Positions 1 to 64,000 of a stretch of DNA of 64,000 nt are shown here, one piece after another. Location: positions 1,674,001-1,738,000 of the forward strand of contig NZ_CP009501.1 in the NCBI RefSeq assembly GCF_000969885.1. Direction: 5' to 3'. The notes beneath the pieces were generated by a model. That model made no database searches and had not been told where the DNA came from. It was given only the letters and a program-made list of their open reading frames with translations. Numbering within the stretch: position 1 is the stretch's first letter; the number at the start of each line of letters is the position of its first letter. The stretch is from Methanosarcina thermophila TM-1 (GTDB taxonomy: Archaea > Halobacteriota > Methanosarcinia > Methanosarcinales > Methanosarcinaceae). The translations under genes and the position numbers were made by a program.

Positions 1-24
1 GATTGCATGAAGGGAGAGAGAAGG

Positions 25-411
25 GTGTCAGAAAAGGAAAAAAAGTCCAGGAGCCTCATCCCGCTTTATATATTGATAATATTATTTTATATAGTTGCTT
101 CGCTTCAAGGAGACGAAGATAATGTCCTCTCAAAATCTGTGTCTAAGGAGTCCGATTTTGAAGTTAACCTTACTCAAGGTGTGAATTACACCCTCTGGCT
201 TGAGAGCCCTGATGGTCCCGAGAAAATGAATGTGACAATAAGCAATGGTTCCTATGTTGCTTTTGAAAACACATTTGTTATGACACCTTCAGGAAAAGAT
301 TACCTTCCTTACCATCCGAAATTTACTGTTAAAGAAAACGGGATTTATCACGTGCATGTCAAACCACTGGATTCTGGAATTGTCAATTTGGAAATCAAGA
401 AAACCAGATAA
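25..411 (+). CDS. Membrane-anchored extracytoplasmic protein of unknown function, paralog of the gene at 1898
   Basis: I do not recognise a family. After a short basic N-terminus there is one hydrophobic segment (about residues 8-25), then about 100 polar residues likely outside the cell; N-x-T/S sequons are visible. The region from DGPE through YLPYHPKF to the end closely matches the protein at 1898-2299, so the two are paralogs. The GTG at 25 is preferred because GGGAG lies 8 bases upstream and the result aligns with the paralog's start; an in-frame ATG at 7 would add six residues. The conserved proline/tyrosine-rich core and closing beta-like strands suggest a small beta-sandwich, which is inference only. 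Confidence 0.6.
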   Translation: MSEKEKKSRSLIPLYILIILFYIVASLQGDEDNVLSKSVSKESDFEVNLTQGVNYTLWLESPDGPEKMNVTISNGSYVAFENTFVMTPSGKDYLPYHPKFTVKENGIYHVHVKPLDSGIVNLEIKKTR

Positions 412-448
412 ATGGAAGAATGCACCTTGATCGATATTGATTTGATGT

Positions 449-943
449 TCATTTAACGAGAAGCTTTCTCATTATAAAATTGATTAAAGTTAGACCTTTA
501 CGCTCAACGCTTTGCTGCTTAACTGTTTTGTAACCGCGCTTCTCAAAAAAGGGTTTTGCAGTAATTGATGCCTCGGTGGTAATAATAGTAATATCGTGCT
601 TCTGTGCATATTTTTCTAATTCATCCACGATTATGGTTGCTATTCCCTGACCCTGGAAGTCTTTATGGACATAAAGCTGGTCAAGATATCCGGTTTTATC
701 CAGATTTCCAAAACCCACAATTGAGCCTTTGATTTCAATTACAACTGTATAGGTGCTGGAAAGGGACTTATCCCACATATCTATATTGTTCTCTTCCGGT
801 GCCCAGGCATCAAGTTGTGCTGAACTGTAGTCCTTCGAATTAATTGTGTGGACTGTATCGTAAAACAGCTCAACTATTTCTTTGCAATCCTGTGATCGAT
901 ATAGCCTGACTATTTTCTGCATTTCAGTGGATCCTTGGACCAT
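449..943 (-). CDS. GNAT-family N-acetyltransferase
   Basis: Single-domain GNAT protein of 164 residues, the usual size. The acetyl-CoA-binding motif A is visible as QGQGIA at about residues 98-103, preceded by the beta strand DQLYVHKDF and followed by helix VDELEKYA. The C-terminal part (KPFFEKRGYKTV) is the typical GNAT beta6-beta7 region. The substrate cannot be told; it may act on a small molecule or a protein N-terminus. An in-frame Met at residue 8 (position 922) is an alternative start. The gene stands alone, convergent with the short gene to its left. Confidence 0.85.
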   Translation of the reverse strand: MVQGSTEMQKIVRLYRSQDCKEIVELFYDTVHTINSKDYSSAQLDAWAPEENNIDMWDKSLSSTYTVVIEIKGSIVGFGNLDKTGYLDQLYVHKDFQGQGIATIIVDELEKYAQKHDITIITTEASITAKPFFEKRGYKTVKQQSVERKGLTLINFIMRKLLVK

Positions 944-1257
944 TCATATAATATACATGGGAATTATGAATACAAAACTGAGAATTGTGAGTTAAAGAAA
1001 ACAATAACGGCTCAAATCGAATAATTATCAGCCGTGGGGGTTTTTATAAAACCTGTTTCAATAAGCTTAATATATCCATTAATTCTTCTTTATTAAAATA
1101 TAATTATTTTTATTACTCCTGCAAACACTGCTCGATATAAAACGAGATTGAATTTAGTTTTGTGAAAAAAATCGTTGGTTGCTTTACACTACTAGTGAAA
1201 AAAGGTTTACTAAACTTAAATAAACTTAATAGCCCCGGAGCATAATCTGATAAAACT
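944..1257. other. Intergenic region, divergent promoters
   Basis: AT-rich spacer between the minus-strand GNAT gene and the plus-strand DUF1232 gene. It should hold both promoters. I see no open frame, RNA gene or clear repeat apart from the repeated Shine-Dalgarno units at its right edge. Confidence 0.5.
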
Positions 1258-1290
1258 GGAGGATTATTGGAGAATTATTGGAGGATTATT
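1258..1290 (+). promoter_or_regulatory. Triplicated 11-bp Shine-Dalgarno unit
   Basis: Three back-to-back copies of GGAGRATTATT (1258-1268, 1269-1279, 1280-1290) end exactly at the ATG at 1291. The third GGAGG lies 6 bases from that ATG and sets the start; the first two units would be alternative ribosome contacts. An in-frame TTG at 1267 lies inside the repeat and is less likely. Confidence 0.7.
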
Positions 1291-1689
1291 ATGGATAAAA
1301 CCGATAATATCAGAATGAAACATGTTGAAGCAAATCTTGAACATCTTAACCCCATTCCAGACAAAGTTTCCGATACAAGTGTGGGTTTTCCAGAAGAAGT
1401 CAGAGACTACAGGTATCGCTCAACAAATTTTAGAAATGTCTGGAAATATCTGGAACTATTGTTTTCCATGCTGGTAGATTCCTTTAAAGGAAGATACCCG
1501 CTCCCAAGGAAAACCGCATTCGTGCTAACACTCGCTTTTCTATATCTCATAACTCCGATTGACATCGCTCCGGATATTCTTCCTGCAATCGGTTTTGTGG
1601 ACGATGTCGCTATGTTTGCTTTTGCAACAGGCCTTATAAAAAGTGACCTGGAAGATTATAGAGTCTGGAAAATGAGTCACTGGCAGTGA
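1291..1689 (+). CDS. DUF1232 (YkvA-like) membrane protein
   Basis: About 132 residues. The C-terminal half carries the DUF1232 signature: a hydrophobic segment leading into YLITPIDIAPDILPAIGFVDD, followed by a second hydrophobic stretch. The N-terminal 60 residues are polar and charged, probably cytoplasmic. The family's biochemical function is unknown. The start at 1291 is chosen from the GGAGG 6 bases upstream. The gene is isolated, with a divergent GNAT gene to the left and a paralog of the first gene to the right. Confidence 0.8.
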   Translation: MDKTDNIRMKHVEANLEHLNPIPDKVSDTSVGFPEEVRDYRYRSTNFRNVWKYLELLFSMLVDSFKGRYPLPRKTAFVLTLAFLYLITPIDIAPDILPAIGFVDDVAMFAFATGLIKSDLEDYRVWKMSHWQ

Positions 1690-1897
1690 TTGTTTATCTG
1701 TGATTTCAATTAGCCTGACCGTTCCTGCTCTATCAGAATCGCCTTTGAGAAGAAAAGTAAGTATTAGATCAAACTTTTTTCCTTAACTCCTCATACTTAC
1801 ACAGAAGAGAGGTGCTATGTTTGAAAAATTTTAAATTAGTTAAAAAAAGAATTTAAATATATATTTCAGACTGAACATCATCTGAAAAGAGGAATAG

Positions 1898-2299
1898 ATG
1901 CCGGCAGAACAGAAAAAATTTATGAATTTTATACAAATTTGCATAACTATTACTATATTTTATGTAATCTTCTCACTTCTGGAAGGCGGAGAATATATTT
2001 TATCAGAATCTGTATCGCAGGAATCTGAGTTTCAGGTCTACCTCACCGAGGATGTAAACTATAAACTGTGGGTCGTGGATCTTAACGGTCCCGAAAGTAC
2101 TAGTATAAGAATAAGCAAAGGTTCCTATGCTGCATTTGAAGATACATTTATGTTAATGCATCCTGAGGGAGACTATCTTCCTTATCATCCAAAATTTTCC
2201 GTAGAGGAAAGCGGAACTTATCGGGTTTATATTAAACCAATGGATTCAGGAACTGTTAGACTTGTAATCACGAAATCCAGATTTCCAAAGTTTCTGTAA
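1898..2299 (+). CDS. Membrane-anchored extracytoplasmic protein, paralog of the gene at 25
   Basis: 133 residues with one N-terminal hydrophobic segment (about residues 9-27) and a polar, probably extracellular remainder. It shares with the gene at 25-411 the blocks NGPE, GSYAAFED, DYLPYHPKF and IKPMDSGTV. GAGG lies 5 bases before the ATG. A TATA-like run (TTTAAATATATATTT) lies about 40 bases upstream. The function is unknown; the pair flanks two unrelated genes, so a simple tandem duplication was followed by insertion or rearrangement. Confidence 0.6.
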   Translation: MPAEQKKFMNFIQICITITIFYVIFSLLEGGEYILSESVSQESEFQVYLTEDVNYKLWVVDLNGPESTSIRISKGSYAAFEDTFMLMHPEGDYLPYHPKFSVEESGTYRVYIKPMDSGTVRLVITKSRFPKFL

Positions 2300-2532
2300 T
2301 ATAAGGTGTAGTAAAAAGGTAATATAGCTTATTACTATGTTTCCACACAGCTCTCCTTAAATCCTCTGATTGAGCCACTCCTTTGAAACATCGGTTTTGA
2401 AAGCAAGTAGCAAAAAATATCCGTACTTCATTAGAACTACTAAAGGGGAGTATTAGAGACACTTACATCAGCACAAATCGTAAAAAGCACCGAAGAAATC
2501 ATCTAAATTTTAAAAAATAAAATTTTTTGATT

Positions 2533-5400
2533 TTACTCCCAAAACTTCTTCGTTTTCACATAATTCCTTTCCGCAACCAAAATATCCCTGTAAAACGCTT
2601 CTTCGTCCACCCTCATCTTCTCAATAACCCTTGACGCTGTTTCAGGTCCTATTCCCCGGCTGGCAAGTGCAATAACTGCTTTTTTCCCCTGGGAACGGAC
2701 TATGCTAGCGTTTCGGTAGACGCGCTGAATTCGTTTCTTTTCTTCGGGGGTGACTTTGACATTTTTTGCCTGTTTTTTGACGAGCTTTATTTCCTCTTCT
2801 TCCCAGGGCTTGAGGGCTGCAATCATCTGTGAGTTGCAGACCGGGCAGAGGATTTCTTCGGGAACGTTTTTTACCTGGCGGCGGGAGGTCCATTTCTTGC
2901 AGTTCGTGCAGAATAAAATGATCCGGTCGTTCATAATGCGTTCCTTAAGGGCGAGGACAATTGAGCGGTCGGCTTTCTCCGGGGCTACAAGGTCTTTTTT
3001 CATGGCGAAACCGGCTGAACCGATCGGGGTAGGGCGAGAAACTTCGACTGAGATCTCGCCAGAAGCGAGCTTTGTAAGGACTTCTTTTGCCCGCGGGACG
3101 TCAAGGAGGTCGTGAAAAATTTCCCTGATAACCTCATCGTACATTGAAGAGCCCTGATAGATTTCAAGGAGTTTTTTCATGCTGATCCGGTCGTAGTCGA
3201 TGTCCCGCGAAAGAGCTCCGAATTTCCGGGCGACGTGGACCATTTTCCATTTCATCAGGGTTGTGTTTTTCAGGGTCATTTCTATGATCGGCTCGACGTG
3301 TTCAGGGCGGAGGGAAAGCAGCATATCCCGGATCTGGACCGAACCAATCCGCCGCGGAAGAGTTAACCTTATCCTGTAGGGGTCGACTTCCTGAGCGACA
3401 CTGCTGCCGAAGCGGGCTGAAAGAAGTGAAGTCAAAACTCGGGCAAGAGTGCCGTTTGTGTTATGACCAAAACAGGCGTTCAGGGTTACAGCATCGCCTT
3501 CGTCTTCGATCACGATTGTATCTGCATCGGGAAGGGGAAAGCCTCCCTCTATATGTTGGCGCACAAGGCGGATCACACCAAGCACGGCATTCTTTGCCAC
3601 GGGGTATTTTGCCTGAAGCTGTACGGCAATAGTTTCATCATCAAGACCATCACGAATAAAGGCTGCAATTTCTGCCCTGAGCTTTCCTACGTCCTGGGCT
3701 ACTTCAAAAGGCACAGGAATTTCTTCGCCAGACCAGCTCGGAACCTCACCCATACCTTCTACAGGCTCTACTTTGATTCTGTCTTTTCCCTGTTCCTGTC
3801 CAGGCATTTCAACGACCCGCCACATGCAGCCTTTTGTTATGAAAACAGCGCCAGGCTCTGCAAAGTTCACGACAAAAGCCTCATCCAGCACGCCAACCGA
3901 TTTTCCACTCACAATGTCGTAAATCTCGTACTTCTTTTCGTCCGGGATCATGGAAAGGTTTTCATAATAGTATTCCCAGCTTTTCCTGCGCCTTTTAAGC
4001 ACGCGAGAGCCTTTTTCATACCAGACCAGTTTATAATCCCCTATCTGGTCCACAACCCCCTGTAACTCTTCAATTTGCAAATCCCGGAATGGGTAGGTCC
4101 GCCTGAGAATTTTAAGAATCTTATCAATTCCGACTTCCCCAAAATCCATAGCCATGCCTGCAAGCTGATTTGCTACGACATCAAGGGATTTTACGTGCGG
4201 GGAGATTTCTTCAACCCTGCCTTCCAGTGCAGCTTTTGTTATCACCATACTTTCCGCAGTATCATCCGCTTCTATCGAGATAATAGTACCCCGTGAAATT
4301 GCATGCAGCTTATGCCCTGCTCTTCCCACTCTCTGGAGTAACCTTGAAACCTGCCGCGGAGACCCGTACTGAACCACGCGGTCAACATTGCCGATATCTA
4401 TACCCAGTTCCATTGAAGAAGTGCAGATAAGTCCTTTCAAAGCTCCAGATTTGAAAGCCTCTTCAGCTTCAACACGGGCTTCAAAAGAGAGCGAACCATG
4501 GTGCACCCCTATAGATGCTCCAAGCTTCCGAAAACCAGCCGCGAGCGCCTCGGCACTCTGCCGCGTATTTACAAAAATCAGGGTGGACTGGCTATTTTCG
4601 ACAACTTTCCTGATGCAGAGCAGGTGAGAGACAAATTCAGGCTCACAACCTACCGTTTTTGCAATTTCCAGGACTTCTTTTTCCTGTATCTCCCCGCCTT
4701 CTGAGATCTGAGGATTGACAACATCAAACTCAAGCAATTTCAGCAGGGATACCTCAATCACAGTAAAATCTCTTCCATTACCTGCCAGAAATTTAGCAAT
4801 TTCCCAGGGGTTCCCGACTGTAGCGGAAAGTCCGATTCTCTGGAACTCCCCGGAGATTTCCACAAGCCTCTCAAGACCTACAGCCAGTTGAGTTCCTCGT
4901 TTCGAGCCTGCAAGCTCATGGATTTCATCTATCACGACATGAGTCACGGTCTCAAGGTTCTGCCGCAGGCGGGAGCCAGTAAACATAGCCTGCAAGGTCT
5001 CAGGGGTCGTGATCAGCATATCAGGAGGATTTCTTGACTGGCGCTGCCTTTCACTCTGCGGAGTATCCCCATGCCGGACCTGGACTTTGATATCGAGCAA
5101 TTTCCCGAGGATTTCTATGCGAGAAAGCATATCCCTGTTAAGCGCCCTCAACGGGGTTATATAAAGGGCGGAAATTCCCCTTCTGGCTTCGGGTTTCTTT
5201 TTCAGAATACTGTTAAAAACGGGCAGCACAGCTGATTCGGTCTTGCCTGAACCCGTTGGAGCTATTAAAAGGGTGTGCTTCCCGTCCATTATATGAGGAA
5301 AAGCCCTTTCCTGGGGCTCTGTGGGCTTTGTAAAACCAAGGGTCTTAAGGGCTTCCTGAATCTTTGGATGAAAGAAGTTAAAACTGTTATGAAATGTCAT
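2533..5400 (-). CDS. Lhr-type superfamily 2 helicase (aLhr1-like)
   Basis: A 955-residue ATP-dependent nucleic-acid helicase. Motifs in order: Q-motif-like TEPQ (27-30), Walker A APTGSGKT (47-54), DEIH Walker B (158-161), SAT (192-194), ELGIDIG and the arginine-finger motif QRVGRAGH (356-363). The long region after the RecA-like domains (winged helix plus Lhr core, about 400-790) is typical of Lhr. CxxC pairs at 831-834 and 852-855 form a likely zinc finger, followed by a helix-hairpin-helix-like segment (about 911-926). Lhr proteins unwind DNA or RNA:DNA hybrids in repair; the exact role here is inferred. Gene isolated, with flanking gaps on both sides. Confidence 0.88.
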
Positions 5401-5765
5401 ATTTTATGAAATGTCATATTTTTGTGATCGGTTTTTGATTAAGATGCCCAATTATTGAGCTGATAGTTCCGGTATAAATATTTCTATGCAAGCGTGTAAA
5501 TAAAGCGAGTGAAATGAATAGGAAATATGAGAAGAAGAGCATGAGAAAAATGTAAGAATTGATATAGGTATTAAAATATATAAAATTAGTCCATATTAAA
5601 ATAAAAAGTAAAGGTATGGAAACTTAAAACCTGGATGGAATCAAGTAAAGGTTGTAAAAGTTCATTTGTAAGTTGTAAAGATTTTTTATAAGTATGTAAT
5701 ATTTATAAAATATTGGAAAAAATAAAGCCTTCCTGAAACTATACCGCACTAAAATCTGGATTTAT
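5401..5765. other. Intergenic spacer, nothing recognised
   Basis: 365 bases of AT-rich DNA between two minus-strand genes. It should contain the helicase promoter; no gene, RNA or repeat is evident. Confidence 0.5.
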
Positions 5766-7289
5766 TCATCCTGAAAAGTTAGCCGAGATCTCAACTTTGG
5801 TAACATTATCTTTAAATGCATTTTCCGGATTTTCCGCTTCGTCCAGACCTTTTACAGGAAGTTCAAATACAAAGGTTGAGCCTTTTCCCTGAACACTTGT
5901 AAACCATACTCTGCCCTTATGCATATCAACAAACTGCTTCACCAGAGCAAGCCCAAGACCAGTACCTCCATACTGCCGGTTCATGCCTGAATCAATCTGT
6001 TTGAATGGTTCAAAGAGATATTTCTGGTCTTCGGAAGATATACCTATTCCTGTATCTGTGACCGAAAATACAGCTTTGTTTCCGCTTTTTTTACAGTAGA
6101 CAGAGATTTTGCCTCCATCGGGAGTAAACTTGACAGCATTGCTTGTGAGGTTATAAAGGATCTGGATAAGGCGGCTTCTATCTGCCTGTATATATTCTAA
6201 ACCTGGGTCTATCTTGAATTCCATTTCAAGGTTTTTAACCTGGGCAAGGGGAGAAATTGTGGATTTAACCTCATCGAAAACCGAGCTAATAGAAAACTCA
6301 CTGTAATTGAGTTCCATTTTACCAGCTTCTACTTTAGAAAGGTCAAGGATATTGTTTATAAGTCCAAGGAGATGTTTTCCGCTGACAGAGATGTTACTTA
6401 CATATTTCAGCTGTTTTTCATTAAGATCTCCATAAAGTCTTTCATACAGGATATCCGAAAAACCAATAATAGAGTTAAGTGGCGTCCTTAATTCGTGACT
6501 TATATTGGTAAGGAACTCACTCTTTGCTCGGCTGGCAGCTTCAGCGTCCAGTTTTGCCTGGAGCAGTTTCTGTTCAGTTCTTTTACTCTCGGACAGGTCA
6601 ATGAAACATTCAACAAAGTAATCTTTGCCCTCTATGGTTACTGGAACTACACTTTTAAGGATTGGAATAATTTCCTTTCGAGCATTGATCATCTTTTTTT
6701 CTGAATTATCCACAGTCTGTCCAAGATCACTGATAGGACATTTTCCTACTTCTGTAGGACAGATAAATTGGTGACATATATTTCCGACAATCTCTCGTTT
6801 TGATTTCCCGATCGTTTTTATTGCAACAGGATTCACATCAACTATTTTGTGGCTAGAGGCGTCAATTAACAATATTCCACAAAGGCTTTTTTCCAGTAAA
6901 GCACTTAATATCTCTCTTTCTTTCTGTATCAGACGTTCTGATTCTTTACGTAAAGTTATATCCCGGGCGGTTATCAAGATAGTTTTTCTTCGGTTATTTA
7001 AGGCTAAGGAATAAATTTCTACGTCGAGAACACTATTGTCTGACCTTTTAAACTTTGTCTCAAAAAACGCTGACCTATTCTCCAGTGTTACCCTCATTGC
7101 ATTCTGAAAGTCGGGAAGGGATTCTTCAGCAAATATAGAGAAGAGGGAAATTTTTTCAAGATGATCCCTATCATATCCAAGAAGTTTACAGCCTTGAGGG
7201 TTGACTTCCAGAATGCGCTCCTCCTCTGTTATGAAAATCGCATCATTGGATTGCTCAAATAGAGCCCTATATACTTCTTCTTCAGCCAT
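5766..7289 (-). CDS. PAS-PAS sensor histidine kinase
   Basis: 507 residues, no membrane segment, so probably a cytoplasmic sensor. PAS 1 spans about 5-115 and PAS 2 about 125-238. The HisKA domain follows with phospho-acceptor H265 in ISHELRTPL. The HATPase has N384 (N box), DTGIGIS (412-418) and GTGLGL (442-447). PAS 2 contains a cluster of cysteines (C172, C177, C184) around HQFICPTEVGKCPI, which could bind a metal or sense redox state. No response regulator is adjacent, which is common for Methanosarcina orphan kinases. Signal and target are unknown. Confidence 0.9.
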   Translation of the reverse strand: MAEEEVYRALFEQSNDAIFITEEERILEVNPQGCKLLGYDRDHLEKISLFSIFAEESLPDFQNAMRVTLENRSAFFETKFKRSDNSVLDVEIYSLALNNRRKTILITARDITLRKESERLIQKEREILSALLEKSLCGILLIDASSHKIVDVNPVAIKTIGKSKREIVGNICHQFICPTEVGKCPISDLGQTVDNSEKKMINARKEIIPILKSVVPVTIEGKDYFVECFIDLSESKRTEQKLLQAKLDAEAASRAKSEFLTNISHELRTPLNSIIGFSDILYERLYGDLNEKQLKYVSNISVSGKHLLGLINNILDLSKVEAGKMELNYSEFSISSVFDEVKSTISPLAQVKNLEMEFKIDPGLEYIQADRSRLIQILYNLTSNAVKFTPDGGKISVYCKKSGNKAVFSVTDTGIGISSEDQKYLFEPFKQIDSGMNRQYGGTGLGLALVKQFVDMHKGRVWFTSVQGKGSTFVFELPVKGLDEAENPENAFKDNVTKVEISANFSG

Positions 7290-7677
7290 TAGATTGTCCT
7301 CGGCTAATTTACTTAAAAATGGATCGTCTTCTCATTTTTGTCTCAGTTTAACATGAAAGCACTCTCCTGGGATTGAAAGAATTTATATCAAGAGACATCA
7401 TAACATAAAAATTTATACTGTAGAACTACTTATTACTTTTTATTATAAAGATTTATTGCTGAGGACAAGTGCTGGGGAAAAAATAAAATTAAAAATAATT
7501 TGCAGGATAATAAAAGACAATACAAAAATATGGAGAACCTGATGAATTCTATGCTGCCCGAGGAAAATGCTATTCAAGTTTCTCCGGAATAAAAATGAAG
7601 GGGATTTTCTCCCCGACTGCCCTGTCCGTTTAACAGGATAGACATGGACCCCAAAACGAAACTAAGTCTGAAATCAA
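7290..7677. other. Intergenic spacer between the kinase and lysS
   Basis: 388 bases. A short inverted repeat (CCTGT...ACAGG near 7620-7637) lies just beyond the lysS stop and could mark its transcript end. No gene is seen. Confidence 0.4.
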
Positions 7678-9276
7678 TCAGTCTTCTCTCTTCATCTGGG
7701 GGAAGAGGATTACTTCCTTGATGGATTCCAGACCTGCAAGGATCATAGTAAGGCGGTCAATTCCAAGCCCCATTCCGCCTGTAGGGGGCAAGCCGTACCC
7801 GAGGGCGTTTATGAAATCGTAATCAATGGTTTGTGCTTCGAGGTCTCCGAGCATTCTTTTCTTATCCTGTTCCTCGAACCTTTTTTCCTGCTCAAGAGGG
7901 TCGTTTAGTTCGGAATAACCGTTTGCCAGTTCCCAGCCGTTCAGGAAGAGCTCAAATCTCTCGACAAAACCTTCTTTTGACCTATGGTTTTTGGCAAGCG
8001 GGGAATTTTCCACAGGGAAATCGTATATGAAAGTAGGATTAATCAACTTGTCCTCTACCAGACCTTCAAAGAGCAGAGCAAGGAATTCCCCATACGTCTT
8101 TGCCTTTTCGTAATCTTCTATCCTGTTTTCAATTGCGATTTGCCTCAATTCTTCAAGCGAATGTGCAAAGACGTCAAGTCCGGCATACTCTTTTAAGGCA
8201 TCTTCCATGGATATCCTTTTCCAGGGAGGGCGTAGATTGATTGTGTTTTCGCCCATTTTGATTTCATAGCCGCCAGTCAGTTTGAATACGAGTTCCGAGA
8301 TAAGACCCTCGGTTAAATCCATCATGTCATTGTAATCCTTGTAAGCCTCATAGACCTCTATCATGGTAAATTCTGGATTATGGGTCGTGTCAATGTCCTC
8401 GTTCCTGAAGTTCTTGGCGATCTCAAAAACCTTCTCGTACCCGCCAACAACAAGCCTTTTAAGGTAGAGTTCAGGGGCTATTCTCATGAAGAGATTTTGC
8501 CCAAGGCAGTTATGGAAAGTCGTGAAAGGTCTTGCATTTGCGCCCCCGTATACAGTCTGGAGCACAGGGGTTTCAAATTCCAAAAATCCCCTGTCAGTAA
8601 GGTATCGCCTGATCTCGGAAATGAGTTTACTCCTCATGACAAAGATCTCTCGCTTCTCGGCATTGACTATAAGGTCAAGATATCTTTTTCTGTACCTGGT
8701 TTCTACATCTTTTAATCCATGGAATTTTTCAGGAAGGGCACAGAGGGATTTTGAGAGCAGGGAAAACTCTGATACATTGATAGAATTCTCGCCCCTTTTT
8801 GTTCTGAAAAGTTCACCCTGAATGCCTATTATATCTCCCGAATCGACCAGGTTTTTGAAAACCTCGAAATCCTCATCAGGAAGATTTCCTTTCCTTAAGA
8901 TAATCTGAATTCTGCCTCCCTGGTCTCCAAGATCGGCAAATATCATTTTTCCAAGCCTGCGAATATTATAAAGCCTTCCTGCAGTTCTTACCTTTAGACC
9001 TTCATTTTTTTCAAAATCGTCAAATTTTTTCAGGATTTCACAAATATCCCCATTCTTTTCAAACCTGTAGGGGTACGGGTTAAGTCCCTGGCTTCTAATG
9101 CCATTTAATTTCGCAATTTTTGAGTCATCAAAAATCCTGCTTTTTAATAAGTTATCGTTATCAGAAAGAGTAGCATTGCTGTCGGACTGGATAATTTCAT
9201 CTGACAGTTTCGTGTTATTAAGGTCTGACTGGATAATCTCATCCGACAGTTCCGTGTTATTAAGTTCTGTATCCAT
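7678..9276 (-). CDS. lysS: Lysyl-tRNA synthetase, class II
   Basis: 532 residues; charges tRNA-Lys with lysine. It has an OB-fold anticodon-binding domain (about 80-180) and a class II catalytic core with motif 1 (RRYLTDRGFLEFETPVL), motif 2 (NFRNEDIDTTHNPEFT) and motif 3 near the end (GMGLGIDRLTM). The first 45 residues are an extension made of two near-identical 14-residue units encoded by a 42-bp direct repeat, followed by a Ser/Asn-rich stretch, and are unlike the catalytic family. Some Methanosarcina also carry a class I LysRS, which is not in this window. A shorter start after the repeat is possible. Confidence 0.95.
   Translation of the reverse strand: MDTELNNTELSDEIIQSDLNNTKLSDEIIQSDSNATLSDNDNLLKSRIFDDSKIAKLNGIRSQGLNPYPYRFEKNGDICEILKKFDDFEKNEGLKVRTAGRLYNIRRLGKMIFADLGDQGGRIQIILRKGNLPDEDFEVFKNLVDSGDIIGIQGELFRTKRGENSINVSEFSLLSKSLCALPEKFHGLKDVETRYRKRYLDLIVNAEKREIFVMRSKLISEIRRYLTDRGFLEFETPVLQTVYGGANARPFTTFHNCLGQNLFMRIAPELYLKRLVVGGYEKVFEIAKNFRNEDIDTTHNPEFTMIEVYEAYKDYNDMMDLTEGLISELVFKLTGGYEIKMGENTINLRPPWKRISMEDALKEYAGLDVFAHSLEELRQIAIENRIEDYEKAKTYGEFLALLFEGLVEDKLINPTFIYDFPVENSPLAKNHRSKEGFVERFELFLNGWELANGYSELNDPLEQEKRFEEQDKKRMLGDLEAQTIDYDFINALGYGLPPTGGMGLGIDRLTMILAGLESIKEVILFPQMKRED
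9185..9268 (-). repeat. 42-bp direct repeat, two copies, in the 5' end of lysS
   Basis: Units 9185-9226 and 9227-9268 differ at only a few positions and keep frame, duplicating an acidic 14-residue segment (NNTxLSDEIIQSD) at the N-terminus of LysRS. Confidence 0.85.
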
Positions 9277-9592
9277 TGAATCAGTACATCCTTTCAGGTG
9301 AATGCAAATAAATCAATCAGTGACAAACCGGTAGATCAATTGTTACCAACCAGTCAGTCAGTAATTAATCAAAAGATCGATTATTAAATCGATTAGATGG
9401 TTATACTAATCATAAATAGTCAAAGATAGAATTCTCAGGAATTCTAAGGAATAATGACTGCTTATTAGCCTTGTTCCTCACATTTAATTTTTTCCATAGA
9501 TCCATGCATTATATAAAAATTGAGGAGAAGTATCGATATTCTTATGAGATTAATCTCACTTCCTGAAGAGAAAATATCTCATAGGTTAGACT
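9277..9592. other. Intergenic spacer upstream of lysS
   Basis: 316 bases, AT-rich, containing several short imperfect direct repeats of the type ATCGATTA/CAGTCAGT. It should hold the lysS promoter. No gene is seen. Confidence 0.4.
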
Positions 9593-12500
9593 TTACAGGA
9601 CATCGGATTTTTCTATCAGGTTGAAAGTAATTCTGAACTCAGTCCCCTGATCTCGCTTAATCTCTATTTTTCCATCCAGCTGGTCAACAAGGGTGCTCAC
9701 TAACTGCAGCCCAAGAGAATCAAGGCGTTCAAACTCCAAATTTTCGGGAATCCCTTTCCCGTTGTCTGAGATTGTCAGACTGAAACATGATTCCTGTATT
9801 TCGTTATTTTTTTCTTCCCTGCACAGCTTGATTCGAATTTCCCCTTTTTCCTCTTCAGTAAATGCATGTTTGAGAGAATTGGAAACAAGTTCATTAACAA
9901 TTATTCCCAGCGGGACGGCAATGTCCATGTTAAAGAAGGCATTCTCCTCGAGATCCATTAGCAGGTTGAGATTTTTACTTCTAAGGCTGTAAGTCTGGAA
10001 AAGATTTTCAGCTAGTTTCTGGAGATATGCGGAAAAGTCCAGTGTATCGGTTCCTTCCCCTCTATAAAGTTCCTCATGAATAAGGGACATCGAGAATATC
10101 CTGTCCTGGCTTTCTCTAAAGGCTTCAAGTACATCGTTATCAAAAAACTTCTCAGCCTGCAAATCCAGTAGAGAAGAGATTACCTGTAAATTGTTCTTGA
10201 TTCGGTGATGAATCTCTTTTTTTCTAGTTTCTTCAATTTTTGCCAGGATTTTTTCTGCTTTCTTGCGTTCAGTAACGTCCCTGGAAATAGCCGAGACAGC
10301 TACAAAATCTCCGGACGAGTTAAAAATCTGGGAGAGACTTACTGAGACATTTATTGGTGTACCGTCCTTTTTTAGCTGCAAAGTTTCGTAGTACTGAACT
10401 TTATCGTTATTTTTAATCTTCTCGATTAGCTGTCCTACTTCCCCTTTTAATTCTGGAGGTTCAATTACTGAAATATTTTTTCCCAGAATTTCTTCAGCCG
10501 AATAGCCATAAATCTGCTCTGCACCCTTATTCCAGCTGGTAACAACACCCTCAAGGGATGTGGTTATAATTGCATCGTTTGATGATTCTACAGCATTCGC
10601 CAGGGTCTTAATTTTTTCTTCGGCTTTTTTACGCTCGGTAATATCCTGAACTATTCCTCTTGCCCGAACAGGAAGATTTTCCTCGTTAAAAATAACTTCA
10701 GCTCGTACATGGATTGTGCGTACTTCTCCATTATCCAGAACAATCCTGTGATCAATATCAAGTGGATTTCCATTAATAGCTTCCTTATAGGCATTATCGA
10801 CATAGTCTCGATCGTCGGGGTGTACATAATCTAAATATTGATTGTAAGGTAGTGCTGACTTTTGGGGATCAAGCCCAAAAATACGATACATCTCCTCAGA
10901 CCAGTTAATCTCACTAGTTAAAAAGTCCCAATACCAGCTTCCAATATTAGCCATTTTTTGAGCTTCAGCTAGGCCTCTTTCGCTTTCTTCCAGGGATTTA
11001 TAAGTCTTCTCAAGCTCTGCTGTGCGCGCTTTAACCAGCTCTTCCAAGTTATCGAGGGTATCTTTTAACCTGGCTTCCGCTTCTTTTTTGTCTTTAATAT
11101 CACGCGAAATAGCAAGAATAGAGCATACTTTACCATTGGTGAACTCCGGTACTATCCGTGTATTAAAATAGTATTCTTTTCCCTGAGGTGATATGTACTG
11201 GAATTCCATTGTCTCGGGTTTTCCTGTAGCAAAAACCTTCTGGTGGCACTCTTCCCAGAGACTTACAAGTACAGGATCCATTCCAAGTTCACTATGAGTT
11301 TTTCCAATTATTCTGGCTTGAGATAGACTGTAAGCCTTTGCAGCTGCAGGATTTGCATACATATGGCGGTTTTGTTTATCAAAACGGGTAATTACATCAG
11401 GAGAATTCTCAGCCAGAGTACGGAATCGCTTTTCACTTTCCACCAGCTCCAGTTCAGCTAGCTTGCGCTTGGTGATATCACGGACAATACCTACGATAAA
11501 AAGAGGCTTCTTACTTTGATCTTTAGTAACCCTGAAGTGGTCGGCAAACCACACATATTTGCCGTCCTTGCACCTGAACCTGTACTCAATAGTTCCAAAA
11601 CCTGAGTCAGATGCCTGAGTCAGTTTTTCAATAACCAACTGGCGGTCTTCTGGATGAATGCGATCAAAGATCTCACTGATATTCGTCTCACTTATCTCCC
11701 TGGCAGAGAAGCCTGTGAGCTGCTTTATTACAGGGCTCATGAAATCATAGTGGTCAGTCTGAAGGTTTCGCCGGTATGCAACATCGAGAGAGTTCTCAAT
11801 AACCCACCTGAACCGCTCCTCACTTTCCCTCAGCGCATCTACCAGAGCGTCACGTTCATTTAGCAACTGGCTCAACTTGATATTGCTATAGCTTAACTGT
11901 GAGACCATATTGGCAAATGCCATTAAGAAAGCCATGCCTGTATCCACAGCTTCCCTGCTCAACCTCGGGACTTTTTCAAGTGCAGCCATATATTCCTCTT
12001 CATTGAAGCCATATTTCCTGGCTTGGGCTCGGTAGAACTCGTAGTTAAGATGCTCATCCTCAAAAAAGAACTGCCCTGAGAGGATACTGCCAACTTGCTT
12101 GCCTCCTACCATAACAGGAGTTGCGACACTCCACATATTGTTCTTGCACTTGTGCAGCTTAAACTCTCCAGGCGGGGTAACCGTAGAAAGCTCGATGTCA
12201 TTCTCTATACAGTGCTTGCAGGTTTCAGGATGAACCCTGTGGAATTTCGTGCAGATGTCCTGCCATCCGACACCTACCAGAACATTACCTTTTAGATCAT
12301 TCAAGCCCACAGTCATGTGAGTAAGCTTATGGAAATCCTCCATGAGGGACTGGATCGCCTGGATATCAATAATCTCGGCAAACTCCAGGTTAGCCATTTC
12401 CCGGTCTGGTGAGAGAATATTTTCTAGTCTAAGTCTTGGACATTGCTCACTTTGCCGCAGCTTCTCTTCAGCCTGCTGACGCTCGATAATATCTGCAGCC

Positions 12501-13099
12501 TGCCGGGCAAGGATATCAACAAGCATCAATTCACGTTCATCCGGGAAGTGAGCCTGGCTGAAATAAGTAGAGATAACACCAAGCAGTTTGCCCGACAGGC
12601 TCACGAGAGGCGTTGACTGAATAGCTCTTACTCCTTCATCCAGCAGTACATCAAGGGCTTCACTTTCGAATAAGCCCGGACTGCAGGTGATGTCCTCAAC
12701 GACCACGCGTTCCATTCTTTTTATTGCAGCTCCACATATCGCTGCTTTCCCTGCATCTGCAAGCTCGAAGAATTTTAAAAAACGAAGGCTAAACCCCTTC
12801 TGGGCTGCAAGCCTCAGTTTTCCTGTTGGTGAATCGAGAATCTGTATATTTCCTTTATCCGCTCTGGTAATCGCAATTGCAGCCTCAACCATTTCCTGAA
12901 GAATCGAGAATGAGTCACTGTCTCCGAGATACCGCTTGCTGAGTTTATGGAGAATACTAATATCTCTAGTCTCTACTCCTAGTTTGTTCCTGGGTTCAAT
13001 CGGCTCATTCTCCGAACACTTGCAGTCGAAAATCCCGGCATGCAACTTTTTATTTGTATTATCCGATTCCTCAGCATTCAGGCGATCAAAAGCAGTCAT
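9593..13099 (-). CDS. GAF-PocR-multi-PAS sensor histidine kinase (HisKA_2 type)
   Basis: A 1168-residue soluble sensor kinase. Domains in order: GAF (about 55-210), a PocR ligand-binding domain (about 235-405) with conserved cysteines (PETCKHCIEND), PAS repeats at about 430-555, 560-680, 725-845 and 850-970 with a coiled coil near 680-725. A HisKA_2 phospho-acceptor (EIHHRIKNNLQVISS, about 985-1000) and a HATPase (NELVSNSLKHAF, ISDNGKGIP) close it. No transmembrane helix and no receiver domain are visible. PocR domains bind small hydrocarbon-derived ligands in other systems; the ligand here is unknown. No regulator gene lies beside it, so the output partner must be elsewhere. Confidence 0.9.
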   Translation of the reverse strand: MTAFDRLNAEESDNTNKKLHAGIFDCKCSENEPIEPRNKLGVETRDISILHKLSKRYLGDSDSFSILQEMVEAAIAITRADKGNIQILDSPTGKLRLAAQKGFSLRFLKFFELADAGKAAICGAAIKRMERVVVEDITCSPGLFESEALDVLLDEGVRAIQSTPLVSLSGKLLGVISTYFSQAHFPDERELMLVDILARQAADIIERQQAEEKLRQSEQCPRLRLENILSPDREMANLEFAEIIDIQAIQSLMEDFHKLTHMTVGLNDLKGNVLVGVGWQDICTKFHRVHPETCKHCIENDIELSTVTPPGEFKLHKCKNNMWSVATPVMVGGKQVGSILSGQFFFEDEHLNYEFYRAQARKYGFNEEEYMAALEKVPRLSREAVDTGMAFLMAFANMVSQLSYSNIKLSQLLNERDALVDALRESEERFRWVIENSLDVAYRRNLQTDHYDFMSPVIKQLTGFSAREISETNISEIFDRIHPEDRQLVIEKLTQASDSGFGTIEYRFRCKDGKYVWFADHFRVTKDQSKKPLFIVGIVRDITKRKLAELELVESEKRFRTLAENSPDVITRFDKQNRHMYANPAAAKAYSLSQARIIGKTHSELGMDPVLVSLWEECHQKVFATGKPETMEFQYISPQGKEYYFNTRIVPEFTNGKVCSILAISRDIKDKKEAEARLKDTLDNLEELVKARTAELEKTYKSLEESERGLAEAQKMANIGSWYWDFLTSEINWSEEMYRIFGLDPQKSALPYNQYLDYVHPDDRDYVDNAYKEAINGNPLDIDHRIVLDNGEVRTIHVRAEVIFNEENLPVRARGIVQDITERKKAEEKIKTLANAVESSNDAIITTSLEGVVTSWNKGAEQIYGYSAEEILGKNISVIEPPELKGEVGQLIEKIKNNDKVQYYETLQLKKDGTPINVSVSLSQIFNSSGDFVAVSAISRDVTERKKAEKILAKIEETRKKEIHHRIKNNLQVISSLLDLQAEKFFDNDVLEAFRESQDRIFSMSLIHEELYRGEGTDTLDFSAYLQKLAENLFQTYSLRSKNLNLLMDLEENAFFNMDIAVPLGIIVNELVSNSLKHAFTEEEKGEIRIKLCREEKNNEIQESCFSLTISDNGKGIPENLEFERLDSLGLQLVSTLVDQLDGKIEIKRDQGTEFRITFNLIEKSDVL

Positions 13100-13556
13100 A
13101 GTTATCCAACCCTGCTTTAATTAGGGTTTCAGTATTGTAGCTGAATTTCCTTTATTTGATGGAATTTATGTGATGGAATATAGGGAAAGATTCCATAAAA
13201 TCAACACCCCAAAATCGGTTATTCTTCCGTTCCAAGCCTCCCAAATTCCGAATAAAAATTTAAAAGCTTATATGAATTTCCTGCCGGTAGCCATTTTGAC
13301 ACCTGTGAACTTTTCTGGTGTTTCGGTCTCACTAGCCAGAGCAAATTCTGTGATTGCTTTTTCAGAAAAATAGAGATCATCTGCCTGACAATTTAATTAT
13401 ATCGATTTGAATAAACTGTATGTTAACTCATCAGGATTCTTTATTGTTACTTATCAAATTTTCCTTAAAATGTTCAAAGATTGATAGCAGTTATAAAACA
13501 TCAATTTCATAAAAAGATTTGGATAAGACATAAAAAATTAAAATTATGAGGAAATC
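13100..13556. other. Intergenic spacer, nothing recognised
   Basis: 457 bases between two minus-strand genes, AT-rich on the left-hand gene's promoter side. Short open frames here lack a Shine-Dalgarno site and family resemblance. Confidence 0.45.
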
Positions 13557-14408
13557 TCAAAATTTAGATTTCTTATAGCTCCTGCCCGGCATCCTGGTTC
13601 GAACCCTTGTATGTTGCAGTTTCCGAATATTCCCGAGCAGCCCTAGTCTTGTCCCATCGAGCAAATACACTTCTGAAGCCTCAAGTTCAATCCCGCCTGA
13701 GAAAAAAGCAGGACCCAGGAGGTCTTCCTGAGTGGATTCGTTAAAAGGTATGCCTCCACATAATTCATTAAAAGCCGGCATTATGAAAAGCTCAGGATCG
13801 CTCCATTGTGCAGTGTCTTCAAAATCAAGATTTTCATACCTACTCTTCAGGACATCCACATTGAATTTTGTCCTTATCCAGGCAGGCTCAGTTATGGAAT
13901 AGCCGAAAGCATCCATAAAGCGGATTGTAGGATGGTTATGGGCGACAATTATATGAGAGGCACCCAGCAGTTCAGGTGCAGGCCAGGTATGCCCGTGAAA
14001 ATATCCCACACCATCGAGAACCGCCCCGCGTGCGGAATGAACCCTGATATCCTTTTGCCTGTTAAAAAGAAATTCAATTCCTCCGTCATGGTTTCCAGGG
14101 AAGATATCCACATGTGCATGTTTTGCAAGTGTCTCAAGAAAGCGAGGAATTTCATCTTTCTCCTGCCAGGAAACTTGAGGAACATTATGCTTTATATCCC
14201 CGAGAAGTATTATCCGATCTGGGGAATTTGCCTGAATATAGCTCAGAATCCTGTCCAGCCTTCCTTCCATCTGGCTGGGAAGATTGATCCCGCTCCTGTA
14301 AAGATCCCATTCTATCCCCAGGTGGATATCAGCAACTACCAGTGAAGTTTCGGTATTGGATACAATGAGAGCAGGCTCTTCAATAATAGGTATGATTTCT
14401 GGTGGCAT
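13557..14408 (-). CDS. Calcineurin-like metallophosphoesterase
   Basis: 283 residues with the full two-metal phosphoesterase motif set: DIHLG (about 27-31), GDIKHN (about 65-70), GNHDGG (about 100-105), HGHTWP (about 138-143) and AHNHPT (about 155-160). The archaeal stand-alone group it resembles is often annotated as DNA repair exonuclease-like or MJ0037-like; the true substrate is not known. The C-terminal tail is basic (RTRMPGRSYKKSKF), which could favour nucleic acid. It lies downstream of the Lon-like protease gene on the same strand. Confidence 0.85.
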   Translation of the reverse strand: MPPEIIPIIEEPALIVSNTETSLVVADIHLGIEWDLYRSGINLPSQMEGRLDRILSYIQANSPDRIILLGDIKHNVPQVSWQEKDEIPRFLETLAKHAHVDIFPGNHDGGIEFLFNRQKDIRVHSARGAVLDGVGYFHGHTWPAPELLGASHIIVAHNHPTIRFMDAFGYSITEPAWIRTKFNVDVLKSRYENLDFEDTAQWSDPELFIMPAFNELCGGIPFNESTQEDLLGPAFFSGGIELEASEVYLLDGTRLGLLGNIRKLQHTRVRTRMPGRSYKKSKF

Positions 14409-14652
14409 AGTTGATGAAAGATTGTTTTTCAGAACTTAAAATTGCATATTCGATGGCAACCTAACAGGTTCAATCTCAACGCGTATAAATATATACTTTG
14501 CACTATATAAATAAATAGAGGGTATAAAATTGAAGGTAGTAAAGGAACGGTTCATGGGGGAAAAATCTCAAAAAAATAGAATTTCTGGAAAAGTTCCAAA
14601 AAGTTTCCCGGAAAGATAATCCGGATTACAGTAAAAATTGAGACTTGGATTT

Positions 14653-15591
14653 TTATCTCTGATACCTCAGTACATCATCTATCGTATCTACGTATTCGAC
14701 ATCGATTCCCACCTTTTCTTCTATATACTCCTCGGCATCTACGGGCTCTGCCACCCTTTCAGTTACTATAAAGCCGCCAAAGTTTCTTTCTACCAGCTTG
14801 TAAGTAACAAGTCGACTATTTTCTCTGGGAATGAGGAAGAGTGTTTTGCCTCCTGCTTTTGCAGCCTCGGCTTTTTCGATAATGCCGCCGACCTCTCCTA
14901 TATTGCCTTCACTATCAATGGTACCTGTTATAGTAATGCTGTCATTTAGCTTGGTATTATTATCGATTGCGGAAATTGCAAGGAGAGTCATTAGAGCGCC
15001 TGCACTTGGACCATCGACCCCTCCGGGAATATCTTCCTCAGCAGTTACACTAAAAATAACATCACTGCTTGAAAGCTGATGTCCGGTTTTACTCTCGGCT
15101 ACAAAGACAGCAGTATTTGCCGCATCCTGGAAGCCTACTCCGGTTAGAGGTACTGTTTGAACAAGTACGCGGCCTTTTCCTGGTCTGATCTCAACCGATA
15201 TATCAAGTAAAGCACCTTCCTCAGAAATTCTTTCCCTGATAAAGGGACCAGACCTCTCCAGTTCAACTTTCTGGAAAACCGCAGGTCCCTGAAGGGTAGC
15301 AAAACCCTCAATTCCTGCAGGACGCATTTGAGAACTACTCTCAAGCTCAAAGATTCTCTCACGATAGGTTTCTAACTGAGAAGCATAAGACTGAAGCGAC
15401 TGATTACTCTGATTTAGCTGCGCTTTAAGGTTTTCATTTTCAGTCTCAAGGTAATCTATGCGATCCTGCATTTCCTGGATTTGCTTCTCATCAAAGGAAG
15501 GTTGTTCCTCAAACAGGACAAAATAAGTGTTTGCAATAAGTGAAACAGCAAGTAAAAAAGCAAGAAGTTTGGACTTCATACTATCTACCAC
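14653..15591 (-). CDS. Membrane-anchored Lon-like (S16 family) serine protease without ATPase domain
   Basis: 312 residues. An N-terminal hydrophobic anchor (about 6-25) is followed by a coiled coil (about 32-95) and a C-terminal S16 domain (about 110-310). The catalytic serine sits in DGPSAGALMT and the partner lysine in IIEKAEAAKAGGKTLFLIP, so both dyad residues are present. There is no AAA+ module, unlike LonB, so it is a stand-alone protease that either needs a partner or acts on exposed substrates. The active domain is probably outside the cell membrane. The neighbouring gene at 15783 carries a probable Trypco1 domain, a family named for co-occurrence with peptidases. Confidence 0.85.
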   Translation of the reverse strand: MVDSMKSKLLAFLLAVSLIANTYFVLFEEQPSFDEKQIQEMQDRIDYLETENENLKAQLNQSNQSLQSYASQLETYRERIFELESSSQMRPAGIEGFATLQGPAVFQKVELERSGPFIRERISEEGALLDISVEIRPGKGRVLVQTVPLTGVGFQDAANTAVFVAESKTGHQLSSSDVIFSVTAEEDIPGGVDGPSAGALMTLLAISAIDNNTKLNDSITITGTIDSEGNIGEVGGIIEKAEAAKAGGKTLFLIPRENSRLVTYKLVERNFGGFIVTERVAEPVDAEEYIEEKVGIDVEYVDTIDDVLRYQR

Positions 15592-15782
15592 TTTTAATTT
15601 GTTTTAGATCCTACTTATTTCTTCTTCCAGTAACAAAGAAGAAAAACAGCAAGAACCATTATAGATAGAACTGCGGATTTAACTTGAGAGCAATTAAGTG
15701 AATATTGATTCAGAAAATCTTCTTATCGTATTCGTATATTTGCATTAGAAAAAATTATATAATTATAAGCAGAGTTTCAGCC

Positions 15783-16205
15783 TTACTCCTCAGGAACTTC
15801 CTTCTCAATCTCATTTCCTTTGTCTTTCCACCTTAGCACTACTTTAATATTTTTCTCATTCTCTGATTTGGTAATAACTGCTCTCCCATTCATAGTTAGA
15901 AGCAGATTAAAAGTTAGCTCCACCTGAGATGGTCTGAACTCCGCAGGGGTTTCCTCCATATTGTCTACAACTTTTTTAGAGATTTCCTTGATCATAAGCA
16001 TTGCATTGTCAATAGACTCTGTGGATTTTTCTTCCAAGGCTTTAGGAGATACGAGCCTCAAGGCTTTTACTGTGCCAGGAGCATGCCCCAGTTCGGCTAA
16101 AATATGCCCTGTTTTTAAGGCATTCTTACTGGAGACATCAATTACTTCTTCGTCAATAATCACTTTATTCAGAAATTGCCCCCCTATAGACGATAAGGCA
16201 CGCAT
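15783..16205 (-). CDS. Probable Trypco1 (CU044_2847-like) domain protein
   Basis: 140 residues, no signal peptide or membrane segment. The C-terminal pattern PSQVELTFNLLLTMNG followed by AVITKSE and VVLRWK resembles the Trypco1 signature (P-x-E-V-x-V-x-F-G-L-x-L, then A-V-I-A, then V-x-L-x-W). Trypco1 domains are known as small effector-associated partners of trypsin-like peptidases. Here the downstream same-strand neighbour is a Lon-like protease 191 bases away, so the two may be co-transcribed. The ATG at 16205 has no clear Shine-Dalgarno; a GGGGGG run lies inside the frame, so an internal start is possible. The family call comes from memory of the pattern. Confidence 0.5.
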   Translation of the reverse strand: MRALSSIGGQFLNKVIIDEEVIDVSSKNALKTGHILAELGHAPGTVKALRLVSPKALEEKSTESIDNAMLMIKEISKKVVDNMEETPAEFRPSQVELTFNLLLTMNGRAVITKSENEKNIKVVLRWKDKGNEIEKEVPEE

Positions 16206-16392
16206 AATAGAAAAGAAGAATGCGACCCAGAATAAGAATAGATTAATACAAATAAGATATATATATTTGCATAAATAATTATTGACGTTTTAAGGATTTC
16301 AGAAGAACTACCTTTTTTGCCCTCTGATAAAAGTGAAGAAGGGGACCTCCTGCCTTAGAGTTAAGGAAACTTATACAGGAATTTAATTAACT

Positions 16393-17808
16393 TTATTCAG
16401 CTTCCCTTACGTGTGGTCCTTCTTTTGTATCCTGCACGATATAGCCCAGAGATTTTATTTTTTCCCGGATAGCATCCGAAACTGCCCAATCTTTCCTTTT
16501 TCTAGCGTTTTCACGTTCTTTAACCAGTTCCATGATTTCTTCGGGAATTTCCTTTTTTCTAGATTCGGCAAAAATTCCCAAAACATTCGAAAACTGCCTG
16601 TAAAGGGAATGGAGCCTATTGAGAACCTGCCGGTTTTTTCCGGACTCAAGGTATTTATTGGCTGTACGGGAGAGTTCTCTAAAAACAGTTATGGCTTTAG
16701 GAGTATTGAAATCGTCCTCAAGAGCTTCCCTGAACTGACTCTCAAGTTCGGGAAGGGCTTTAAGAACTTCATCGTCTTCGGGATAAGCTTTATCTTCTGC
16801 GTTTGCCAGGGCAAATTCAAGGTTTTCGAGCGTTTCTTTGAGCTTCAGATAGTTGTTTTTAGCATTTTCTGCAAAGGCATCAGAGTAATCCAGTTTCTTA
16901 CGGTAATGTACTGTGAGAAACATAAAGCGTACAACTTCCCCGCCATATTTCTCTACAATCTCGGGCAATGTGAAGATGTTTCCCTTGGACTTGCTCATCT
17001 TCTCCCCTTCGACTATCAGGTGTTCGACGTGAATCCAGTAGCGTGCAAAAGGTTTACCTGTTGCCCCTTCCGATTGCGCTATTTCATTTTCATGATGGGG
17101 GAAGATAAGGTCCACTCCTCCTAGATGCATATCCAATGTGGGTCCAAAACAGTTCATAGCCATTACCGAGCATTCGATATGCCAGCCCGGGCGAATTTTA
17201 CCCCACGGGCTTTCATAGTAAATTCCCCTCTCGATCTCTTCCGGGGTTGAGGCTTTCAGAAGAGCAAAATCACGTGGGTTATCCTTATCATATTCATCCA
17301 CATCCACTGATGCGCCAACCTTTATTTTATCGAAGTCAAGCTTTGAGAGCTTACCGTAATCAGGAAATGATGAGATTCTGTAATAGACCGACCCGCCTTT
17401 TTCGTAAGCCAGTCCTTTGTCCATGAGCTTTTTTGTAAGCTCAATCATGCTGCCAACGTTTTCCGTGGCTCTCGGATAGGCTGAAGCTCTTTTTATGTTC
17501 AGCATATTAAGACCTTTAAAGAACTCTGCCGTGTATTTATCCGTAAACTCCTTAAGTGACATTCCGGCTGCTTTTGAATCCCTGATAGTTTTGTCATCTA
17601 TGTCGGTAATGTTCATTACAAGTTTTACTTTATAGCCAAGGTACTCAAGAGTTCTCACAATATTATCGGTCATCAGGAAAGTACGATAATTGCCTATATG
17701 CGGCATACTGTAAACTGTAGGCCCGCAGGCGTAAATCGAGACTTCGCCTTCCTTTAAGGGTTTGAAAATGTCTTTCCGTCTTGTAAGAGTATTGTAAACC
17801 TTGAGCAT
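16393..17808 (-). CDS. cysS: Cysteinyl-tRNA synthetase
   Basis: Class I aminoacyl-tRNA synthetase of about 471 residues that charges tRNA-Cys. Visible signatures: the zinc-ligand region YACGPTVY near the N-terminus, the HIGN version of the HIGH motif (PHIGNYRTF), [20 protein letters not shown] and the KMSKS loop ([11 protein letters not shown]). The C-terminal DALR region is also typical. The ATG at 17808 is chosen because it begins the conserved core and follows GAGGCG; an ATG at 17835 would add nine residues. The window also encodes SepCysS, so this organism probably has two routes to Cys-tRNA. Confidence 0.96.
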
Positions 17809-17944
17809 CCGGAACGCCTCTGGAGATTTAAACACCTGAAATACTTAGCAAAAATTAGACTAATTTCTTTAGACTTACCCGAGTTAAGAGTATTCGGTTA
17901 ATTCGTTGTTATCTAATTGGTAGAAGATACTTTATTACCTTTGC

Positions 17945-18140
17945 CACAAGCCTTTTGAAGAAATAGCTCAAGCGCAAACTTTTTCAGAAAAAGTTTGATC
18001 AAAAACCTTTTCTCAAAAGGTTTTATCGAAAATGGCATATTTTTTGGATTTGATAACCTTATCCCCAAACCCTATCCAGCGTGATAAACCGGCGCAACGG
18101 TTTCGCTCAAGCCTTTTCGTAAAAGGGTTGCAGCTCAACG
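17945..18140. repeat. Hairpin-rich intergenic mosaic repeat, copy A
   Basis: The gap between maf and cysS contains two strong hairpins: a 9-bp stem at 17976-17996 and a 10-bp stem (AAAACCTTTT/AAAAGGTTTT, 3-base loop) at 18002-18024. Short modules follow (GTGATAAACCGGCGCA and TTTCGCTCAAGCCTTTT) that recur at 37110-37235. It could act as a transcription terminator or be a dispersed repeat. Confidence 0.6.
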
Positions 18141-18143
18141 GTT

Positions 18144-18737
18144 TCAGGACAAATCTTTCTCAAATATGTTAACTCCGGCTCTTTGCAGTATTTTTCCCAA
18201 CCGGAAGAGGGGGAGCCCCACGATATTAAAGAAATCGCCCTCGATTCTTTTCACAATGGCTGCACCTTTACCCTGAGCAGCAAAAGCTCCTGCTTTATCA
18301 AGAGGCTCTCCAGTTCTGACATAAGCAGAGATCTGTTCTTTGATCATCTTATCCATCCAGACTGTCGTGGATTCCATTTCACTGATTTCCTCCCCGCTGT
18401 CAAGGTCAAGAACCGTAAGAGCGGTAATAACCCTGAACTTCTGTCCGCTTAACATTTCCAACATTTTCTCTGCCTTTTCGGGAGTGCCTGGCTTTCCAAG
18501 AAGTTCCTCATTAAAAAGTACCGAGGTATCAGCAGAAATTACAAGCCCGGAATCAAAATGTTTAGCCACTTCCCTGGCTTTCTCGAGAGAGTGTTTTGTG
18601 AGCAGTTCTTCAGGGTGCAGGTCAGGGTAGGGGCATTCCTTATATGAACTGGCATGAACCAGGAAATTGTTTCCTATCAACTGTTTGAGTAACTCCTTTC
18701 GCCTCGGAGATGCAGACGCAAGAATGATCTGACGCAT
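18144..18737 (-). CDS. maf: Maf-family nucleoside triphosphate pyrophosphatase
   Basis: 197 residues, the usual size. The N-terminal signature [11 protein letters not shown] (about 6-16), the ADTSVL segment (about 68-73) and [13 protein letters not shown] are typical of Maf/YhdE. So is the closing [12 protein letters not shown]. These enzymes hydrolyse non-canonical or modified NTPs, or dTTP/UTP, to the monophosphate and pyrophosphate, cleaning the nucleotide pool. The window does not show substrate preference. It sits upstream of cysS on the same strand, separated by a 330-base repeat region, so co-transcription is doubtful. Confidence 0.92.
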
Positions 18738-18886
18738 GGGAAAAAGTCAGGATGCATGGGATATATTTGTATGCATATACAGCGGACACGAAAATAGATT
18801 AAGGAGCTAATTAGAGAAATTAATTGAGAGAAAAAAATTAAAAAAATTGGGGAATTAATTAAGGAAATTAGCAGGCAAAACTATCC

Positions 18887-20905
18887 TTATCCTTGAACCC
18901 CTTCAAAGAACTTTCTGATACTGCAAAGATCCTCAGGTTTTCCAAGGAGAATACAGGCATCCTTTGCCTGAAGAAGGAAATTGTCTTCTGGATTACAGAT
19001 AAGGTCAGAGCCTCTGCTGACGGAGAGTACAGTTACCCCATGCTTTTTCCTGAAGTCCAGATCTGCCAGGGTTTTTCCATCGAGACTTGAACCATGCCCA
19101 ACTTTAAGAACCTGAATCTCAACGCCTGGAAGCCCATACTTTATATCGAATTCGTTATCAATACCTGTATTAACTGACAATTTTCTCATCATTCTGTAGC
19201 CGTTAGCCCGCACTTCATTTACCAGCTTTTCAATATCCTCTCGTGGAATCAGATACTTTTCCAGCAGGCGGACAAAAATTTCCACAGAGGTTTCATATTG
19301 CACGGGAATGATTTCATCCGCACCCAGAGCATTAAGGTGTTTCATTTCCTGTAAATCCCGTACTTTTGCGATAATGCAAATATTCGGATTCAGTTGTTTT
19401 GAGATCTCCACTATTTTCCCTGTAGCGGCTGCATCTGAAATCCCGATAATAAGCACTCTCGCATTCTTGACGCCTGCATGTTCCAGTACAGCCTCAAGTG
19501 TTGCATCTCCATAGTGAATATTTTCCCCTTTCTGTTTCTCCTGTTTAACAGTTTCAGGGTTTGCTTCTACAATGATATAAGGGATACCTGCGGCTTTTGC
19601 AGCCTTTGAGACTGTTCTTCCGGTAAAACCGAAACCTACGATTATTAAATGATCTTTCACCCCAGGTTCAGCCTGTTCCTCTTCTTTGATGGGTTCTGAG
19701 TATAACCCGTGTACCAATTTCATTCCATGAGGCATACCTGAAACCTTTCTAATAAGGGTATCAGCAGACTTATAAGAGGCATTGATCAAAAAAGGTGTAA
19801 TTGCCATACTAAGAATTGAAACAGCCATAAATTCTTGATAAAATTCCCGTGTCAGGAGAGAATATTCCACTCCCAGCGTAGCAAGAACAAAGGAGAATTC
19901 TCCTATCTGTGAAAGTGCAACCCCCGTCAATATAGTAGTGCGTAGAGAAGACCCAAGAAGAAAAGTACCCATTATTCCTGCAATTGATTTCAGGACAATA
20001 ATACCAATCGTTGCAAAAGTGAGGACGGGGAGGTTATCAATTACATAGTTTATATCGAGCAGCATGCCTACAGACACAAAAAAGAAACTCATAAACATGT
20101 CTTTCAAGGGTGAAACATTCCCCATTGCCTGCTGGCTGTATTGAGACCCAGAGATAACTATCCCTGCCAGAAAAGCCCCCAGTGCAAGAGATAACCCTAT
20201 ACTGGAGGTAAAGACAGATGCTGATAAACATATGAATACAACACTGACAAGGAATAATTCCTTACTTCCAGTTCTGCCCACATGGTAAAATATCCATGGG
20301 ACAATAAATTTGGCACTCAGGATAAAAACCAGGAGAATCAGAGAACCTTTTATGAAAACATCAGGAAGCGCCCCCTCAAAATTTACAGAGCTACCTGTAA
20401 GCATCGGAGCAATCATGATCTGAGGTACGATAGCAAGGTCCTGGAATATAAGGACTGCAAGCGAGATTTTTCCATGGGGAGTAAAAACCTCATTTCTGTC
20501 CTGAAGAATTTTGAGTACTACTGCAGTACTGCTATGTGAAATCAAAAAACATATGAAAATAGAGGTAATAGGACTGAAACCCAGAACTATGCATAAAATA
20601 AAAAATAAAATTGTTGTGAAAAGGAAATGGAGAGTTCCCCCTAATAATAAGGCTTTTTTCATTTTCTTGAGCTCATTTAGGGAGAGTTCAATTCCTATCG
20701 TGAAAAGCAAAAAGATTACACCGAGTTCGGTACTCAGGTCTACAATTTCTCCTCCATTAACAATCTCGAGCCCATAAGGCCCTATCAGCATTCCGATTAC
20801 AAGAAAACCCAGCACAGGAGGGAACTCAAATCTGTAGAATATTGTAAGAATTAGAATGGCAAAGCCCAGTATTACATCAACATTTGCCAGTAACGAGAGT
20901 GCCAT
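18887..20905 (-). CDS. CPA2-family cation:proton antiporter with RCK domains (KefB-like)
   Basis: 672 residues. About 12 membrane segments fill the first 390 residues (Na_H_exchanger fold). The TrkA_N/RCK domain begins near 410 with IIVGFGFTGRTVSKAA, the NAD-binding glycine motif. A TrkA_C domain occupies about 575-665. This architecture is that of potassium or sodium/proton antiporters gated by nucleotide. Ion specificity cannot be read from the sequence. The gene is alone, with a 340-base gap upstream. Confidence 0.9.
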   Translation of the reverse strand: MALSLLANVDVILGFAILILTIFYRFEFPPVLGFLVIGMLIGPYGLEIVNGGEIVDLSTELGVIFLLFTIGIELSLNELKKMKKALLLGGTLHFLFTTILFFILCIVLGFSPITSIFICFLISHSSTAVVLKILQDRNEVFTPHGKISLAVLIFQDLAIVPQIMIAPMLTGSSVNFEGALPDVFIKGSLILLVFILSAKFIVPWIFYHVGRTGSKELFLVSVVFICLSASVFTSSIGLSLALGAFLAGIVISGSQYSQQAMGNVSPLKDMFMSFFFVSVGMLLDINYVIDNLPVLTFATIGIIVLKSIAGIMGTFLLGSSLRTTILTGVALSQIGEFSFVLATLGVEYSLLTREFYQEFMAVSILSMAITPFLINASYKSADTLIRKVSGMPHGMKLVHGLYSEPIKEEEQAEPGVKDHLIIVGFGFTGRTVSKAAKAAGIPYIIVEANPETVKQEKQKGENIHYGDATLEAVLEHAGVKNARVLIIGISDAAATGKIVEISKQLNPNICIIAKVRDLQEMKHLNALGADEIIPVQYETSVEIFVRLLEKYLIPREDIEKLVNEVRANGYRMMRKLSVNTGIDNEFDIKYGLPGVEIQVLKVGHGSSLDGKTLADLDFRKKHGVTVLSVSRGSDLICNPEDNFLLQAKDACILLGKPEDLCSIRKFFEGVQG

Positions 20906-21247
20906 TTATTTTGTTCCTCCAGAAGTGAAATAAGTTTCTGGGCTTCCTGAAATCTCAGAGAACCAGGATAAACCCCCATTGAACATTGCTCCCATTTATA
21001 TCCACATACCTCAAATATTTTGGCTGTAAGATAAGAATATTTACGAAGATATATCGTTTTCGGTGGGAAGAGGGTTTAAAAATCCATTTAATTAATCCGC
21101 CTCAAAGTAATAATTAGAAAAATAATTGATAACCAAAACAAAGAACTAGCCGAAAGTTAATGAATAAATTAATTATATTGAATAAGCAGTTTTAACAGAA
21201 TTATACGACAAAGTACTGAACCCTGTGTTTGAGTACTGTACCTGTAT
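20906..21247. other. Intergenic spacer upstream of the antiporter
   Basis: 342 AT-rich bases. It should contain the antiporter promoter. No gene, hairpin or repeat is recognised. Confidence 0.45.
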
Positions 21248-21946
21248 TCACCATATTTTAGGAATTAGCCTGTATGTTCTCTTTGTGTAGTCCTCATAAC
21301 CTTTGACCTCCCGAACAAGGACTTCTTCTTCGCGTTTCAACCTGTATAAGAACAGGAGAACTAACATTGCCGATATGCTCAGGGTGAGGTAAGCATTCAG
21401 GATTAGTGGAACTCCGACTGCCTGTAATATGTTTCCTGCATAAGCCGGATGCCTTATGAATTTATAGGGACCATTTTCAATTAATTGATGGTTGTTTTTG
21501 ATCTCGATATGGGCAGAGAAATATTTGCCCAGCGTCCACATGCTCCAAGCTCTTATTCCCGTACCGATTAATGCAAATAATGCTCCAACGGCTGTAACTG
21601 CGAAATTATACTGCTGTAGAAAGCCGAATTTAAGGTGTGGATAAGAGATATACTCAAAAACAGGGGCAATCAGGAGAAGCCACCAGAAAAATAAAAGCAG
21701 GCTTCGGGTCCATCTTCTTGATTGCCTTCCTTTAAGATCTGATCCTCTGTATGCGACTTTTTCTGCCAGTAAATAAAGTAATAGGATCCCGGTATAAATG
21801 CAAATTAGCTTATGGTTTAAAAAGCTCCAGTTTTCAACAAGAAGCTTCCATGTTTCGGCAGCAAATAAAAGCATAACTATGTTTATAGCCCAGTTTATCC
21901 ATTCTCCCTTGTTTTCTGCTGCTTTCCAGTTCTCAAACTCTACCAT
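21248..21946 (-). CDS. Isoprenylcysteine carboxyl methyltransferase-like (ICMT/PEMT) membrane protein
   Basis: 232 residues with about five membrane helices. The signature RHPAYAGNILQAVGVPL (about 165-181) followed by EEEVLVREVKGYEDYTKRTYRLIP is the conserved C-terminal SAM-binding part of the ICMT/phospholipid methyltransferase superfamily. The acceptor is unknown in archaea; lipid or prenylated substrates are possible. Gene order gives no clue. Confidence 0.82.
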   Translation of the reverse strand: MVEFENWKAAENKGEWINWAINIVMLLFAAETWKLLVENWSFLNHKLICIYTGILLLYLLAEKVAYRGSDLKGRQSRRWTRSLLLFFWWLLLIAPVFEYISYPHLKFGFLQQYNFAVTAVGALFALIGTGIRAWSMWTLGKYFSAHIEIKNNHQLIENGPYKFIRHPAYAGNILQAVGVPLILNAYLTLSISAMLVLLFLYRLKREEEVLVREVKGYEDYTKRTYRLIPKIW

Positions 21947-22194
21947 TTACTTCTTTAATTAAATTAATTGTTTTTCTATTTTTCCAGGTGGTTACAAACT
22001 GCAGGCAGAAAAAGCGGTGAATGCGTAAAAAACAATCTTTGAACTCAAAAAATTGGTCTTTAAGTTGAGAACAATGTGTCTTTAAGCTGAAAACAGTTCA
22101 CTGGCGCAAAAATTAGGAAAGTTTTTGAAAAAACATGTAAGAAAACAAAAACGGCAGTGAGTAAGCGAGAAAACTACCGTCTGAAGGCAGAAAC

Positions 22195-22584
22195 TCAGGT
22201 TGCTCTGCCGTTGTGACAGAAGTGATTGTTTGGATTTGCATCTTTGAGGTCATACTCCTTCCAGACCTCACATGAGCCGCAGATGCATTTTCTATCAGGG
22301 TCAAGATCCGAACAGGTTGCCTCACCTTCCGAGCAGTATACCCCCGGAAAATCCTCAGGGTCCGGAACCTCGCCTTCTGGAAGATTTTCCATTAATTGTT
22401 TTGAACTTTTAAATTTATCCTGTGCACACTGACTGTCATCCTGCACTGGACACTGTGGACACCTGCACCTGTTAACATTTGCCCGATTATAGGGAACCAG
22501 GAAATTCGTACTCCTTTCAAAAGTTATATCTCTATCCCTGGGTGGAATAGGACTCCCCTCTTCAGTAGATATATTTCTTCCCAT
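22195..22584 (-). CDS. DUF2769 cysteine-rich protein, complete copy
   Basis: 129 residues, soluble. Ten or more cysteines are arranged as CRCPQCPV, VYCSEGEATC, KCICGSCEVW and HFCHNGRA, the DUF2769 pattern, and may bind zinc or an iron-sulfur cluster. The role is unknown. A related copy lies 250 bases upstream at 22842-23218; upstream sequences of the two genes are also similar, so the duplication included the promoter region. The start at 22584 is supported by alignment with the start region of the other copy. Confidence 0.8.
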   Translation of the reverse strand: MGRNISTEEGSPIPPRDRDITFERSTNFLVPYNRANVNRCRCPQCPVQDDSQCAQDKFKSSKQLMENLPEGEVPDPEDFPGVYCSEGEATCSDLDPDRKCICGSCEVWKEYDLKDANPNNHFCHNGRAT

Positions 22585-22841
22585 ACTCTGTTACCCCAAA
22601 CTTAATACTCCACTGGTTTTTCTATTTCAGGTTTCGGCTTTAGGGCATAAAAGCATTTTCAGTAGCCGAAAGAATATACGCTAGTGAGAGAGCAAATATA
22701 AAACATGATCCTGAGACGAGATCTGCAGCTTAGATAAGCTATCCAGCGAGAAAAATAAGGAATGAAAAAAAGTTGAAAAACGACGAAATTTATGCTTACA
22801 GGAAAAATTAAATGATATTTGTCTTAACCTTAGTGAGCAAA

Positions 22842-23111
22842 TCAGGTTGCTCTGCCGTGAAGGCAGAAGTGATTATTTGGATCTACTTTCTCAAGACCGT
22901 ACTCTTTCCAGACCTCACATGTACCGCAGATACATTCTCTGTCAAACTTGAGATCCTCACAGGTAGCTTTGCCTGTGGAGCAGTATATCCCTGGAACCTC
23001 TTCCGGATCTGGAACTCCCCCTGCGGGCATGCTTTCCATTAATTCTTTTGCGCTCTGAAGTTTTTCCTTCACACATTTACTGTCAGCCTGCACAGGGCAC
23101 ATTGAACACAT
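22842..23111 (-). CDS. DUF2769 cysteine-rich protein, second copy with 5' frameshift
   Basis: The cysteine pattern and C-terminus (CEVWKEYGLEKVDPNNHFCLHGRAT) match the copy at 22195. In the same frame, homology continues upstream of the ATG at 23111 (KVPYIKSNIERC, TSTREG) until a stop at about 23210. The best ribosome site (GGGAG, 7 bases before the ATG at 23218) opens a different frame, which runs into a stop. One base therefore seems to be missing between 23216 and about 23205. As it stands, the protein would start at 23111 and lack the first conserved cysteine, or not be made efficiently. It could equally be a sequencing error. Confidence 0.65.
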   Translation of the reverse strand: MCSMCPVQADSKCVKEKLQSAKELMESMPAGGVPDPEEVPGIYCSTGKATCEDLKFDRECICGTCEVWKEYGLEKVDPNNHFCLHGRAT

Positions 23112-23218
23112 GCATCTCTCAATATTTGATTTTATATAAGGAACCTTAGAATCTTTACCACTCTCGTTGGATATTATAGAACCCCCTTCCCTGGTTGATG
23201 TATTTTGCCTTTATTCAT

Positions 23219-23732
23219 AATATTCTCCCAAATTAGTACTCGGCTAGTACTCGGTCTTAGGCTTTGTTTTTGAAGTTTAAAAGCCTTTTCAGTTATAGAA
23301 CGGATAAACTGTAGATATTTAGAAGCTACTGCACTTGAAATTAAGTTATTTTATTTAAAATCAAACAAATGTTCTTAGAGCTTATCTAACTCTACATGAA
23401 AGTCAATCAGTATTATCTGGATTAATCTAATTAATTAAAGCCAAACTGGTTTAATTGAGATTAAATCAACTTAATTAAACCAGTTTTAATTGAGAATAAG
23501 CAGGGAAAAAATATTCCACCTGAAAGAAGTGAAGAAACATATCCAGCTGAGTCCTCGAATGATTGCTTTTTTCTCGTTTACCATATCAATGGAGCACAAT
23601 TAAGGATTAGCAGATCCACGCTGAAAAAGGATAATATTGTCATGGAGCTTCAGGATAAATTTGGGTTGTTCTTAAATTTCACTGACAGGATACAGTTCTC
23701 TTGTTTATTTGTAACCTCCCATGTTTAAAGTT
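23219..23732. other. Intergenic region upstream of the second DUF2769 gene
   Basis: 514 bases. The first 100 resemble the upstream region of the other DUF2769 gene (shared TTTAGG, AAAAGC.TTTTCAG). Near 23425-23490 lies an AT-rich imperfect inverted repeat built on TTAATTAAACCAGTTTTAATTGAGA. No gene is seen. Confidence 0.4.
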
Positions 23733-24203
23733 TCAACCACGAGAGCCGTCATCAGTTTCTATATCTTCCGAGCTTACAACCGGATATCCTGCATCTATCC
23801 AGGCATTGATACCTCCTTCCATATTATATACCTCGGAATATCCTGCATCTACAAGCATTGTACTTGCCGACACACTTCTGCGCCCTGATTTGCAATAAAC
23901 CAGTACTTTCTTCCTAGGAACTTCATCTATGCGAGCTTCGAGCAAACGTTCTGAGCTTAAATTCGATCCTGAGACGTTGCTTACGGGAATAAGGGTTGCC
24001 CCTTTGATATGCGAGGAGTTAAACTCGTCAGGCGTGCGCACATCAAGTATGAATACATTGCCTTCTTCAATCATCCCTTCTGCCTCATGTACGCTTACAT
24101 TCTCAAACCCTGAAGGATTTTCTATTTCCTTTTCTTTTCCCTGTTCTGTAAAGATCAGGAATGTTGCTAAAAACAAGAGAATAAGAACACTGAGACATAT
24201 CAA
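23733..24203 (-). CDS. Exported or membrane-anchored rhodanese-domain protein
   Basis: About 156 residues. An N-terminal hydrophobic segment (about 2-18) is followed by a single rhodanese domain. The substrate-entry motif FILDVRTPDEFNSSHIKGA and the active-site loop VYCKSGRRS (catalytic Cys) are intact. It probably transfers sulfane sulfur outside the membrane; the acceptor is unknown. Start is uncertain: the frame opens after a TGA at about 24220. The listed TTG at 24203 has GGAG only one base away, and a GGAGG lies 22 bases upstream. Confidence 0.8.
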   Translation of the reverse strand: MICLSVLILLFLATFLIFTEQGKEKEIENPSGFENVSVHEAEGMIEEGNVFILDVRTPDEFNSSHIKGATLIPVSNVSGSNLSSERLLEARIDEVPRKKVLVYCKSGRRSVSASTMLVDAGYSEVYNMEGGINAWIDAGYPVVSSEDIETDDGSRG

Positions 24204-25030
24204 ACTCCGTTTGTTCGATCAGATTCCTCCAGCATTATAAATTTAAAACTCGAATAAATTTAAAACTCGAGGTAAATGGACGCATTTACTTTTTTGCCAG
24301 TATGAACAGGCATTCTATATAAATTATTTTTAACTGTAAAAACTATCTCATGATATAACTATCTTTCCTCGAAAGAAGAGTAATAACTCTTAAAAATTGA
24401 GCTTTTTATTCTTAGTCCAGGTTGGCTCCATTCCGGCAATTTATCAGGCAAATCCAGAAATAAAAATAAAAATTAAGCAGATCGAAAAGTAAACTGAGAC
24501 TCTGGAGAAGAAAGATTATCTGAAAAATAACCAGCAAGAAAAAAACGGAAAGTTGACCGTCGGATAAAAAATAAAAACAATTATTCAGATCTTGGGATAG
24601 TTTTATGGATGAAAACAGGATAAATGCAAGAAAAACAGGATAAATGCAGAAAAAGCAGGAATTAAAAAAAAACAGATTTAAAAATTAAAAACCGCCGCAA
24701 ATCTTCAGAGTAAGAAGCAAAGTATACCTGCAGAGACATCAAATAAGGTTCATCCGCCGATCTATTTTGAGTCTACAGGTAAGTGAAGGATTGGAAGATC
24801 CCCTTACAAATATTTCCTTATTTCCTTATTTCCTTATATGTTTTAAAATCTAGCAGGGTCTTTCACCCCTGAAATCTAACGTGGGACTGTACTAATGGGC
24901 TTACGAATTTGCATGTTTTGCAGCAGGTTAATCCAGTTATACTTTATAACTGATCAGTTTAGCACCAGCATTTGTTCTTTCCGAAGGAATCAAAACCAAA
25001 GAAATTACATTTGCCTCCAAAACCAAACTT
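24204..25030. other. Long gene-free region
   Basis: 827 bases with no open frame I can support. AT-rich and purine-biased in parts; a short triple direct repeat TTTCCTTA lies near 24812-24838. Confidence 0.45.
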
Positions 25031-25243
25031 TTATTTGTCCCAACATTTACATCTGTCAAATTTGTCAAATCTATCGAATTTCTTATTTCGTATCAAATCT
25101 GTCGAATTTCTTATCGAATCTGTCGAATCTATCGAGTCGAATCTGCCGTATCCATCCTTTGCTGCGCTCACTGTAGTAGCTGAGATTGCAGCCATGAAAG
25201 AGATAAGCATGGGCATACACAATGCTTTCTTAAGCTTTACCAT
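25031..25243 (-). CDS. Small secreted protein with Asp/Phe/Arg repeats
   Basis: 70 residues. A clear signal peptide (basic MVKLKK, hydrophobic core, cleavage near VSA-A at about 28) is followed by 42 residues built from short repeats (RFDSIDSTDSI, RNSTDLIRN, KFDRFDKFDR) ending in KCKCWDK. GGAG lies 8 bases before the ATG, with the same GGAGTGTG context as the gene at 26407. No family is recognised. The C-terminal Cys/Trp motif resembles the repeat in that second protein, so they may be distant relatives. Confidence 0.55.
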   Translation of the reverse strand: MVKLKKALCMPMLISFMAAISATTVSAAKDGYGRFDSIDSTDSIRNSTDLIRNKKFDRFDKFDRCKCWDK

Positions 25244-26406
25244 TTACCACACTCCACAAATTTTTGTTATACTTTTAAATTTTATCTTTTCATTTAGATT
25301 CAGTAGGTAAGATGCAATCTAGGGTTAATTACAAATTCTGTTTTTTCATCGACGTAGTATTTAATGAATTATTTCCATCAATTCGTCATCCAGCACCTAT
25401 CATGGATAAGTATACCAGTTATAAAAATCCTGTATTATCCCCATATAATATACAGAAAGCCGATGAAAAGTAAATCCCTAATTATATTAGTACGTGATTA
25501 TAGTTTATAGAACATAATATTTAAAGAAATAATAATCAGGAGCCTATAATAATTGGAAATAGGCATTATCCAGTCCGGTTTAAGGAGAAATCATCTCAAA
25601 ATTGTTATTATGACAATAATTTTATATTAACAGCATTACCCAGTCTTTAAGCTCGGGATTATAATAATTTAAGATCCAAACTTAGGATCTATTTTCAGCT
25701 TCATATAACTAATTTTTTAATATGGTTAAAAGCTCAGTCTTGTATATACATTAAAGGAATTCATACAAAAATCAATATTTATCGATGAATTTCAGGAAAA
25801 GTGAACATCCAGTCAATTTTACACTGGAAGCTATTTCACAATCGGGAGAAATCCCATACTGCACAACATAATTATCTAAGTAAATTTCTGTTCATTAAAA
25901 AGAAATGGATGTTAAACAATTTCCTTGACTGTTTGAAATTTTCAGTAACGGGTTACCCTGATTAGCATAACAGATAAATCTCCTGATATTCGAGACAAGA
26001 AAAATCGCAATAACAAGAGAAATCACAATAATAAGAAAAATTTAAAAATTATAAAAATAACGTTAACTTTTCAGACGTATAATTATAAAAAAATTAATGA
26101 ACTCATTCGTAAGCTTGCTTCGGTAATTGCTGGTAAGCAAGGCAAAGAATTTACGCAATTCGATAAAAAAGATTAATCGCATGCGGCTTCAACTATTTAA
26201 TTCATAACATCTGTCGCAAACTTATTAATATCTTTTTTATCCATCAAGCACGTAAATCCTGTAAGGAGAATGCCTCCATCGGTATTTTAGATACTTTTAG
26301 ATACTAGGAAGCTGAAGATTTTGCTGTCCCAGAAATTCGACGCAGAGCTATCGAATGAGTATTAGTCTGTTTATTCTTTATACTTACATTCATGCAAGTT
26401 TAACTG
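25244..26406. other. Long gene-free region
   Basis: 1163 bases of AT-rich DNA. Its left part should hold the promoter for the 70-residue secreted protein. I see no frame with a ribosome site, no tRNA and no clear repeat. It could contain an untranslated RNA that cannot be recognised by eye. Confidence 0.45.
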
Positions 26407-26742
26407 TTAACACCATCCGCACCAGTTACAGCCGCTTCCAAAGAAGCCAGAGAAATTAAAGAACCCTACAAACTTGAAGCAAAACTGGCTGAAGATATAC
26501 TTGCACTGGCTGAAGTTGCACTTGCCTTTCCAGTCACACTTATCTTTCCAATCACACTTGCCTTTCCAGTCACACTTGCCTTTCCAGTCACACTTGCCTT
26601 TCCAGTCACACTTGCCTTTCCAGTCGCACTTGTCTTTACATTTACAATCTTTCCCGTCACATGCACTGGCTGACGCAGCTGTCAGTGACAGTACAAAGAG
26701 GACCATCACCAAAATACTCATTGTCTTTTTAAATATACCCAT
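26407..26742 (-). CDS. Secreted cysteine-rich CDWKGK repeat protein
   Basis: 111 residues. A signal peptide (about 1-27, ending ASASA) is followed by CDGKDCKCKDK and six tandem copies of a CDW-containing hexapeptide (mostly KGKCDW) and a degenerate seventh (KGKCNF). After that comes an aromatic Phe-rich tail ending GSGCNWCGWC. GGGAG lies 9 bases before the ATG. Cysteine every six residues next to Asp, Lys and Trp could bind metal or form disulfide ladders; this is inference. No family is known to me. The DNA repeat is nearly perfect, so the copy number may vary between strains. Confidence 0.6.
   Translation of the reverse strand: MGIFKKTMSILVMVLFVLSLTAASASACDGKDCKCKDKCDWKGKCDWKGKCDWKGKCDWKGKCDWKDKCDWKGKCNFSQCKYIFSQFCFKFVGFFNFSGFFGSGCNWCGWC
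26525..26632 (-). repeat. 18-bp tandem repeat, six copies, coding
   Basis: Six consecutive 18-bp units (plus-strand form GCCTTTCCAGTCACACTT) with only a few substitutions, each encoding one KGKCDW-type hexapeptide of the secreted protein. Confidence 0.9.
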
Positions 26743-27460
26743 TTGTGTACACTCCCTAAATTGCTATGTTTCTAAATGTCGGCTTTGTAACACATTTTCA
26801 TCGTCAGATGGGGCGCTTGGAAATGATTTTTACCAGTTAATCATATATCCATGAATACTGGCTAATTAATCATCTTTTACTGCTGAAAATGCTCTAACGA
26901 TGAAATGGATACAAATCACGCCAACAATTGAGACATAAAGGAGATTATCATTTGAAGGATATAATATATACAGAAATATAAATAAGGAACAATAATCAAT
27001 TAAAGAGATATATTTAATAATATATATTTTACAAGTGCGTTCTGAGCATCCCGGACAATAATTTTTAATAAGAAAATTATAGAAATTCTTATTTTTTAGA
27101 AAATTTCCATATGAGATCCTATTTCAGCTTGACTTAACAGCCTCAAGGAGAATTTCTGTATAAATTCTATAATTAATTCAGAAGATAAATTTAAAAAGAC
27201 AAAATTAAACCCTGACATAGCTTGTAACCATGCCTGCGTAACACCCGAAAATGGCAGATAAACACAATTTAACAATAAGATTCAATTTTGTTAACTGGAT
27301 TCGCCTTTAATGTGACTAAAATTAATCTAGTAATAGTAACAAAGGTTAATTCTCGACACATAAGGATTTAATCTGGTCTTAGCCGATTTTTTGAGAAAGC
27401 CAGTAGACTACTTTATTAAAAGCACTGATGTCATTGGGAAAGAATAACAGCATTACTTTC
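26743..27460. other. Long gene-free region
   Basis: About 700 AT-rich bases between the divergent secreted repeat protein and the ferric-reductase-like gene. It should hold both promoters; nothing else is recognised. Confidence 0.45.
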
Positions 27461-27472
27461 GGGGGAAACATT

Positions 27473-28123
27473 TTGGATAAAGAGAAGGCGGGAAAATACA
27501 CAGGTCACAGCAAAGGTAGGGAAAGTTCGGGCAAAGGATCCTCAAATAAATATTTTTACCCGATCTACGGCATACTTCTACTCGTAACCATATTTATAAC
27601 GTATATTATTCTTCAAAACACTGAAGAACCTATTAGGACTATACGCAGGTTTGCAGGGACTTTCGGCTACCTGACCGTGTTCCTTGCAATAGTTACATCC
27701 GAATATATGGCTAAAATGAAAAAAATATCAGGACTTCCTTTTATGACAGCTCACCATAATCTGGCGAGAATTGGACTACTGCTAATCCTAATTCATCCAC
27801 TTACTTTTATTTTACAGGGGAGAGGAATAGGAATTTTTTCGCCGATTTCTCCGACAAACGTTTTCATTGGATTGGCAGGTCGTCCTGCTTTTTATCTCTT
27901 CTTTCTGGCTGCAGGTATTGCATTGTACAGAAAGAAATACAAAAATTGGAGGAAAGTCCACTATCTCAGTTACCTGGCTTTCTTACTCGTCACATTGCAT
28001 GCCCTGATGTTAGGTGACGACTTTGAATTAGCTATAATGAGGATACTTGCAATTGCAATGGCGATTACTGTGATAGTTATCTTCATACATAAAAGATCGG
28101 CGTCAGGGCGAAAAAGAAAATGA
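27473..28123 (+). CDS. Ferric reductase-like transmembrane protein
   Basis: About 216 residues with six membrane segments. Histidines in HHNLARIGLLLILIHPL and, one helix pair later, in RKVHYLSYLAFLLVTLHAL are placed as the two bis-heme pairs of the ferric-reductase/MsrQ superfamily. No FAD/NAD domain follows, so it is a heme-b membrane module that would pass electrons to or from a partner. The TTG at 27473 is preferred because GGGGG lies 7 bases upstream; the ATG at 27428 has no ribosome site. Confidence 0.78.
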   Translation: MDKEKAGKYTGHSKGRESSGKGSSNKYFYPIYGILLLVTIFITYIILQNTEEPIRTIRRFAGTFGYLTVFLAIVTSEYMAKMKKISGLPFMTAHHNLARIGLLLILIHPLTFILQGRGIGIFSPISPTNVFIGLAGRPAFYLFFLAAGIALYRKKYKNWRKVHYLSYLAFLLVTLHALMLGDDFELAIMRILAIAMAITVIVIFIHKRSASGRKRK

Positions 28124-28210
28124 ACAACAGAAACTGGGACAGAACCTGCAGTTTCAACTGAATAGATATTGACACCAGACACACTGCATAAAATTTTAGA
28201 AAATTTACTT

Positions 28211-28983
28211 TTATTCCTTTCCCAAAAGCCTGTTAATTTCACTGGAGAGTTTCTGTACCTCGCTGCGCATCTCTGCAATTTCTTTTGAGGAAAGCTCTTC
28301 TTTATCTTTTCCGATAAGCACGCTTGCCAAGGCTGCAGTTATGTACCCAAAAATTGAAAAAGCATAAACCGATAACGAAAAAGCCAGTATTCTTCCCTCG
28401 GGGGTAACTGGCCAGTAAGCACTTCCTATTGTAGTCATAATCATGGCTGTCCACCATAATGCGTCCCAGTATGAAGTAAACCCCGGACGCTCAAATTGTA
28501 CATTCCCGCTGCCCCAAGAAAGGTAACTAAAGCCGTGAGCAATAGAACATATCCCAAGCCCCGCTGCCTGATTATCTGTCGGACTGTTCTTAAGATCCGA
28601 TTAAAAGAAGAAAGAATCCGAACCAGGTTAAGAGATCAGACAGAATTTGCAAACCTGACAAGCCTGAATCCTTTAAATAGCCTTAAAACCCTCAACGCAG
28701 GCAAAAATAGGGAAAAAGCAACAAGCCAGTTACTCTTTAAATAATCCTTCTTTAACGGAGAAATGTACAATTCAATAAGAAAATCGACTATAAATATTCC
28801 CCAGATAACCAGACTTAATTTTTGCAAAGAAGAAGAGAGACCATACACAAAGTCGACAATAAGAAGAATAAGCCATAATAGTGACAGCAAAGTTAAAAGG
28901 AGATCAAAAAGATCGTTAATCTGAGAAAGAAGCTCTGCTCTTTCGTCTTTTAGTTGCTTCTTATCCATGTCTTCATGTCTCAC
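28211..28983 (-). pseudogene. Decayed voltage-gated-type ion channel gene
   Basis: Two frames together make one channel of the Methanosarcina ion_trans_2 type. The 28636-28983 part holds membrane segments S1-S4 with arginines (LRVLRLFKGFRLVRFA). It ends at an in-frame TGA (28636-28638) where CGA (Arg) would be expected, and the frame stays open behind it (SLNLVRILSSFNR). A second lesion, one missing base near 28494-28497, shifts into the frame FERPGFTSYWDALWWTA followed by the pore (MTTIGSAYWPVTPEGR), the last helix and a coiled-coil tail. Two independent lesions make a functional full-length channel unlikely. Confidence 0.85.
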
Positions 28984-29261
28984 CGAAATTTATCAGGTTG
29001 TCAGGTGAGTGCAGACCTGCTTTTAAAAGAAGGCTAGATAAATATTATTAGATTTTTGAGCACTTATAGATATCTTTGTTAAATCCGTTCGGGTAAAGGT
29101 GAAAAAGCAGCTCAATATGACTCAAAAAAGGATAATCGTTTTAAAAACTCTTCAGTTATACAAATGAAGGATTATGTGAAATAAAATATTTAAGTAGACT
29201 GAATATTTTCTTCATTCAGTCCACTCTAAAACCAAACATTCAGTCCGCTCTAGAACCAGAC

Positions 29262-30254
29262 TCATTTCTCCTCAACTATTACAGACCCGCGCATGGAAGG
29301 ATGAATCAAGCAAGAATATTCATACGTGCCTGCGTCAGTAAACTGGAACTCATAAGATTCTCCTTCTTGCAATATGCCGGAGTCGAAAGTAGAACCTGTA
29401 GCTGTATGATTAGCTGAATCAAGGTTTGTCCATCTGACAGTATCACCTGTTGATATTGTAACTGATTCGGGATTAAAGGCAAAACTGCTGATTGACACCT
29501 CGACAGTCTTTCCGCCTGCAGCCTCCATTCCATCCATTCCGGTCGTGTTGTCCATGCCGATCATGTTGTCCATGCCGGTTATGTTCCTCATGGCTTCGGG
29601 CGTATAGCATTTCATGACTCCAAAAAGATAGCATTTCTCTGTGCCCGTCACATTATACATGCTCATGTTGTCCATTCCGGTCATGTTGTCCATGCCGGTC
29701 ATCATGTTGTCCATTTCAGTCATGTTATCGCCGGTCATATTACCCATCATAGCATCGGGCATATAACACTTTACGGCTATGGCAAAATAACACTTCTTCA
29801 TGCCGGTCATGTTATCCATGCCAGTCATGTTGTCCATGCCTGTTACATCGTCCGTGTCTGCCATGTCGTCCATGCCAGTCATGTTATCCATTCTAGCCAT
29901 GCTATCCATCTCAGTCATATTATACATGCCAGTCATGTTGTCCATGGCTTCGGGCATATAACATTTCATTATTCCTGCTAGGTAACAGGTCTTCATTTCG
30001 GTCATGTTATCGGTCATGTTATCCATTCTAGCCATGCTATCCATATCAGTCATGTTATACATATAAGTCATATTTTCCATGGCTTCGGGCGTATAACACT
30101 TCATGACTCCGAGAAGATAGCATTTCTCCATTCCGGTCATTTTATTCATTCCAGTCATGTTATCCATGCTGGTCATGTTAGTCTTTGCTTGCGCGGATAC
30201 AAGAGATAAGGATAAGCATAATACTAGAAGGAAAACTATCAATTTCAGTTTCAT
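29262..30254 (-). CDS. Secreted Asn-Met-Thr repeat protein with C-terminal cupredoxin domain
   Basis: About 330 residues. A signal peptide (about 1-22) is followed by about 215 residues of DNMTGM-type repeats. These are interrupted several times by a Cys/Tyr module (KCYLLGVMKCYTPEAM). The last 85 residues form a plastocyanin-like domain (SISSFAFNPESVTISTGDTV). Its type 1 copper ligands are visible: His in ANHTA, Cys in YSC, His in LIHPS and Met in SMRG. Each NMT is both a methionine and an N-glycosylation sequon. The protein is probably extracellular, heavily glycosylated and copper-binding. The ATG at 30254 follows GGGGGGT; an ATG at 30269 is upstream of it. Confidence 0.82.
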   Translation of the reverse strand: MKLKLIVFLLVLCLSLSLVSAQAKTNMTSMDNMTGMNKMTGMEKCYLLGVMKCYTPEAMENMTYMYNMTDMDSMARMDNMTDNMTEMKTCYLAGIMKCYMPEAMDNMTGMYNMTEMDSMARMDNMTGMDDMADTDDVTGMDNMTGMDNMTGMKKCYFAIAVKCYMPDAMMGNMTGDNMTEMDNMMTGMDNMTGMDNMSMYNVTGTEKCYLFGVMKCYTPEAMRNITGMDNMIGMDNTTGMDGMEAAGGKTVEVSISSFAFNPESVTISTGDTVRWTNLDSANHTATGSTFDSGILQEGESYEFQFTDAGTYEYSCLIHPSMRGSVIVEEK

Positions 30255-30355
30255 TCTTTTACCCCCCATATGCGAATTCAGTAAATTGAACTAATTGAGC
30301 ATATATAATAAAATAAAAATTAATTTAATATAAATCAATTAAACAATAATGGTCG

Positions 30356-30372
30356 ATTTATAAATATTTAAT
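30356..30372 (-). promoter_or_regulatory. TATA-like element for the cupredoxin repeat gene
   Basis: ATTTATAAA (read on the minus strand) lies about 105 bases before the start at 30254. The surrounding 37 bases closely match those at 32161-32200 upstream of the second repeat gene, which supports a shared, conserved promoter. Confidence 0.45.
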
Positions 30373-30830
30373 CTATATTAACTACAGCAGCTAGTCAGGT
30401 TTTCGTAATCAAGGGTCTTTTAAGGAGTAGATCTATCACATTTTATTACATTAGTAAAATCTGACTCACAAATTGCCAGACTCCTTTTTAGAGCATTAAT
30501 CCTTCAAGATTATTTTTTTGATTTGAGAGTTACTTAACTCTGAATACTCAGTAGAAGGAGAATCAGAATATATTGAAACCTGATCTTAGATAATCAGAGA
30601 TCAGATATAAAAAGAGAATTATCGGATAAAACAAAGGAAAGAATTGAAAGAAATGAATCGACAGATAAAATAAAGAAATGTGAACTGCAAACCATCTACA
30701 GGTTTGCAGCCTTTATTTTTAATCTGGCTTCTTTAACCAGGACAGTAGATCATTCATTTCTCATCCTAGCTTTATATGTACATCTTCATCGATCATTGAC
30801 TACAACATGCCTCAGGTCATGTTCCTTATC
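30373..30830. other. Intergenic region between the two repeat-protein genes
   Basis: Beyond the promoter of the left gene, about 450 AT-rich bases without a supported gene. They include the 3' end of the second repeat gene's transcript. Confidence 0.4.
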
Positions 30831-32084
30831 TCAGTCCATGCTTTCTACTTCAGCAAAAGTTGTAGTCTGATTTACATCACAGGTGGCGCTCTTGGTCACG
30901 ATTGAAATCGTGTCTCCAATGCTCCTAATTACAGCCACCTTTCCAGTTACGTTATACGTGTCCTCATCCATACCTTCGTCATCGGATATATCAGTAATAT
31001 CCCCAACTATAGTCTTGTTTCCATCCATTGTGGTAAGGTCAGCCAGATGCTTGTCTATTTTCTCGGCCGTTCCGATCATGTAATCTACATTGCTAATTAC
31101 AGCCATCTTTCCAACAAGATTACACTCCACGGGTTGGTTGCCTGTATCTTCAAACATTCCGGTCATATTACTCATTATTTCGGACATCTCATCGATGTCA
31201 TCGATGTCTTTAATCACAATTATCTGTCTGGTCATATCACCTGTTACATTTCCGGTCATACTTCCAGCCATAAGTAAAGTCATGTTGCCAATGCTTTCGG
31301 TTGTGCTGCCCATATCATCGGTCAGGTTGACCGTGATGGTTCCAGTCATATCTCCGATCATGACTACAGTCGTATCATTCATGGCTTCAATCATGTCTTC
31401 AATCATTTCGTCCATGTCTTCAGTCATGTTGTCGGTCATGTTGTCGGTCATATTACCGATCATATCGTCAGTAATGTAATCGGTCATATTGTCGGTCATA
31501 TTGTCGGTCATATTGTCGGTCATGTTGTCGGTCATGTTGTCGGTCATGTTATCCATGCCAGTCATGATTTCTGTCCTTCCGAAGATGACTACGCTTCCGG
31601 GCATATCATCCATTCTTCCGACCACAACCGCTTTTTCTGTCATGTTGCCAAAGTCTTTGATTAAAATTATCTTTCCAGTAACATCAAGCTCCATGCTTTG
31701 AGAGACATTATTCATGTCTTCAGTCATGTTGTCGGTCATATTACCGGTCATGTTGTCAGTCATGTTACCGATCATATTACCGGTCATGTTATCGGTCATA
31801 TTGTCGGTCATACTACCGGTCATGTTATCGGTCATGCTATCGGTCATGTTGTCGGTCATATTACCGATCATGTTATCGGTCACATTATCGGTCACGTTAA
31901 CCGCTTCTTCGACTATTACCACATTTCCGGTTACATTACACTCAACGGCTTTAGTAATATTTCCGGCTATGATTACATTTATTTCATCCATATCTTCTAT
32001 CGCGTTATCCTGTGCCTGCACGGGTGCTATAAAAAGGGCAAGACATACCGCTAGCATCAGAGGAAATATCAGCTTCAATTTCAT
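30831..32084 (-). CDS. Secreted Asn-Met-Thr repeat protein, no cupredoxin domain
   Basis: 417 residues. A signal peptide (about 1-24, ending VQAQ) precedes alternating blocks. One block type is long runs of DNMTDNMTGNMT. The other is a degenerate module of the type E-C-N-V-T-G-K-V-A-V-I-x-x-I-G-D, seen about five times, with the last near the C-terminus. There are dozens of NMT sequons. No known domain is visible. It shares signal-peptide style, GGGGGG ribosome site, promoter and repeat unit with the gene at 29262, so the two are paralogs or have exchanged repeats. Extracellular, probably glycosylated; function unknown. Confidence 0.7.
   Translation of the reverse strand: MKLKLIFPLMLAVCLALFIAPVQAQDNAIEDMDEINVIIAGNITKAVECNVTGNVVIVEEAVNVTDNVTDNMIGNMTDNMTDSMTDNMTGSMTDNMTDNMTGNMIGNMTDNMTGNMTDNMTEDMNNVSQSMELDVTGKIILIKDFGNMTEKAVVVGRMDDMPGSVVIFGRTEIMTGMDNMTDNMTDNMTDNMTDNMTDNMTDYITDDMIGNMTDNMTDNMTEDMDEMIEDMIEAMNDTTVVMIGDMTGTITVNLTDDMGSTTESIGNMTLLMAGSMTGNVTGDMTRQIIVIKDIDDIDEMSEIMSNMTGMFEDTGNQPVECNLVGKMAVISNVDYMIGTAEKIDKHLADLTTMDGNKTIVGDITDISDDEGMDEDTYNVTGKVAVIRSIGDTISIVTKSATCDVNQTTTFAEVESMD
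31420..31890 (-). repeat. 12-bp coding tandem repeats (Asp-Asn-Met-Thr)
   Basis: The plus-strand unit TTGTCGGTCATG and near variants recur in two clusters (about 31424-31552 and 31721-31890), each unit encoding four residues. Antisense frames through it look open only because the period is a multiple of three. Confidence 0.85.
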
Positions 32085-32642
32085 TCTCTACCCCCCGAGT
32101 TGATTATTAAGTTTTTGAGTAGAATAAAAAATAATTTAATACAATTATCTTAATAATAAAGGATCAGATTATAAATAATTAATCTCTATTAACTATAGAG
32201 ATTAGTCGAGTTATAGGTGTCAATCGGCATTTTAAAAGTAGATATTTGTCATATATTTATTATGTTTGACGTAAGAGATATTAAGCAGTATCATTTGAAA
32301 AGCTTCTCGAAAAATCACGTTTAACGTTTATTTTAGATTGTCCTCCAGTTCCTAACCTCAGCCTTCTTATATCCTGCATGATGCAACCTAAACCCTTCCT
32401 TATTATGCACTTACGACTACACCAGGTTATTTGGTAACATGGCAAAAGAGCCACAGTAAGGCCTCGAAATTCTTATTAAAGCTTTAAGATCACATTATTG
32501 GAAAAGTTCAAGATAGCAACACAGTCAGTCTCAAGGGAAAAGAGCGGAAGAAGCGTGCTTAAAGACGCAACAAAAAACATAAATTTAATTAAAAACACGG
32601 AGAATAGAGCACGACTTTACTGACAATAACCGGTGTTGTTAT
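32085..32642. other. Intergenic region with the repeat gene's promoter
   Basis: 558 bases. A TATA-like element (ATTTATAAT on the minus strand, 32168-32183) lies about 90 bases before the start at 32084, in sequence homologous to 30351-30390. The rest shows nothing recognisable. Confidence 0.45.
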
Positions 32643-33053
32643 ATGGAAAATATTAAAGAATTTTTTAAGAATGATAATTTTGCTGCAATGTCAGGAATCG
32701 AACTTCTTGAAGTCTCTCCAGGGTATGCAAAAGCCGTCATGAATATAGAAGAAAAACACCTGAATGCCCTGAAAACCGTACAGGGAGGAGCACTGTTTAC
32801 CCTTGCAGATCTTGCTTTTGCTGCAGCCTCAAATGCATACGGCAATGTTGCTGTTGCTATCAATGCAAATATCTCTTTCGTGAAAGCCGCAACAGGGAAA
32901 ACTCTTACTGCCGAGGCAAAAGAAACATCTATTAACCCCAAAATTTCAACGTATACCGTAAACATAACTGACGATAAAGGAGACCTGGTGGCGATTTTTC
33001 AGGGCATGGGTTACAGGAAAAAGATTTCACTTGATGAGCTATCCCGCATTTGA
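32643..33053 (+). CDS. PaaI-type hotdog-fold thioesterase
   Basis: 136 residues, a single hotdog domain. HLNALKTVQGGALFTLADLAFAAASNA (about 38-64) is the PaaI/4HBT signature; in most members the position before N-x-x-x-x-x-G-G is His, kept here as HLNALKTVQGG. It should hydrolyse an acyl- or aryl-CoA. Physiological substrate unknown. The gene is isolated, followed by a convergent tRNA. Confidence 0.85.
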   Translation: MENIKEFFKNDNFAAMSGIELLEVSPGYAKAVMNIEEKHLNALKTVQGGALFTLADLAFAAASNAYGNVAVAINANISFVKAATGKTLTAEAKETSINPKISTYTVNITDDKGDLVAIFQGMGYRKKISLDELSRI

Positions 33054-33237
33054 ATTAGCCGGATTAATCTAAAACAGGCAGGCAGGGATCTCCAGAAGAT
33101 TTCCTCTAAAACCGTTATAAGGTGTTCTGAGGGTTAACTGGAGAGAATATAAGAGAGAATATAAAACATATTTCTTTAAAACATAATTTAAGCTAGAAAA
33201 GAAACCAGTTTTAAAAAAGAGTTAAGAGAATTTTCAA

Positions 33238-33309
33238 TGCGACTGCCGGGATTCGAACCCGGGTTCTAAGCTTGGGAAGCTCAGGTCATAGCCACTAAAC
33301 CACAGTCGC
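33238..33309 (-). tRNA. tRNA-Gly (anticodon CCC)
   Basis: Reading the minus strand: acceptor GCGACTG pairs with CAGTCGC; a D arm (GTTTAGTGGCTATGACC) is followed by anticodon stem TGAGC/GCTTA with loop TTCCCAA. The T arm is CCGGGTTCGAATCCCGG and the discriminator is A. The loop gives anticodon CCC, decoding GGG (Gly). CCA is not encoded. No intron. Confidence 0.92.
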
Positions 33310-33516
33310 ATAAGGATGTAAAGAAGTGCTGTGTATTTTTTCATGCATCTTTTAGATATTAAAGGTTTCGGTGAAAGGACGAAACGGCAAGGATAGCTGT
33401 TTTATTGGCAAAAGAGGAAAAACTCTATTTCTGAAAATAGAGGGTGCAAAGCATAAAGACCTGAGGGTGGAATAATATAAGAGAAAAATTTCAAAGCGTT
33501 TTTCGGGGAGAGGGCA

Positions 33517-35265
33517 ATGGCTCGGTTTATAGAGCTTGCAGAGCTTTTTGAAGAACTTGAAAAGATAACATCTCATAAAGAGATCGTCAGGAAGATTGCA
33601 AACTTTTACTAGGAATTGGAAGGAAAGGAAGTAAAGGACAGTGCATACCTTTTTCTCGGAAGCATAGGACCTGCGTTTGAAAAGACGACACTGGGAGTAG
33701 GGGATAAGATTGCTTTAAAAGCAATTGCATCTGCATACAGAGTTTCAGAAGAGGAGGTGAAAAAAAGATATTCAACTACAGGGGATCTTGGGGATGTGGC
33801 GTTTGAGTTAAGTAGGGGAGAAGGAAAGTCGCTTACAATTGATGAAGTATTCGGAAAGCTCAGGGAAATAAAGGAAACCTCAGGAAAAGGAAGTCAGGAA
33901 GAAAAAGTCAGGCTGCTTTCCAGTATCCTGCAACGAGCCAGCCCGGAAGAAGGGAAATATATAGTCAGGATTGTGCTGGGGAAGCTCAGGCTGGGTTTTG
34001 GGGATCAGTTTTTGCTTGAAGCACTTTCTCTTGCTTTTACAGGAGATAAAAAATATACCGCTAAGATCAAGGAGAGCTACAATGTCTGCACCGACATTGG
34101 AGAGCTTGCAGAATCCCTTTCAGAGCATGGCACCAGAGCTCTTGGACGCTTTTCCATAAAACTGGGACGACCTGTCAGGTCAATGCTTGCCCAGCGAGTA
34201 GAATCTTTTGAAGAGATAGAAAAAAGGATTCCCGGAGAAAAGGCAGTTGAAGAAAAGTATGATGGGGAAAGAGTTCAGATCCATAAAAACGGAAACGAGA
34301 TCAAAGCCTTTTCTCGAAGGCTCGAGGATATAACTGCCCAATATCCTGATCTTGTGGAAGCAGTCAGGAGAGACATTAACGCAGAGAAAATCGTGCTTGA
34401 TGGGGAAATCATTGCATATGTTGAAGGCAGTAAAGCCGATGACTCTACCCAGGAATTTTATTCATTCCAGAGACTGATGCAGAGGCGCAGGAAATATGAG
34501 GTTCAAAAATATGCTGAAATCTTCCCTGTTGCAGTATTCTTTTTCGATATCCTGTACCTAGAAGGAAAGTCCCTCCTGAAAGAACCTTACCCCAGGAGAA
34601 GAGCTCTTCTCGAGGAAAATGTAAAGCAATCCGAAGCTCTTCGCATGGCTGGAAGAATTGTTACGGACAATCTTGAGGAGATAGAGGATTTTTTCAACAA
34701 GACTCTAGAAAAGAAGCTTGAAGGAATTATAATCAAATCCATGAGCAGCAATGCGGTTTACGAAGCCGGAAAAAGGAGCTGGTTCTGGCTCAAGTGGAAA
34801 GAAGAATATGCCGAAGGAATGCGAGAGACCTTTGACCTTGTAATTGTAGGTAAATATTACGGGCGAGGAAAGAGGAAAGGCTCATTTGGAGCTCTCCTCT
34901 GCGCTATTCTCAACGAAGAAGAGCAGCGTTTTGAGACTTTTACGAAAGTAGGTACAGGATTTACAGAAAGGGACGCAAAGGAAATCGACAGCCTGCTTTC
35001 AGAGCATATAGTGAATGAAATCCCTAAAAACGTACTCATAAAAAGTAGGATGATGCCCGATATTTTAGTAGAGCCCACTGTGGTTATCGAGGTTCTTGGT
35101 GCGGAAATCACGAAAAGTCCTGGTCATACCGCAGGACAGGGAGAAGGAGATACAGGGCTTGCCCTGCGCTTTCCTCGATTTTTGCGTATAAGATATGATA
35201 AAGGACCTGCAGATGTCAATACAGTTAAAGAAATCATGAATTTGAAGGAAGGAATAGGCGTTTAA
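33517..35265 (+). CDS. lig: ATP-dependent DNA ligase with an in-frame amber codon at residue 32
   Basis: Seals DNA nicks using ATP. From the ATG at 33517 (GGGGAG 6 bases upstream) the frame reads an N-terminal ligase helix (ARFIELAELFEELEKI) to ANFY, then TAG at 33610-33612, then ELEGKEVKDSAYLFLGS with no further interruption. Motif I is EEKYDGER (catalytic Lys about residue 247 counting the amber as 32), followed by DGEIIAY, EGIIIKS, WFWLKWK and the C-terminal OB fold. Archaeal ligases have sequence on both sides of this point. Pyrrolysine insertion at TAG is therefore plausible. Otherwise translation would start at a poorly supported TTG at 33616 and lose 33 residues. Followed 78 bases later by polX. 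Confidence 0.9.
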
Positions 35266-35343
35266 AGATTCAGGCAGGAAAGAAAGTAAGAAAGAAGTAC
35301 GGGAAGCACAGAAAAGCAAAATAGAGGAGATAGGGGGAAGCAG

Positions 35344-37098
35344 TTGAGAAATCGCGAAGTAGCTGAGTTACTTTATGAAGCTGCTGATATTCTTGAGTAT
35401 CAGCAGGTTGAGTGGAAACCGCGAGCTTATCGGAGAGCCGCCCAGATGATAGAAAACCTCGGGGAAGACATAGAGAATATTTATGCCAGAGAAGGAAAAG
35501 CCGGCTTGATCAAAATTCCAGGTGTTGGGAAGTCCATTGCTGATCATATTGCTGAGTATCTCGAAACAGGCAAAGTTGAAAAATTTGAGAAACTCAAAGG
35601 GAAAGCCCCTTCAGGTGCTGCGGAACTCATGGAAATCCGCGGGCTTGGCGCAAAAAAAATGAAAAAGCTTGCCGACACCCTGGGGATAAGGACGCTCTCA
35701 GATCTTAAAAACGCGATCGCTGCCCACAGGCTCAGGAGGCTCGAAGGCTTCGGAGAAAAAACTGAGGAAAATCTGGCAAAAGCAATTGAGCAGTATGAGA
35801 AAAGTCATTCCCGAATAGCTCTCGGGAAAGCGCTTCCAATCGCAGACGAGATTATATTCACTTTAAAAGCCAGGTGTAAGGATACAACCTCTAAAGTTGA
35901 TCTTTCAAAGATAATCTACACCGGCTCACTTCGCAGGTTAAAAGAGACGATCGGTGATATTGACATCCTGGCAGAAGCTGAAAAAGGAGAAGCTTTAAAG
36001 GTAATGAATTGTTTTGTCTCCCTTCCTGATGTTGATCAGGTTATCTTAAAAGGTAGCACAAAAAGCAGCGTGATCCTGAAAGAAGGAACTGCTATTGACC
36101 TGAGAGTAGTTCCACCTGAAAGCTATGGGGCAGCTCTTCAGTATTTCACAGGCTCAAAGGAACACAACATAGAACTCAGGAACATTGCCATAAAGAAGGG
36201 TTACAAACTTTCGGAGTACGGGCTGTATATAAAGGAGTCCGGAAAACAGATTGCAGGCAGTAGTGAAGAAGAGATTTATAAGGCACTTGGTCTTGCCTAC
36301 ATCCCGCCCGAACTTCGTGAAAACAGGGGAGAGATTAAAGCCGCTGCAAAAAATGCCCTCCCAAAACTGATAGAACAAAGCGATCTCAGGGGAGATCTCC
36401 ATGTGCACACAAACTACAGCGAAGGAAAGGATAGCCTTAAAACCATGATTGAAAGAGCAGAAGCTCTTGGCTATGAATATATCGCAATAACTGACCATTC
36501 CCGCTCCCAGAAGATTGCCAGGGGTCTGGAAATTGAGAAATTAAAAGCTCAGTGGAAAGAGATAGATAAACTTTCAAAGTGCTTCCGGATAAAAATTCTT
36601 AAAGGCTCCGAGGTTGACATCCTGAAAGATGGGACCCTTGATTTCCCGGATGAAATTCTCAAAGAACTCGATATTGTCTTAGGATCCATACACTCCGGTT
36701 TTGCCTTGCCTGAGAAAGAAATGACCGAAAGAATTGTCACGGCTCTGGAGAACAGGTATCTTGATATCCTTGCCCACCCTTCAGGCAGGCTGCTTGGGAA
36801 AAGGGAGCCTTATGCCGTTAATTATGAAAGGGTTTTTGAGGCTGCGGCTGCAAACGGAAAATTGATCGAGATCAACAGCCAGCCTTCAAGGCTTGACCTC
36901 AACGACGAACTCATCCTGCGGGCAAAAACCTTTGGCATTAAATTTTGCATCTCCACTGACAGCCATTCCGCTGCCGACCTTACCTTCATGCGATACGGGG
37001 TAGGACAGGCACGGCGCGGCTGGCTAGAAAAAGAAGATGTGGTAAACACTTACCCCTACACCAGGCTTAAAGAAGTATTAAAGAAACTCAAAGAATAA
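35344..37098 (+). CDS. polX: DNA polymerase X family protein with PHP phosphoesterase domain (PolX)
   Basis: 584 residues, TTG start with GGGGG upstream. Domains: N-terminal 8-kDa-like region with two helix-hairpin-helix motifs (IPGVGKSIADHI, IRGLGAKKMKKLA; 58-111). The palm has metal aspartates in GDIDIL (D205, D207) and IDLRV (D252). The C-terminal PHP domain begins with DLHVHTNYSEG (351-361) and retains HSGF, HPSGR and STDSH metal ligands. PolX enzymes fill short gaps in base excision repair and the PHP part is a 3'-5' exonuclease. It lies directly behind the DNA ligase, so a repair operon is likely. Confidence 0.94.
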   Translation: MRNREVAELLYEAADILEYQQVEWKPRAYRRAAQMIENLGEDIENIYAREGKAGLIKIPGVGKSIADHIAEYLETGKVEKFEKLKGKAPSGAAELMEIRGLGAKKMKKLADTLGIRTLSDLKNAIAAHRLRRLEGFGEKTEENLAKAIEQYEKSHSRIALGKALPIADEIIFTLKARCKDTTSKVDLSKIIYTGSLRRLKETIGDIDILAEAEKGEALKVMNCFVSLPDVDQVILKGSTKSSVILKEGTAIDLRVVPPESYGAALQYFTGSKEHNIELRNIAIKKGYKLSEYGLYIKESGKQIAGSSEEEIYKALGLAYIPPELRENRGEIKAAAKNALPKLIEQSDLRGDLHVHTNYSEGKDSLKTMIERAEALGYEYIAITDHSRSQKIARGLEIEKLKAQWKEIDKLSKCFRIKILKGSEVDILKDGTLDFPDEILKELDIVLGSIHSGFALPEKEMTERIVTALENRYLDILAHPSGRLLGKREPYAVNYERVFEAAAANGKLIEINSQPSRLDLNDELILRAKTFGIKFCISTDSHSAADLTFMRYGVGQARRGWLEKEDVVNTYPYTRLKEVLKKLKE

Positions 37099-37109
37099 TA
37101 AATTTGTAA

Positions 37110-37235
37110 CGAGACTGCTGCGCCGGTTTATCACCAAGCGTTACGCCGCTTGACCACGCCGTTGCTCGGGGTTTTCGCTCAAGCCTTTTTCAAAAGGCTT
37201 GTGATCAAACTTTCTCAAAAAAAGCTTGCGAAACA
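37110..37235. repeat. Hairpin-rich intergenic mosaic repeat, copy B
   Basis: Contains GCGCCGGTTTATCAC (reverse complement of a module in copy A), TTTCGCTCAAGCCTTTT in the same orientation as copy A, and a hairpin AAGCCTTTT/AAAAGGCTT at 37191-37210. It separates polX from the decarboxylase gene and may terminate the lig-polX transcript. Confidence 0.6.
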
Positions 37236-37305
37236 GTAATAAAGGAGTAAAAGTTCAAATTGATGTAAAACCCATTAAACAAAAATCAGGCAAAAGGTCA
37301 CAATA

Positions 37306-38568
37306 ATGGTCTCAAAAAATCTCCCATTTACAAAAGAAGAAATCCTTAAAATTATAGAAAAATATCCCACTCCTTTTCATATTTATGATGAGAAAGCTAT
37401 CAGGGAAAACGCCAGAAAGCTGAAATCCGCCTTTAAAGATATTCCCGGCTTCAAAGAGTTTTTTGCAGTAAAAGCCCTTCCTAACCCTTTTATCCTTAAG
37501 ATCCTCAAAGAGGAAGGCTTCGGGGCAGACTGCAGTTCTCTTCCAGAACTTATCCTTGCGGAGAAAGCAGGGATGACCGGCAATGATATTATGTTCAGCT
37601 CAAATGATACGCCAGCCGAGGAGTTTATAAAAGCAAAGGAACTTGGCGGCTACATCAACCTTGACGATATCAGTCATATCGATTACCTGGAAAGATCTGC
37701 AGGGCTTCCGGATATCATTTGCTTCAGGTACAATCCCGGACCCCTGAAAGAAGGAAATGCTATCATAGGAAAGCCGGAAGAGGCGAAGTATGGATTTACA
37801 CGAGAACAGATGTTTGAAGGGTACAGGATCCTCAGGGACAGGGGCGTGAAGCGCTTCGGGATGCACACTATGGTAGCCTCGAACGAACTGAATCCTGATT
37901 ACTTTGTGGAAACCGCAAGGATTCTTTTCGAACTTATAGTTGAAATCTCAAAGGAACTCAACATAAACTTCGAATTTGTAAACCTGGGCGGAGGCATTGG
38001 CATCCCTTACAGACCCGAAGAAGAGCCTGTCTCTTACGAAGCCATTGCAAAAGGTGTAAAGGAAGCTTACGAGGCTACTATCACAGCTAACGGGCTTCAT
38101 CCACTTAAAGTCTTCATGGAATGCGGTCGCGTGATTACAGGTCCCTACGGATACCTGATTTCCCGGGTAAGACATCTCAAGCATACCTACAAGGACTATG
38201 TTGGGATGGACTCCTGTATGGCAAACCTGATGCGTCCTGGCATGTACGGAGCCTATCACCATATAACCGTGCTCGGAAAGGAAAATGAGCCGCCTGTCCG
38301 CAAATACGACGTAACCGGCTCCCTCTGCGAAAACAATGATAAGTTTGCAATCGACCGCCCGCTTCCTGAAATCGAAATCGGAGATATCCTTGTAATTCAT
38401 GATACAGGAGCTCACGGGCATGCAATGGGCTTCAATTATAACGGAAAACTCCGCTCTGCCGAACTACTTCTCAGGGAAGACGGAAGCGTTGTACAGATCA
38501 GGAGAGCTGAGACTATTGAGGATTACTTTGCAACCCTCGACTTTGAAGCCCTGAAAGACTTCAAGTAA
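37306..38568 (+). CDS. Diaminopimelate decarboxylase-like PLP enzyme
   Basis: 420 residues, fold-III (alanine racemase-type) decarboxylase. The PLP lysine is in FFAVKALPNP (about 47-56). GGGIGIPY (about 227-234), MECGRVITG, GSLCENNDKFA and GAHGHAMGFNYNGKLR are the counterparts of the DAP decarboxylase motifs. The usual HCHIGS is replaced by MHTMVAS and EPGR by ECGR, so the substrate may differ from meso-diaminopimelate. Related enzymes act on ornithine, arginine or carboxynorspermidine. Stands alone behind the mosaic repeat. Confidence 0.82.
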   Translation: MVSKNLPFTKEEILKIIEKYPTPFHIYDEKAIRENARKLKSAFKDIPGFKEFFAVKALPNPFILKILKEEGFGADCSSLPELILAEKAGMTGNDIMFSSNDTPAEEFIKAKELGGYINLDDISHIDYLERSAGLPDIICFRYNPGPLKEGNAIIGKPEEAKYGFTREQMFEGYRILRDRGVKRFGMHTMVASNELNPDYFVETARILFELIVEISKELNINFEFVNLGGGIGIPYRPEEEPVSYEAIAKGVKEAYEATITANGLHPLKVFMECGRVITGPYGYLISRVRHLKHTYKDYVGMDSCMANLMRPGMYGAYHHITVLGKENEPPVRKYDVTGSLCENNDKFAIDRPLPEIEIGDILVIHDTGAHGHAMGFNYNGKLRSAELLLREDGSVVQIRRAETIEDYFATLDFEALKDFK

Positions 38569-38717
38569 GAAAATGACTCCGCTAAAACAGAAGAGATGTC
38601 TCAAAAATTTATTGAAGGCTTAGATACAGGTGAGCAGGAGAGAAATTTTATTGATTTATCTCACTGCTGTGCCTGAATTAACCTTTTTTATACAAAATTT
38701 ATATAAAACTAAAAAAA

Positions 38718-39278
38718 TTAACCCTTGACTTTTCTTGTAGATTCCCGATCAAAAAAGATGTTTTTTCCTTTAACACTCAGCGGAAGTCCCATAGCTACAT
38801 CCGCATCTATAATTTTAAAGTAACACGCAGCAGCGCCTGCAGAATAAAGCACGCGGTTGTCGATACAAAGATCCTTTGCTTTTGCTGCTGCTGAGCCCAC
38901 GGCAATTCCGAGGTCAAGGTACTTGATCATACAGTGGGGACCTGAAAATTCTTTCTGAACCTTTCCGTGCTCAAGCATTTCCTTACAGGTTGCAAATCCG
39001 CAGGCTCCACAGTCCAGATTGCTAACGCCTGAAGCCTTCAACCCTATAAGAATAATTGCATTAGCATCCCTGACATTTCTGGCGTCTCGAAGAAGAAACT
39101 TCAGGTTCTTGATTTCGCTTAACTCTTCCATTCGGTCAGCAAGCTCGTCTTTTTCCTCCTTAGAAAGGAGGCAGGTTACAATATCGTCAATTCCTTTTCC
39201 TTTTGGGGCAGTCCGGGCAGCAGTAAGAATTATTTTTGCAAGCAATTCAATAGACTCAAGTTCGGGATTCTGTCTCAT
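38718..39278 (-). CDS. DUF2148 ferredoxin-like domain protein
   Basis: 186 residues, soluble. The cysteine motif NLDCGACGFATCKEML (about 91-106) and a later PHCMIKYLDLGIAVGSAA are the DUF2148 signature, thought to hold an iron-sulfur cluster. The function is unknown. It is divergent from the ArsR-like gene at 39460; the 180-base gap between them holds a double palindrome, so both may be under that regulator. Confidence 0.82.
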   Translation of the reverse strand: MRQNPELESIELLAKIILTAARTAPKGKGIDDIVTCLLSKEEKDELADRMEELSEIKNLKFLLRDARNVRDANAIILIGLKASGVSNLDCGACGFATCKEMLEHGKVQKEFSGPHCMIKYLDLGIAVGSAAAKAKDLCIDNRVLYSAGAAACYFKIIDADVAMGLPLSVKGKNIFFDRESTRKVKG

Positions 39279-39419
39279 GGCAGGAAGTTGAAAATAATAT
39301 TATTTATATCTGAACCAGCAGGAGCAATTCTACAGTTTTTTTTAATTCTCGCTTGTAATTTCCGACTATAATTCTAGCTTACAACTCTTGCTTTTTGTAA
39401 ACTTATTTAGATACTCAGG

Positions 39420-39457
39420 CTGATATATTAATAATCAGCTGATATATTAATGATCAG
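39420..39457. promoter_or_regulatory. Two tandem palindromic operators before the ArsR-like gene
   Basis: Two adjacent 19-bp near-palindromes, CTGATATATTAATAATCAG (39420-39438) and CTGATATATTAATGATCAG (39439-39457), end two bases before the ATG at 39460. The TATATTAAT core can serve as TATA element, so a bound repressor would block transcription. No Shine-Dalgarno is present. Autoregulation by the adjacent winged-helix protein is the simplest reading. Confidence 0.7.
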
Positions 39458-39459
39458 AT

Positions 39460-39798
39460 ATGACACCTGAGAAAGCCGCAAAAAGAAAAGAAGAATGGGT
39501 TGCAAAGATGAAAAAGGAAGGCAGGATGAAAGAGGATATGACAGAAGACCATAAAGCCTGCCTTAATGCACTGCAGAACCCAGTTCGCAGAAACATTCTT
39601 AAAGCCCTTGTTGGGCAGAAAAAGTCGCTGGAAGAAATTAGGACAGAGCTCAAACTCACGGATTCCCAGGCAAGTTACAACCTCAATATGCTGGAAAGTA
39701 CCCTCTGTATTGAAAAAGAGGAGAGCGAAGGAGTTATATATTATGTCCTGACTCCCAGGGGAGAAGGGTATATGGAAAACGTGGAGCTGAAAAAATAA
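39460..39798 (+). CDS. ArsR-like winged helix-turn-helix regulator
   Basis: 112 residues. After a basic N-terminus, NPVRRNILKALVGQKKSLEEI (about 42-62), LTDSQASYNLNMLE as the recognition helix, and a wing leading to YYVLTPRGEGYMENV. This is the ArsR/HTH_20 layout without an obvious metal-binding cysteine pair. It is preceded by two palindromes and probably represses itself and perhaps the divergent DUF2148 gene. Ligand unknown. Confidence 0.8.
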   Translation: MTPEKAAKRKEEWVAKMKKEGRMKEDMTEDHKACLNALQNPVRRNILKALVGQKKSLEEIRTELKLTDSQASYNLNMLESTLCIEKEESEGVIYYVLTPRGEGYMENVELKK

Positions 39799-39869
39799 AG
39801 AAGTCAGGAGAAATAGATCCTCCTGGCACCTGATGTCGTCCGGTTAAAACGGATGTTAATTTTCTGACA

Positions 39870-41359
<1,490 letters not shown>

Positions 41360-41638
41360 TCAGGCGTTTGCTGCCTTGCTAAAGACTTCGGTAAACTCGT
41401 CACACTGAGCAATTATTTTCAAAGCAGCGTCCTTTAAGACCTCAATGGGGTTTGTACCATCGGTTCTGATGTAAAGGATAGGGTCACTAATGCTCACGTA
41501 TTTCATATCGTAAAAGGCAACCTCAACCCTTTTGTCCCTTATAAGGGAGTCCCTAAGCAAATTGAGGAGAGTATGTGTCTCGCCTTTGAGCTCGACTTCA
41601 AGCTCATTGTCTGTTTTGGAAAGAATGTTCAGTTCCAT
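41360..41638 (-). CDS. rpoL: DNA-directed RNA polymerase subunit L
   Basis: 92 residues, the archaeal homolog of Rpb11/AC19 that pairs with RpoD in polymerase assembly. The signature ELEVELKGETHTLLNLLRDSL (about 13-33) and the later VSISDPILYIRTDG are diagnostic. It lies 70 bases downstream of csl4 on the same strand, so the two are likely co-transcribed. Confidence 0.95.
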   Translation of the reverse strand: MELNILSKTDNELEVELKGETHTLLNLLRDSLIRDKRVEVAFYDMKYVSISDPILYIRTDGTNPIEVLKDAALKIIAQCDEFTEVFSKAANA

Positions 41639-41709
41639 TGATGATCACCTGTAAATGGTGAGTAGTGTGATTTATTGTGCAGAAACCCATACCTGCAAGG
41701 AGAAAGAAA

Positions 41710-42648
41710 TTACCTGATCCCTTTCCCGTACTCGGTTGAGATTTTGCGGGTTTCAGTCATATTGCAAACCGGGCATTTAAGCTTTTTCCCTTCAAGCACA
41801 AGTTCCCCTCTGCAATTTGAGCAATAAGCTTTTACAACTCCGAGAGAATCTTCAGCTGTTGTCAAGCGCATCTTTTCAGCATCGATGACCCTTGCACGGA
41901 TTATATCAGAGGGTCTGAATTCATCTGAAAGTCTCTTAACATAGGAGTCACGTACATTTGAGACGTGAATGTCTCCAGTCCGCACATTGACGATTTCCCG
42001 ATCTTCTTTGCCTTCAATTCCTGCAATTTCTACCATTGCTCCGGACTCACGCACGTCAATTATCTTTCCATAAATAACATCCCCCACTTTAAGGATATTC
42101 GGAGTAACTGTACTGGGCCTGACCGAAACTATTCTCGCTCTTCTGTCAATAACAATATTTCCGGTAGCTGAGGAATAAATATCACCGACAGATACCGTTG
42201 TTCCTTCGCCAGGTTTAAACTCTTCTATGGTTCCGATCAGCTCTCCAGGGAGAACAAAACCTCCTTTTTCAAGCTCCTCTTCAGGGGTCGCGGGCTCACA
42301 GGGGGCTCTAGACTCAGGTGCTTCCGTCCTTTCCCTGGAAGCCTTTTTCGGGAAGGGGAACCTTCTCTTTTTACTATGGTCTCCCCTGAAGTGGTCTTTA
42401 GACTGTTCCCTGGGTTGACCTTTAAACTGCTCCTTGGGCTGGTTCCTCGGCTGACCTTTGAACTGGTCTTTGGAATGCTCTTTGGGTTGTTCCCTGAGCT
42501 GACTTTTAAGCTGATCTCTGGACTGGCCTTTTGGTTGGTCCCTGCTTTCTGGAGTGACTTGAGGAGATGCTTTTTCAGTAACTGACTTTCCTACGCTCGG
42601 GCCAGTCAATTTCTTTCTCGTAGTTTTACTTTTTCGGATTCTAATCAT
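41710..42648 (-). CDS. csl4: Exosome RNA-binding subunit Csl4 with a long repetitive N-terminal extension
   Basis: 312 residues; archaeal Csl4 is normally near 190. The conserved part begins at about 131 (GFVLPGELIGTIEEFKPGEG). It continues through an S1 domain (about 170-260) and ends in a zinc ribbon (CSNCRGEL...KCPVC). It caps the exosome and recruits RNA. The extra 130 residues are basic and low in complexity, with units of the type QPKEQxKDQ/QPREQSKDH, and are probably disordered; they could contact RNA. No Met near residue 131 gives an alternative short start, so the extension is probably translated. Confidence 0.93.
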   Translation of the reverse strand: MIRIRKSKTTRKKLTGPSVGKSVTEKASPQVTPESRDQPKGQSRDQLKSQLREQPKEHSKDQFKGQPRNQPKEQFKGQPREQSKDHFRGDHSKKRRFPFPKKASRERTEAPESRAPCEPATPEEELEKGGFVLPGELIGTIEEFKPGEGTTVSVGDIYSSATGNIVIDRRARIVSVRPSTVTPNILKVGDVIYGKIIDVRESGAMVEIAGIEGKEDREIVNVRTGDIHVSNVRDSYVKRLSDEFRPSDIIRARVIDAEKMRLTTAEDSLGVVKAYCSNCRGELVLEGKKLKCPVCNMTETRKISTEYGKGIR

Positions 42649-42955
42649 AATCCCTCATTTGAATTATCGTTAATAGTCAATATAATTAGTAATTGCAGTA
42701 ATTGTCATTGACATACAATACTGGCAGCCGTCCAATCGAATATCGGCAACATTCAATCGACAGATAATCAACTATCAGGAGAGGGGACAGATTGCCACGC
42801 TCGTATATCTGCCATTTTTTGTCCCTATTGATGTACTTATCTAGTTCGATATGAACAGGCATATCCGTTATAAGCAGCTTTATCGGTCTCTTTTTGAGGT
42901 AAAGCCTTGATGCTGCACTATAAAATCCGATGCCTTAAACGGTACTGCGCATTGA
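42649..42955. other. Intergenic region upstream of csl4
   Basis: 307 bases with a few short direct repeats (ATCGAC/TCAATCGA). It should hold the csl4-rpoL promoter. No gene is recognised. Confidence 0.4.
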
Positions 42956-43549
42956 TTATCCGGAGACCTTAATCCTGTAGATCTCGACCTCAATAACCTT
43001 TCTTTCTTTTTTATGGAAATCAAAGGTTCGTTTTATGGGGAATTTTGCAACGTAGGAATGTGTAATGACCGCAGGCTTAATGAACTTTTGGATAAAAGCA
43101 AGGCTTCCACGGTTGTGAATTGAGTATATCACTTCACTTGTTCTTAATGCTGACGAAAGAAAAGGTCTGTCCCTGCCTTTAACTCTTGCCCCGAAAGGAG
43201 GGTTCATGACCGTGGTTTTTACATGTTCTGTAATATCGTTAATGTCCGATAATACAAACTCCACTTCAACTCCCAGTTTTTCAGCATTTTTCTTTGCTAT
43301 CTCAAGAGCTTTCGGGTCCGCATCATACCCAATAACCCTCTTTGCTCCCAGAAGTTTAGCCCCGATTGCAAGGATTCCGGTACCGCAGCCCAGATCCTGC
43401 ACCGAGTCATCAAGATCTCCCTGCATATAAGCAAAGTGAAGAATCTCCGCAGCCAGAGGAGGAGGAGTCTGGTACTGCTCCAGTTCAAGTTCAGGATCGG
43501 AAAAGTTTTCCAGTTCTTCGAGCAGCATCTCAAGCTTTCGTTGTTTCAT
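42956..43549 (-). CDS. METTL5-family methyltransferase
   Basis: 197 residues. SAM-binding motif DLGCGTGIL (52-60), acidic GYDADP (74-79) and the catalytic NPPF (116-119) typical of N6-adenine methyltransferases. The N-terminal LEQYQTPPPLAAEIL is the METTL5 hallmark. Eukaryotic METTL5 methylates 18S rRNA; an rRNA target is likely here as well. It lies between csl4 and dph2 on the same strand, a common archaeal neighbourhood. Confidence 0.9.
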   Translation of the reverse strand: MKQRKLEMLLEELENFSDPELELEQYQTPPPLAAEILHFAYMQGDLDDSVQDLGCGTGILAIGAKLLGAKRVIGYDADPKALEIAKKNAEKLGVEVEFVLSDINDITEHVKTTVMNPPFGARVKGRDRPFLSSALRTSEVIYSIHNRGSLAFIQKFIKPAVITHSYVAKFPIKRTFDFHKKERKVIEVEIYRIKVSG

Positions 43550-43649
43550 TCCATCGACTTTAATTTTCTATTTACGTTTTAATACCGTATTTTAATTCTT
43601 TATTTATATATTTTAGCACTTAAATTATTCCACAGGATCAGAGGTAAGA

Positions 43650-44657
43650 TTACACAGGTTCCTCGGTTATTTCATCGAGCACAAGGTTTTCCCATTCCCG
43701 TTCTCCGAGTACGATTTCAAATTCCTGGGGCGTAAGCATTGGAGAGGGAAAACGTCCTGCCTCATCGATTGCGAGCCTGGGGCAGGCGGTGTTTACGAAA
43801 GCATCCACCTTGAACTGGAGAAGCTGATCCGGAGTTACAAGATCAATCAGGATAAGGTGTGCTTCTTTTCCATGATTTTTCGCGAGCGCTTTCAAAGAGT
43901 GAGCCAGTTCCATCCGTTCCTGCCCATTTTTGCTTGAGACGATTATCCCGAAAACCTCCGCATCCAGAGACTTTGCAATTACCGCACTCCGCTGGCGAAG
44001 GATTCTTGAGGGATCAACCTCACGAACTTCCCCGGTGAAAGGATCGGCTGCAAGAACCCTCTTCTTTGTGGAGAGGGCTACACCCAGAGGATGGAAGTCA
44101 CCACTTCCTATATAGAGGTATTCATCACAAACCTCGTTCCTTGCCGCCGAAAAATTGCAGCCCAGTACCTGACCCGGATACGCAAGCCTGGAGTCACCAC
44201 GCCCAATTACACAGGTTTTCCCATTCGCCTTAAGGACAGCACAGGCTTCAGGGAGCTTATGGATATGCTGGATAGTACTAATCAGCCCTATACCCTGCCC
44301 CTTAAGCTCAGGGACAGCTTTCTCAACAACAGGTCGAATATCAACTGCCGAGCGCGTTTCTATGAAATAGACCTTTTCGGAAAGTTTTGTATCCTCAAGC
44401 TCGGCATGTCCAAAATGGAAGAGGACGTCAACCTGCCCGAGCAAAGTTTTATCCAGGTCACACGCCCCAAAACAGGGGTTTCCTGAAATAATAATCTCGG
44501 CACCAGTAGCCTCTTCAACCTTTTTTGCGAGCTCAGGGCCTTTTCTTTTGAGCCCTTCAGGAAACTGGAAACCTACGGTTTTTGCTTCCAATTTTTTTAT
44601 TACACTGATAATGTATTCAGTCCTTAAGTCAAACGCGTCACTTGTCTCCAAAGACAT
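43650..44657 (-). CDS. dph2: 2-(3-amino-3-carboxypropyl)histidine synthase (Dph2)
   Basis: About 335 residues. First step of diphthamide synthesis on elongation factor 2, by radical SAM-like chemistry. Three cysteines for the 4Fe-4S cluster are visible: GNPCFGACD (about 60-67), [10 protein letters not shown] and [13 protein letters not shown]. The start at 44657 (MSLETSD) is preferred; a longer start at 44687 adds ten residues. The gene overlaps the end of the upstream phosphoribosyltransferase gene, so the two are translationally coupled. Confidence 0.92.
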
Positions 44658-45210
44658 TCTTGATCTCCACGCCTTTCTCGCCCACATCGATCGTTACCAG
44701 GATTTTAGGCTCAACCCCGTGTTCCTTTATCTGTAAATAACCTGTCCCGCGTCCGATAACGGAGATAACATCCACAACCTCTACACCCATGTTTTTCAGG
44801 GCTTTTATAAGGGCTACCAAGGTTCCACCAGTACTGATTACATCATCCACAATAATTACCCGGTCACCTTTCTTGAGCCCGTTTATGTAAAGGACTCCTT
44901 TCGAATATCCTGTGCTCTGAGAAAGTTCTACCTCTCCTTCAAGGTAATAGGGTCGCTTCCGGATAATGGTTAGAGGAACTCCGGTTTTGAGGGAAAGGGC
45001 GATTGCCACAGGAATACCCATAGCCTCTATAGTGACAACAGTATCAACTTCTTCCATATCGGTAATCGTAAGGATAAAATCCGCGATTTCCTCAACCAGG
45101 CGGGGATCTATGGAAGGCACGCCATCAGAAATCGGATGGATAAAGTAATTATACTCCCCCCGCTTGATTACAGGAGAATTAATTAGTGAGCTTTTCAGTC
45201 TTTCAAGCAT
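44638..45210 (-). CDS. hpt: Purine phosphoribosyltransferase (hypoxanthine/adenine type)
   Basis: 190 residues. The PRPP-binding loop [10 protein letters not shown] (121-130) and the preceding TIRKRPYY and YINGLKKGD segments match archaeal Hpt. It joins hypoxanthine or guanine to PRPP in purine salvage; adenine use cannot be excluded. It overlaps dph2 by about 20 bases and is the first gene of that pair. Confidence 0.9.
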
Positions 45211-45575
45211 AGTTTTAACTCTTTTTTTGGCTGTTGCGATATTCCTGCTAAAGAATTGTATTGTATTAATAAAGTATTATTTCTACTAATAAAGAATTCT
45301 GTATCCTTACCCTTAATCTATACGCATACACCCCTCGCCAAGAGCGAAGACCTGAATATTTCATGGGATAGTAAACTGACATCAGAAAAGGTTAAAAATA
45401 CTATATTTTAGTTTTCCAATCTCTGTATGCCCACAAATCACATGAGCTTATATAAGTAATTATGTAGTATTGACAGATTTAAGAATTTAAGTTAAGGCAG
45501 TCCGGAAGGTCAAAGCGAGAATTAAACGGTTTGAGAGGGCTCAGGTATGAAAAAGCCAGTAATTAAAAAGAAAGA
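45211..45575. other. Intergenic spacer upstream of hpt
   Basis: 365 bases, AT-rich, holding the hpt promoter on its left. An insertion sequence begins at the right end. No gene is recognised. Confidence 0.45.
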
Positions 45576-46512
45576 GAAAAACTGGCTCTGTAGAAATCCT
45601 TAATTTAATCCATAATAATTGTATTACTTTTTTGTTTATATTATAGACTATTAGTTTAACTTTTACTTCTTTTACTTGATTTCTAACCTTTCTTGCTCTT
45701 AATGTTTCTCCAAATTTTCTTTTTACAACAGATATTATTGTCTCTACTATATTCCTTCTATTGTATTTGATCTTATCAAAGTCTTTGTTTAATTGTTTTC
45801 TATATTTTCCGTTTATTCTCTTTCTTTTTCTTTCTCTCAAAGGTACTATTGAATCTGCTTTTATCTCTTCTCTTATTAGAGTATGAATTTCTTCGGAATC
45901 ATATCCTTTATCCATCACATAACATTGAGACTTTCTTGACTTGTTTGATTGTCTTATCAGAGTCTTTGCATGCTTGACATCATGATCTGTTTTTTGGCTA
46001 ATTTTCCATCCTAATATTACTTTTTTAATAGTGTCTACTGATATTGAAGTTTTAAGGAAGCTCCTTCGGAGCTTCCCTGTTCTCTTAGAATAATAATGAC
46101 TTGCATAAGAACTCGTAAATCCTGTTGCATCAATTGCCGTAATGAGAACTTTTTCTCCATGTGAGTAAAATAGTTTTAGAGTTTTTGACAAAATTAGGTT
46201 AAACAATGAAGAGGGAATTCTGGACACAAACTTTTGAAGAGTAGTGTAATGAGGAACCTTATCAAGGTCAAGTTTTTCCTTTATACTGTTCATGAGGTCA
46301 ACAAGTTCTACAAAGTCACGGTAGTCTGTACTTATATACTCCTTCAATAAAACAAGAACAAGAAGCTGATGTTGAGTATAAACACGTTTGGAATATTTGC
46401 AGGAGTAAAGGTTCAGTCTGGAAGACTGAACCGTTTTAAGACTGAGATCAATAAATTTAATATACTTATTTGATGACAATAGCAATTGCTCCTTTGTTTT
46501 TTGTGTGGACAA
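45541..46512 (-). CDS. IS5-family transposase whose stop codon lies outside the element
   Basis: 323 residues. DDE catalytic residues are recognisable: D in [10 protein letters not shown] in [12 protein letters not shown] in [18 protein letters not shown]. The frame has no stop before the left terminal repeat. It passes through it (RISTEP) and ends 43 bases beyond, so the last 14 or so residues come from host flanking DNA. The C-terminus would therefore vary with insertion site. Otherwise the gene looks intact and active. Confidence 0.9.
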
Positions 46513-46599
46513 AAAAATTAAGGAGCATTTTTACAATTTTATTTTTATAATTTTTGGGTAAAAACAGAATTTAGAGGATTTCTACAGAGCCGAAAAACT
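45576..46599. mobile_element. Complete IS5-family insertion sequence with 8-bp target duplication
   Basis: Perfect 17-bp terminal inverted repeats GGCTCTGTAGAAATCCT at 45584-45600 and 46575-46591 bound a 1008-bp element. The 8-bp direct repeat GAAAAACT flanks it (45576-45583 and 46592-46599). Intact ends, an intact transposase and a perfect target duplication indicate recent transposition. An 8-bp duplication fits the ISH1-like subgroup of IS5. Confidence 0.92.
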
Positions 46600-46758
46600 A
46601 AAAAATAAAAAGGAAGCGAAAAAGGAAAATTTAATGATTACTGGAAACCTCTGGCATAGTAGATAATTCTTTCTACAAAGGCTTAAACATGTTTTATTCC
46701 CATCGCTTATTCTATAAACCTCATTTTTTCAGGGATTGACATTCTCTTCTGAATTTTT

Positions 46759-47865
46759 TCAGGGATTGACATTCTCTTCTGAATCAAGCAGTCCGAGAAC
46801 CACATAAGGATTATTTCCTGCCTGCTTCATTTCATTCAGGGTAGCTTCATCAATGTCTGTTACGGAAATTACCGAGACAAGCTCCTCAGTATCCCAGTTT
46901 TCTTTATCCATAAGCCAGAGATCCGCTAAATACTTTGAAATCCAGGCAGGATCATCGGCTTTTGCCCCGCATTCGGCATTGACAATATCAAAGTTAAATC
47001 CAAGAACTACGGCTTTCATAGTCCCAGCATTCTTATCCGTAACCACGAAGATTCCTGCAGGAGAGCCTCCAAGGGCTTCTTTTTCATCATCGGTCAGTGA
47101 AGATACCCAGATTCCTCCTTTTCCGGGAGTTGTGTCCCAGCGTTTTACGAAAACATCTTCTTTGCACCAACTGGGGCAGGAGAAAACCGTATAGCTTACA
47201 TTCTCCTCAAGCGGATAGTTTTCTTCCATCCAGTTTGCAAGCACAAAGCCACTGGAGACCCCTGGACAGAAATGGTTGTGAAGCTCTAAGCACTGCATAA
47301 GCTCATAATCGAGTTTCCCGGTAGCCCAGCCATTGCAAATTGTAAGAATTGCAAACTCTCGCCCGTTAAAGATCGTTGAGTTTACCTTTTCACCCCATGC
47401 AGCTTTCGACTTCGGTGTTTTCGAAAGCTTATCGAAATCTATGTTTTCCGTTACCTGATAACTTATTTCACTTTCGTTTTCGTAAGAGACCTCGATATAA
47501 GTACAGTTTCCGCTGCATTTATCGAAGAAAGCAAACCATAGAGGGCTGTTCCTTGCGTTCTGGACTACAAGAAGATTCTGTGTATACAGGAGATCTCTAT
47601 CATAAAATTCCGAGTAAAAATCGTCCAGGAAAGCATAAGATCCCGCAGGGGAACCTATATCCGTAATAATGAGAGTCTCTTCCGGTTCTATACCTCCAAG
47701 GCTTGCTTCGGCTGCACTAAAAACCTCAGCCATAAGCTCAGAGTTATCAGCTTCGGTTGCCGCCCCTATAGTAGACCCGAGGGATAAAATGAGGGCTGCT
47801 AGGAAAACCAGGAAGAAGATTCTTGCTTTGATATTCTTCATATTCATAACGCCTGCTCCTATCAT
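46759..47865 (-). CDS. Exported FmdE-family protein
   Basis: About 368 residues. A signal peptide (about 10-35, ending TIGAA) precedes an N-terminal domain of unknown fold and the FmdE domain. The FmdE signature is visible as CLELHNHFCPGVSSGFVLANWM. A second cysteine pair follows (SCPSWCKEDVF), and the fold continues to about 325. FmdE is linked to the molybdenum formylmethanofuran dehydrogenase operon, but this copy carries a signal peptide, so it probably acts outside the cell. The ATG at 47865 is chosen from GGAGG 7 bases upstream; an ATG at 47925 is possible. Confidence 0.82.
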   Translation of the reverse strand: MIGAGVMNMKNIKARIFFLVFLAALILSLGSTIGAATEADNSELMAEVFSAAEASLGGIEPEETLIITDIGSPAGSYAFLDDFYSEFYDRDLLYTQNLLVVQNARNSPLWFAFFDKCSGNCTYIEVSYENESEISYQVTENIDFDKLSKTPKSKAAWGEKVNSTIFNGREFAILTICNGWATGKLDYELMQCLELHNHFCPGVSSGFVLANWMEENYPLEENVSYTVFSCPSWCKEDVFVKRWDTTPGKGGIWVSSLTDDEKEALGGSPAGIFVVTDKNAGTMKAVVLGFNFDIVNAECGAKADDPAWISKYLADLWLMDKENWDTEELVSVISVTDIDEATLNEMKQAGNNPYVVLGLLDSEENVNP

Positions 47866-48220
47866 GCTTTTTCCTCCACTATTCATTAACCCGATTTCTT
47901 TACAGTCTGACAATATAGATAGCACATATCAGAAAGTAAAGTTTAATGTTTAAGATAAAAGTTTAATTTAGTAATTTTTAGTGTTACAAAAGATGATAAA
48001 AATAATACATAAAACTTTCTAGTTTCGTTAACACTGAGAATATCTAGAGAAATATAAAAGAGGAATAAAAATATGCGGTAGCTGGTGAGCAAGGAAGTGT
48101 AACGAGGATGAATCTAAAAAGATTTAGAAGTGATCGAATTATTAACTGTTCAATAATTGAAAACAAATAAAAAGTTAATAAAAAGCTAATAAAAGGAGAA
48201 TAAAGGATTAAACAGGGAAG
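47866..48220. other. Intergenic spacer, nothing recognised
   Basis: 355 AT-rich bases between two minus-strand genes. It should contain the promoter of the FmdE-family gene. Short direct repeats of AATAAAAAG type only. Confidence 0.4.
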
Positions 48221-49150
48221 TTAAGGACAGACAAGAGTGTCAAAAAGCCCTAGTATGATTTCTGCCAGTTCCCTGCTCTTTTCAGTTGAGGTCATTATGG
48301 TGTCGGCGCGGATGGCACGGCATCCAATCCTCTCAAAAGCGAATTCATCAGCCTGATCCCTTTCATCGAAAACAAAGACATCCAGGAAATCCTGATAATA
48401 TTCTGCAACTCCCATTGAAGAGACCTCAAGCCCTGATGCTGCCATCAGTTTGCCGGCGGGCCCGCTTACAGGGGCATTGCCAATAATCGGGCTGACTGCC
48501 ACGACCATTTTCTTTTTCAGAATATCTCTCATGCCTGGCAGGGATATAATGGGACCGATACTCGTAATCGGATTACTTGGTCCTATAAGGACTTTGTCAT
48601 CATTTTCCAGGGCTTCGAGTACTTTTGGAGAAATTGAGGCTTCGGAAACTCCCCTTATCTCAACCCCAAGCACGTCGGGTTCTCCATGTCTCCCGATCCA
48701 GAAATCCTGGAAATGCATAACGCCTTCTGGAGTTTCTATATAGGTGAAAATTGGATCGTCAGACATAGGCAAAATTTTTGCTTTAATTCCGAAGATTGAT
48801 GCAAGCTCTAAAGTTGCATCTGTAAGGGAAATTCCCTGCCTGAGAAAATTCGAGCGAATAATATGGGTTGCCCTGTCCTTGTCTCCCAATTTCATACTCT
48901 CTGTGACACCAAGTTCCTTCATACGCTCATAAGTAAGGAAGGTGTCGTCTTTGATGCCCCACCACCTTTTTCGGTCAATCTGGTCTGAAAACAGATAGAG
49001 CACTGTATCCAGGTCAGGACAAATCATGTTTCCCGAAACCCAGAGGTCTTCAGCAGTGTTTACAACAACGGTCAGTTCCTCCGCAGGGAGGATTTCCTTG
49101 AGTCCGTCAAGGAGCTTTGGAGTTCCAGTGCCGCCTGAAAAAATAATCAT
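48221..49150 (-). CDS. cofD: 2-phospho-L-lactate transferase (coenzyme F420 biosynthesis)
   Basis: 309 residues, the usual length. Joins the lactyl-phospho group to the deazaflavin Fo. The N-terminal nucleotide motif SGGTGTPKLLDGL (about 5-17), NTAEDLWVSG (about 31-40), PDLDTVLYL and GPSNPITSIGPI (about 195-206) are typical of CofD. F420 is the electron carrier of the Frh hydrogenase encoded at the right end of this window. It is divergent from the HD-domain gene, with 113 bases between. Confidence 0.94.
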   Translation of the reverse strand: MIIFSGGTGTPKLLDGLKEILPAEELTVVVNTAEDLWVSGNMICPDLDTVLYLFSDQIDRKRWWGIKDDTFLTYERMKELGVTESMKLGDKDRATHIIRSNFLRQGISLTDATLELASIFGIKAKILPMSDDPIFTYIETPEGVMHFQDFWIGRHGEPDVLGVEIRGVSEASISPKVLEALENDDKVLIGPSNPITSIGPIISLPGMRDILKKKMVVAVSPIIGNAPVSGPAGKLMAASGLEVSSMGVAEYYQDFLDVFVFDERDQADEFAFERIGCRAIRADTIMTSTEKSRELAEIILGLFDTLVCP

Positions 49151-49233
49151 GATAATACCTATTCCAGCTTTCTTTTAAACTTTCGGATAGAGGGTATTTC
49201 TGCAAATCTACAATATCAGAGTAATAGTAACAG

Positions 49234-49244
49234 CAATATATAAT
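49234..49244 (+). promoter_or_regulatory. TATA element of the HD-domain gene
   Basis: CAATATATAATG is centred about 25 bases before the ATG at 49264. That places the expected transcription start at or next to the start codon, and no Shine-Dalgarno is present, so the mRNA may be leaderless. Confidence 0.5.
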
Positions 49245-49263
49245 GAAATCTGTCTAAAGAATA

Positions 49264-50460
49264 ATGAAAGTTGTCCTTGATCCTGTACACGGTTACATCG
49301 AGCTGGATAATCTAGCTCAGGATCTTCTTTCAACACCACAGATGCAGCGCCTCAGGAGGGTCAAACAGCTTGGTTTTTCAAACCTCGTCTATCCGGGAGC
49401 TAATCATACGCGTTTTGAGCACTCGCTTGGAGCAATGCACCTTGCCTCCGTGCTAACAAGGAGTCTCGATTCAATTGAAGAAGACAGGAAAATTGAGGTT
49501 AAAGCTGCCACTCTTCTGCACGATGTAGGTCATGGACCTCTTTCTCATGTTACCGAGAACATTATTGACAAATACACTCGGCGCAGACACGATGATGTAA
49601 AGGAAATTCTCGGAAAAGGAGAGATAAAAGAAGTCCTGAGCAAACATGGAATTTCTCCCGGAAACCTTGTGAAGCACATTAAAGGAGAGACTTCCGTGGG
49701 GCAGATCCTTAGCAGTGAGATCGATGTAGACCGGATGGACTATCTTGTACGGGATGCCCATTACACAGGTGTAGCCTTCGGGGTCGTGGATTATAACCGC
49801 CTGATAAACCAGATGGACTTTTATGAGGACAGGCTCGTTGTGAACTATGGTGGATTGAAAGCTGCCGAATCTCTTCTGGTCTCACGTTTCTGGATGAACA
49901 CATCAGTTTATTATCATCATGTAACCAGGATTTCAGAAGCTATGTGTTCCAAGGCAGTGGAGTACATGATCGAAAACAAAGAGCTAGACCCGCTCAGGCT
50001 CAGGCAGATGGATGATATAGACCTTATTGCAGCAATGCGAAACGCAACAGGGTATGCGGGAGAGCTTTCAAGGCTGCTGGATGCCCGTAAGCTCTATAAG
50101 CGGGCATTATATGTGGGTCTGGCAGACACAGGAAAATCCGTACTCAGACACCGCGACCGAATTCGAAGAGTAGAAAAAGAAATTGCAGATATGGCAGGGG
50201 TTGAAGATGAGTACGTGCTTGTGGACATTCCAAAGATGCCTGAAATGCTGGAAATGAGGGCAATGATAAAAACTGACCACAAACTGATTCCCCTTAACGA
50301 AGCTTCCCATTTTGTATCCATACTGCAGGAAGCGCATATGGACAACTGGAGGATGGGTGTATACAGCCCGAAAGAACACTGTGAAGCTGTGGGAAAAGCC
50401 GCAAGAGACTATTTTGATATAAAAAAATCCTTAAAGCAGTTTAAACTAAGTGATCTTTGA
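49264..50460 (+). CDS. HD-domain phosphohydrolase (SAMHD1-like family)
   Basis: 398 residues. Metal ligands are visible: H in HTRFEHSLGAMHLA (about 43-56), HD in LLHDVGHGPLSH (about 84-95) and D in SEIDVDRMDYLVRDA (about 155). The long helical C-terminal part fits dNTPase/SAMHD1-like phosphohydrolases. It probably cleaves dNTPs or other nucleotides; substrate unknown. It appears to have a leaderless promoter and stands before the lpdD-ubiX pair, separated by 160 bases. Confidence 0.88.
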   Translation: MKVVLDPVHGYIELDNLAQDLLSTPQMQRLRRVKQLGFSNLVYPGANHTRFEHSLGAMHLASVLTRSLDSIEEDRKIEVKAATLLHDVGHGPLSHVTENIIDKYTRRRHDDVKEILGKGEIKEVLSKHGISPGNLVKHIKGETSVGQILSSEIDVDRMDYLVRDAHYTGVAFGVVDYNRLINQMDFYEDRLVVNYGGLKAAESLLVSRFWMNTSVYYHHVTRISEAMCSKAVEYMIENKELDPLRLRQMDDIDLIAAMRNATGYAGELSRLLDARKLYKRALYVGLADTGKSVLRHRDRIRRVEKEIADMAGVEDEYVLVDIPKMPEMLEMRAMIKTDHKLIPLNEASHFVSILQEAHMDNWRMGVYSPKEHCEAVGKAARDYFDIKKSLKQFKLSDL

Positions 50461-50619
50461 ATTAGATAAAGGAAAAGGAGCAATTAGGAGAAAAAGGGAC
50501 TTTTGAGATTTAAAGAAAATATAACAGTCCTGAAACCATTAATAGGCTTGAAACAATTTACACAGTTGATAAGGTTTTGAAACTAAAAGCTGAAAAGCTT
50601 GAAGGGCAGAGGAAGGAAT

Positions 50620-51003
50620 TTGTTTCACATTAAGCGGAAAGTGGGAAAAATCGAGATAGCACTTGATGCAAAAAAGATTGGAGAAGATTACCTGCTGACT
50701 CTCACAGGTGGAGAGGAACATGTGGGAGCTGTGGCTACTGGACTTTTCGATGAGAAAAGCCAGAGAGCAAGTTCATCGGTGGTAACAATGCCTGGCCACA
50801 GGGAAGAATATCTTGCCCTGCATGGAGCAAGACAGGTTAGCAAGGCAACGAAAAGAGCCTCTGTATTTGTTGTCGGAATACATCAAGATAATATCAGCCC
50901 TGAGGAGATAAGGGATATAGTTTCAGCCGCAGAAGAAATGATAGAAAGTTTCATCGCCTTTTGCAAAAAAGAAGTCGAACTGCCAAGGCAGGATAAAGCC
51001 TGA
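50620..51003 (+). CDS. LpdD-like prenylated-flavin chaperone domain protein
   Basis: About 127 residues, TTG start at 50620 with GGAAGG upstream; a TTG at 50599 adds seven residues. The sequence (YLLTLTGGEEHVGAVATGLF; REEYLALHGARQVSKATKRASVFVVGIH) matches the small LpdD-type domain found with UbiD-like decarboxylases. It directly precedes ubiX. The chaperone role for prenylated FMN is known for the family only by association. No UbiD is adjacent here. Confidence 0.65.
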   Translation: MFHIKRKVGKIEIALDAKKIGEDYLLTLTGGEEHVGAVATGLFDEKSQRASSSVVTMPGHREEYLALHGARQVSKATKRASVFVVGIHQDNISPEEIRDIVSAAEEMIESFIAFCKKEVELPRQDKA

Positions 51004-51099
51004 AGTACCGGGCTAGACATGAAAACTAGACATGAAAATGGGTATAACAGAAATACGAATATGGAAAATAACGGCAGGAGCATTAGTGGCAGGGATAAA

Positions 51100-51651
51100 A
51101 TGGAGATAACGGTAGGGATAAGCGGAGCATCAGGGGTCCAGTATGGGATTCGCCTTCTTGAAGTGCTGGCGGAAAAAGGAATAAAAACCCATCTGGTTTT
51201 GACAGATGCGGCAAGCCAGATAATAGAGATTGAAACGGATTACACCCCTGAGGCAGTGAAGAAACTTGCAACCTGGAGCTATGCCCAGAAAGAGTTTTCA
51301 GCACCGATAGCCAGCGGATCTTACAGAATCGAAGGAATGGTTATCGCTCCCTGCAGCATGAAAACCCTTGCAGCCATAGCAAACGGGGTCTCCGATACCC
51401 TTCTTACGAGGGCTGCAGATGTCTGCCTTAAAGAGGAAAGAAAACTTATCCTGATGACCCGGGAAACCCCGCTTAACCTTGTACACATCGAAAACATGCT
51501 AAAAGCTAAAAAAGCAGGAGCGAGTATCCTGCCAGCCTGTCCAGGCTTTTATTCACGTCCCCGAACTCTCGAAGATTTCATAGATATAATGGTAGGAAGG
51601 GCACTCGACCTGCTCGGAATAGAGAATGAGCTTTATCAGCGCTGGAAGTGA
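51100..51651 (+). CDS. ubiX: Flavin prenyltransferase UbiX
   Basis: About 183 residues from the ATG at 51100, which begins at the conserved core; ATG at 51019 would add 27 residues with no family match. The FMN-binding SGASGVQYGIRLLEVL (about 7-22), APCSMKTLAAIANG and the DVCLKEERKLILMTRETPL segment are diagnostic. UbiX joins dimethylallyl phosphate to reduced FMN, making the cofactor for UbiD decarboxylases. It probably forms an operon with the LpdD-like gene before it. Confidence 0.93.
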   Translation: MEITVGISGASGVQYGIRLLEVLAEKGIKTHLVLTDAASQIIEIETDYTPEAVKKLATWSYAQKEFSAPIASGSYRIEGMVIAPCSMKTLAAIANGVSDTLLTRAADVCLKEERKLILMTRETPLNLVHIENMLKAKKAGASILPACPGFYSRPRTLEDFIDIMVGRALDLLGIENELYQRWK

Positions 51652-51759
51652 AAGAAGCTCAAAAAACCTGCGAATTTGGGCATCACAGGCAGAAAAATTT
51701 TCAACTACTAGGAAAGACTTTTTCAATGAAAGCATGACTGACCCATGTTCTAACGAAAG

Positions 51760-51770
51760 CTATTTAAATG
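51760..51770 (+). promoter_or_regulatory. TATA-like element before tRNA-Pro
   Basis: CTATTTAAATG lies about 30-40 bases before the 5' end of tRNA-Pro, the expected place for an archaeal tRNA promoter that yields a short 5' leader. Confidence 0.45.
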
Positions 51771-51799
51771 ATAATATCCTTTGAGAGGAAGTACCCCTT

Positions 51800-51874
51800 G
51801 GGATAGTAGGGTAGCTTGGTCCATCCTCGAGCGTTTGGGACGCTTGGACCGCGGTTCAAATCCGCGCTATCCCA
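51800..51874 (+). tRNA. tRNA-Pro (anticodon TGG)
   Basis: Acceptor GGGATAG pairs with CTATCCC (867-873 of 51xxx) with discriminator A at 51874. Anticodon stem GAGCG/CGCTT holds loop TTTGGGA, so anticodon is TGG with G37, as in other tRNA-Pro. T arm is GCGGTTCAAATCCGC. CCA is not encoded. No intron. Confidence 0.93.
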
Positions 51875-51973
51875 TCACATATTATCTACATTTTTTTAGA
51901 ACATTCTCTACATTTTTCTAGGAACATATATTTCATTACTATTTCTTCTGATTATTTTTCTTATTATTCTACT

Positions 51974-52120
51974 ACTTCTTCTCTTTGTTTTATTATTTCT
52001 TCTCTTTGTTTTCTTATTTCTTCTCTTTGTTTTCTTATTTCTTCTCTTTGTTTTCTTACTTCTTCTCTTTATTTTCTTACTTTTTCCGCTTATTTTCTTA
52101 TTCAGTCTGTTTATTTTTTG
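51974..52120. repeat. 21-bp tandem repeat, seven copies, downstream of tRNA-Pro
   Basis: Seven successive units based on ATTTCTTCTCTTTGTTTTCTT (51974-52120), the last two degenerate. Pyrimidine-rich on the plus strand. An apparent Phe/Ser-rich open frame through it is a by-product of a period divisible by three and of the T-rich composition. Confidence 0.88.
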
Positions 52121-52524
52121 TTTATTACGTTTATTTTCTTATTTCCTCTGTCGATATCATTTTTTTCTGTTCATCCTTCTGTCTTTTTCCGCTCATCTTT
52201 CCTTTTTTCCTGTCATTCTCTTGTTTCTTAGAAGCTGGAAGTAAACTATATGCGAGGCAGGGAGATATGCTGTTATCCTGAAAGTAAAGAATGTTAAAGC
52301 AGCGGTATCAGAACTGTATCTAGATAAAACAGTTAAAAGGTAGTTAAGAATAAAGAATAATTTAAGTTAAAAAGTGCAGAGCGGGGCAGAAAAAAATTGA
52401 AATTTTTCTGTTCCCGACTTCCTATACATGGATTATATTGACCCGCAATAGCTTAATACAGGGCTCAAGGATTTCTCCTCCTTTTATAGCCTAAATTTCA
52501 AGCATTAAAGCATCCTGAGATACC
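52121..52524. other. T-rich then plain intergenic DNA
   Basis: The T-rich bias continues to about 52215. The remainder to the herA stop shows no gene. Confidence 0.4.
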
Positions 52525-54693
52525 TCATCGGTGCCTGACAACACAATTCGAGAGCCCGATTATCTCAACAATGTCGCTGTTATCTGGGGAATGGACTATC
52601 ATCTGTCCTTTTTTAAGATATGGAATTCTGCGTTCATATTCTTTCGGGACTTTGAGGGACGTGATAGCTGCATCATTGTTAAGGTTGAGGATCAATTTTG
52701 TATTTATTTGCTTGAAAACTGTATCATCGATATCCTGGGGGTCCTGGGTGATTAAAAAAAGACCAAGTCCTTCTTTTCGGCCCTGTCGCGCTGCATCTGC
52801 AAAACGGGAGATTATAAGGCGAGAATGTTCCCCTTTTGCCTTTGAGAGGTAACGGTGAGCTTCGTCCAGAGCCAGAATGATCGGGGTCTCTTTAATAGCT
52901 TTCTCTCCTGTTGTACTTAACTTATTGTCCACGATCAGGCTCATGATTGTGAGCACTATAAGGTCGCGGATTCTGGGATCACTTATATACTCAGTAGGGA
53001 AGACTGAAATCTGCCCTGGTTTGAAGATTTTATCCAGAAGCTCGGTAATTGGGGAAGCATCCCGATCAAAGACCTTTGAGAAGAAAGGATTCCTGACTCT
53101 TCTCACGATCCCGTCATATGAGGATTCATGCAGCTTCCCGCTGTCAACATAGTAAGAACGGGTACCCTCATTATCAATATGGTTGATAAAGTTCAGGTAA
53201 GTGTGCGGTACGTTTGACCTGAAGAAATCCCCAAGAAGCACCTCAAGTCCTATGTACTGGAGCTCGGACATCCCGGCTGCTGCAATAAGCCAGGGATTAT
53301 GCTCTACAAGCGAAAAGGGAATTGTAAACTCAATCTGCTCCGCTCTTGACTTGTCGCCAGGGTATCTTTGCCCATCAACTTTTGCGACGAAAGCTTTTGT
53401 GGAGGTAACCCTGCCGTAAACCACGTTTTCGGACTCCAAGCGGAATTTTTCGTCCTCACTCAGAGTTTCATTATCTTCGAAAAGCTGGGAATACTCATCC
53501 TGGGGATCCATAATTACCAGGCAGGGGTTTTTCCGTGCCTTATCAGGGGAACTTCGTAGCCTGTACCTGTTATTTTCTGTCATGAACTGGCGCAGAATAT
53601 TTTTTGAGAGGAAGGTTTTTCCTGTTCCAGTGCTTCCGCAGATAAGCATATGCCTGAAAATAAGGGGATCGCCCATGGAATAGTCGTTTCTGAGATAGTA
53701 TGCAACTGTTTCGGGTTCGGAGTGGGTTTTTAAAAGCTCGCCTCCCACACTCAGGTGACCGAGAAAGATTCCTTCTTGAGGAATATTAAGTCCTGTCTGA
53801 ACCTCAAGCCTATCAGTAACAGGCAGGATAGGAGTGTTAGGATGAGGAATCCGGTCTGCCATGCGCCTTGTAAGTGTGCTTCCTTTCTTCAGGTACAAAA
53901 TACAGAGCGGATCCAGATAAGCAAGAAACTTATAATCTGCTTCGTTTACAGGATTTCCTCTGGCGCTGAGCATACGCCTCGAGTGAATCTCGGTTGCATC
54001 GTCTACGACAAATTCCTGCCTGTACTGGAGTTTTCCTACCTTCGCAAAGAGTTTTTCTCCATTTTCGTAAGGCACAACAACGTATGTTCCTAGCCTTATC
54101 TCGTGCCGCCGGGCAGATGTAATATAACCTGTGATTACAGCGTCTGAAGCGGTTAATTCGAGGGGTTCTATGCCTGTGGTGATAATTCCGAAAGCTTCTG
54201 AGGTCTGAAGAGCTTTAAGGGCATTATTGTCGTACCCGATAAAGGGCTCAAAGGGAAGACTTTCCTTTACAGAACTCCCAAGAGCTTCGGATTCAAGAGA
54301 GAGATCCGGGGAAGGTAGAGAAACAGTCTCAGATAGAGGGGCAGCTTTAGACAGAGAGGAGGATTTAAAGATAGCTTCGGTAGAGTTTGAAAAAATATCA
54401 GATTCAGCTTCCGGAATAAGGTCTGATATATCCTCCTGGCTGTCTTTCAAGAGAGTATCGGAGAAAGGAACCTGCAATTCTTCATAAGTGTCAGGTGTGA
54501 GCGCAGAAGTAACCCGATTAGAAATATCTTTGACAGAATTTGCGGTTTCACCCGCATTCTGGTCTTCAAGATTGATTTCGCCGTGATTTTCCTTTAAATC
54601 TGCATTTTCTTCCATTCCTGAGCTTGCAGGGGCTGATTCCTTTTTCGGTTTGTAAGAATTAAAGGTAAAAATGTTAGTATTTTCATATTTCAT
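52525..54693 (-). CDS. herA: HerA-like bipolar DNA translocase
   Basis: 722 residues. A hexameric ATPase that moves DNA for end resection with NurA. The HAS-barrel lies at about 183-275. Walker A is GSTGTGKT (353-360) and Walker B is LALDEAHRYL (about 620-629); an arginine-finger region lies near the C-terminus (VPKEYERRIPYL). The first 165 residues are a Ser/Glu-rich, probably disordered extension that most HerA proteins lack. The start overlaps the last 11 bases of nurA, so the pair is translationally coupled. No mre11 or rad50 gene lies next to it. Confidence 0.92.
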   Translation of the reverse strand: MKYENTNIFTFNSYKPKKESAPASSGMEENADLKENHGEINLEDQNAGETANSVKDISNRVTSALTPDTYEELQVPFSDTLLKDSQEDISDLIPEAESDIFSNSTEAIFKSSSLSKAAPLSETVSLPSPDLSLESEALGSSVKESLPFEPFIGYDNNALKALQTSEAFGIITTGIEPLELTASDAVITGYITSARRHEIRLGTYVVVPYENGEKLFAKVGKLQYRQEFVVDDATEIHSRRMLSARGNPVNEADYKFLAYLDPLCILYLKKGSTLTRRMADRIPHPNTPILPVTDRLEVQTGLNIPQEGIFLGHLSVGGELLKTHSEPETVAYYLRNDYSMGDPLIFRHMLICGSTGTGKTFLSKNILRQFMTENNRYRLRSSPDKARKNPCLVIMDPQDEYSQLFEDNETLSEDEKFRLESENVVYGRVTSTKAFVAKVDGQRYPGDKSRAEQIEFTIPFSLVEHNPWLIAAAGMSELQYIGLEVLLGDFFRSNVPHTYLNFINHIDNEGTRSYYVDSGKLHESSYDGIVRRVRNPFFSKVFDRDASPITELLDKIFKPGQISVFPTEYISDPRIRDLIVLTIMSLIVDNKLSTTGEKAIKETPIILALDEAHRYLSKAKGEHSRLIISRFADAARQGRKEGLGLFLITQDPQDIDDTVFKQINTKLILNLNNDAAITSLKVPKEYERRIPYLKKGQMIVHSPDNSDIVEIIGLSNCVVRHR

Positions 54694-56023
54694 TCATTTT
54701 ACCCCACCGAATGTCATTATAAGTAATATCGGGATTCATATTTTCAAAGAATTTATCAATCTCTTCCCTTTCCACTTTGCGGATTTTTGCGAGATGATCC
54801 GCTTTAGTGAGGGTTAGGGGAAAACCATGCAAAGAAAGGTCAAAGAGCACTTTTTTGGTAATTTGCATACGGAGAAAATCGTCTTTAACAAGCCCGTATG
54901 GGGCTTCTACCTTAAAGATAACATCCGTGGAAGGCATATAAAGTATGAAAAAACAAAGGGCATAATCCTCAGGCGGGAAATTGTGCCTGAGTTCCTGCTG
55001 GAACGGGTCTACAGCTGCAAGGGGGGAAGTTCCGTTAAGCATTTTCTCGTAAAACCTGTTGGGCTGCAGGAACCAGTTGGTGTAAGTAATGTAAGCATTC
55101 CTGAAATCAGTGTACCTGCCATTTTTTCCGTTATTTTTCGAATTTCTTCCGCTGTTACCTGATGCAATGTAAACTTTTTCAAGGGAGAGCAAATTTCTGA
55201 AAAACTGGGAGTCAAGCATCCAGGGCAGGTCGAAAGCTTCTTTTTTCTTCCGGACGATATCCATAATCTGCACGTCAGTAGGGTTTTTTACAAACCCAAC
55301 TACAGGCATCTGGTTCTCCAGGAAATGATCCATAATATCGATATAATTCTGGAGGATCTTTCTGGCATTGCTGTTCTGCCGGATTCTTACGTCCTCGTCA
55401 TCCAGCACCATCCAGTACATTAGCTGTTTGGGATAAATCGGCCCGTCCATTATGAAAAAGCTCTCAGGTTTTATCCTATCCTTCATAAAAATAATATGTT
55501 CGGATTCAGCCAGGTACATGGCAAAGCTGTGAACCATGTCAGGAGCCTTTCTTTTTAACTCGTCAGGAGCGATTGTGACTAGTTTTGCCCGTCCAAATTC
55601 TTCATCAAAGGTTTCCCAGTCCAATGAAGCCTGTATAGCTACCCTCTGGGAAGAAGAATAAGCTGCACATACGATCGTCCTGAATCTCTGAATGTCAAGG
55701 TCAGTAGGCGTTGCTGCCAGCCCGCAGTGACAGAAATCCACAAAAAGCCCGCTGTCATAGGTTCTGGGATTGGTACTCCCGCTGTCGCAGGCATAAGTAA
55801 CCGGATACGGGTCCTCGCCCTGTGCCATGAGTTCAGTCCTTACAATCCCTCGATAGAGCCTGTCTATCGCCTTAAGTATGACCTTCCCATCTAGCCTCAA
55901 CTCCTCAAGCAGAGAATAGATATTTGCAGCCGTATTCACCTCTTCAAACTCAAAAGACTGGTCAATCTTTCTCGCAAGCTCCGAGATCTTACGCATATGC
56001 ACGGGCTCAAGGGTCATAAACAA
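54683..56023 (-). CDS. nurA: NurA-domain nuclease
   Basis: 446 residues. NurA cleaves DNA ends with HerA during double-strand-break repair. The N-terminal active-site aspartate lies in YACDSGSTNPRTYDSG (about 78-93) and later acidic residues in FFIMDGPIYPKQ (about 191-202). The C-terminal half carries the pattern APYGLVKDDFLRMQ. It precedes herA with an 11-base overlap. The call rests on these motifs plus gene order. Confidence 0.88.
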   Translation of the reverse strand: MFMTLEPVHMRKISELARKIDQSFEFEEVNTAANIYSLLEELRLDGKVILKAIDRLYRGIVRTELMAQGEDPYPVTYACDSGSTNPRTYDSGLFVDFCHCGLAATPTDLDIQRFRTIVCAAYSSSQRVAIQASLDWETFDEEFGRAKLVTIAPDELKRKAPDMVHSFAMYLAESEHIIFMKDRIKPESFFIMDGPIYPKQLMYWMVLDDEDVRIRQNSNARKILQNYIDIMDHFLENQMPVVGFVKNPTDVQIMDIVRKKKEAFDLPWMLDSQFFRNLLSLEKVYIASGNSGRNSKNNGKNGRYTDFRNAYITYTNWFLQPNRFYEKMLNGTSPLAAVDPFQQELRHNFPPEDYALCFFILYMPSTDVIFKVEAPYGLVKDDFLRMQITKKVLFDLSLHGFPLTLTKADHLAKIRKVEREEIDKFFENMNPDITYNDIRWGKMNEI

Positions 56024-56127
56024 AAGATACTTTGAGGAGTTTATATATTTGTTGAGTGAAATGGGGGAGCAGCATTTTAAGCTAAAATATTGCTATGAGA
56101 ATAGTATTTAGTGTGCATTTTCTGCTC

Positions 56128-57378
56128 TTATTTTCCTTCTTTCCTTTCTCCCTTCACACTTGAGTGCACAGCGGATGGATTTTTCATAATCTCATACATA
56201 GCAGAAAGTAACTTACCCGATTTACAAAAATTATAAGTCTTCTGTACAATTAGAGATGCCTCATTATAAGATGTCCTGTACAGTGCATTTGAAAGCCGCT
56301 GACCGCCTAAATCAAACATCTCGTAAAAATATGGAGCAACTAAATAGACCAGAATGATAGTCGACACAATACTGGCAATGGCTGCGATATTATAAGAGAA
56401 AAACTGATTAAGCTGGCTGAAGACTATGCAACTATAACTACACATTATAATCATATGGATTACATAAACGCTGAAAGACATACGACCCATCCACACTAAA
56501 AACTTATTGGATAGGAGCTTTTGTAAAATGGTGCTAAAGACGACCCCAGCCAACACAAATATCGCTCCAAAAGCTAAATCTGGATATTGTATACCAGTAT
56601 GTAATCCGATTATTGAGAGTAACCCGTTCACATCGTAAGTGAACGCAGCCATCCATAATCCCACGGCTGTAATGCCGATGCAAACAGGTTCTGGCAACCG
56701 ATAATTCATATTGTTCCTCAGGTCACACAATGCCACACCTGCAAGGAAGTTTATCATGTACCCATCCTTAAATAATAGAAATCCAGCAATGTAGGCTAAT
56801 AGGCGGTCCCACCGATCTCCAAAAAACAATAGGAATCCATAGACAAGAAAGCTGCCTCGTAGTTCAGTGGCCATTGTCCATAAGGCACCATTATATCTAT
56901 TATCCCCGGTGATAAACACTCCAAATAGACCGTTATATATTGCCTCAAATATATCGCCATGAGGAAACTGGAATAAAGTGTTTAGCCATAAAACTGAACC
57001 CGTAATTGGTACTATTTCCATGTGACGATAAAGTCCCAGGGAGCCCATAACGAAGGAAATCATTACACTCGTAAACACTGGTACTAAAAGGCGAAAATAT
57101 CGTCTATATGCACTGCTCCTTAAAGTTTTGATATTTTTACTGACAAAGTATTTGTAGCTCAGCACATACCCACTCAGTGTGAAAAACAGGCAAACAGCAA
57201 ACGGACCATTATATAGTAAGTGCAAGGGTCCATCTCGGATGGTGTCCTCAAAACTAAAATGAAGCATAGCGTCTCCGAAAAGTAGAGCTGGATAGAACGC
57301 ACAGAACAGATGTCCTATCAAGACCATGAATGCTCCTATTCCTCTCAGACTTTCAAGCGCTTCGATCTTTTGGGACAT
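56128..57378 (-). CDS. Acyltransferase 3 (OafA/YrhL-like) membrane protein
   Basis: 416 residues with about ten membrane helices. The N-terminal LRGIGAFMVLIGHLFCAFYP (about 9-28) and SGYVLSYKYFVSKN (about 69-82) are the family signature. It probably moves an acyl group onto a surface glycan or lipid. No glycosyltransferase neighbours are present. The ATG has no Shine-Dalgarno. A 19-bp perfect palindrome lies 15-33 bases upstream, so transcription is probably repressed by a DNA-binding protein. Confidence 0.85.
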   Translation of the reverse strand: MSQKIEALESLRGIGAFMVLIGHLFCAFYPALLFGDAMLHFSFEDTIRDGPLHLLYNGPFAVCLFFTLSGYVLSYKYFVSKNIKTLRSSAYRRYFRLLVPVFTSVMISFVMGSLGLYRHMEIVPITGSVLWLNTLFQFPHGDIFEAIYNGLFGVFITGDNRYNGALWTMATELRGSFLVYGFLLFFGDRWDRLLAYIAGFLLFKDGYMINFLAGVALCDLRNNMNYRLPEPVCIGITAVGLWMAAFTYDVNGLLSIIGLHTGIQYPDLAFGAIFVLAGVVFSTILQKLLSNKFLVWMGRMSFSVYVIHMIIMCSYSCIVFSQLNQFFSYNIAAIASIVSTIILVYLVAPYFYEMFDLGGQRLSNALYRTSYNEASLIVQKTYNFCKSGKLLSAMYEIMKNPSAVHSSVKGERKEGK

Positions 57379-57392
57379 AACTTATTCAACTT

Positions 57393-57411
57393 ATATTGTT
57401 TAAAACAATAT
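57393..57411 (-). promoter_or_regulatory. Perfect 19-bp palindrome at the acyltransferase promoter
   Basis: ATATTGTTT-A-AAACAATAT (9-bp arms around one base) lies 15-33 bases before the ATG at 57378 and overlaps the TATA position. It is operator-like. Confidence 0.6.
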
Positions 57412-57743
57412 CTTTTTCTAAAAATATTATGAAAGGTAACCTAATATTATTGATTAAAATATTAATAGTTATTCGAAAAGTTTGGTTTATGATGCCACAT
57501 ATGTTTTAAATAAAAACGTGTACTATAAGGTCCTGGATCTCCCAAATAAGGGCAAAATGAGGATTTTTAATATTAAAATATTTGTTCTTATTTGTTCTTA
57601 TAACTAATACTGCCACAGAAATAACTATAAAAGTGAATTAACCTATGAGAGTGAATTAAATTTTATAATATTTGTAGAATTGTTGACACTTAAGTTTGAG
57701 GCAGGACAGGTTCATAACCTTATTCACAATTAGCATGTTATCC
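57412..57743. other. AT-rich intergenic spacer
   Basis: About 330 bases, strongly AT-rich. No gene or clear structure recognised beyond the palindrome at its left edge. Confidence 0.4.
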
Positions 57744-58205
57744 TCATGTATTGTTAAGCTCGTTAGCTTTTGCCTGCGCTGCTTCCTCGGTTTCGAAAAT
57801 CTCGGTGTTCAAAGGATAACTATATAAACATATCCCATCTGTAACCTGCGCACCTCTGTATATAAGAGTGTAAACAGGGTTATCCATGTCATCTGATTTC
57901 AGGTAGCTGATCTCATTTTCACCAAAATTTACCAGTGTATATTCCGAGCCTTCTATTTCTATCGTCTCAGGAAACTCTATGCCGTCAAATAGCTGTTTCC
58001 CGACTGAAAAATTCAGATCCTTATATAGCAACACCGGTCGAATAAGCACTTTCGGAAACTTTGATTCCGTGCCTTTATCTGAAAAATGTGACAAATCCAC
58101 TTTCTCATCTACATAGTTAGAGAAGTTTGCGTTTCGAGATGCGTATTCATATACTGATTCGTATACATGTGCAATCATTCCATTGATCTCGATATGAAAT
58201 GTCAT
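57744..58205 (-). CDS. Hypothetical protein, no family recognised
   Basis: About 153 residues, soluble, mixed alpha/beta composition, with no signal peptide or known motif. It opens with FHIEINGMIAHVYESVYEY and ends with an acidic/alanine tail typical of a short C-terminal helix. The start at 58205 is preferred over ATG 58247 because GGGG lies 9 bases upstream. Surrounding DNA is AT-rich and repeat-bearing, so this may be accessory material. Function unknown. Confidence 0.5.
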   Translation of the reverse strand: MTFHIEINGMIAHVYESVYEYASRNANFSNYVDEKVDLSHFSDKGTESKFPKVLIRPVLLYKDLNFSVGKQLFDGIEFPETIEIEGSEYTLVNFGENEISYLKSDDMDNPVYTLIYRGAQVTDGICLYSYPLNTEIFETEEAAQAKANELNNT

Positions 58206-58809
58206 AGATTTCAGCCCCGCAGGCTTATAGACCGATCTATAAAACATTGGATAAAAGCATGTGAAAATTAAGTTAATTTAGTTTATTTTTAAGTTATTTC
58301 CAAGTTATTTTTAAGTTATTTCTAGGTTATTTTCAGGTTACTTTTAAGTTGTTTTTAAATTATTTCAATTTATTTTTAACTGATATTTAAGTTATTTTAG
58401 TTTATTTTAACTATATTTAAATCTCTTTAACTTATATTTAAGTTACTCATTTTTTTAATAAAATAGAAATTTTCAGCAGCGGCTACTGGTACTCGGATCC
58501 CTTTCCGGCTTTTTTCTTATAATAACTGGCTTTTTTCTCCTAATAAGAGTAGATTTTTTCTTTTATCTATTCAATTCTTACTTACTGTAGCACAATTAAG
58601 TTCAATTTAGAAAATAATCACTTAATCCAACAGTATATTTATATTAAATTATTCTTTTAATTGATAAGTTGCCCTCAGATTTGAATTTCCTTTCGCTGAA
58701 AGGCATAAGCTGGAAAGAATATTCTAGAATTATAGAATATCGTAGTTTTTGATATGCATTACGGACTTTGCAATACCCTTTATAGGTTTTAAAAACAGAA
58801 GGAAGTACG
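58206..58809. repeat. AT-rich degenerate tandem repeat region
   Basis: About 58270-58450 is built from degenerate 11-12 bp units of the type TTTTTAAGTTA/TATTTAAGTTA. The remainder to the next gene is AT-rich with no supported gene. The right edge holds the Mrr-like gene's promoter. Confidence 0.6.
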
Positions 58810-59397
58810 TTGATGAAAATAAGGAAAAAAGGAAAGAGCAGAAAACAGCACCGCTTTGTTAATTATTTATTTAAGTTGATGTTATACCTTTTGATAAAAC
58901 CAATTAAGCTATTATTGAGTTTTTCATTTTACTTACTGAAGTTTATATGGCTACTGTCAAGTTATTCGATGCATTTATTGTGTAGTCTTATAAAACGACT
59001 ATTTAAGAGAAAACCATCAAACCCAGCTCTATCCACATTAGCTGAAATCGATAAGATGAATGGATACAAGTTTGAAGAATTTATGAAACACGTTTATGAA
59101 CAATTAGGATATTCAGTTTATCATACTCCGAAATCACGTGATCAGGGTGCAGATCTTATTCTAACCTCAAAAGAAAGAAAAAGAATTGCTGTTCAGGTCA
59201 AAAGATCCTCGAGTAAGGTTTCAAACAGTGCAGTACAGGAAGTTGTAGCTGCAAAAGGTTTCTACAAATGCACCAAGGGCATAGTAGTTACAAACAGTTA
59301 CTTTACCGATTCTGCCAGACAATTAGCTAAAGCGAACTTTATTGATTTGGTTGATAGAAACGAACTTGAGAAGCTGATTAATACCATTCTGAGTTAA
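58810..59397 (+). CDS. Membrane-anchored Mrr-like restriction endonuclease
   Basis: 195 residues. Two hydrophobic segments near residues 18-60 anchor it to the membrane. The C-terminal Mrr_cat domain (about 80-195) begins with GYKFEEFMKHVYEQLGYSV. The PD-(D/E)XK residues are GADLIL (Asp) and VQVKR (Gln-x-Lys), intact. Mrr-like enzymes cut modified or foreign DNA; a membrane-anchored form may act on incoming DNA. No methyltransferase is next to it, so it is an orphan. AT-rich sequence suggests acquisition. Confidence 0.85.
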   Translation: MMKIRKKGKSRKQHRFVNYLFKLMLYLLIKPIKLLLSFSFYLLKFIWLLSSYSMHLLCSLIKRLFKRKPSNPALSTLAEIDKMNGYKFEEFMKHVYEQLGYSVYHTPKSRDQGADLILTSKERKRIAVQVKRSSSKVSNSAVQEVVAAKGFYKCTKGIVVTNSYFTDSARQLAKANFIDLVDRNELEKLINTILS

Positions 59398-60100
59398 GCT
59401 CTGAATAAAATTTCTTTTTTATATATCTTTTTTTAGACTTTTTATTAGTTCCATCAAACCCTGTCCTAGAATCTCTGTTATGTTTTAATAGTTTATAAAA
59501 AACGCAATTGAAAACCTGGAATCATTTAACTTTTACTGGAGTTTGGCGAGAAATCAAGACAAAAAGCAAATTGTAGCACAGATAAATTATGCTTTAGAAC
59601 ATCTTCTTAAATTCGATGACTCGAATAAAGCTTTCTATTCCACCAATTTTGCTATATCTTAATAATCAATCAATTTAACAAATCAGTAAGAAAGAATATT
59701 TTATTCAGAACAGAGGGCTTATACAAAAAATAGGCAAATTAAATTTTGAAATCAATAACATAAACAGTCCTAAATCAATAACATAGACAGTCCTAGATCA
59801 ATAACATAAACAGTCCTGAGAAGCAAAACAAGATAGTATATAATTAAAAATGCGCCTAGAACTATAGGAGATAGAGCATAGGAGATAGAGATTTAAGCAA
59901 AATTCAACCAATTGAATTCGAAATAAAAAATTCAGATTTTATTTCCCTTATCATTCAGATGATTTTCTTTCTCAATAAAATGTTGTAATTTACTATTTGG
60001 TAAGAGAACAGATGAAATGTAACCCATATATAAATTACCAGTTGAACAGAGCATTAATAGCTATCATTAACCCTCTTTTTTATTCAATCGGGTGAATACT
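59398..60100. other. Gene-free region with a short degenerate coding remnant and repeats
   Basis: 703 AT-rich bases. Bases about 59509-59661 read as a protein-like frame of about 50 residues (ENLESFNFYWSLARNQ ... HLLKFDDSNK). There is no start codon in frame, and stops lie upstream, so it may be a gene remnant. Three 23-bp repeats follow at 59749. The rest shows nothing. Confidence 0.4.
59749..59817. repeat. Three tandem 23-bp repeats
   Basis: Units 59749-59771, 59772-59794 and 59795-59817 read AAATCAATAACATAAACAG plus TCCT, with only a few changes between copies. Confidence 0.88.
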
Positions 60101-60649
60101 ATGGATAGAAGACAACGTTCTAAAAAACACGATTGGTTAGTCTCAAAAACTCAAAGCATACTTAAACACTATACTTGTCCTGAATCATGTAATGCAAGCT
60201 GCTGCAAAACTCACATTATTGACTTTCGTAGAAAAGAATACGAGAAAATCTTAAAAAATGTAGACAAAGAAAGTGCAAGAATTTTAAAATCTAATGCAGT
60301 AAAGTCAGAGTTGGAAGGATGTTATAAAGCAATTGTTGGGCACTGCCCATTATTGATAGACACAAAATGCAGGATATACGATAACAGGCCTGAAGCATGT
60401 AGAAATTTTCCTTTTGTAATTTTTCCTGACGATGATATAGGATTTGGTTTAACATTGTTATTGTGTCCGATGTCTGTCAACATAATCCAAGATTACGCAC
60501 AGTGGTATAAATCAGTAAACTCAACAATGTACAGCGAATTAAATAACTTATACAAACACTATAAAAACATAGACAAAAACAATGACTTTTGTATTGAAAT
60601 GAAAGAGAGTAATTTGGATTCGTTCATAGAATTTCTTGAAAGAAAGTAA
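60101..60649 (+). CDS. YkgJ-type cysteine-cluster protein (UPF0153-like)
   Basis: About 182 residues. The cysteine pattern CPESCNASCCKTH (about 23-35), then CPLLIDTKCRIYDNRPEACRNFPF (about 85-108), is the YkgJ/UPF0153 signature for a zinc or iron-sulfur cluster. Function unknown for the family. The ATG at 60101 is chosen because GGGTGA lies 5-6 bases upstream; a GTG at 60092 is also in frame. The DNA is AT-rich, unlike the housekeeping genes to the left. Confidence 0.82.
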   Translation: MDRRQRSKKHDWLVSKTQSILKHYTCPESCNASCCKTHIIDFRRKEYEKILKNVDKESARILKSNAVKSELEGCYKAIVGHCPLLIDTKCRIYDNRPEACRNFPFVIFPDDDIGFGLTLLLCPMSVNIIQDYAQWYKSVNSTMYSELNNLYKHYKNIDKNNDFCIEMKESNLDSFIEFLERK

Positions 60650-60944
60650 TCATTATTAATTTCTTTTTTCTTGCCTGCTTGTGTTAAAGTATAGAAATTT
60701 CAATATGCAGGCGGTGAAAGATTGAAAAAATGAAAAATAGTAACATATATAAAAATTAGTTTTTTATTTTTAAAAATATTATTGTTTTTTACTGATAAAT
60801 TCCTCACTATTTCTACATAGATGAACAAAAGACAATGTTTTTATTATAATAAACATAATGATTAATTTAATTAAGCTGCAAATAATTGCCCTCAATAGAA
60901 TAAAATATTTTATAAAGTATAATAGATAAAGCCTGGAGATTATT

Positions 60945-61850
60945 ATGAATCTTGTCAGTAAAATTTTTGGAATTAAATTAGCAGGGCTGCTAATTATTAT
61001 TTTATTTATCGCGATATCGGGCTGCAGTTCAGCCCCGGATACAGAGAGTCAAAGTGCCAGTGAAAATGCACAGTTAGCAGATGACACAGTTACAACGACA
61101 AACGCATCCCACACAGATGAAAATGTTATAGCTCTAGAAAGTACCGACCCGATGTCAAGCTCAGCAAAGGTCATATATCTTCATCACAGCACCGGCGGAG
61201 TTATCTGGGAAGGTGGGGTACAGGATACGATTGAAAAATATAATGCTGAGCACGGCACAGACTATAGTATAACACCCCTGGAATTTCCAAAGGCATCCCC
61301 CTATGGATGGAATAACTATCCTTATGATTACTGGAACATCTGGGTAAATCATGCCGGTCCTTCTGCCTATATGGAAGAACCTACCTTAGAGATGCTGACT
61401 CAGACTTATGACGTCATCGTTTGGAAGCACTGTTTCCCGGTTAGCAACATAGTTGCCGATACAGGTTCTCCAGATGTAACTTCCAGTGTCAAAAGCCTGG
61501 AGAATTATAAGCTGCAGTACAACGCGCTTAAAGAAAAGATGCATGAGTTTCCGAATAAACGTTTCATAGTTTGGACAGGTGCAGCTTTGGTCGAAAGCCA
61601 AACCAATCCCGCAGAAGCTGAAAGAGCAAGAGAATTTGCTAACTGGGTCAAGACAACCTGGGATGAGCCCGGTGATAATATCTATGTTTGGGATTTCCGT
61701 GAACTGGAAACCGGAGGCGGACTATACCTCCTGCCGGAAAATGCCGTATCACCCTCGGATTCTCACCCTAATTCAAAATTTGCCGCTTCCGTTGCCCCAC
61801 TGATCGGTCAGCGTATCATTGATGTCATAGAAGGACGCGGTGATAATTAA
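60945..61850 (+). CDS. SGNH-like hydrolase lipoprotein
   Basis: 301 residues. N-terminal hydrophobic segment ends in lipobox ISGCSS, so it is probably a membrane-anchored lipoprotein. A Ser/Thr/Glu-rich linker (about 28-70) leads to an SGNH-like fold. A nucleophile-like HHSTGG (about 80-85) and the C-terminal SPSDSHPNSKF (Asp-x-x-His dyad position) fit the SGNH pattern, but the GDS block is altered, so the call is tentative. It may remove acyl groups from a glycan. GGAG precedes the ATG by 6 bases; a TATA-like TATTTTATAAAG lies about 35 bases upstream. Confidence 0.6.
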   Translation: MNLVSKIFGIKLAGLLIIILFIAISGCSSAPDTESQSASENAQLADDTVTTTNASHTDENVIALESTDPMSSSAKVIYLHHSTGGVIWEGGVQDTIEKYNAEHGTDYSITPLEFPKASPYGWNNYPYDYWNIWVNHAGPSAYMEEPTLEMLTQTYDVIVWKHCFPVSNIVADTGSPDVTSSVKSLENYKLQYNALKEKMHEFPNKRFIVWTGAALVESQTNPAEAERAREFANWVKTTWDEPGDNIYVWDFRELETGGGLYLLPENAVSPSDSHPNSKFAASVAPLIGQRIIDVIEGRGDN

Positions 61851-61915
61851 TTTTATTCCAAAGCTTGACCATCCTCTATCATAAAAGCTTTTTCAGGAGT
61901 TAGAATCCAGGCGTA

Positions 61916-61954
61916 AAAACAACTCTTCCTCTCTGGAGGAGTTGTTTTATTTTT
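61916..61954 (+). terminator. Strong intrinsic terminator-like hairpin after the lipoprotein gene
   Basis: AAAACAACTCTTCC pairs with GGAGGAGTTGTTTT (14-bp stem with one G-T pair, 5-base loop), followed by ATTTTT. It lies 66 bases past the stop of the lipoprotein gene and before the convergent frhB gene. Confidence 0.75.
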
Positions 61955-62051
61955 GCAGTTTACTACAAGCCTGAGTGCTCACTCGTGAGCAGATATCGGG
62001 CGGTTACTGGCAAGAAAGGCTCGAACTTGCGATAGCCCGATGGATGAGTTA

Positions 62052-62093
62052 CAAAAAGGGATCAAATTGGGGATGAGACAGATCCTCTTCCCC
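62052..62093 (-). terminator. Putative terminator of the frh operon
   Basis: On the minus strand GGGGA-x-GAG ... CTC-x-TCCCC forms an 8-bp stem with one mismatch, then a T-run about 12 bases later, about 50 bases past the frhB stop. Confidence 0.45.
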
Positions 62094-62140
62094 TTGTTCC
62101 GCGTAGATAACGCGAATAATCCCGATAACTAAAAGAAAAT

Positions 62141-63016
62141 TTAGGCGTAAGGGTTCCTCAACGCCTTGTTGACACCGAAGTTCTTACGCTCCTCAACTGT
62201 CTTCCAGTTTTTATCGATCTTTTCCTTTGCAAGCTTTTTGACGAGATCGAGACCAGGTTTGACTTCTTCTATGGGTTTTGTCTCGAACATGCCTGCAGCA
62301 ACAGCTTTGGACCAGATTTCATTACCTCTCTTGGTGCGGATGAAGACCGTGGACCAGCCATCTGGGCTTCCGACCGAGCCGGTTGAAATATCGGCAAGGT
62401 TGGAGACATAATCGAGGCAGACGTGGCAGCCGGGTTGCTCGTATTTGTGGGTAGCTTTCAGGGGCAGGCTGGCGACATTCCCCCGGTTAGTGTAAACCCA
62501 GAACTTGCCCTTCCCGATGTCCATTCTTCTCACGGAGTTGAGGCTCTGCGCCGCATGGTCCTCGACAATGGTTTGCAGAGACTTGTATGGGAAGTTCTCC
62601 ATACAGAAGAGACCAACTGTGAAAGCAACCTTATCAGGGACGTCCCGCATGTTAATCGGATAGAGCTGAGCCTTCCTGACTGCCTGCATCTGGCAGCAGA
62701 CACCGGTTACACCTACCTTATCGAGACCGAAAGACCGAGTTGCTTCCTTGAGCCAGGAGATCTGGGGGCTGATGCTGTACTTCGTCCCTCGTGCCTTGAG
62801 AATGTCCTCGCGGCTCATAGCAACGAACGGTTTGGGCTCCCATGGTCGGTCTCCTTCGCCTGCCACAATAGTTCCATCGATTATCCCCTGTTCGAGAGCA
62901 TAGACCATGAGGGTGGTGGCAATGCCGCCGTCCTGTGCCTTCTGGAGGATCTCTTTGTCCGTGCTCCTTGCCGAGACGCAGGTTATGTATTTGCCGAGAT
63001 ATGGATCTTCAATCAA
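62141..63016 (-). CDS. frhB: Coenzyme F420-reducing hydrogenase beta subunit FrhB
   Basis: About 291 residues; holds FAD and one 4Fe-4S cluster and passes electrons to F420. Recognisable segments: YLGKYITCVSARSTDKE (about 6-22), GVCCQMQAVRKAQLYP and the CHVCLDYVSNLADIS cluster site, with the typical end VNKALRNPYA. The TTG at 63016 is preferred because GAGGTGA lies 5 bases upstream and the N-terminus then matches the family; a TTG at 63046 would overlap frhG. It closes the frhADGB operon. Confidence 0.95.
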   Translation of the reverse strand: MIEDPYLGKYITCVSARSTDKEILQKAQDGGIATTLMVYALEQGIIDGTIVAGEGDRPWEPKPFVAMSREDILKARGTKYSISPQISWLKEATRSFGLDKVGVTGVCCQMQAVRKAQLYPINMRDVPDKVAFTVGLFCMENFPYKSLQTIVEDHAAQSLNSVRRMDIGKGKFWVYTNRGNVASLPLKATHKYEQPGCHVCLDYVSNLADISTGSVGSPDGWSTVFIRTKRGNEIWSKAVAAGMFETKPIEEVKPGLDLVKKLAKEKIDKNWKTVEERKNFGVNKALRNPYA

Positions 63017-63026
63017 CTCTCTCACC

Positions 63027-63788
63027 TCACTTAAGCGCTCCAGCAATTAACTCGTTGATGTTCTCGAATTCTTCAATCACATCGGTGTTGAAGAATGATC
63101 TAGGACAGGCGCCGTAGCAGGAGCCACACTTGATGCAGAGGTCACGCTCTCCCTGCGGCTTCCCGAACTCCATGGTGATCGCCCGTACTGGACAAGAGGC
63201 AGCGCAGGTGCCACAGCCCATGCAGAGACCCTGATTAATTACATCAACCATCAGGTCGCAGAAGCATCCTGACGTGCCGCGCTTCGCAAGGTCCATGAGA
63301 GGCTTTAAGTACTTGCCCGCAAGAGCTTTCTGATCCTCGTTCCCCTCCAGGAGCAGGTACGCCATGATAGAGACATTCCTTATGAGTTCTGGGCTCGGAG
63401 GGCATCCGGGGATGTAGAGATCTACGTCGATGAGATCCCCTATGGGAAGGAAGGATTCATGCTGGGGCTGATTGTGCTGCCCGCCGCGGCTGAACCTTGT
63501 GATGTTCCCATAACTTGCGCAGGAACCAAGAGCCACCACTATCTTTGACTTCTTCCGCGTCTCTTTGATCTCCTCCACCGATTCATGATCCTGGATGCAG
63601 ACCGATCCTTCAACAAGCGCGACGTCCATCTCAGGGATATGCCTAACGTCGGCGAGTGTAAGGCAGTAGACGAGGTCGGCGTAGTCGTCCAGGATTTTGA
63701 TGAGTCCTAAGTTATTGTCGGCCACGGACACGAGGCAGCCGGTGCAGCCGCTCAAGTGTACATGCCCGAGCTTGATCTTATTTGCCAC
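63027..63788 (-). CDS. frhG: Coenzyme F420-reducing hydrogenase gamma subunit FrhG
   Basis: 253 residues, GTG start with GGAG 9 bases upstream. Proximal 4Fe-4S cluster ligands are in LSGCTGCLVS (about 13-22), ALGSCASYGN and IPGCPPSPELI. Two ferredoxin 4Fe-4S motifs follow (CMGCGTCAASCP and CIKCGSCYGACP). It relays electrons from the NiFe site in FrhA (outside the window) to FrhB. It lies between frhD and frhB on the same strand. Confidence 0.96.
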   Translation of the reverse strand: MANKIKLGHVHLSGCTGCLVSVADNNLGLIKILDDYADLVYCLTLADVRHIPEMDVALVEGSVCIQDHESVEEIKETRKKSKIVVALGSCASYGNITRFSRGGQHNQPQHESFLPIGDLIDVDLYIPGCPPSPELIRNVSIMAYLLLEGNEDQKALAGKYLKPLMDLAKRGTSGCFCDLMVDVINQGLCMGCGTCAASCPVRAITMEFGKPQGERDLCIKCGSCYGACPRSFFNTDVIEEFENINELIAGALK

Positions 63789-63801
63789 TGGTTTTGTCTC
63801 C

Positions 63802-64000
63802 TTAATAGTTCATCCCGATTTCCTTCAGTATCTCAGATACAGCTTCTGGAATGGATCTCTGTACTTCGTCTGTAATCCCGATGACCATCTCAGGGGCAGA
63901 CACATACTTCTTCTGGCATGCCAGAATCCGGATCTTGATATCGTCCTTGATTACTTGAAGCGGCTCTGTCAGATCCCATGAATGGGCGTCCCTATAGCTT
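63802..64000 (-). CDS. frhD: F420 hydrogenase maturation protease FrhD, partial
   Basis: Only the C-terminal 65 or so residues lie in the window. The translation (ACQKKYVSAPEMVIGITDEVQRS) matches the end of FrhD, the endopeptidase that trims the FrhA C-terminus after nickel insertion. The stop is followed 13 bases later by the frhG start. The 5' part continues beyond position 64000. Confidence 0.85.
   Translation of the reverse strand, partial: SYRDAHSWDLTEPLQVIKDDIKIRILACQKKYVSAPEMVIGITDEVQRSIPEAVSEILKEIGMNY

Follow-up and report, generated by a model that had tools for sequence, protein, structure and literature searches.

The set of proteins known to contain pyrrolysine (Pyl) is small. 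A 2021 review (PMC8211752) names no members other than some transposases and Thg1 in addition to the methylamine methyltransferases. In Methanosarcina, the TAG codons of MtmB, MtbB, and MttB are read as Pyl and decoded by pylTS, and the Pyl residue lies in the active site of these enzymes (PMC8211752). A DNA ligase gene of Methanosarcina thermophila TM-1 with an in-frame TAG would share this decoding; its TAG, unlike theirs, lies at a variable position and is distant from the adenylation motif along the sequence. According to PMC6471195, which cites Heinemann 2009, Thg1, the tRNA-His guanylyltransferase of M. acetivorans, is made as a single protein that contains Pyl. Like the ligase, it is an ordinary enzyme rather than a methylamine methyltransferase, with an in-frame TAG where its relatives have none, and in both proteins Pyl is argued to be tolerated, although the ligase case spans many more species. 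Thg1 differs in that the shortened frame was found only in G001 (putative M. acetivorans), with 144 amino acids against about 245-285 in the other intact copies, whereas the ligase TAG is common to ten genomes; Pyl in the ligase is a prediction. Other amber-containing genes of Methanosarcina, namely transposases and a TetR-family regulator, likewise have a TAG outside methylotrophy and occur in few species, but in the available text of the reports describing them they are mobile or two-species cases for which no selection analysis is given (PMC2933860, PMC1914089).

The ligase gene lies on the plus strand of the window, a stretch of 64,000 nucleotides from the single-contig source genome (3,127,379 bases; G000). 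The frame opens with ATG at 33517, six bases downstream of a Shine-Dalgarno-like GGGGAG (33505-33510), and a similar motif holds the equal place both in the other TAG carriers and in the orthologs with a sense codon, which begin at the equivalent ATG. These signals, and the single TAG at 33610 that interrupts an otherwise intact ligase, are as the original prediction had described them. Its statement that 551 codons follow the TAG was right about the open frame but counted one codon too many, as 31 sense codons (33517-33609) precede the TAG (codon 32, 33610-33612, the candidate Pyl codon), 550 follow it, and the 551st is the TAA stop (35263-35265). Read through, the gene (33517-35265) encodes 582 residues. 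Single TAG codons between two open stretches occur also at 16387 (245 and 41 codons) and 29496 (161 and 75 codons) on the plus strand, and most such segments within the window probably end at true stops. On the minus strand, a secreted-looking protein of 417 residues (30831-32084) is made up mostly of N-M-T-D/G repeats.

The read-through protein has the N-terminal, adenylation, and C-terminal domains of an ATP-dependent DNA ligase (PF04675, PF01068, and PF04679), all above the Pfam cut-off, and it matches TIGR00574 with an E-value of 1e-144. Archaeal ligases in the PDB match over the whole length (E down to 1.7e-128). The ligases of S. solfataricus (2hiv) and P. furiosus (2cfm) resemble it as three-domain enzymes throughout their length, whereas neither has a TAG residue at the site, which in P. 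furiosus is occupied by Lys. Alignments with both start at residue 3-4, and the Pfam score of the N-terminal domain is 149.3 bits with codons 1-31 over 123.7 bits without them (a gain of 25.6 bits). Hence, residues 1-31 belong to the protein. Motif I (K-x-D-G-x-R) is present as EKYDGER, and its Lys247 (34255-34257), which we take from established ligase knowledge to be the expected adenylation site, is invariant in the ortholog alignment.

Residue 32 is the last residue of a predicted helix (helix 2, residues 20-32) in the DNA-binding domain, and the orthologs have K, R, Q, T, E, S, G, or L at this position. The full-length structure model was poor (mean pLDDT 51), and only about residues 1-210 were used; the block holding the helix has pLDDT above 80, and the model of the DNA-binding domain superposes on known ligases at Z 21-22. 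That position 32 is variable suggests an exposed helix end. The TAG arose where helix 2 ends, at this variable site, so Pyl, which is derived from lysine, is probably tolerated there rather than catalytic.

A six-frame search for the orthologous ligase in 31 Methanosarcina genomes found a full-length or near full-length copy in 16, and ten of these have TAG at exactly codon 32 (G000, G003, G004, G005, G006, G013, G019, G022, G027, and G029). M. spelaei MC-15 and Methanosarcina sp. MSH10X1 are among the carriers. The six others have the sense codons TTA, GGG, AGC, GAG, AGG, and AAG, and orthologs of other genera have AGA, ACC, CAA, AGG, AAA, and AAG. The comparison of residue 32 among Methanosarcina ligases that had been proposed for the locus thus divides ten to six. 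A sequencing error or a fresh nonsense mutation is ruled out by the presence of TAG at the equal codon in ten genomes; the sense codon (AAG or CAG) that resequencing might have revealed at 33610 is likewise a TAG in the nine relatives. All carriers fall in one clade with 100% bootstrap support, for which the simplest reading is a single old origin of the TAG in the ancestor of the clade. The remaining 581 codons are open without further lesion in eight of the ten carriers, and the TAG-bearing ligase of the sister genome G006 has a C-terminal frameshift. In G003, a second TAG stands at codon 139, where other Methanosarcina have CAG or CAA, and the gene has no other lesions. An independent in-frame TAG was observed in G061, from another genus of the same family, where ATG TAG replaces ATG GAG at codon 2; this frame stops about 28 codons early and the gene may be damaged.

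Selection on the ligase was estimated in the nine intact carriers with a GY codon model fitted in Python. Omega was 0.27 for codons 1-31 (p 2e-4 against omega 1), 0.174 for codons 33-582 (p 7e-135), and 0.147 for codons 33-222 (p 1e-56). Purifying selection before and after the TAG implies that, from its origin onward, both parts have been made as protein. It is highly improbable, therefore, that the TAG is a real stop and that a dead ligase is decaying behind it. There are points that agree with such decay, as many relatives have lost the ligase or keep a decayed copy, the decayed copies of G030, G014, G015, and G016 retain the TAG, as does that of G002, in which a single base immediately ahead of the TAG is deleted, and the carriers are slightly more relaxed than the sense species (0.174 vs 0.127, p 0.0014). 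Against it stand the 550 codons that have stayed open beyond the TAG in eight carriers and the omega of about 0.17 across the clade, which is well below 1 on each terminal branch, including those of the source genome (0.17, p 8e-61) and of G003 (0.18, despite its second TAG).

A shortened ligase made from a start behind the TAG, by internal initiation or by re-initiation, is also very unlikely, though somewhat less so than a dead gene. The original prediction was correct that no listed start other than TTG at 33616-33618 (codon 34) follows the TAG closely in the source genome, and this codon, two codons past the TAG, recurs in five other carriers, while GTG94 occurs in four. TTG34 is missing from four of the ten carriers, which makes initiation at 33616 unlikely, and no start codon is conserved between codons 33 and 222 among the ten; G003 has no start-like codon after the TAG up to codon 110. 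The first start-like codon common to all carriers, ATG223 (34183-34185), lies too far along the frame to include the DNA-binding domain, although selection acts there as well. Any such start would lose helices 1-2, which are under selection and match the Pfam N-terminal domain. Reading of UAG by an ordinary near-cognate tRNA (e.g. Gln or Lys) instead of tRNA-Pyl would fit the Gln, Lys, Glu, or Arg at codon 32 in many orthologs, but is scarcely probable in a genome that has a dedicated UAG-decoding tRNA with its synthetase and an mtmB with a Pyl-type TAG. Slippage or frameshifting on a T-run was rejected, as several carriers including the source genome (TTTTAC TAG) lack a long T-run and the frame is equal on both sides.

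The source genome was found to hold a complete pylTSBCD set, with tRNA-Pyl (anticodon CTA), PylS, PylB, PylC, and PylD in one cluster, and its MtmB has the expected single TAG. Among the ten carriers, pylS above the cut-off together with pylT was found in eight and pylS in a ninth, and the assembly of the tenth is 75% complete. The ligase-bearing G018, G020, and G028, whose ligases do not have this TAG, yielded no full pyl genes, and G022, an incomplete assembly in which the TAG is present, yielded neither pylS nor pylT; most of these assemblies are incomplete, and no link between the TAG and pyl gene content is drawn from them. In G018, a 92%-complete genome in which searches recovered no pylS and no pylT, the ligase is a pseudogene whose codon 32 reads TAT, and its sister remnant in G012 is likewise decayed. 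The pylB frame of the source genome (L068:11566-12681) has a TAG near its end, and the match to the PylB family extends to residue 347 of 370. This UAG probably acts as a stop, a role that has been reported in other species. At the ligase TAG, no Rfam PYLIS match was found and no downstream RNA structure was seen (fold z = 0.42). PYLIS is absent in some known cases and is not needed for Pyl insertion, according to the available text of PMC2933860.

Taken with the conserved TAG, the selection on both sides of it, and the lack of a conserved alternative start, the complete pyl machinery makes Pyl decoding the simplest route to the ligase. The original prediction, a ligase made by readthrough of the TAG as Pyl, finds support in the same conserved codon, two-sided selection, and pyl genes. 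It is very probable that tRNA-Pyl decodes UAG32, giving both a full-length ligase and a terminated peptide of 31 residues; the residue inserted would be Pyl, as judged from the sequence. Translation would start at ATG 33517, and Pyl-tRNA(CUA) and the release factor would compete at codon 32, where some ribosomes would terminate and release the 31-residue peptide and others would insert Pyl and complete the 582-residue enzyme. A guide to the efficiency of readthrough may be the UAG reporter in M. acetivorans, for which the available text of PMC2933860 gives 20-30% full-length protein. The product is predicted, with the same high confidence and jointly with the reading of UAG32 as Pyl, to be a functional accessory ATP-dependent DNA ligase.

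The accessory role is suggested by the genomic context. The source genome encodes a second, TAG-free ligase of 573 amino acids (37% identical, G000:C1:1179769-1181439), so the TAG-bearing ligase is dispensable. The supply of the TAG-bearing enzyme may depend on Pyl-tRNA, as the original prediction proposed, but with the second enzyme at hand, cell viability probably does not. The TAG-bearing ligase has been lost or has decayed repeatedly in Methanosarcina, including four or five cases in the TAG clade. Directly 3' of it lies a gene for DNA polymerase X (PolX, Pol-beta-like with PHP; 35344-37098, plus strand; NF006375, E 4e-159), and the two genes adjoin at every ligase locus examined, also in other genera. 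The second ligase, the repeated losses, and the conserved neighbour together fit an accessory repair role alongside PolX, in which the ligase might seal nicks after gap filling by the polymerase. PolX also stays in place, with its frame open, at loci whose ligase has decayed (L060-L064).

Whether the TAG has drifted or is put to use can be approached through the variability of its position. In the six sense species, where each has a different residue at this site, codon 32 ranks fourth in rate among 578 codons. If it had evolved as freely in the carriers, nine unchanged TAGs would have a probability of 0.026 at omega 1, 0.006 at omega 1.45, and 0.0002 at omega 2.5. However, 17 codons, including codon 32 itself, show four or more residues across the sense species, and three of these are unchanged in the carriers. 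Selection for retention of the TAG is thus suggestive under the codon model but not significant against this empirical set of variable codons. For Thg1, the title of the 2009 paper by Heinemann reportedly proposes neutral evolution. It is rather improbable that selection maintains the ligase TAG as a translational valve, with the supply of Pyl-tRNA setting the amount of repair ligase. If it were true, the supply of Pyl-tRNA would track methylamine metabolism, and the carbon source would control repair via the genetic code.

The ligase is not named in the available main text of earlier surveys of M. acetivorans, M. mazei, and M. barkeri, and a literature search, in which recent and subscription-only work on archaeal UAG decoding was covered in part, returned no paper naming it. 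Earlier surveys could easily have missed it, since G001 (putative M. acetivorans) has GGG at codon 32 and G010 (putative M. mazei) lacks the ligase gene. In addition, standard gene calling would truncate the TAG-bearing ligase in many Methanosarcina genomes. The ligase is a strong candidate for a Pyl protein and for an addition to the small set outside methylamine metabolism. A repair ligase whose amber codon has been retained across ten species would bring both an enzyme of DNA repair and a case of long standing into the group of Pyl proteins, and would offer a natural test of the spread of Pyl through the proteome by drift against its use in regulation.
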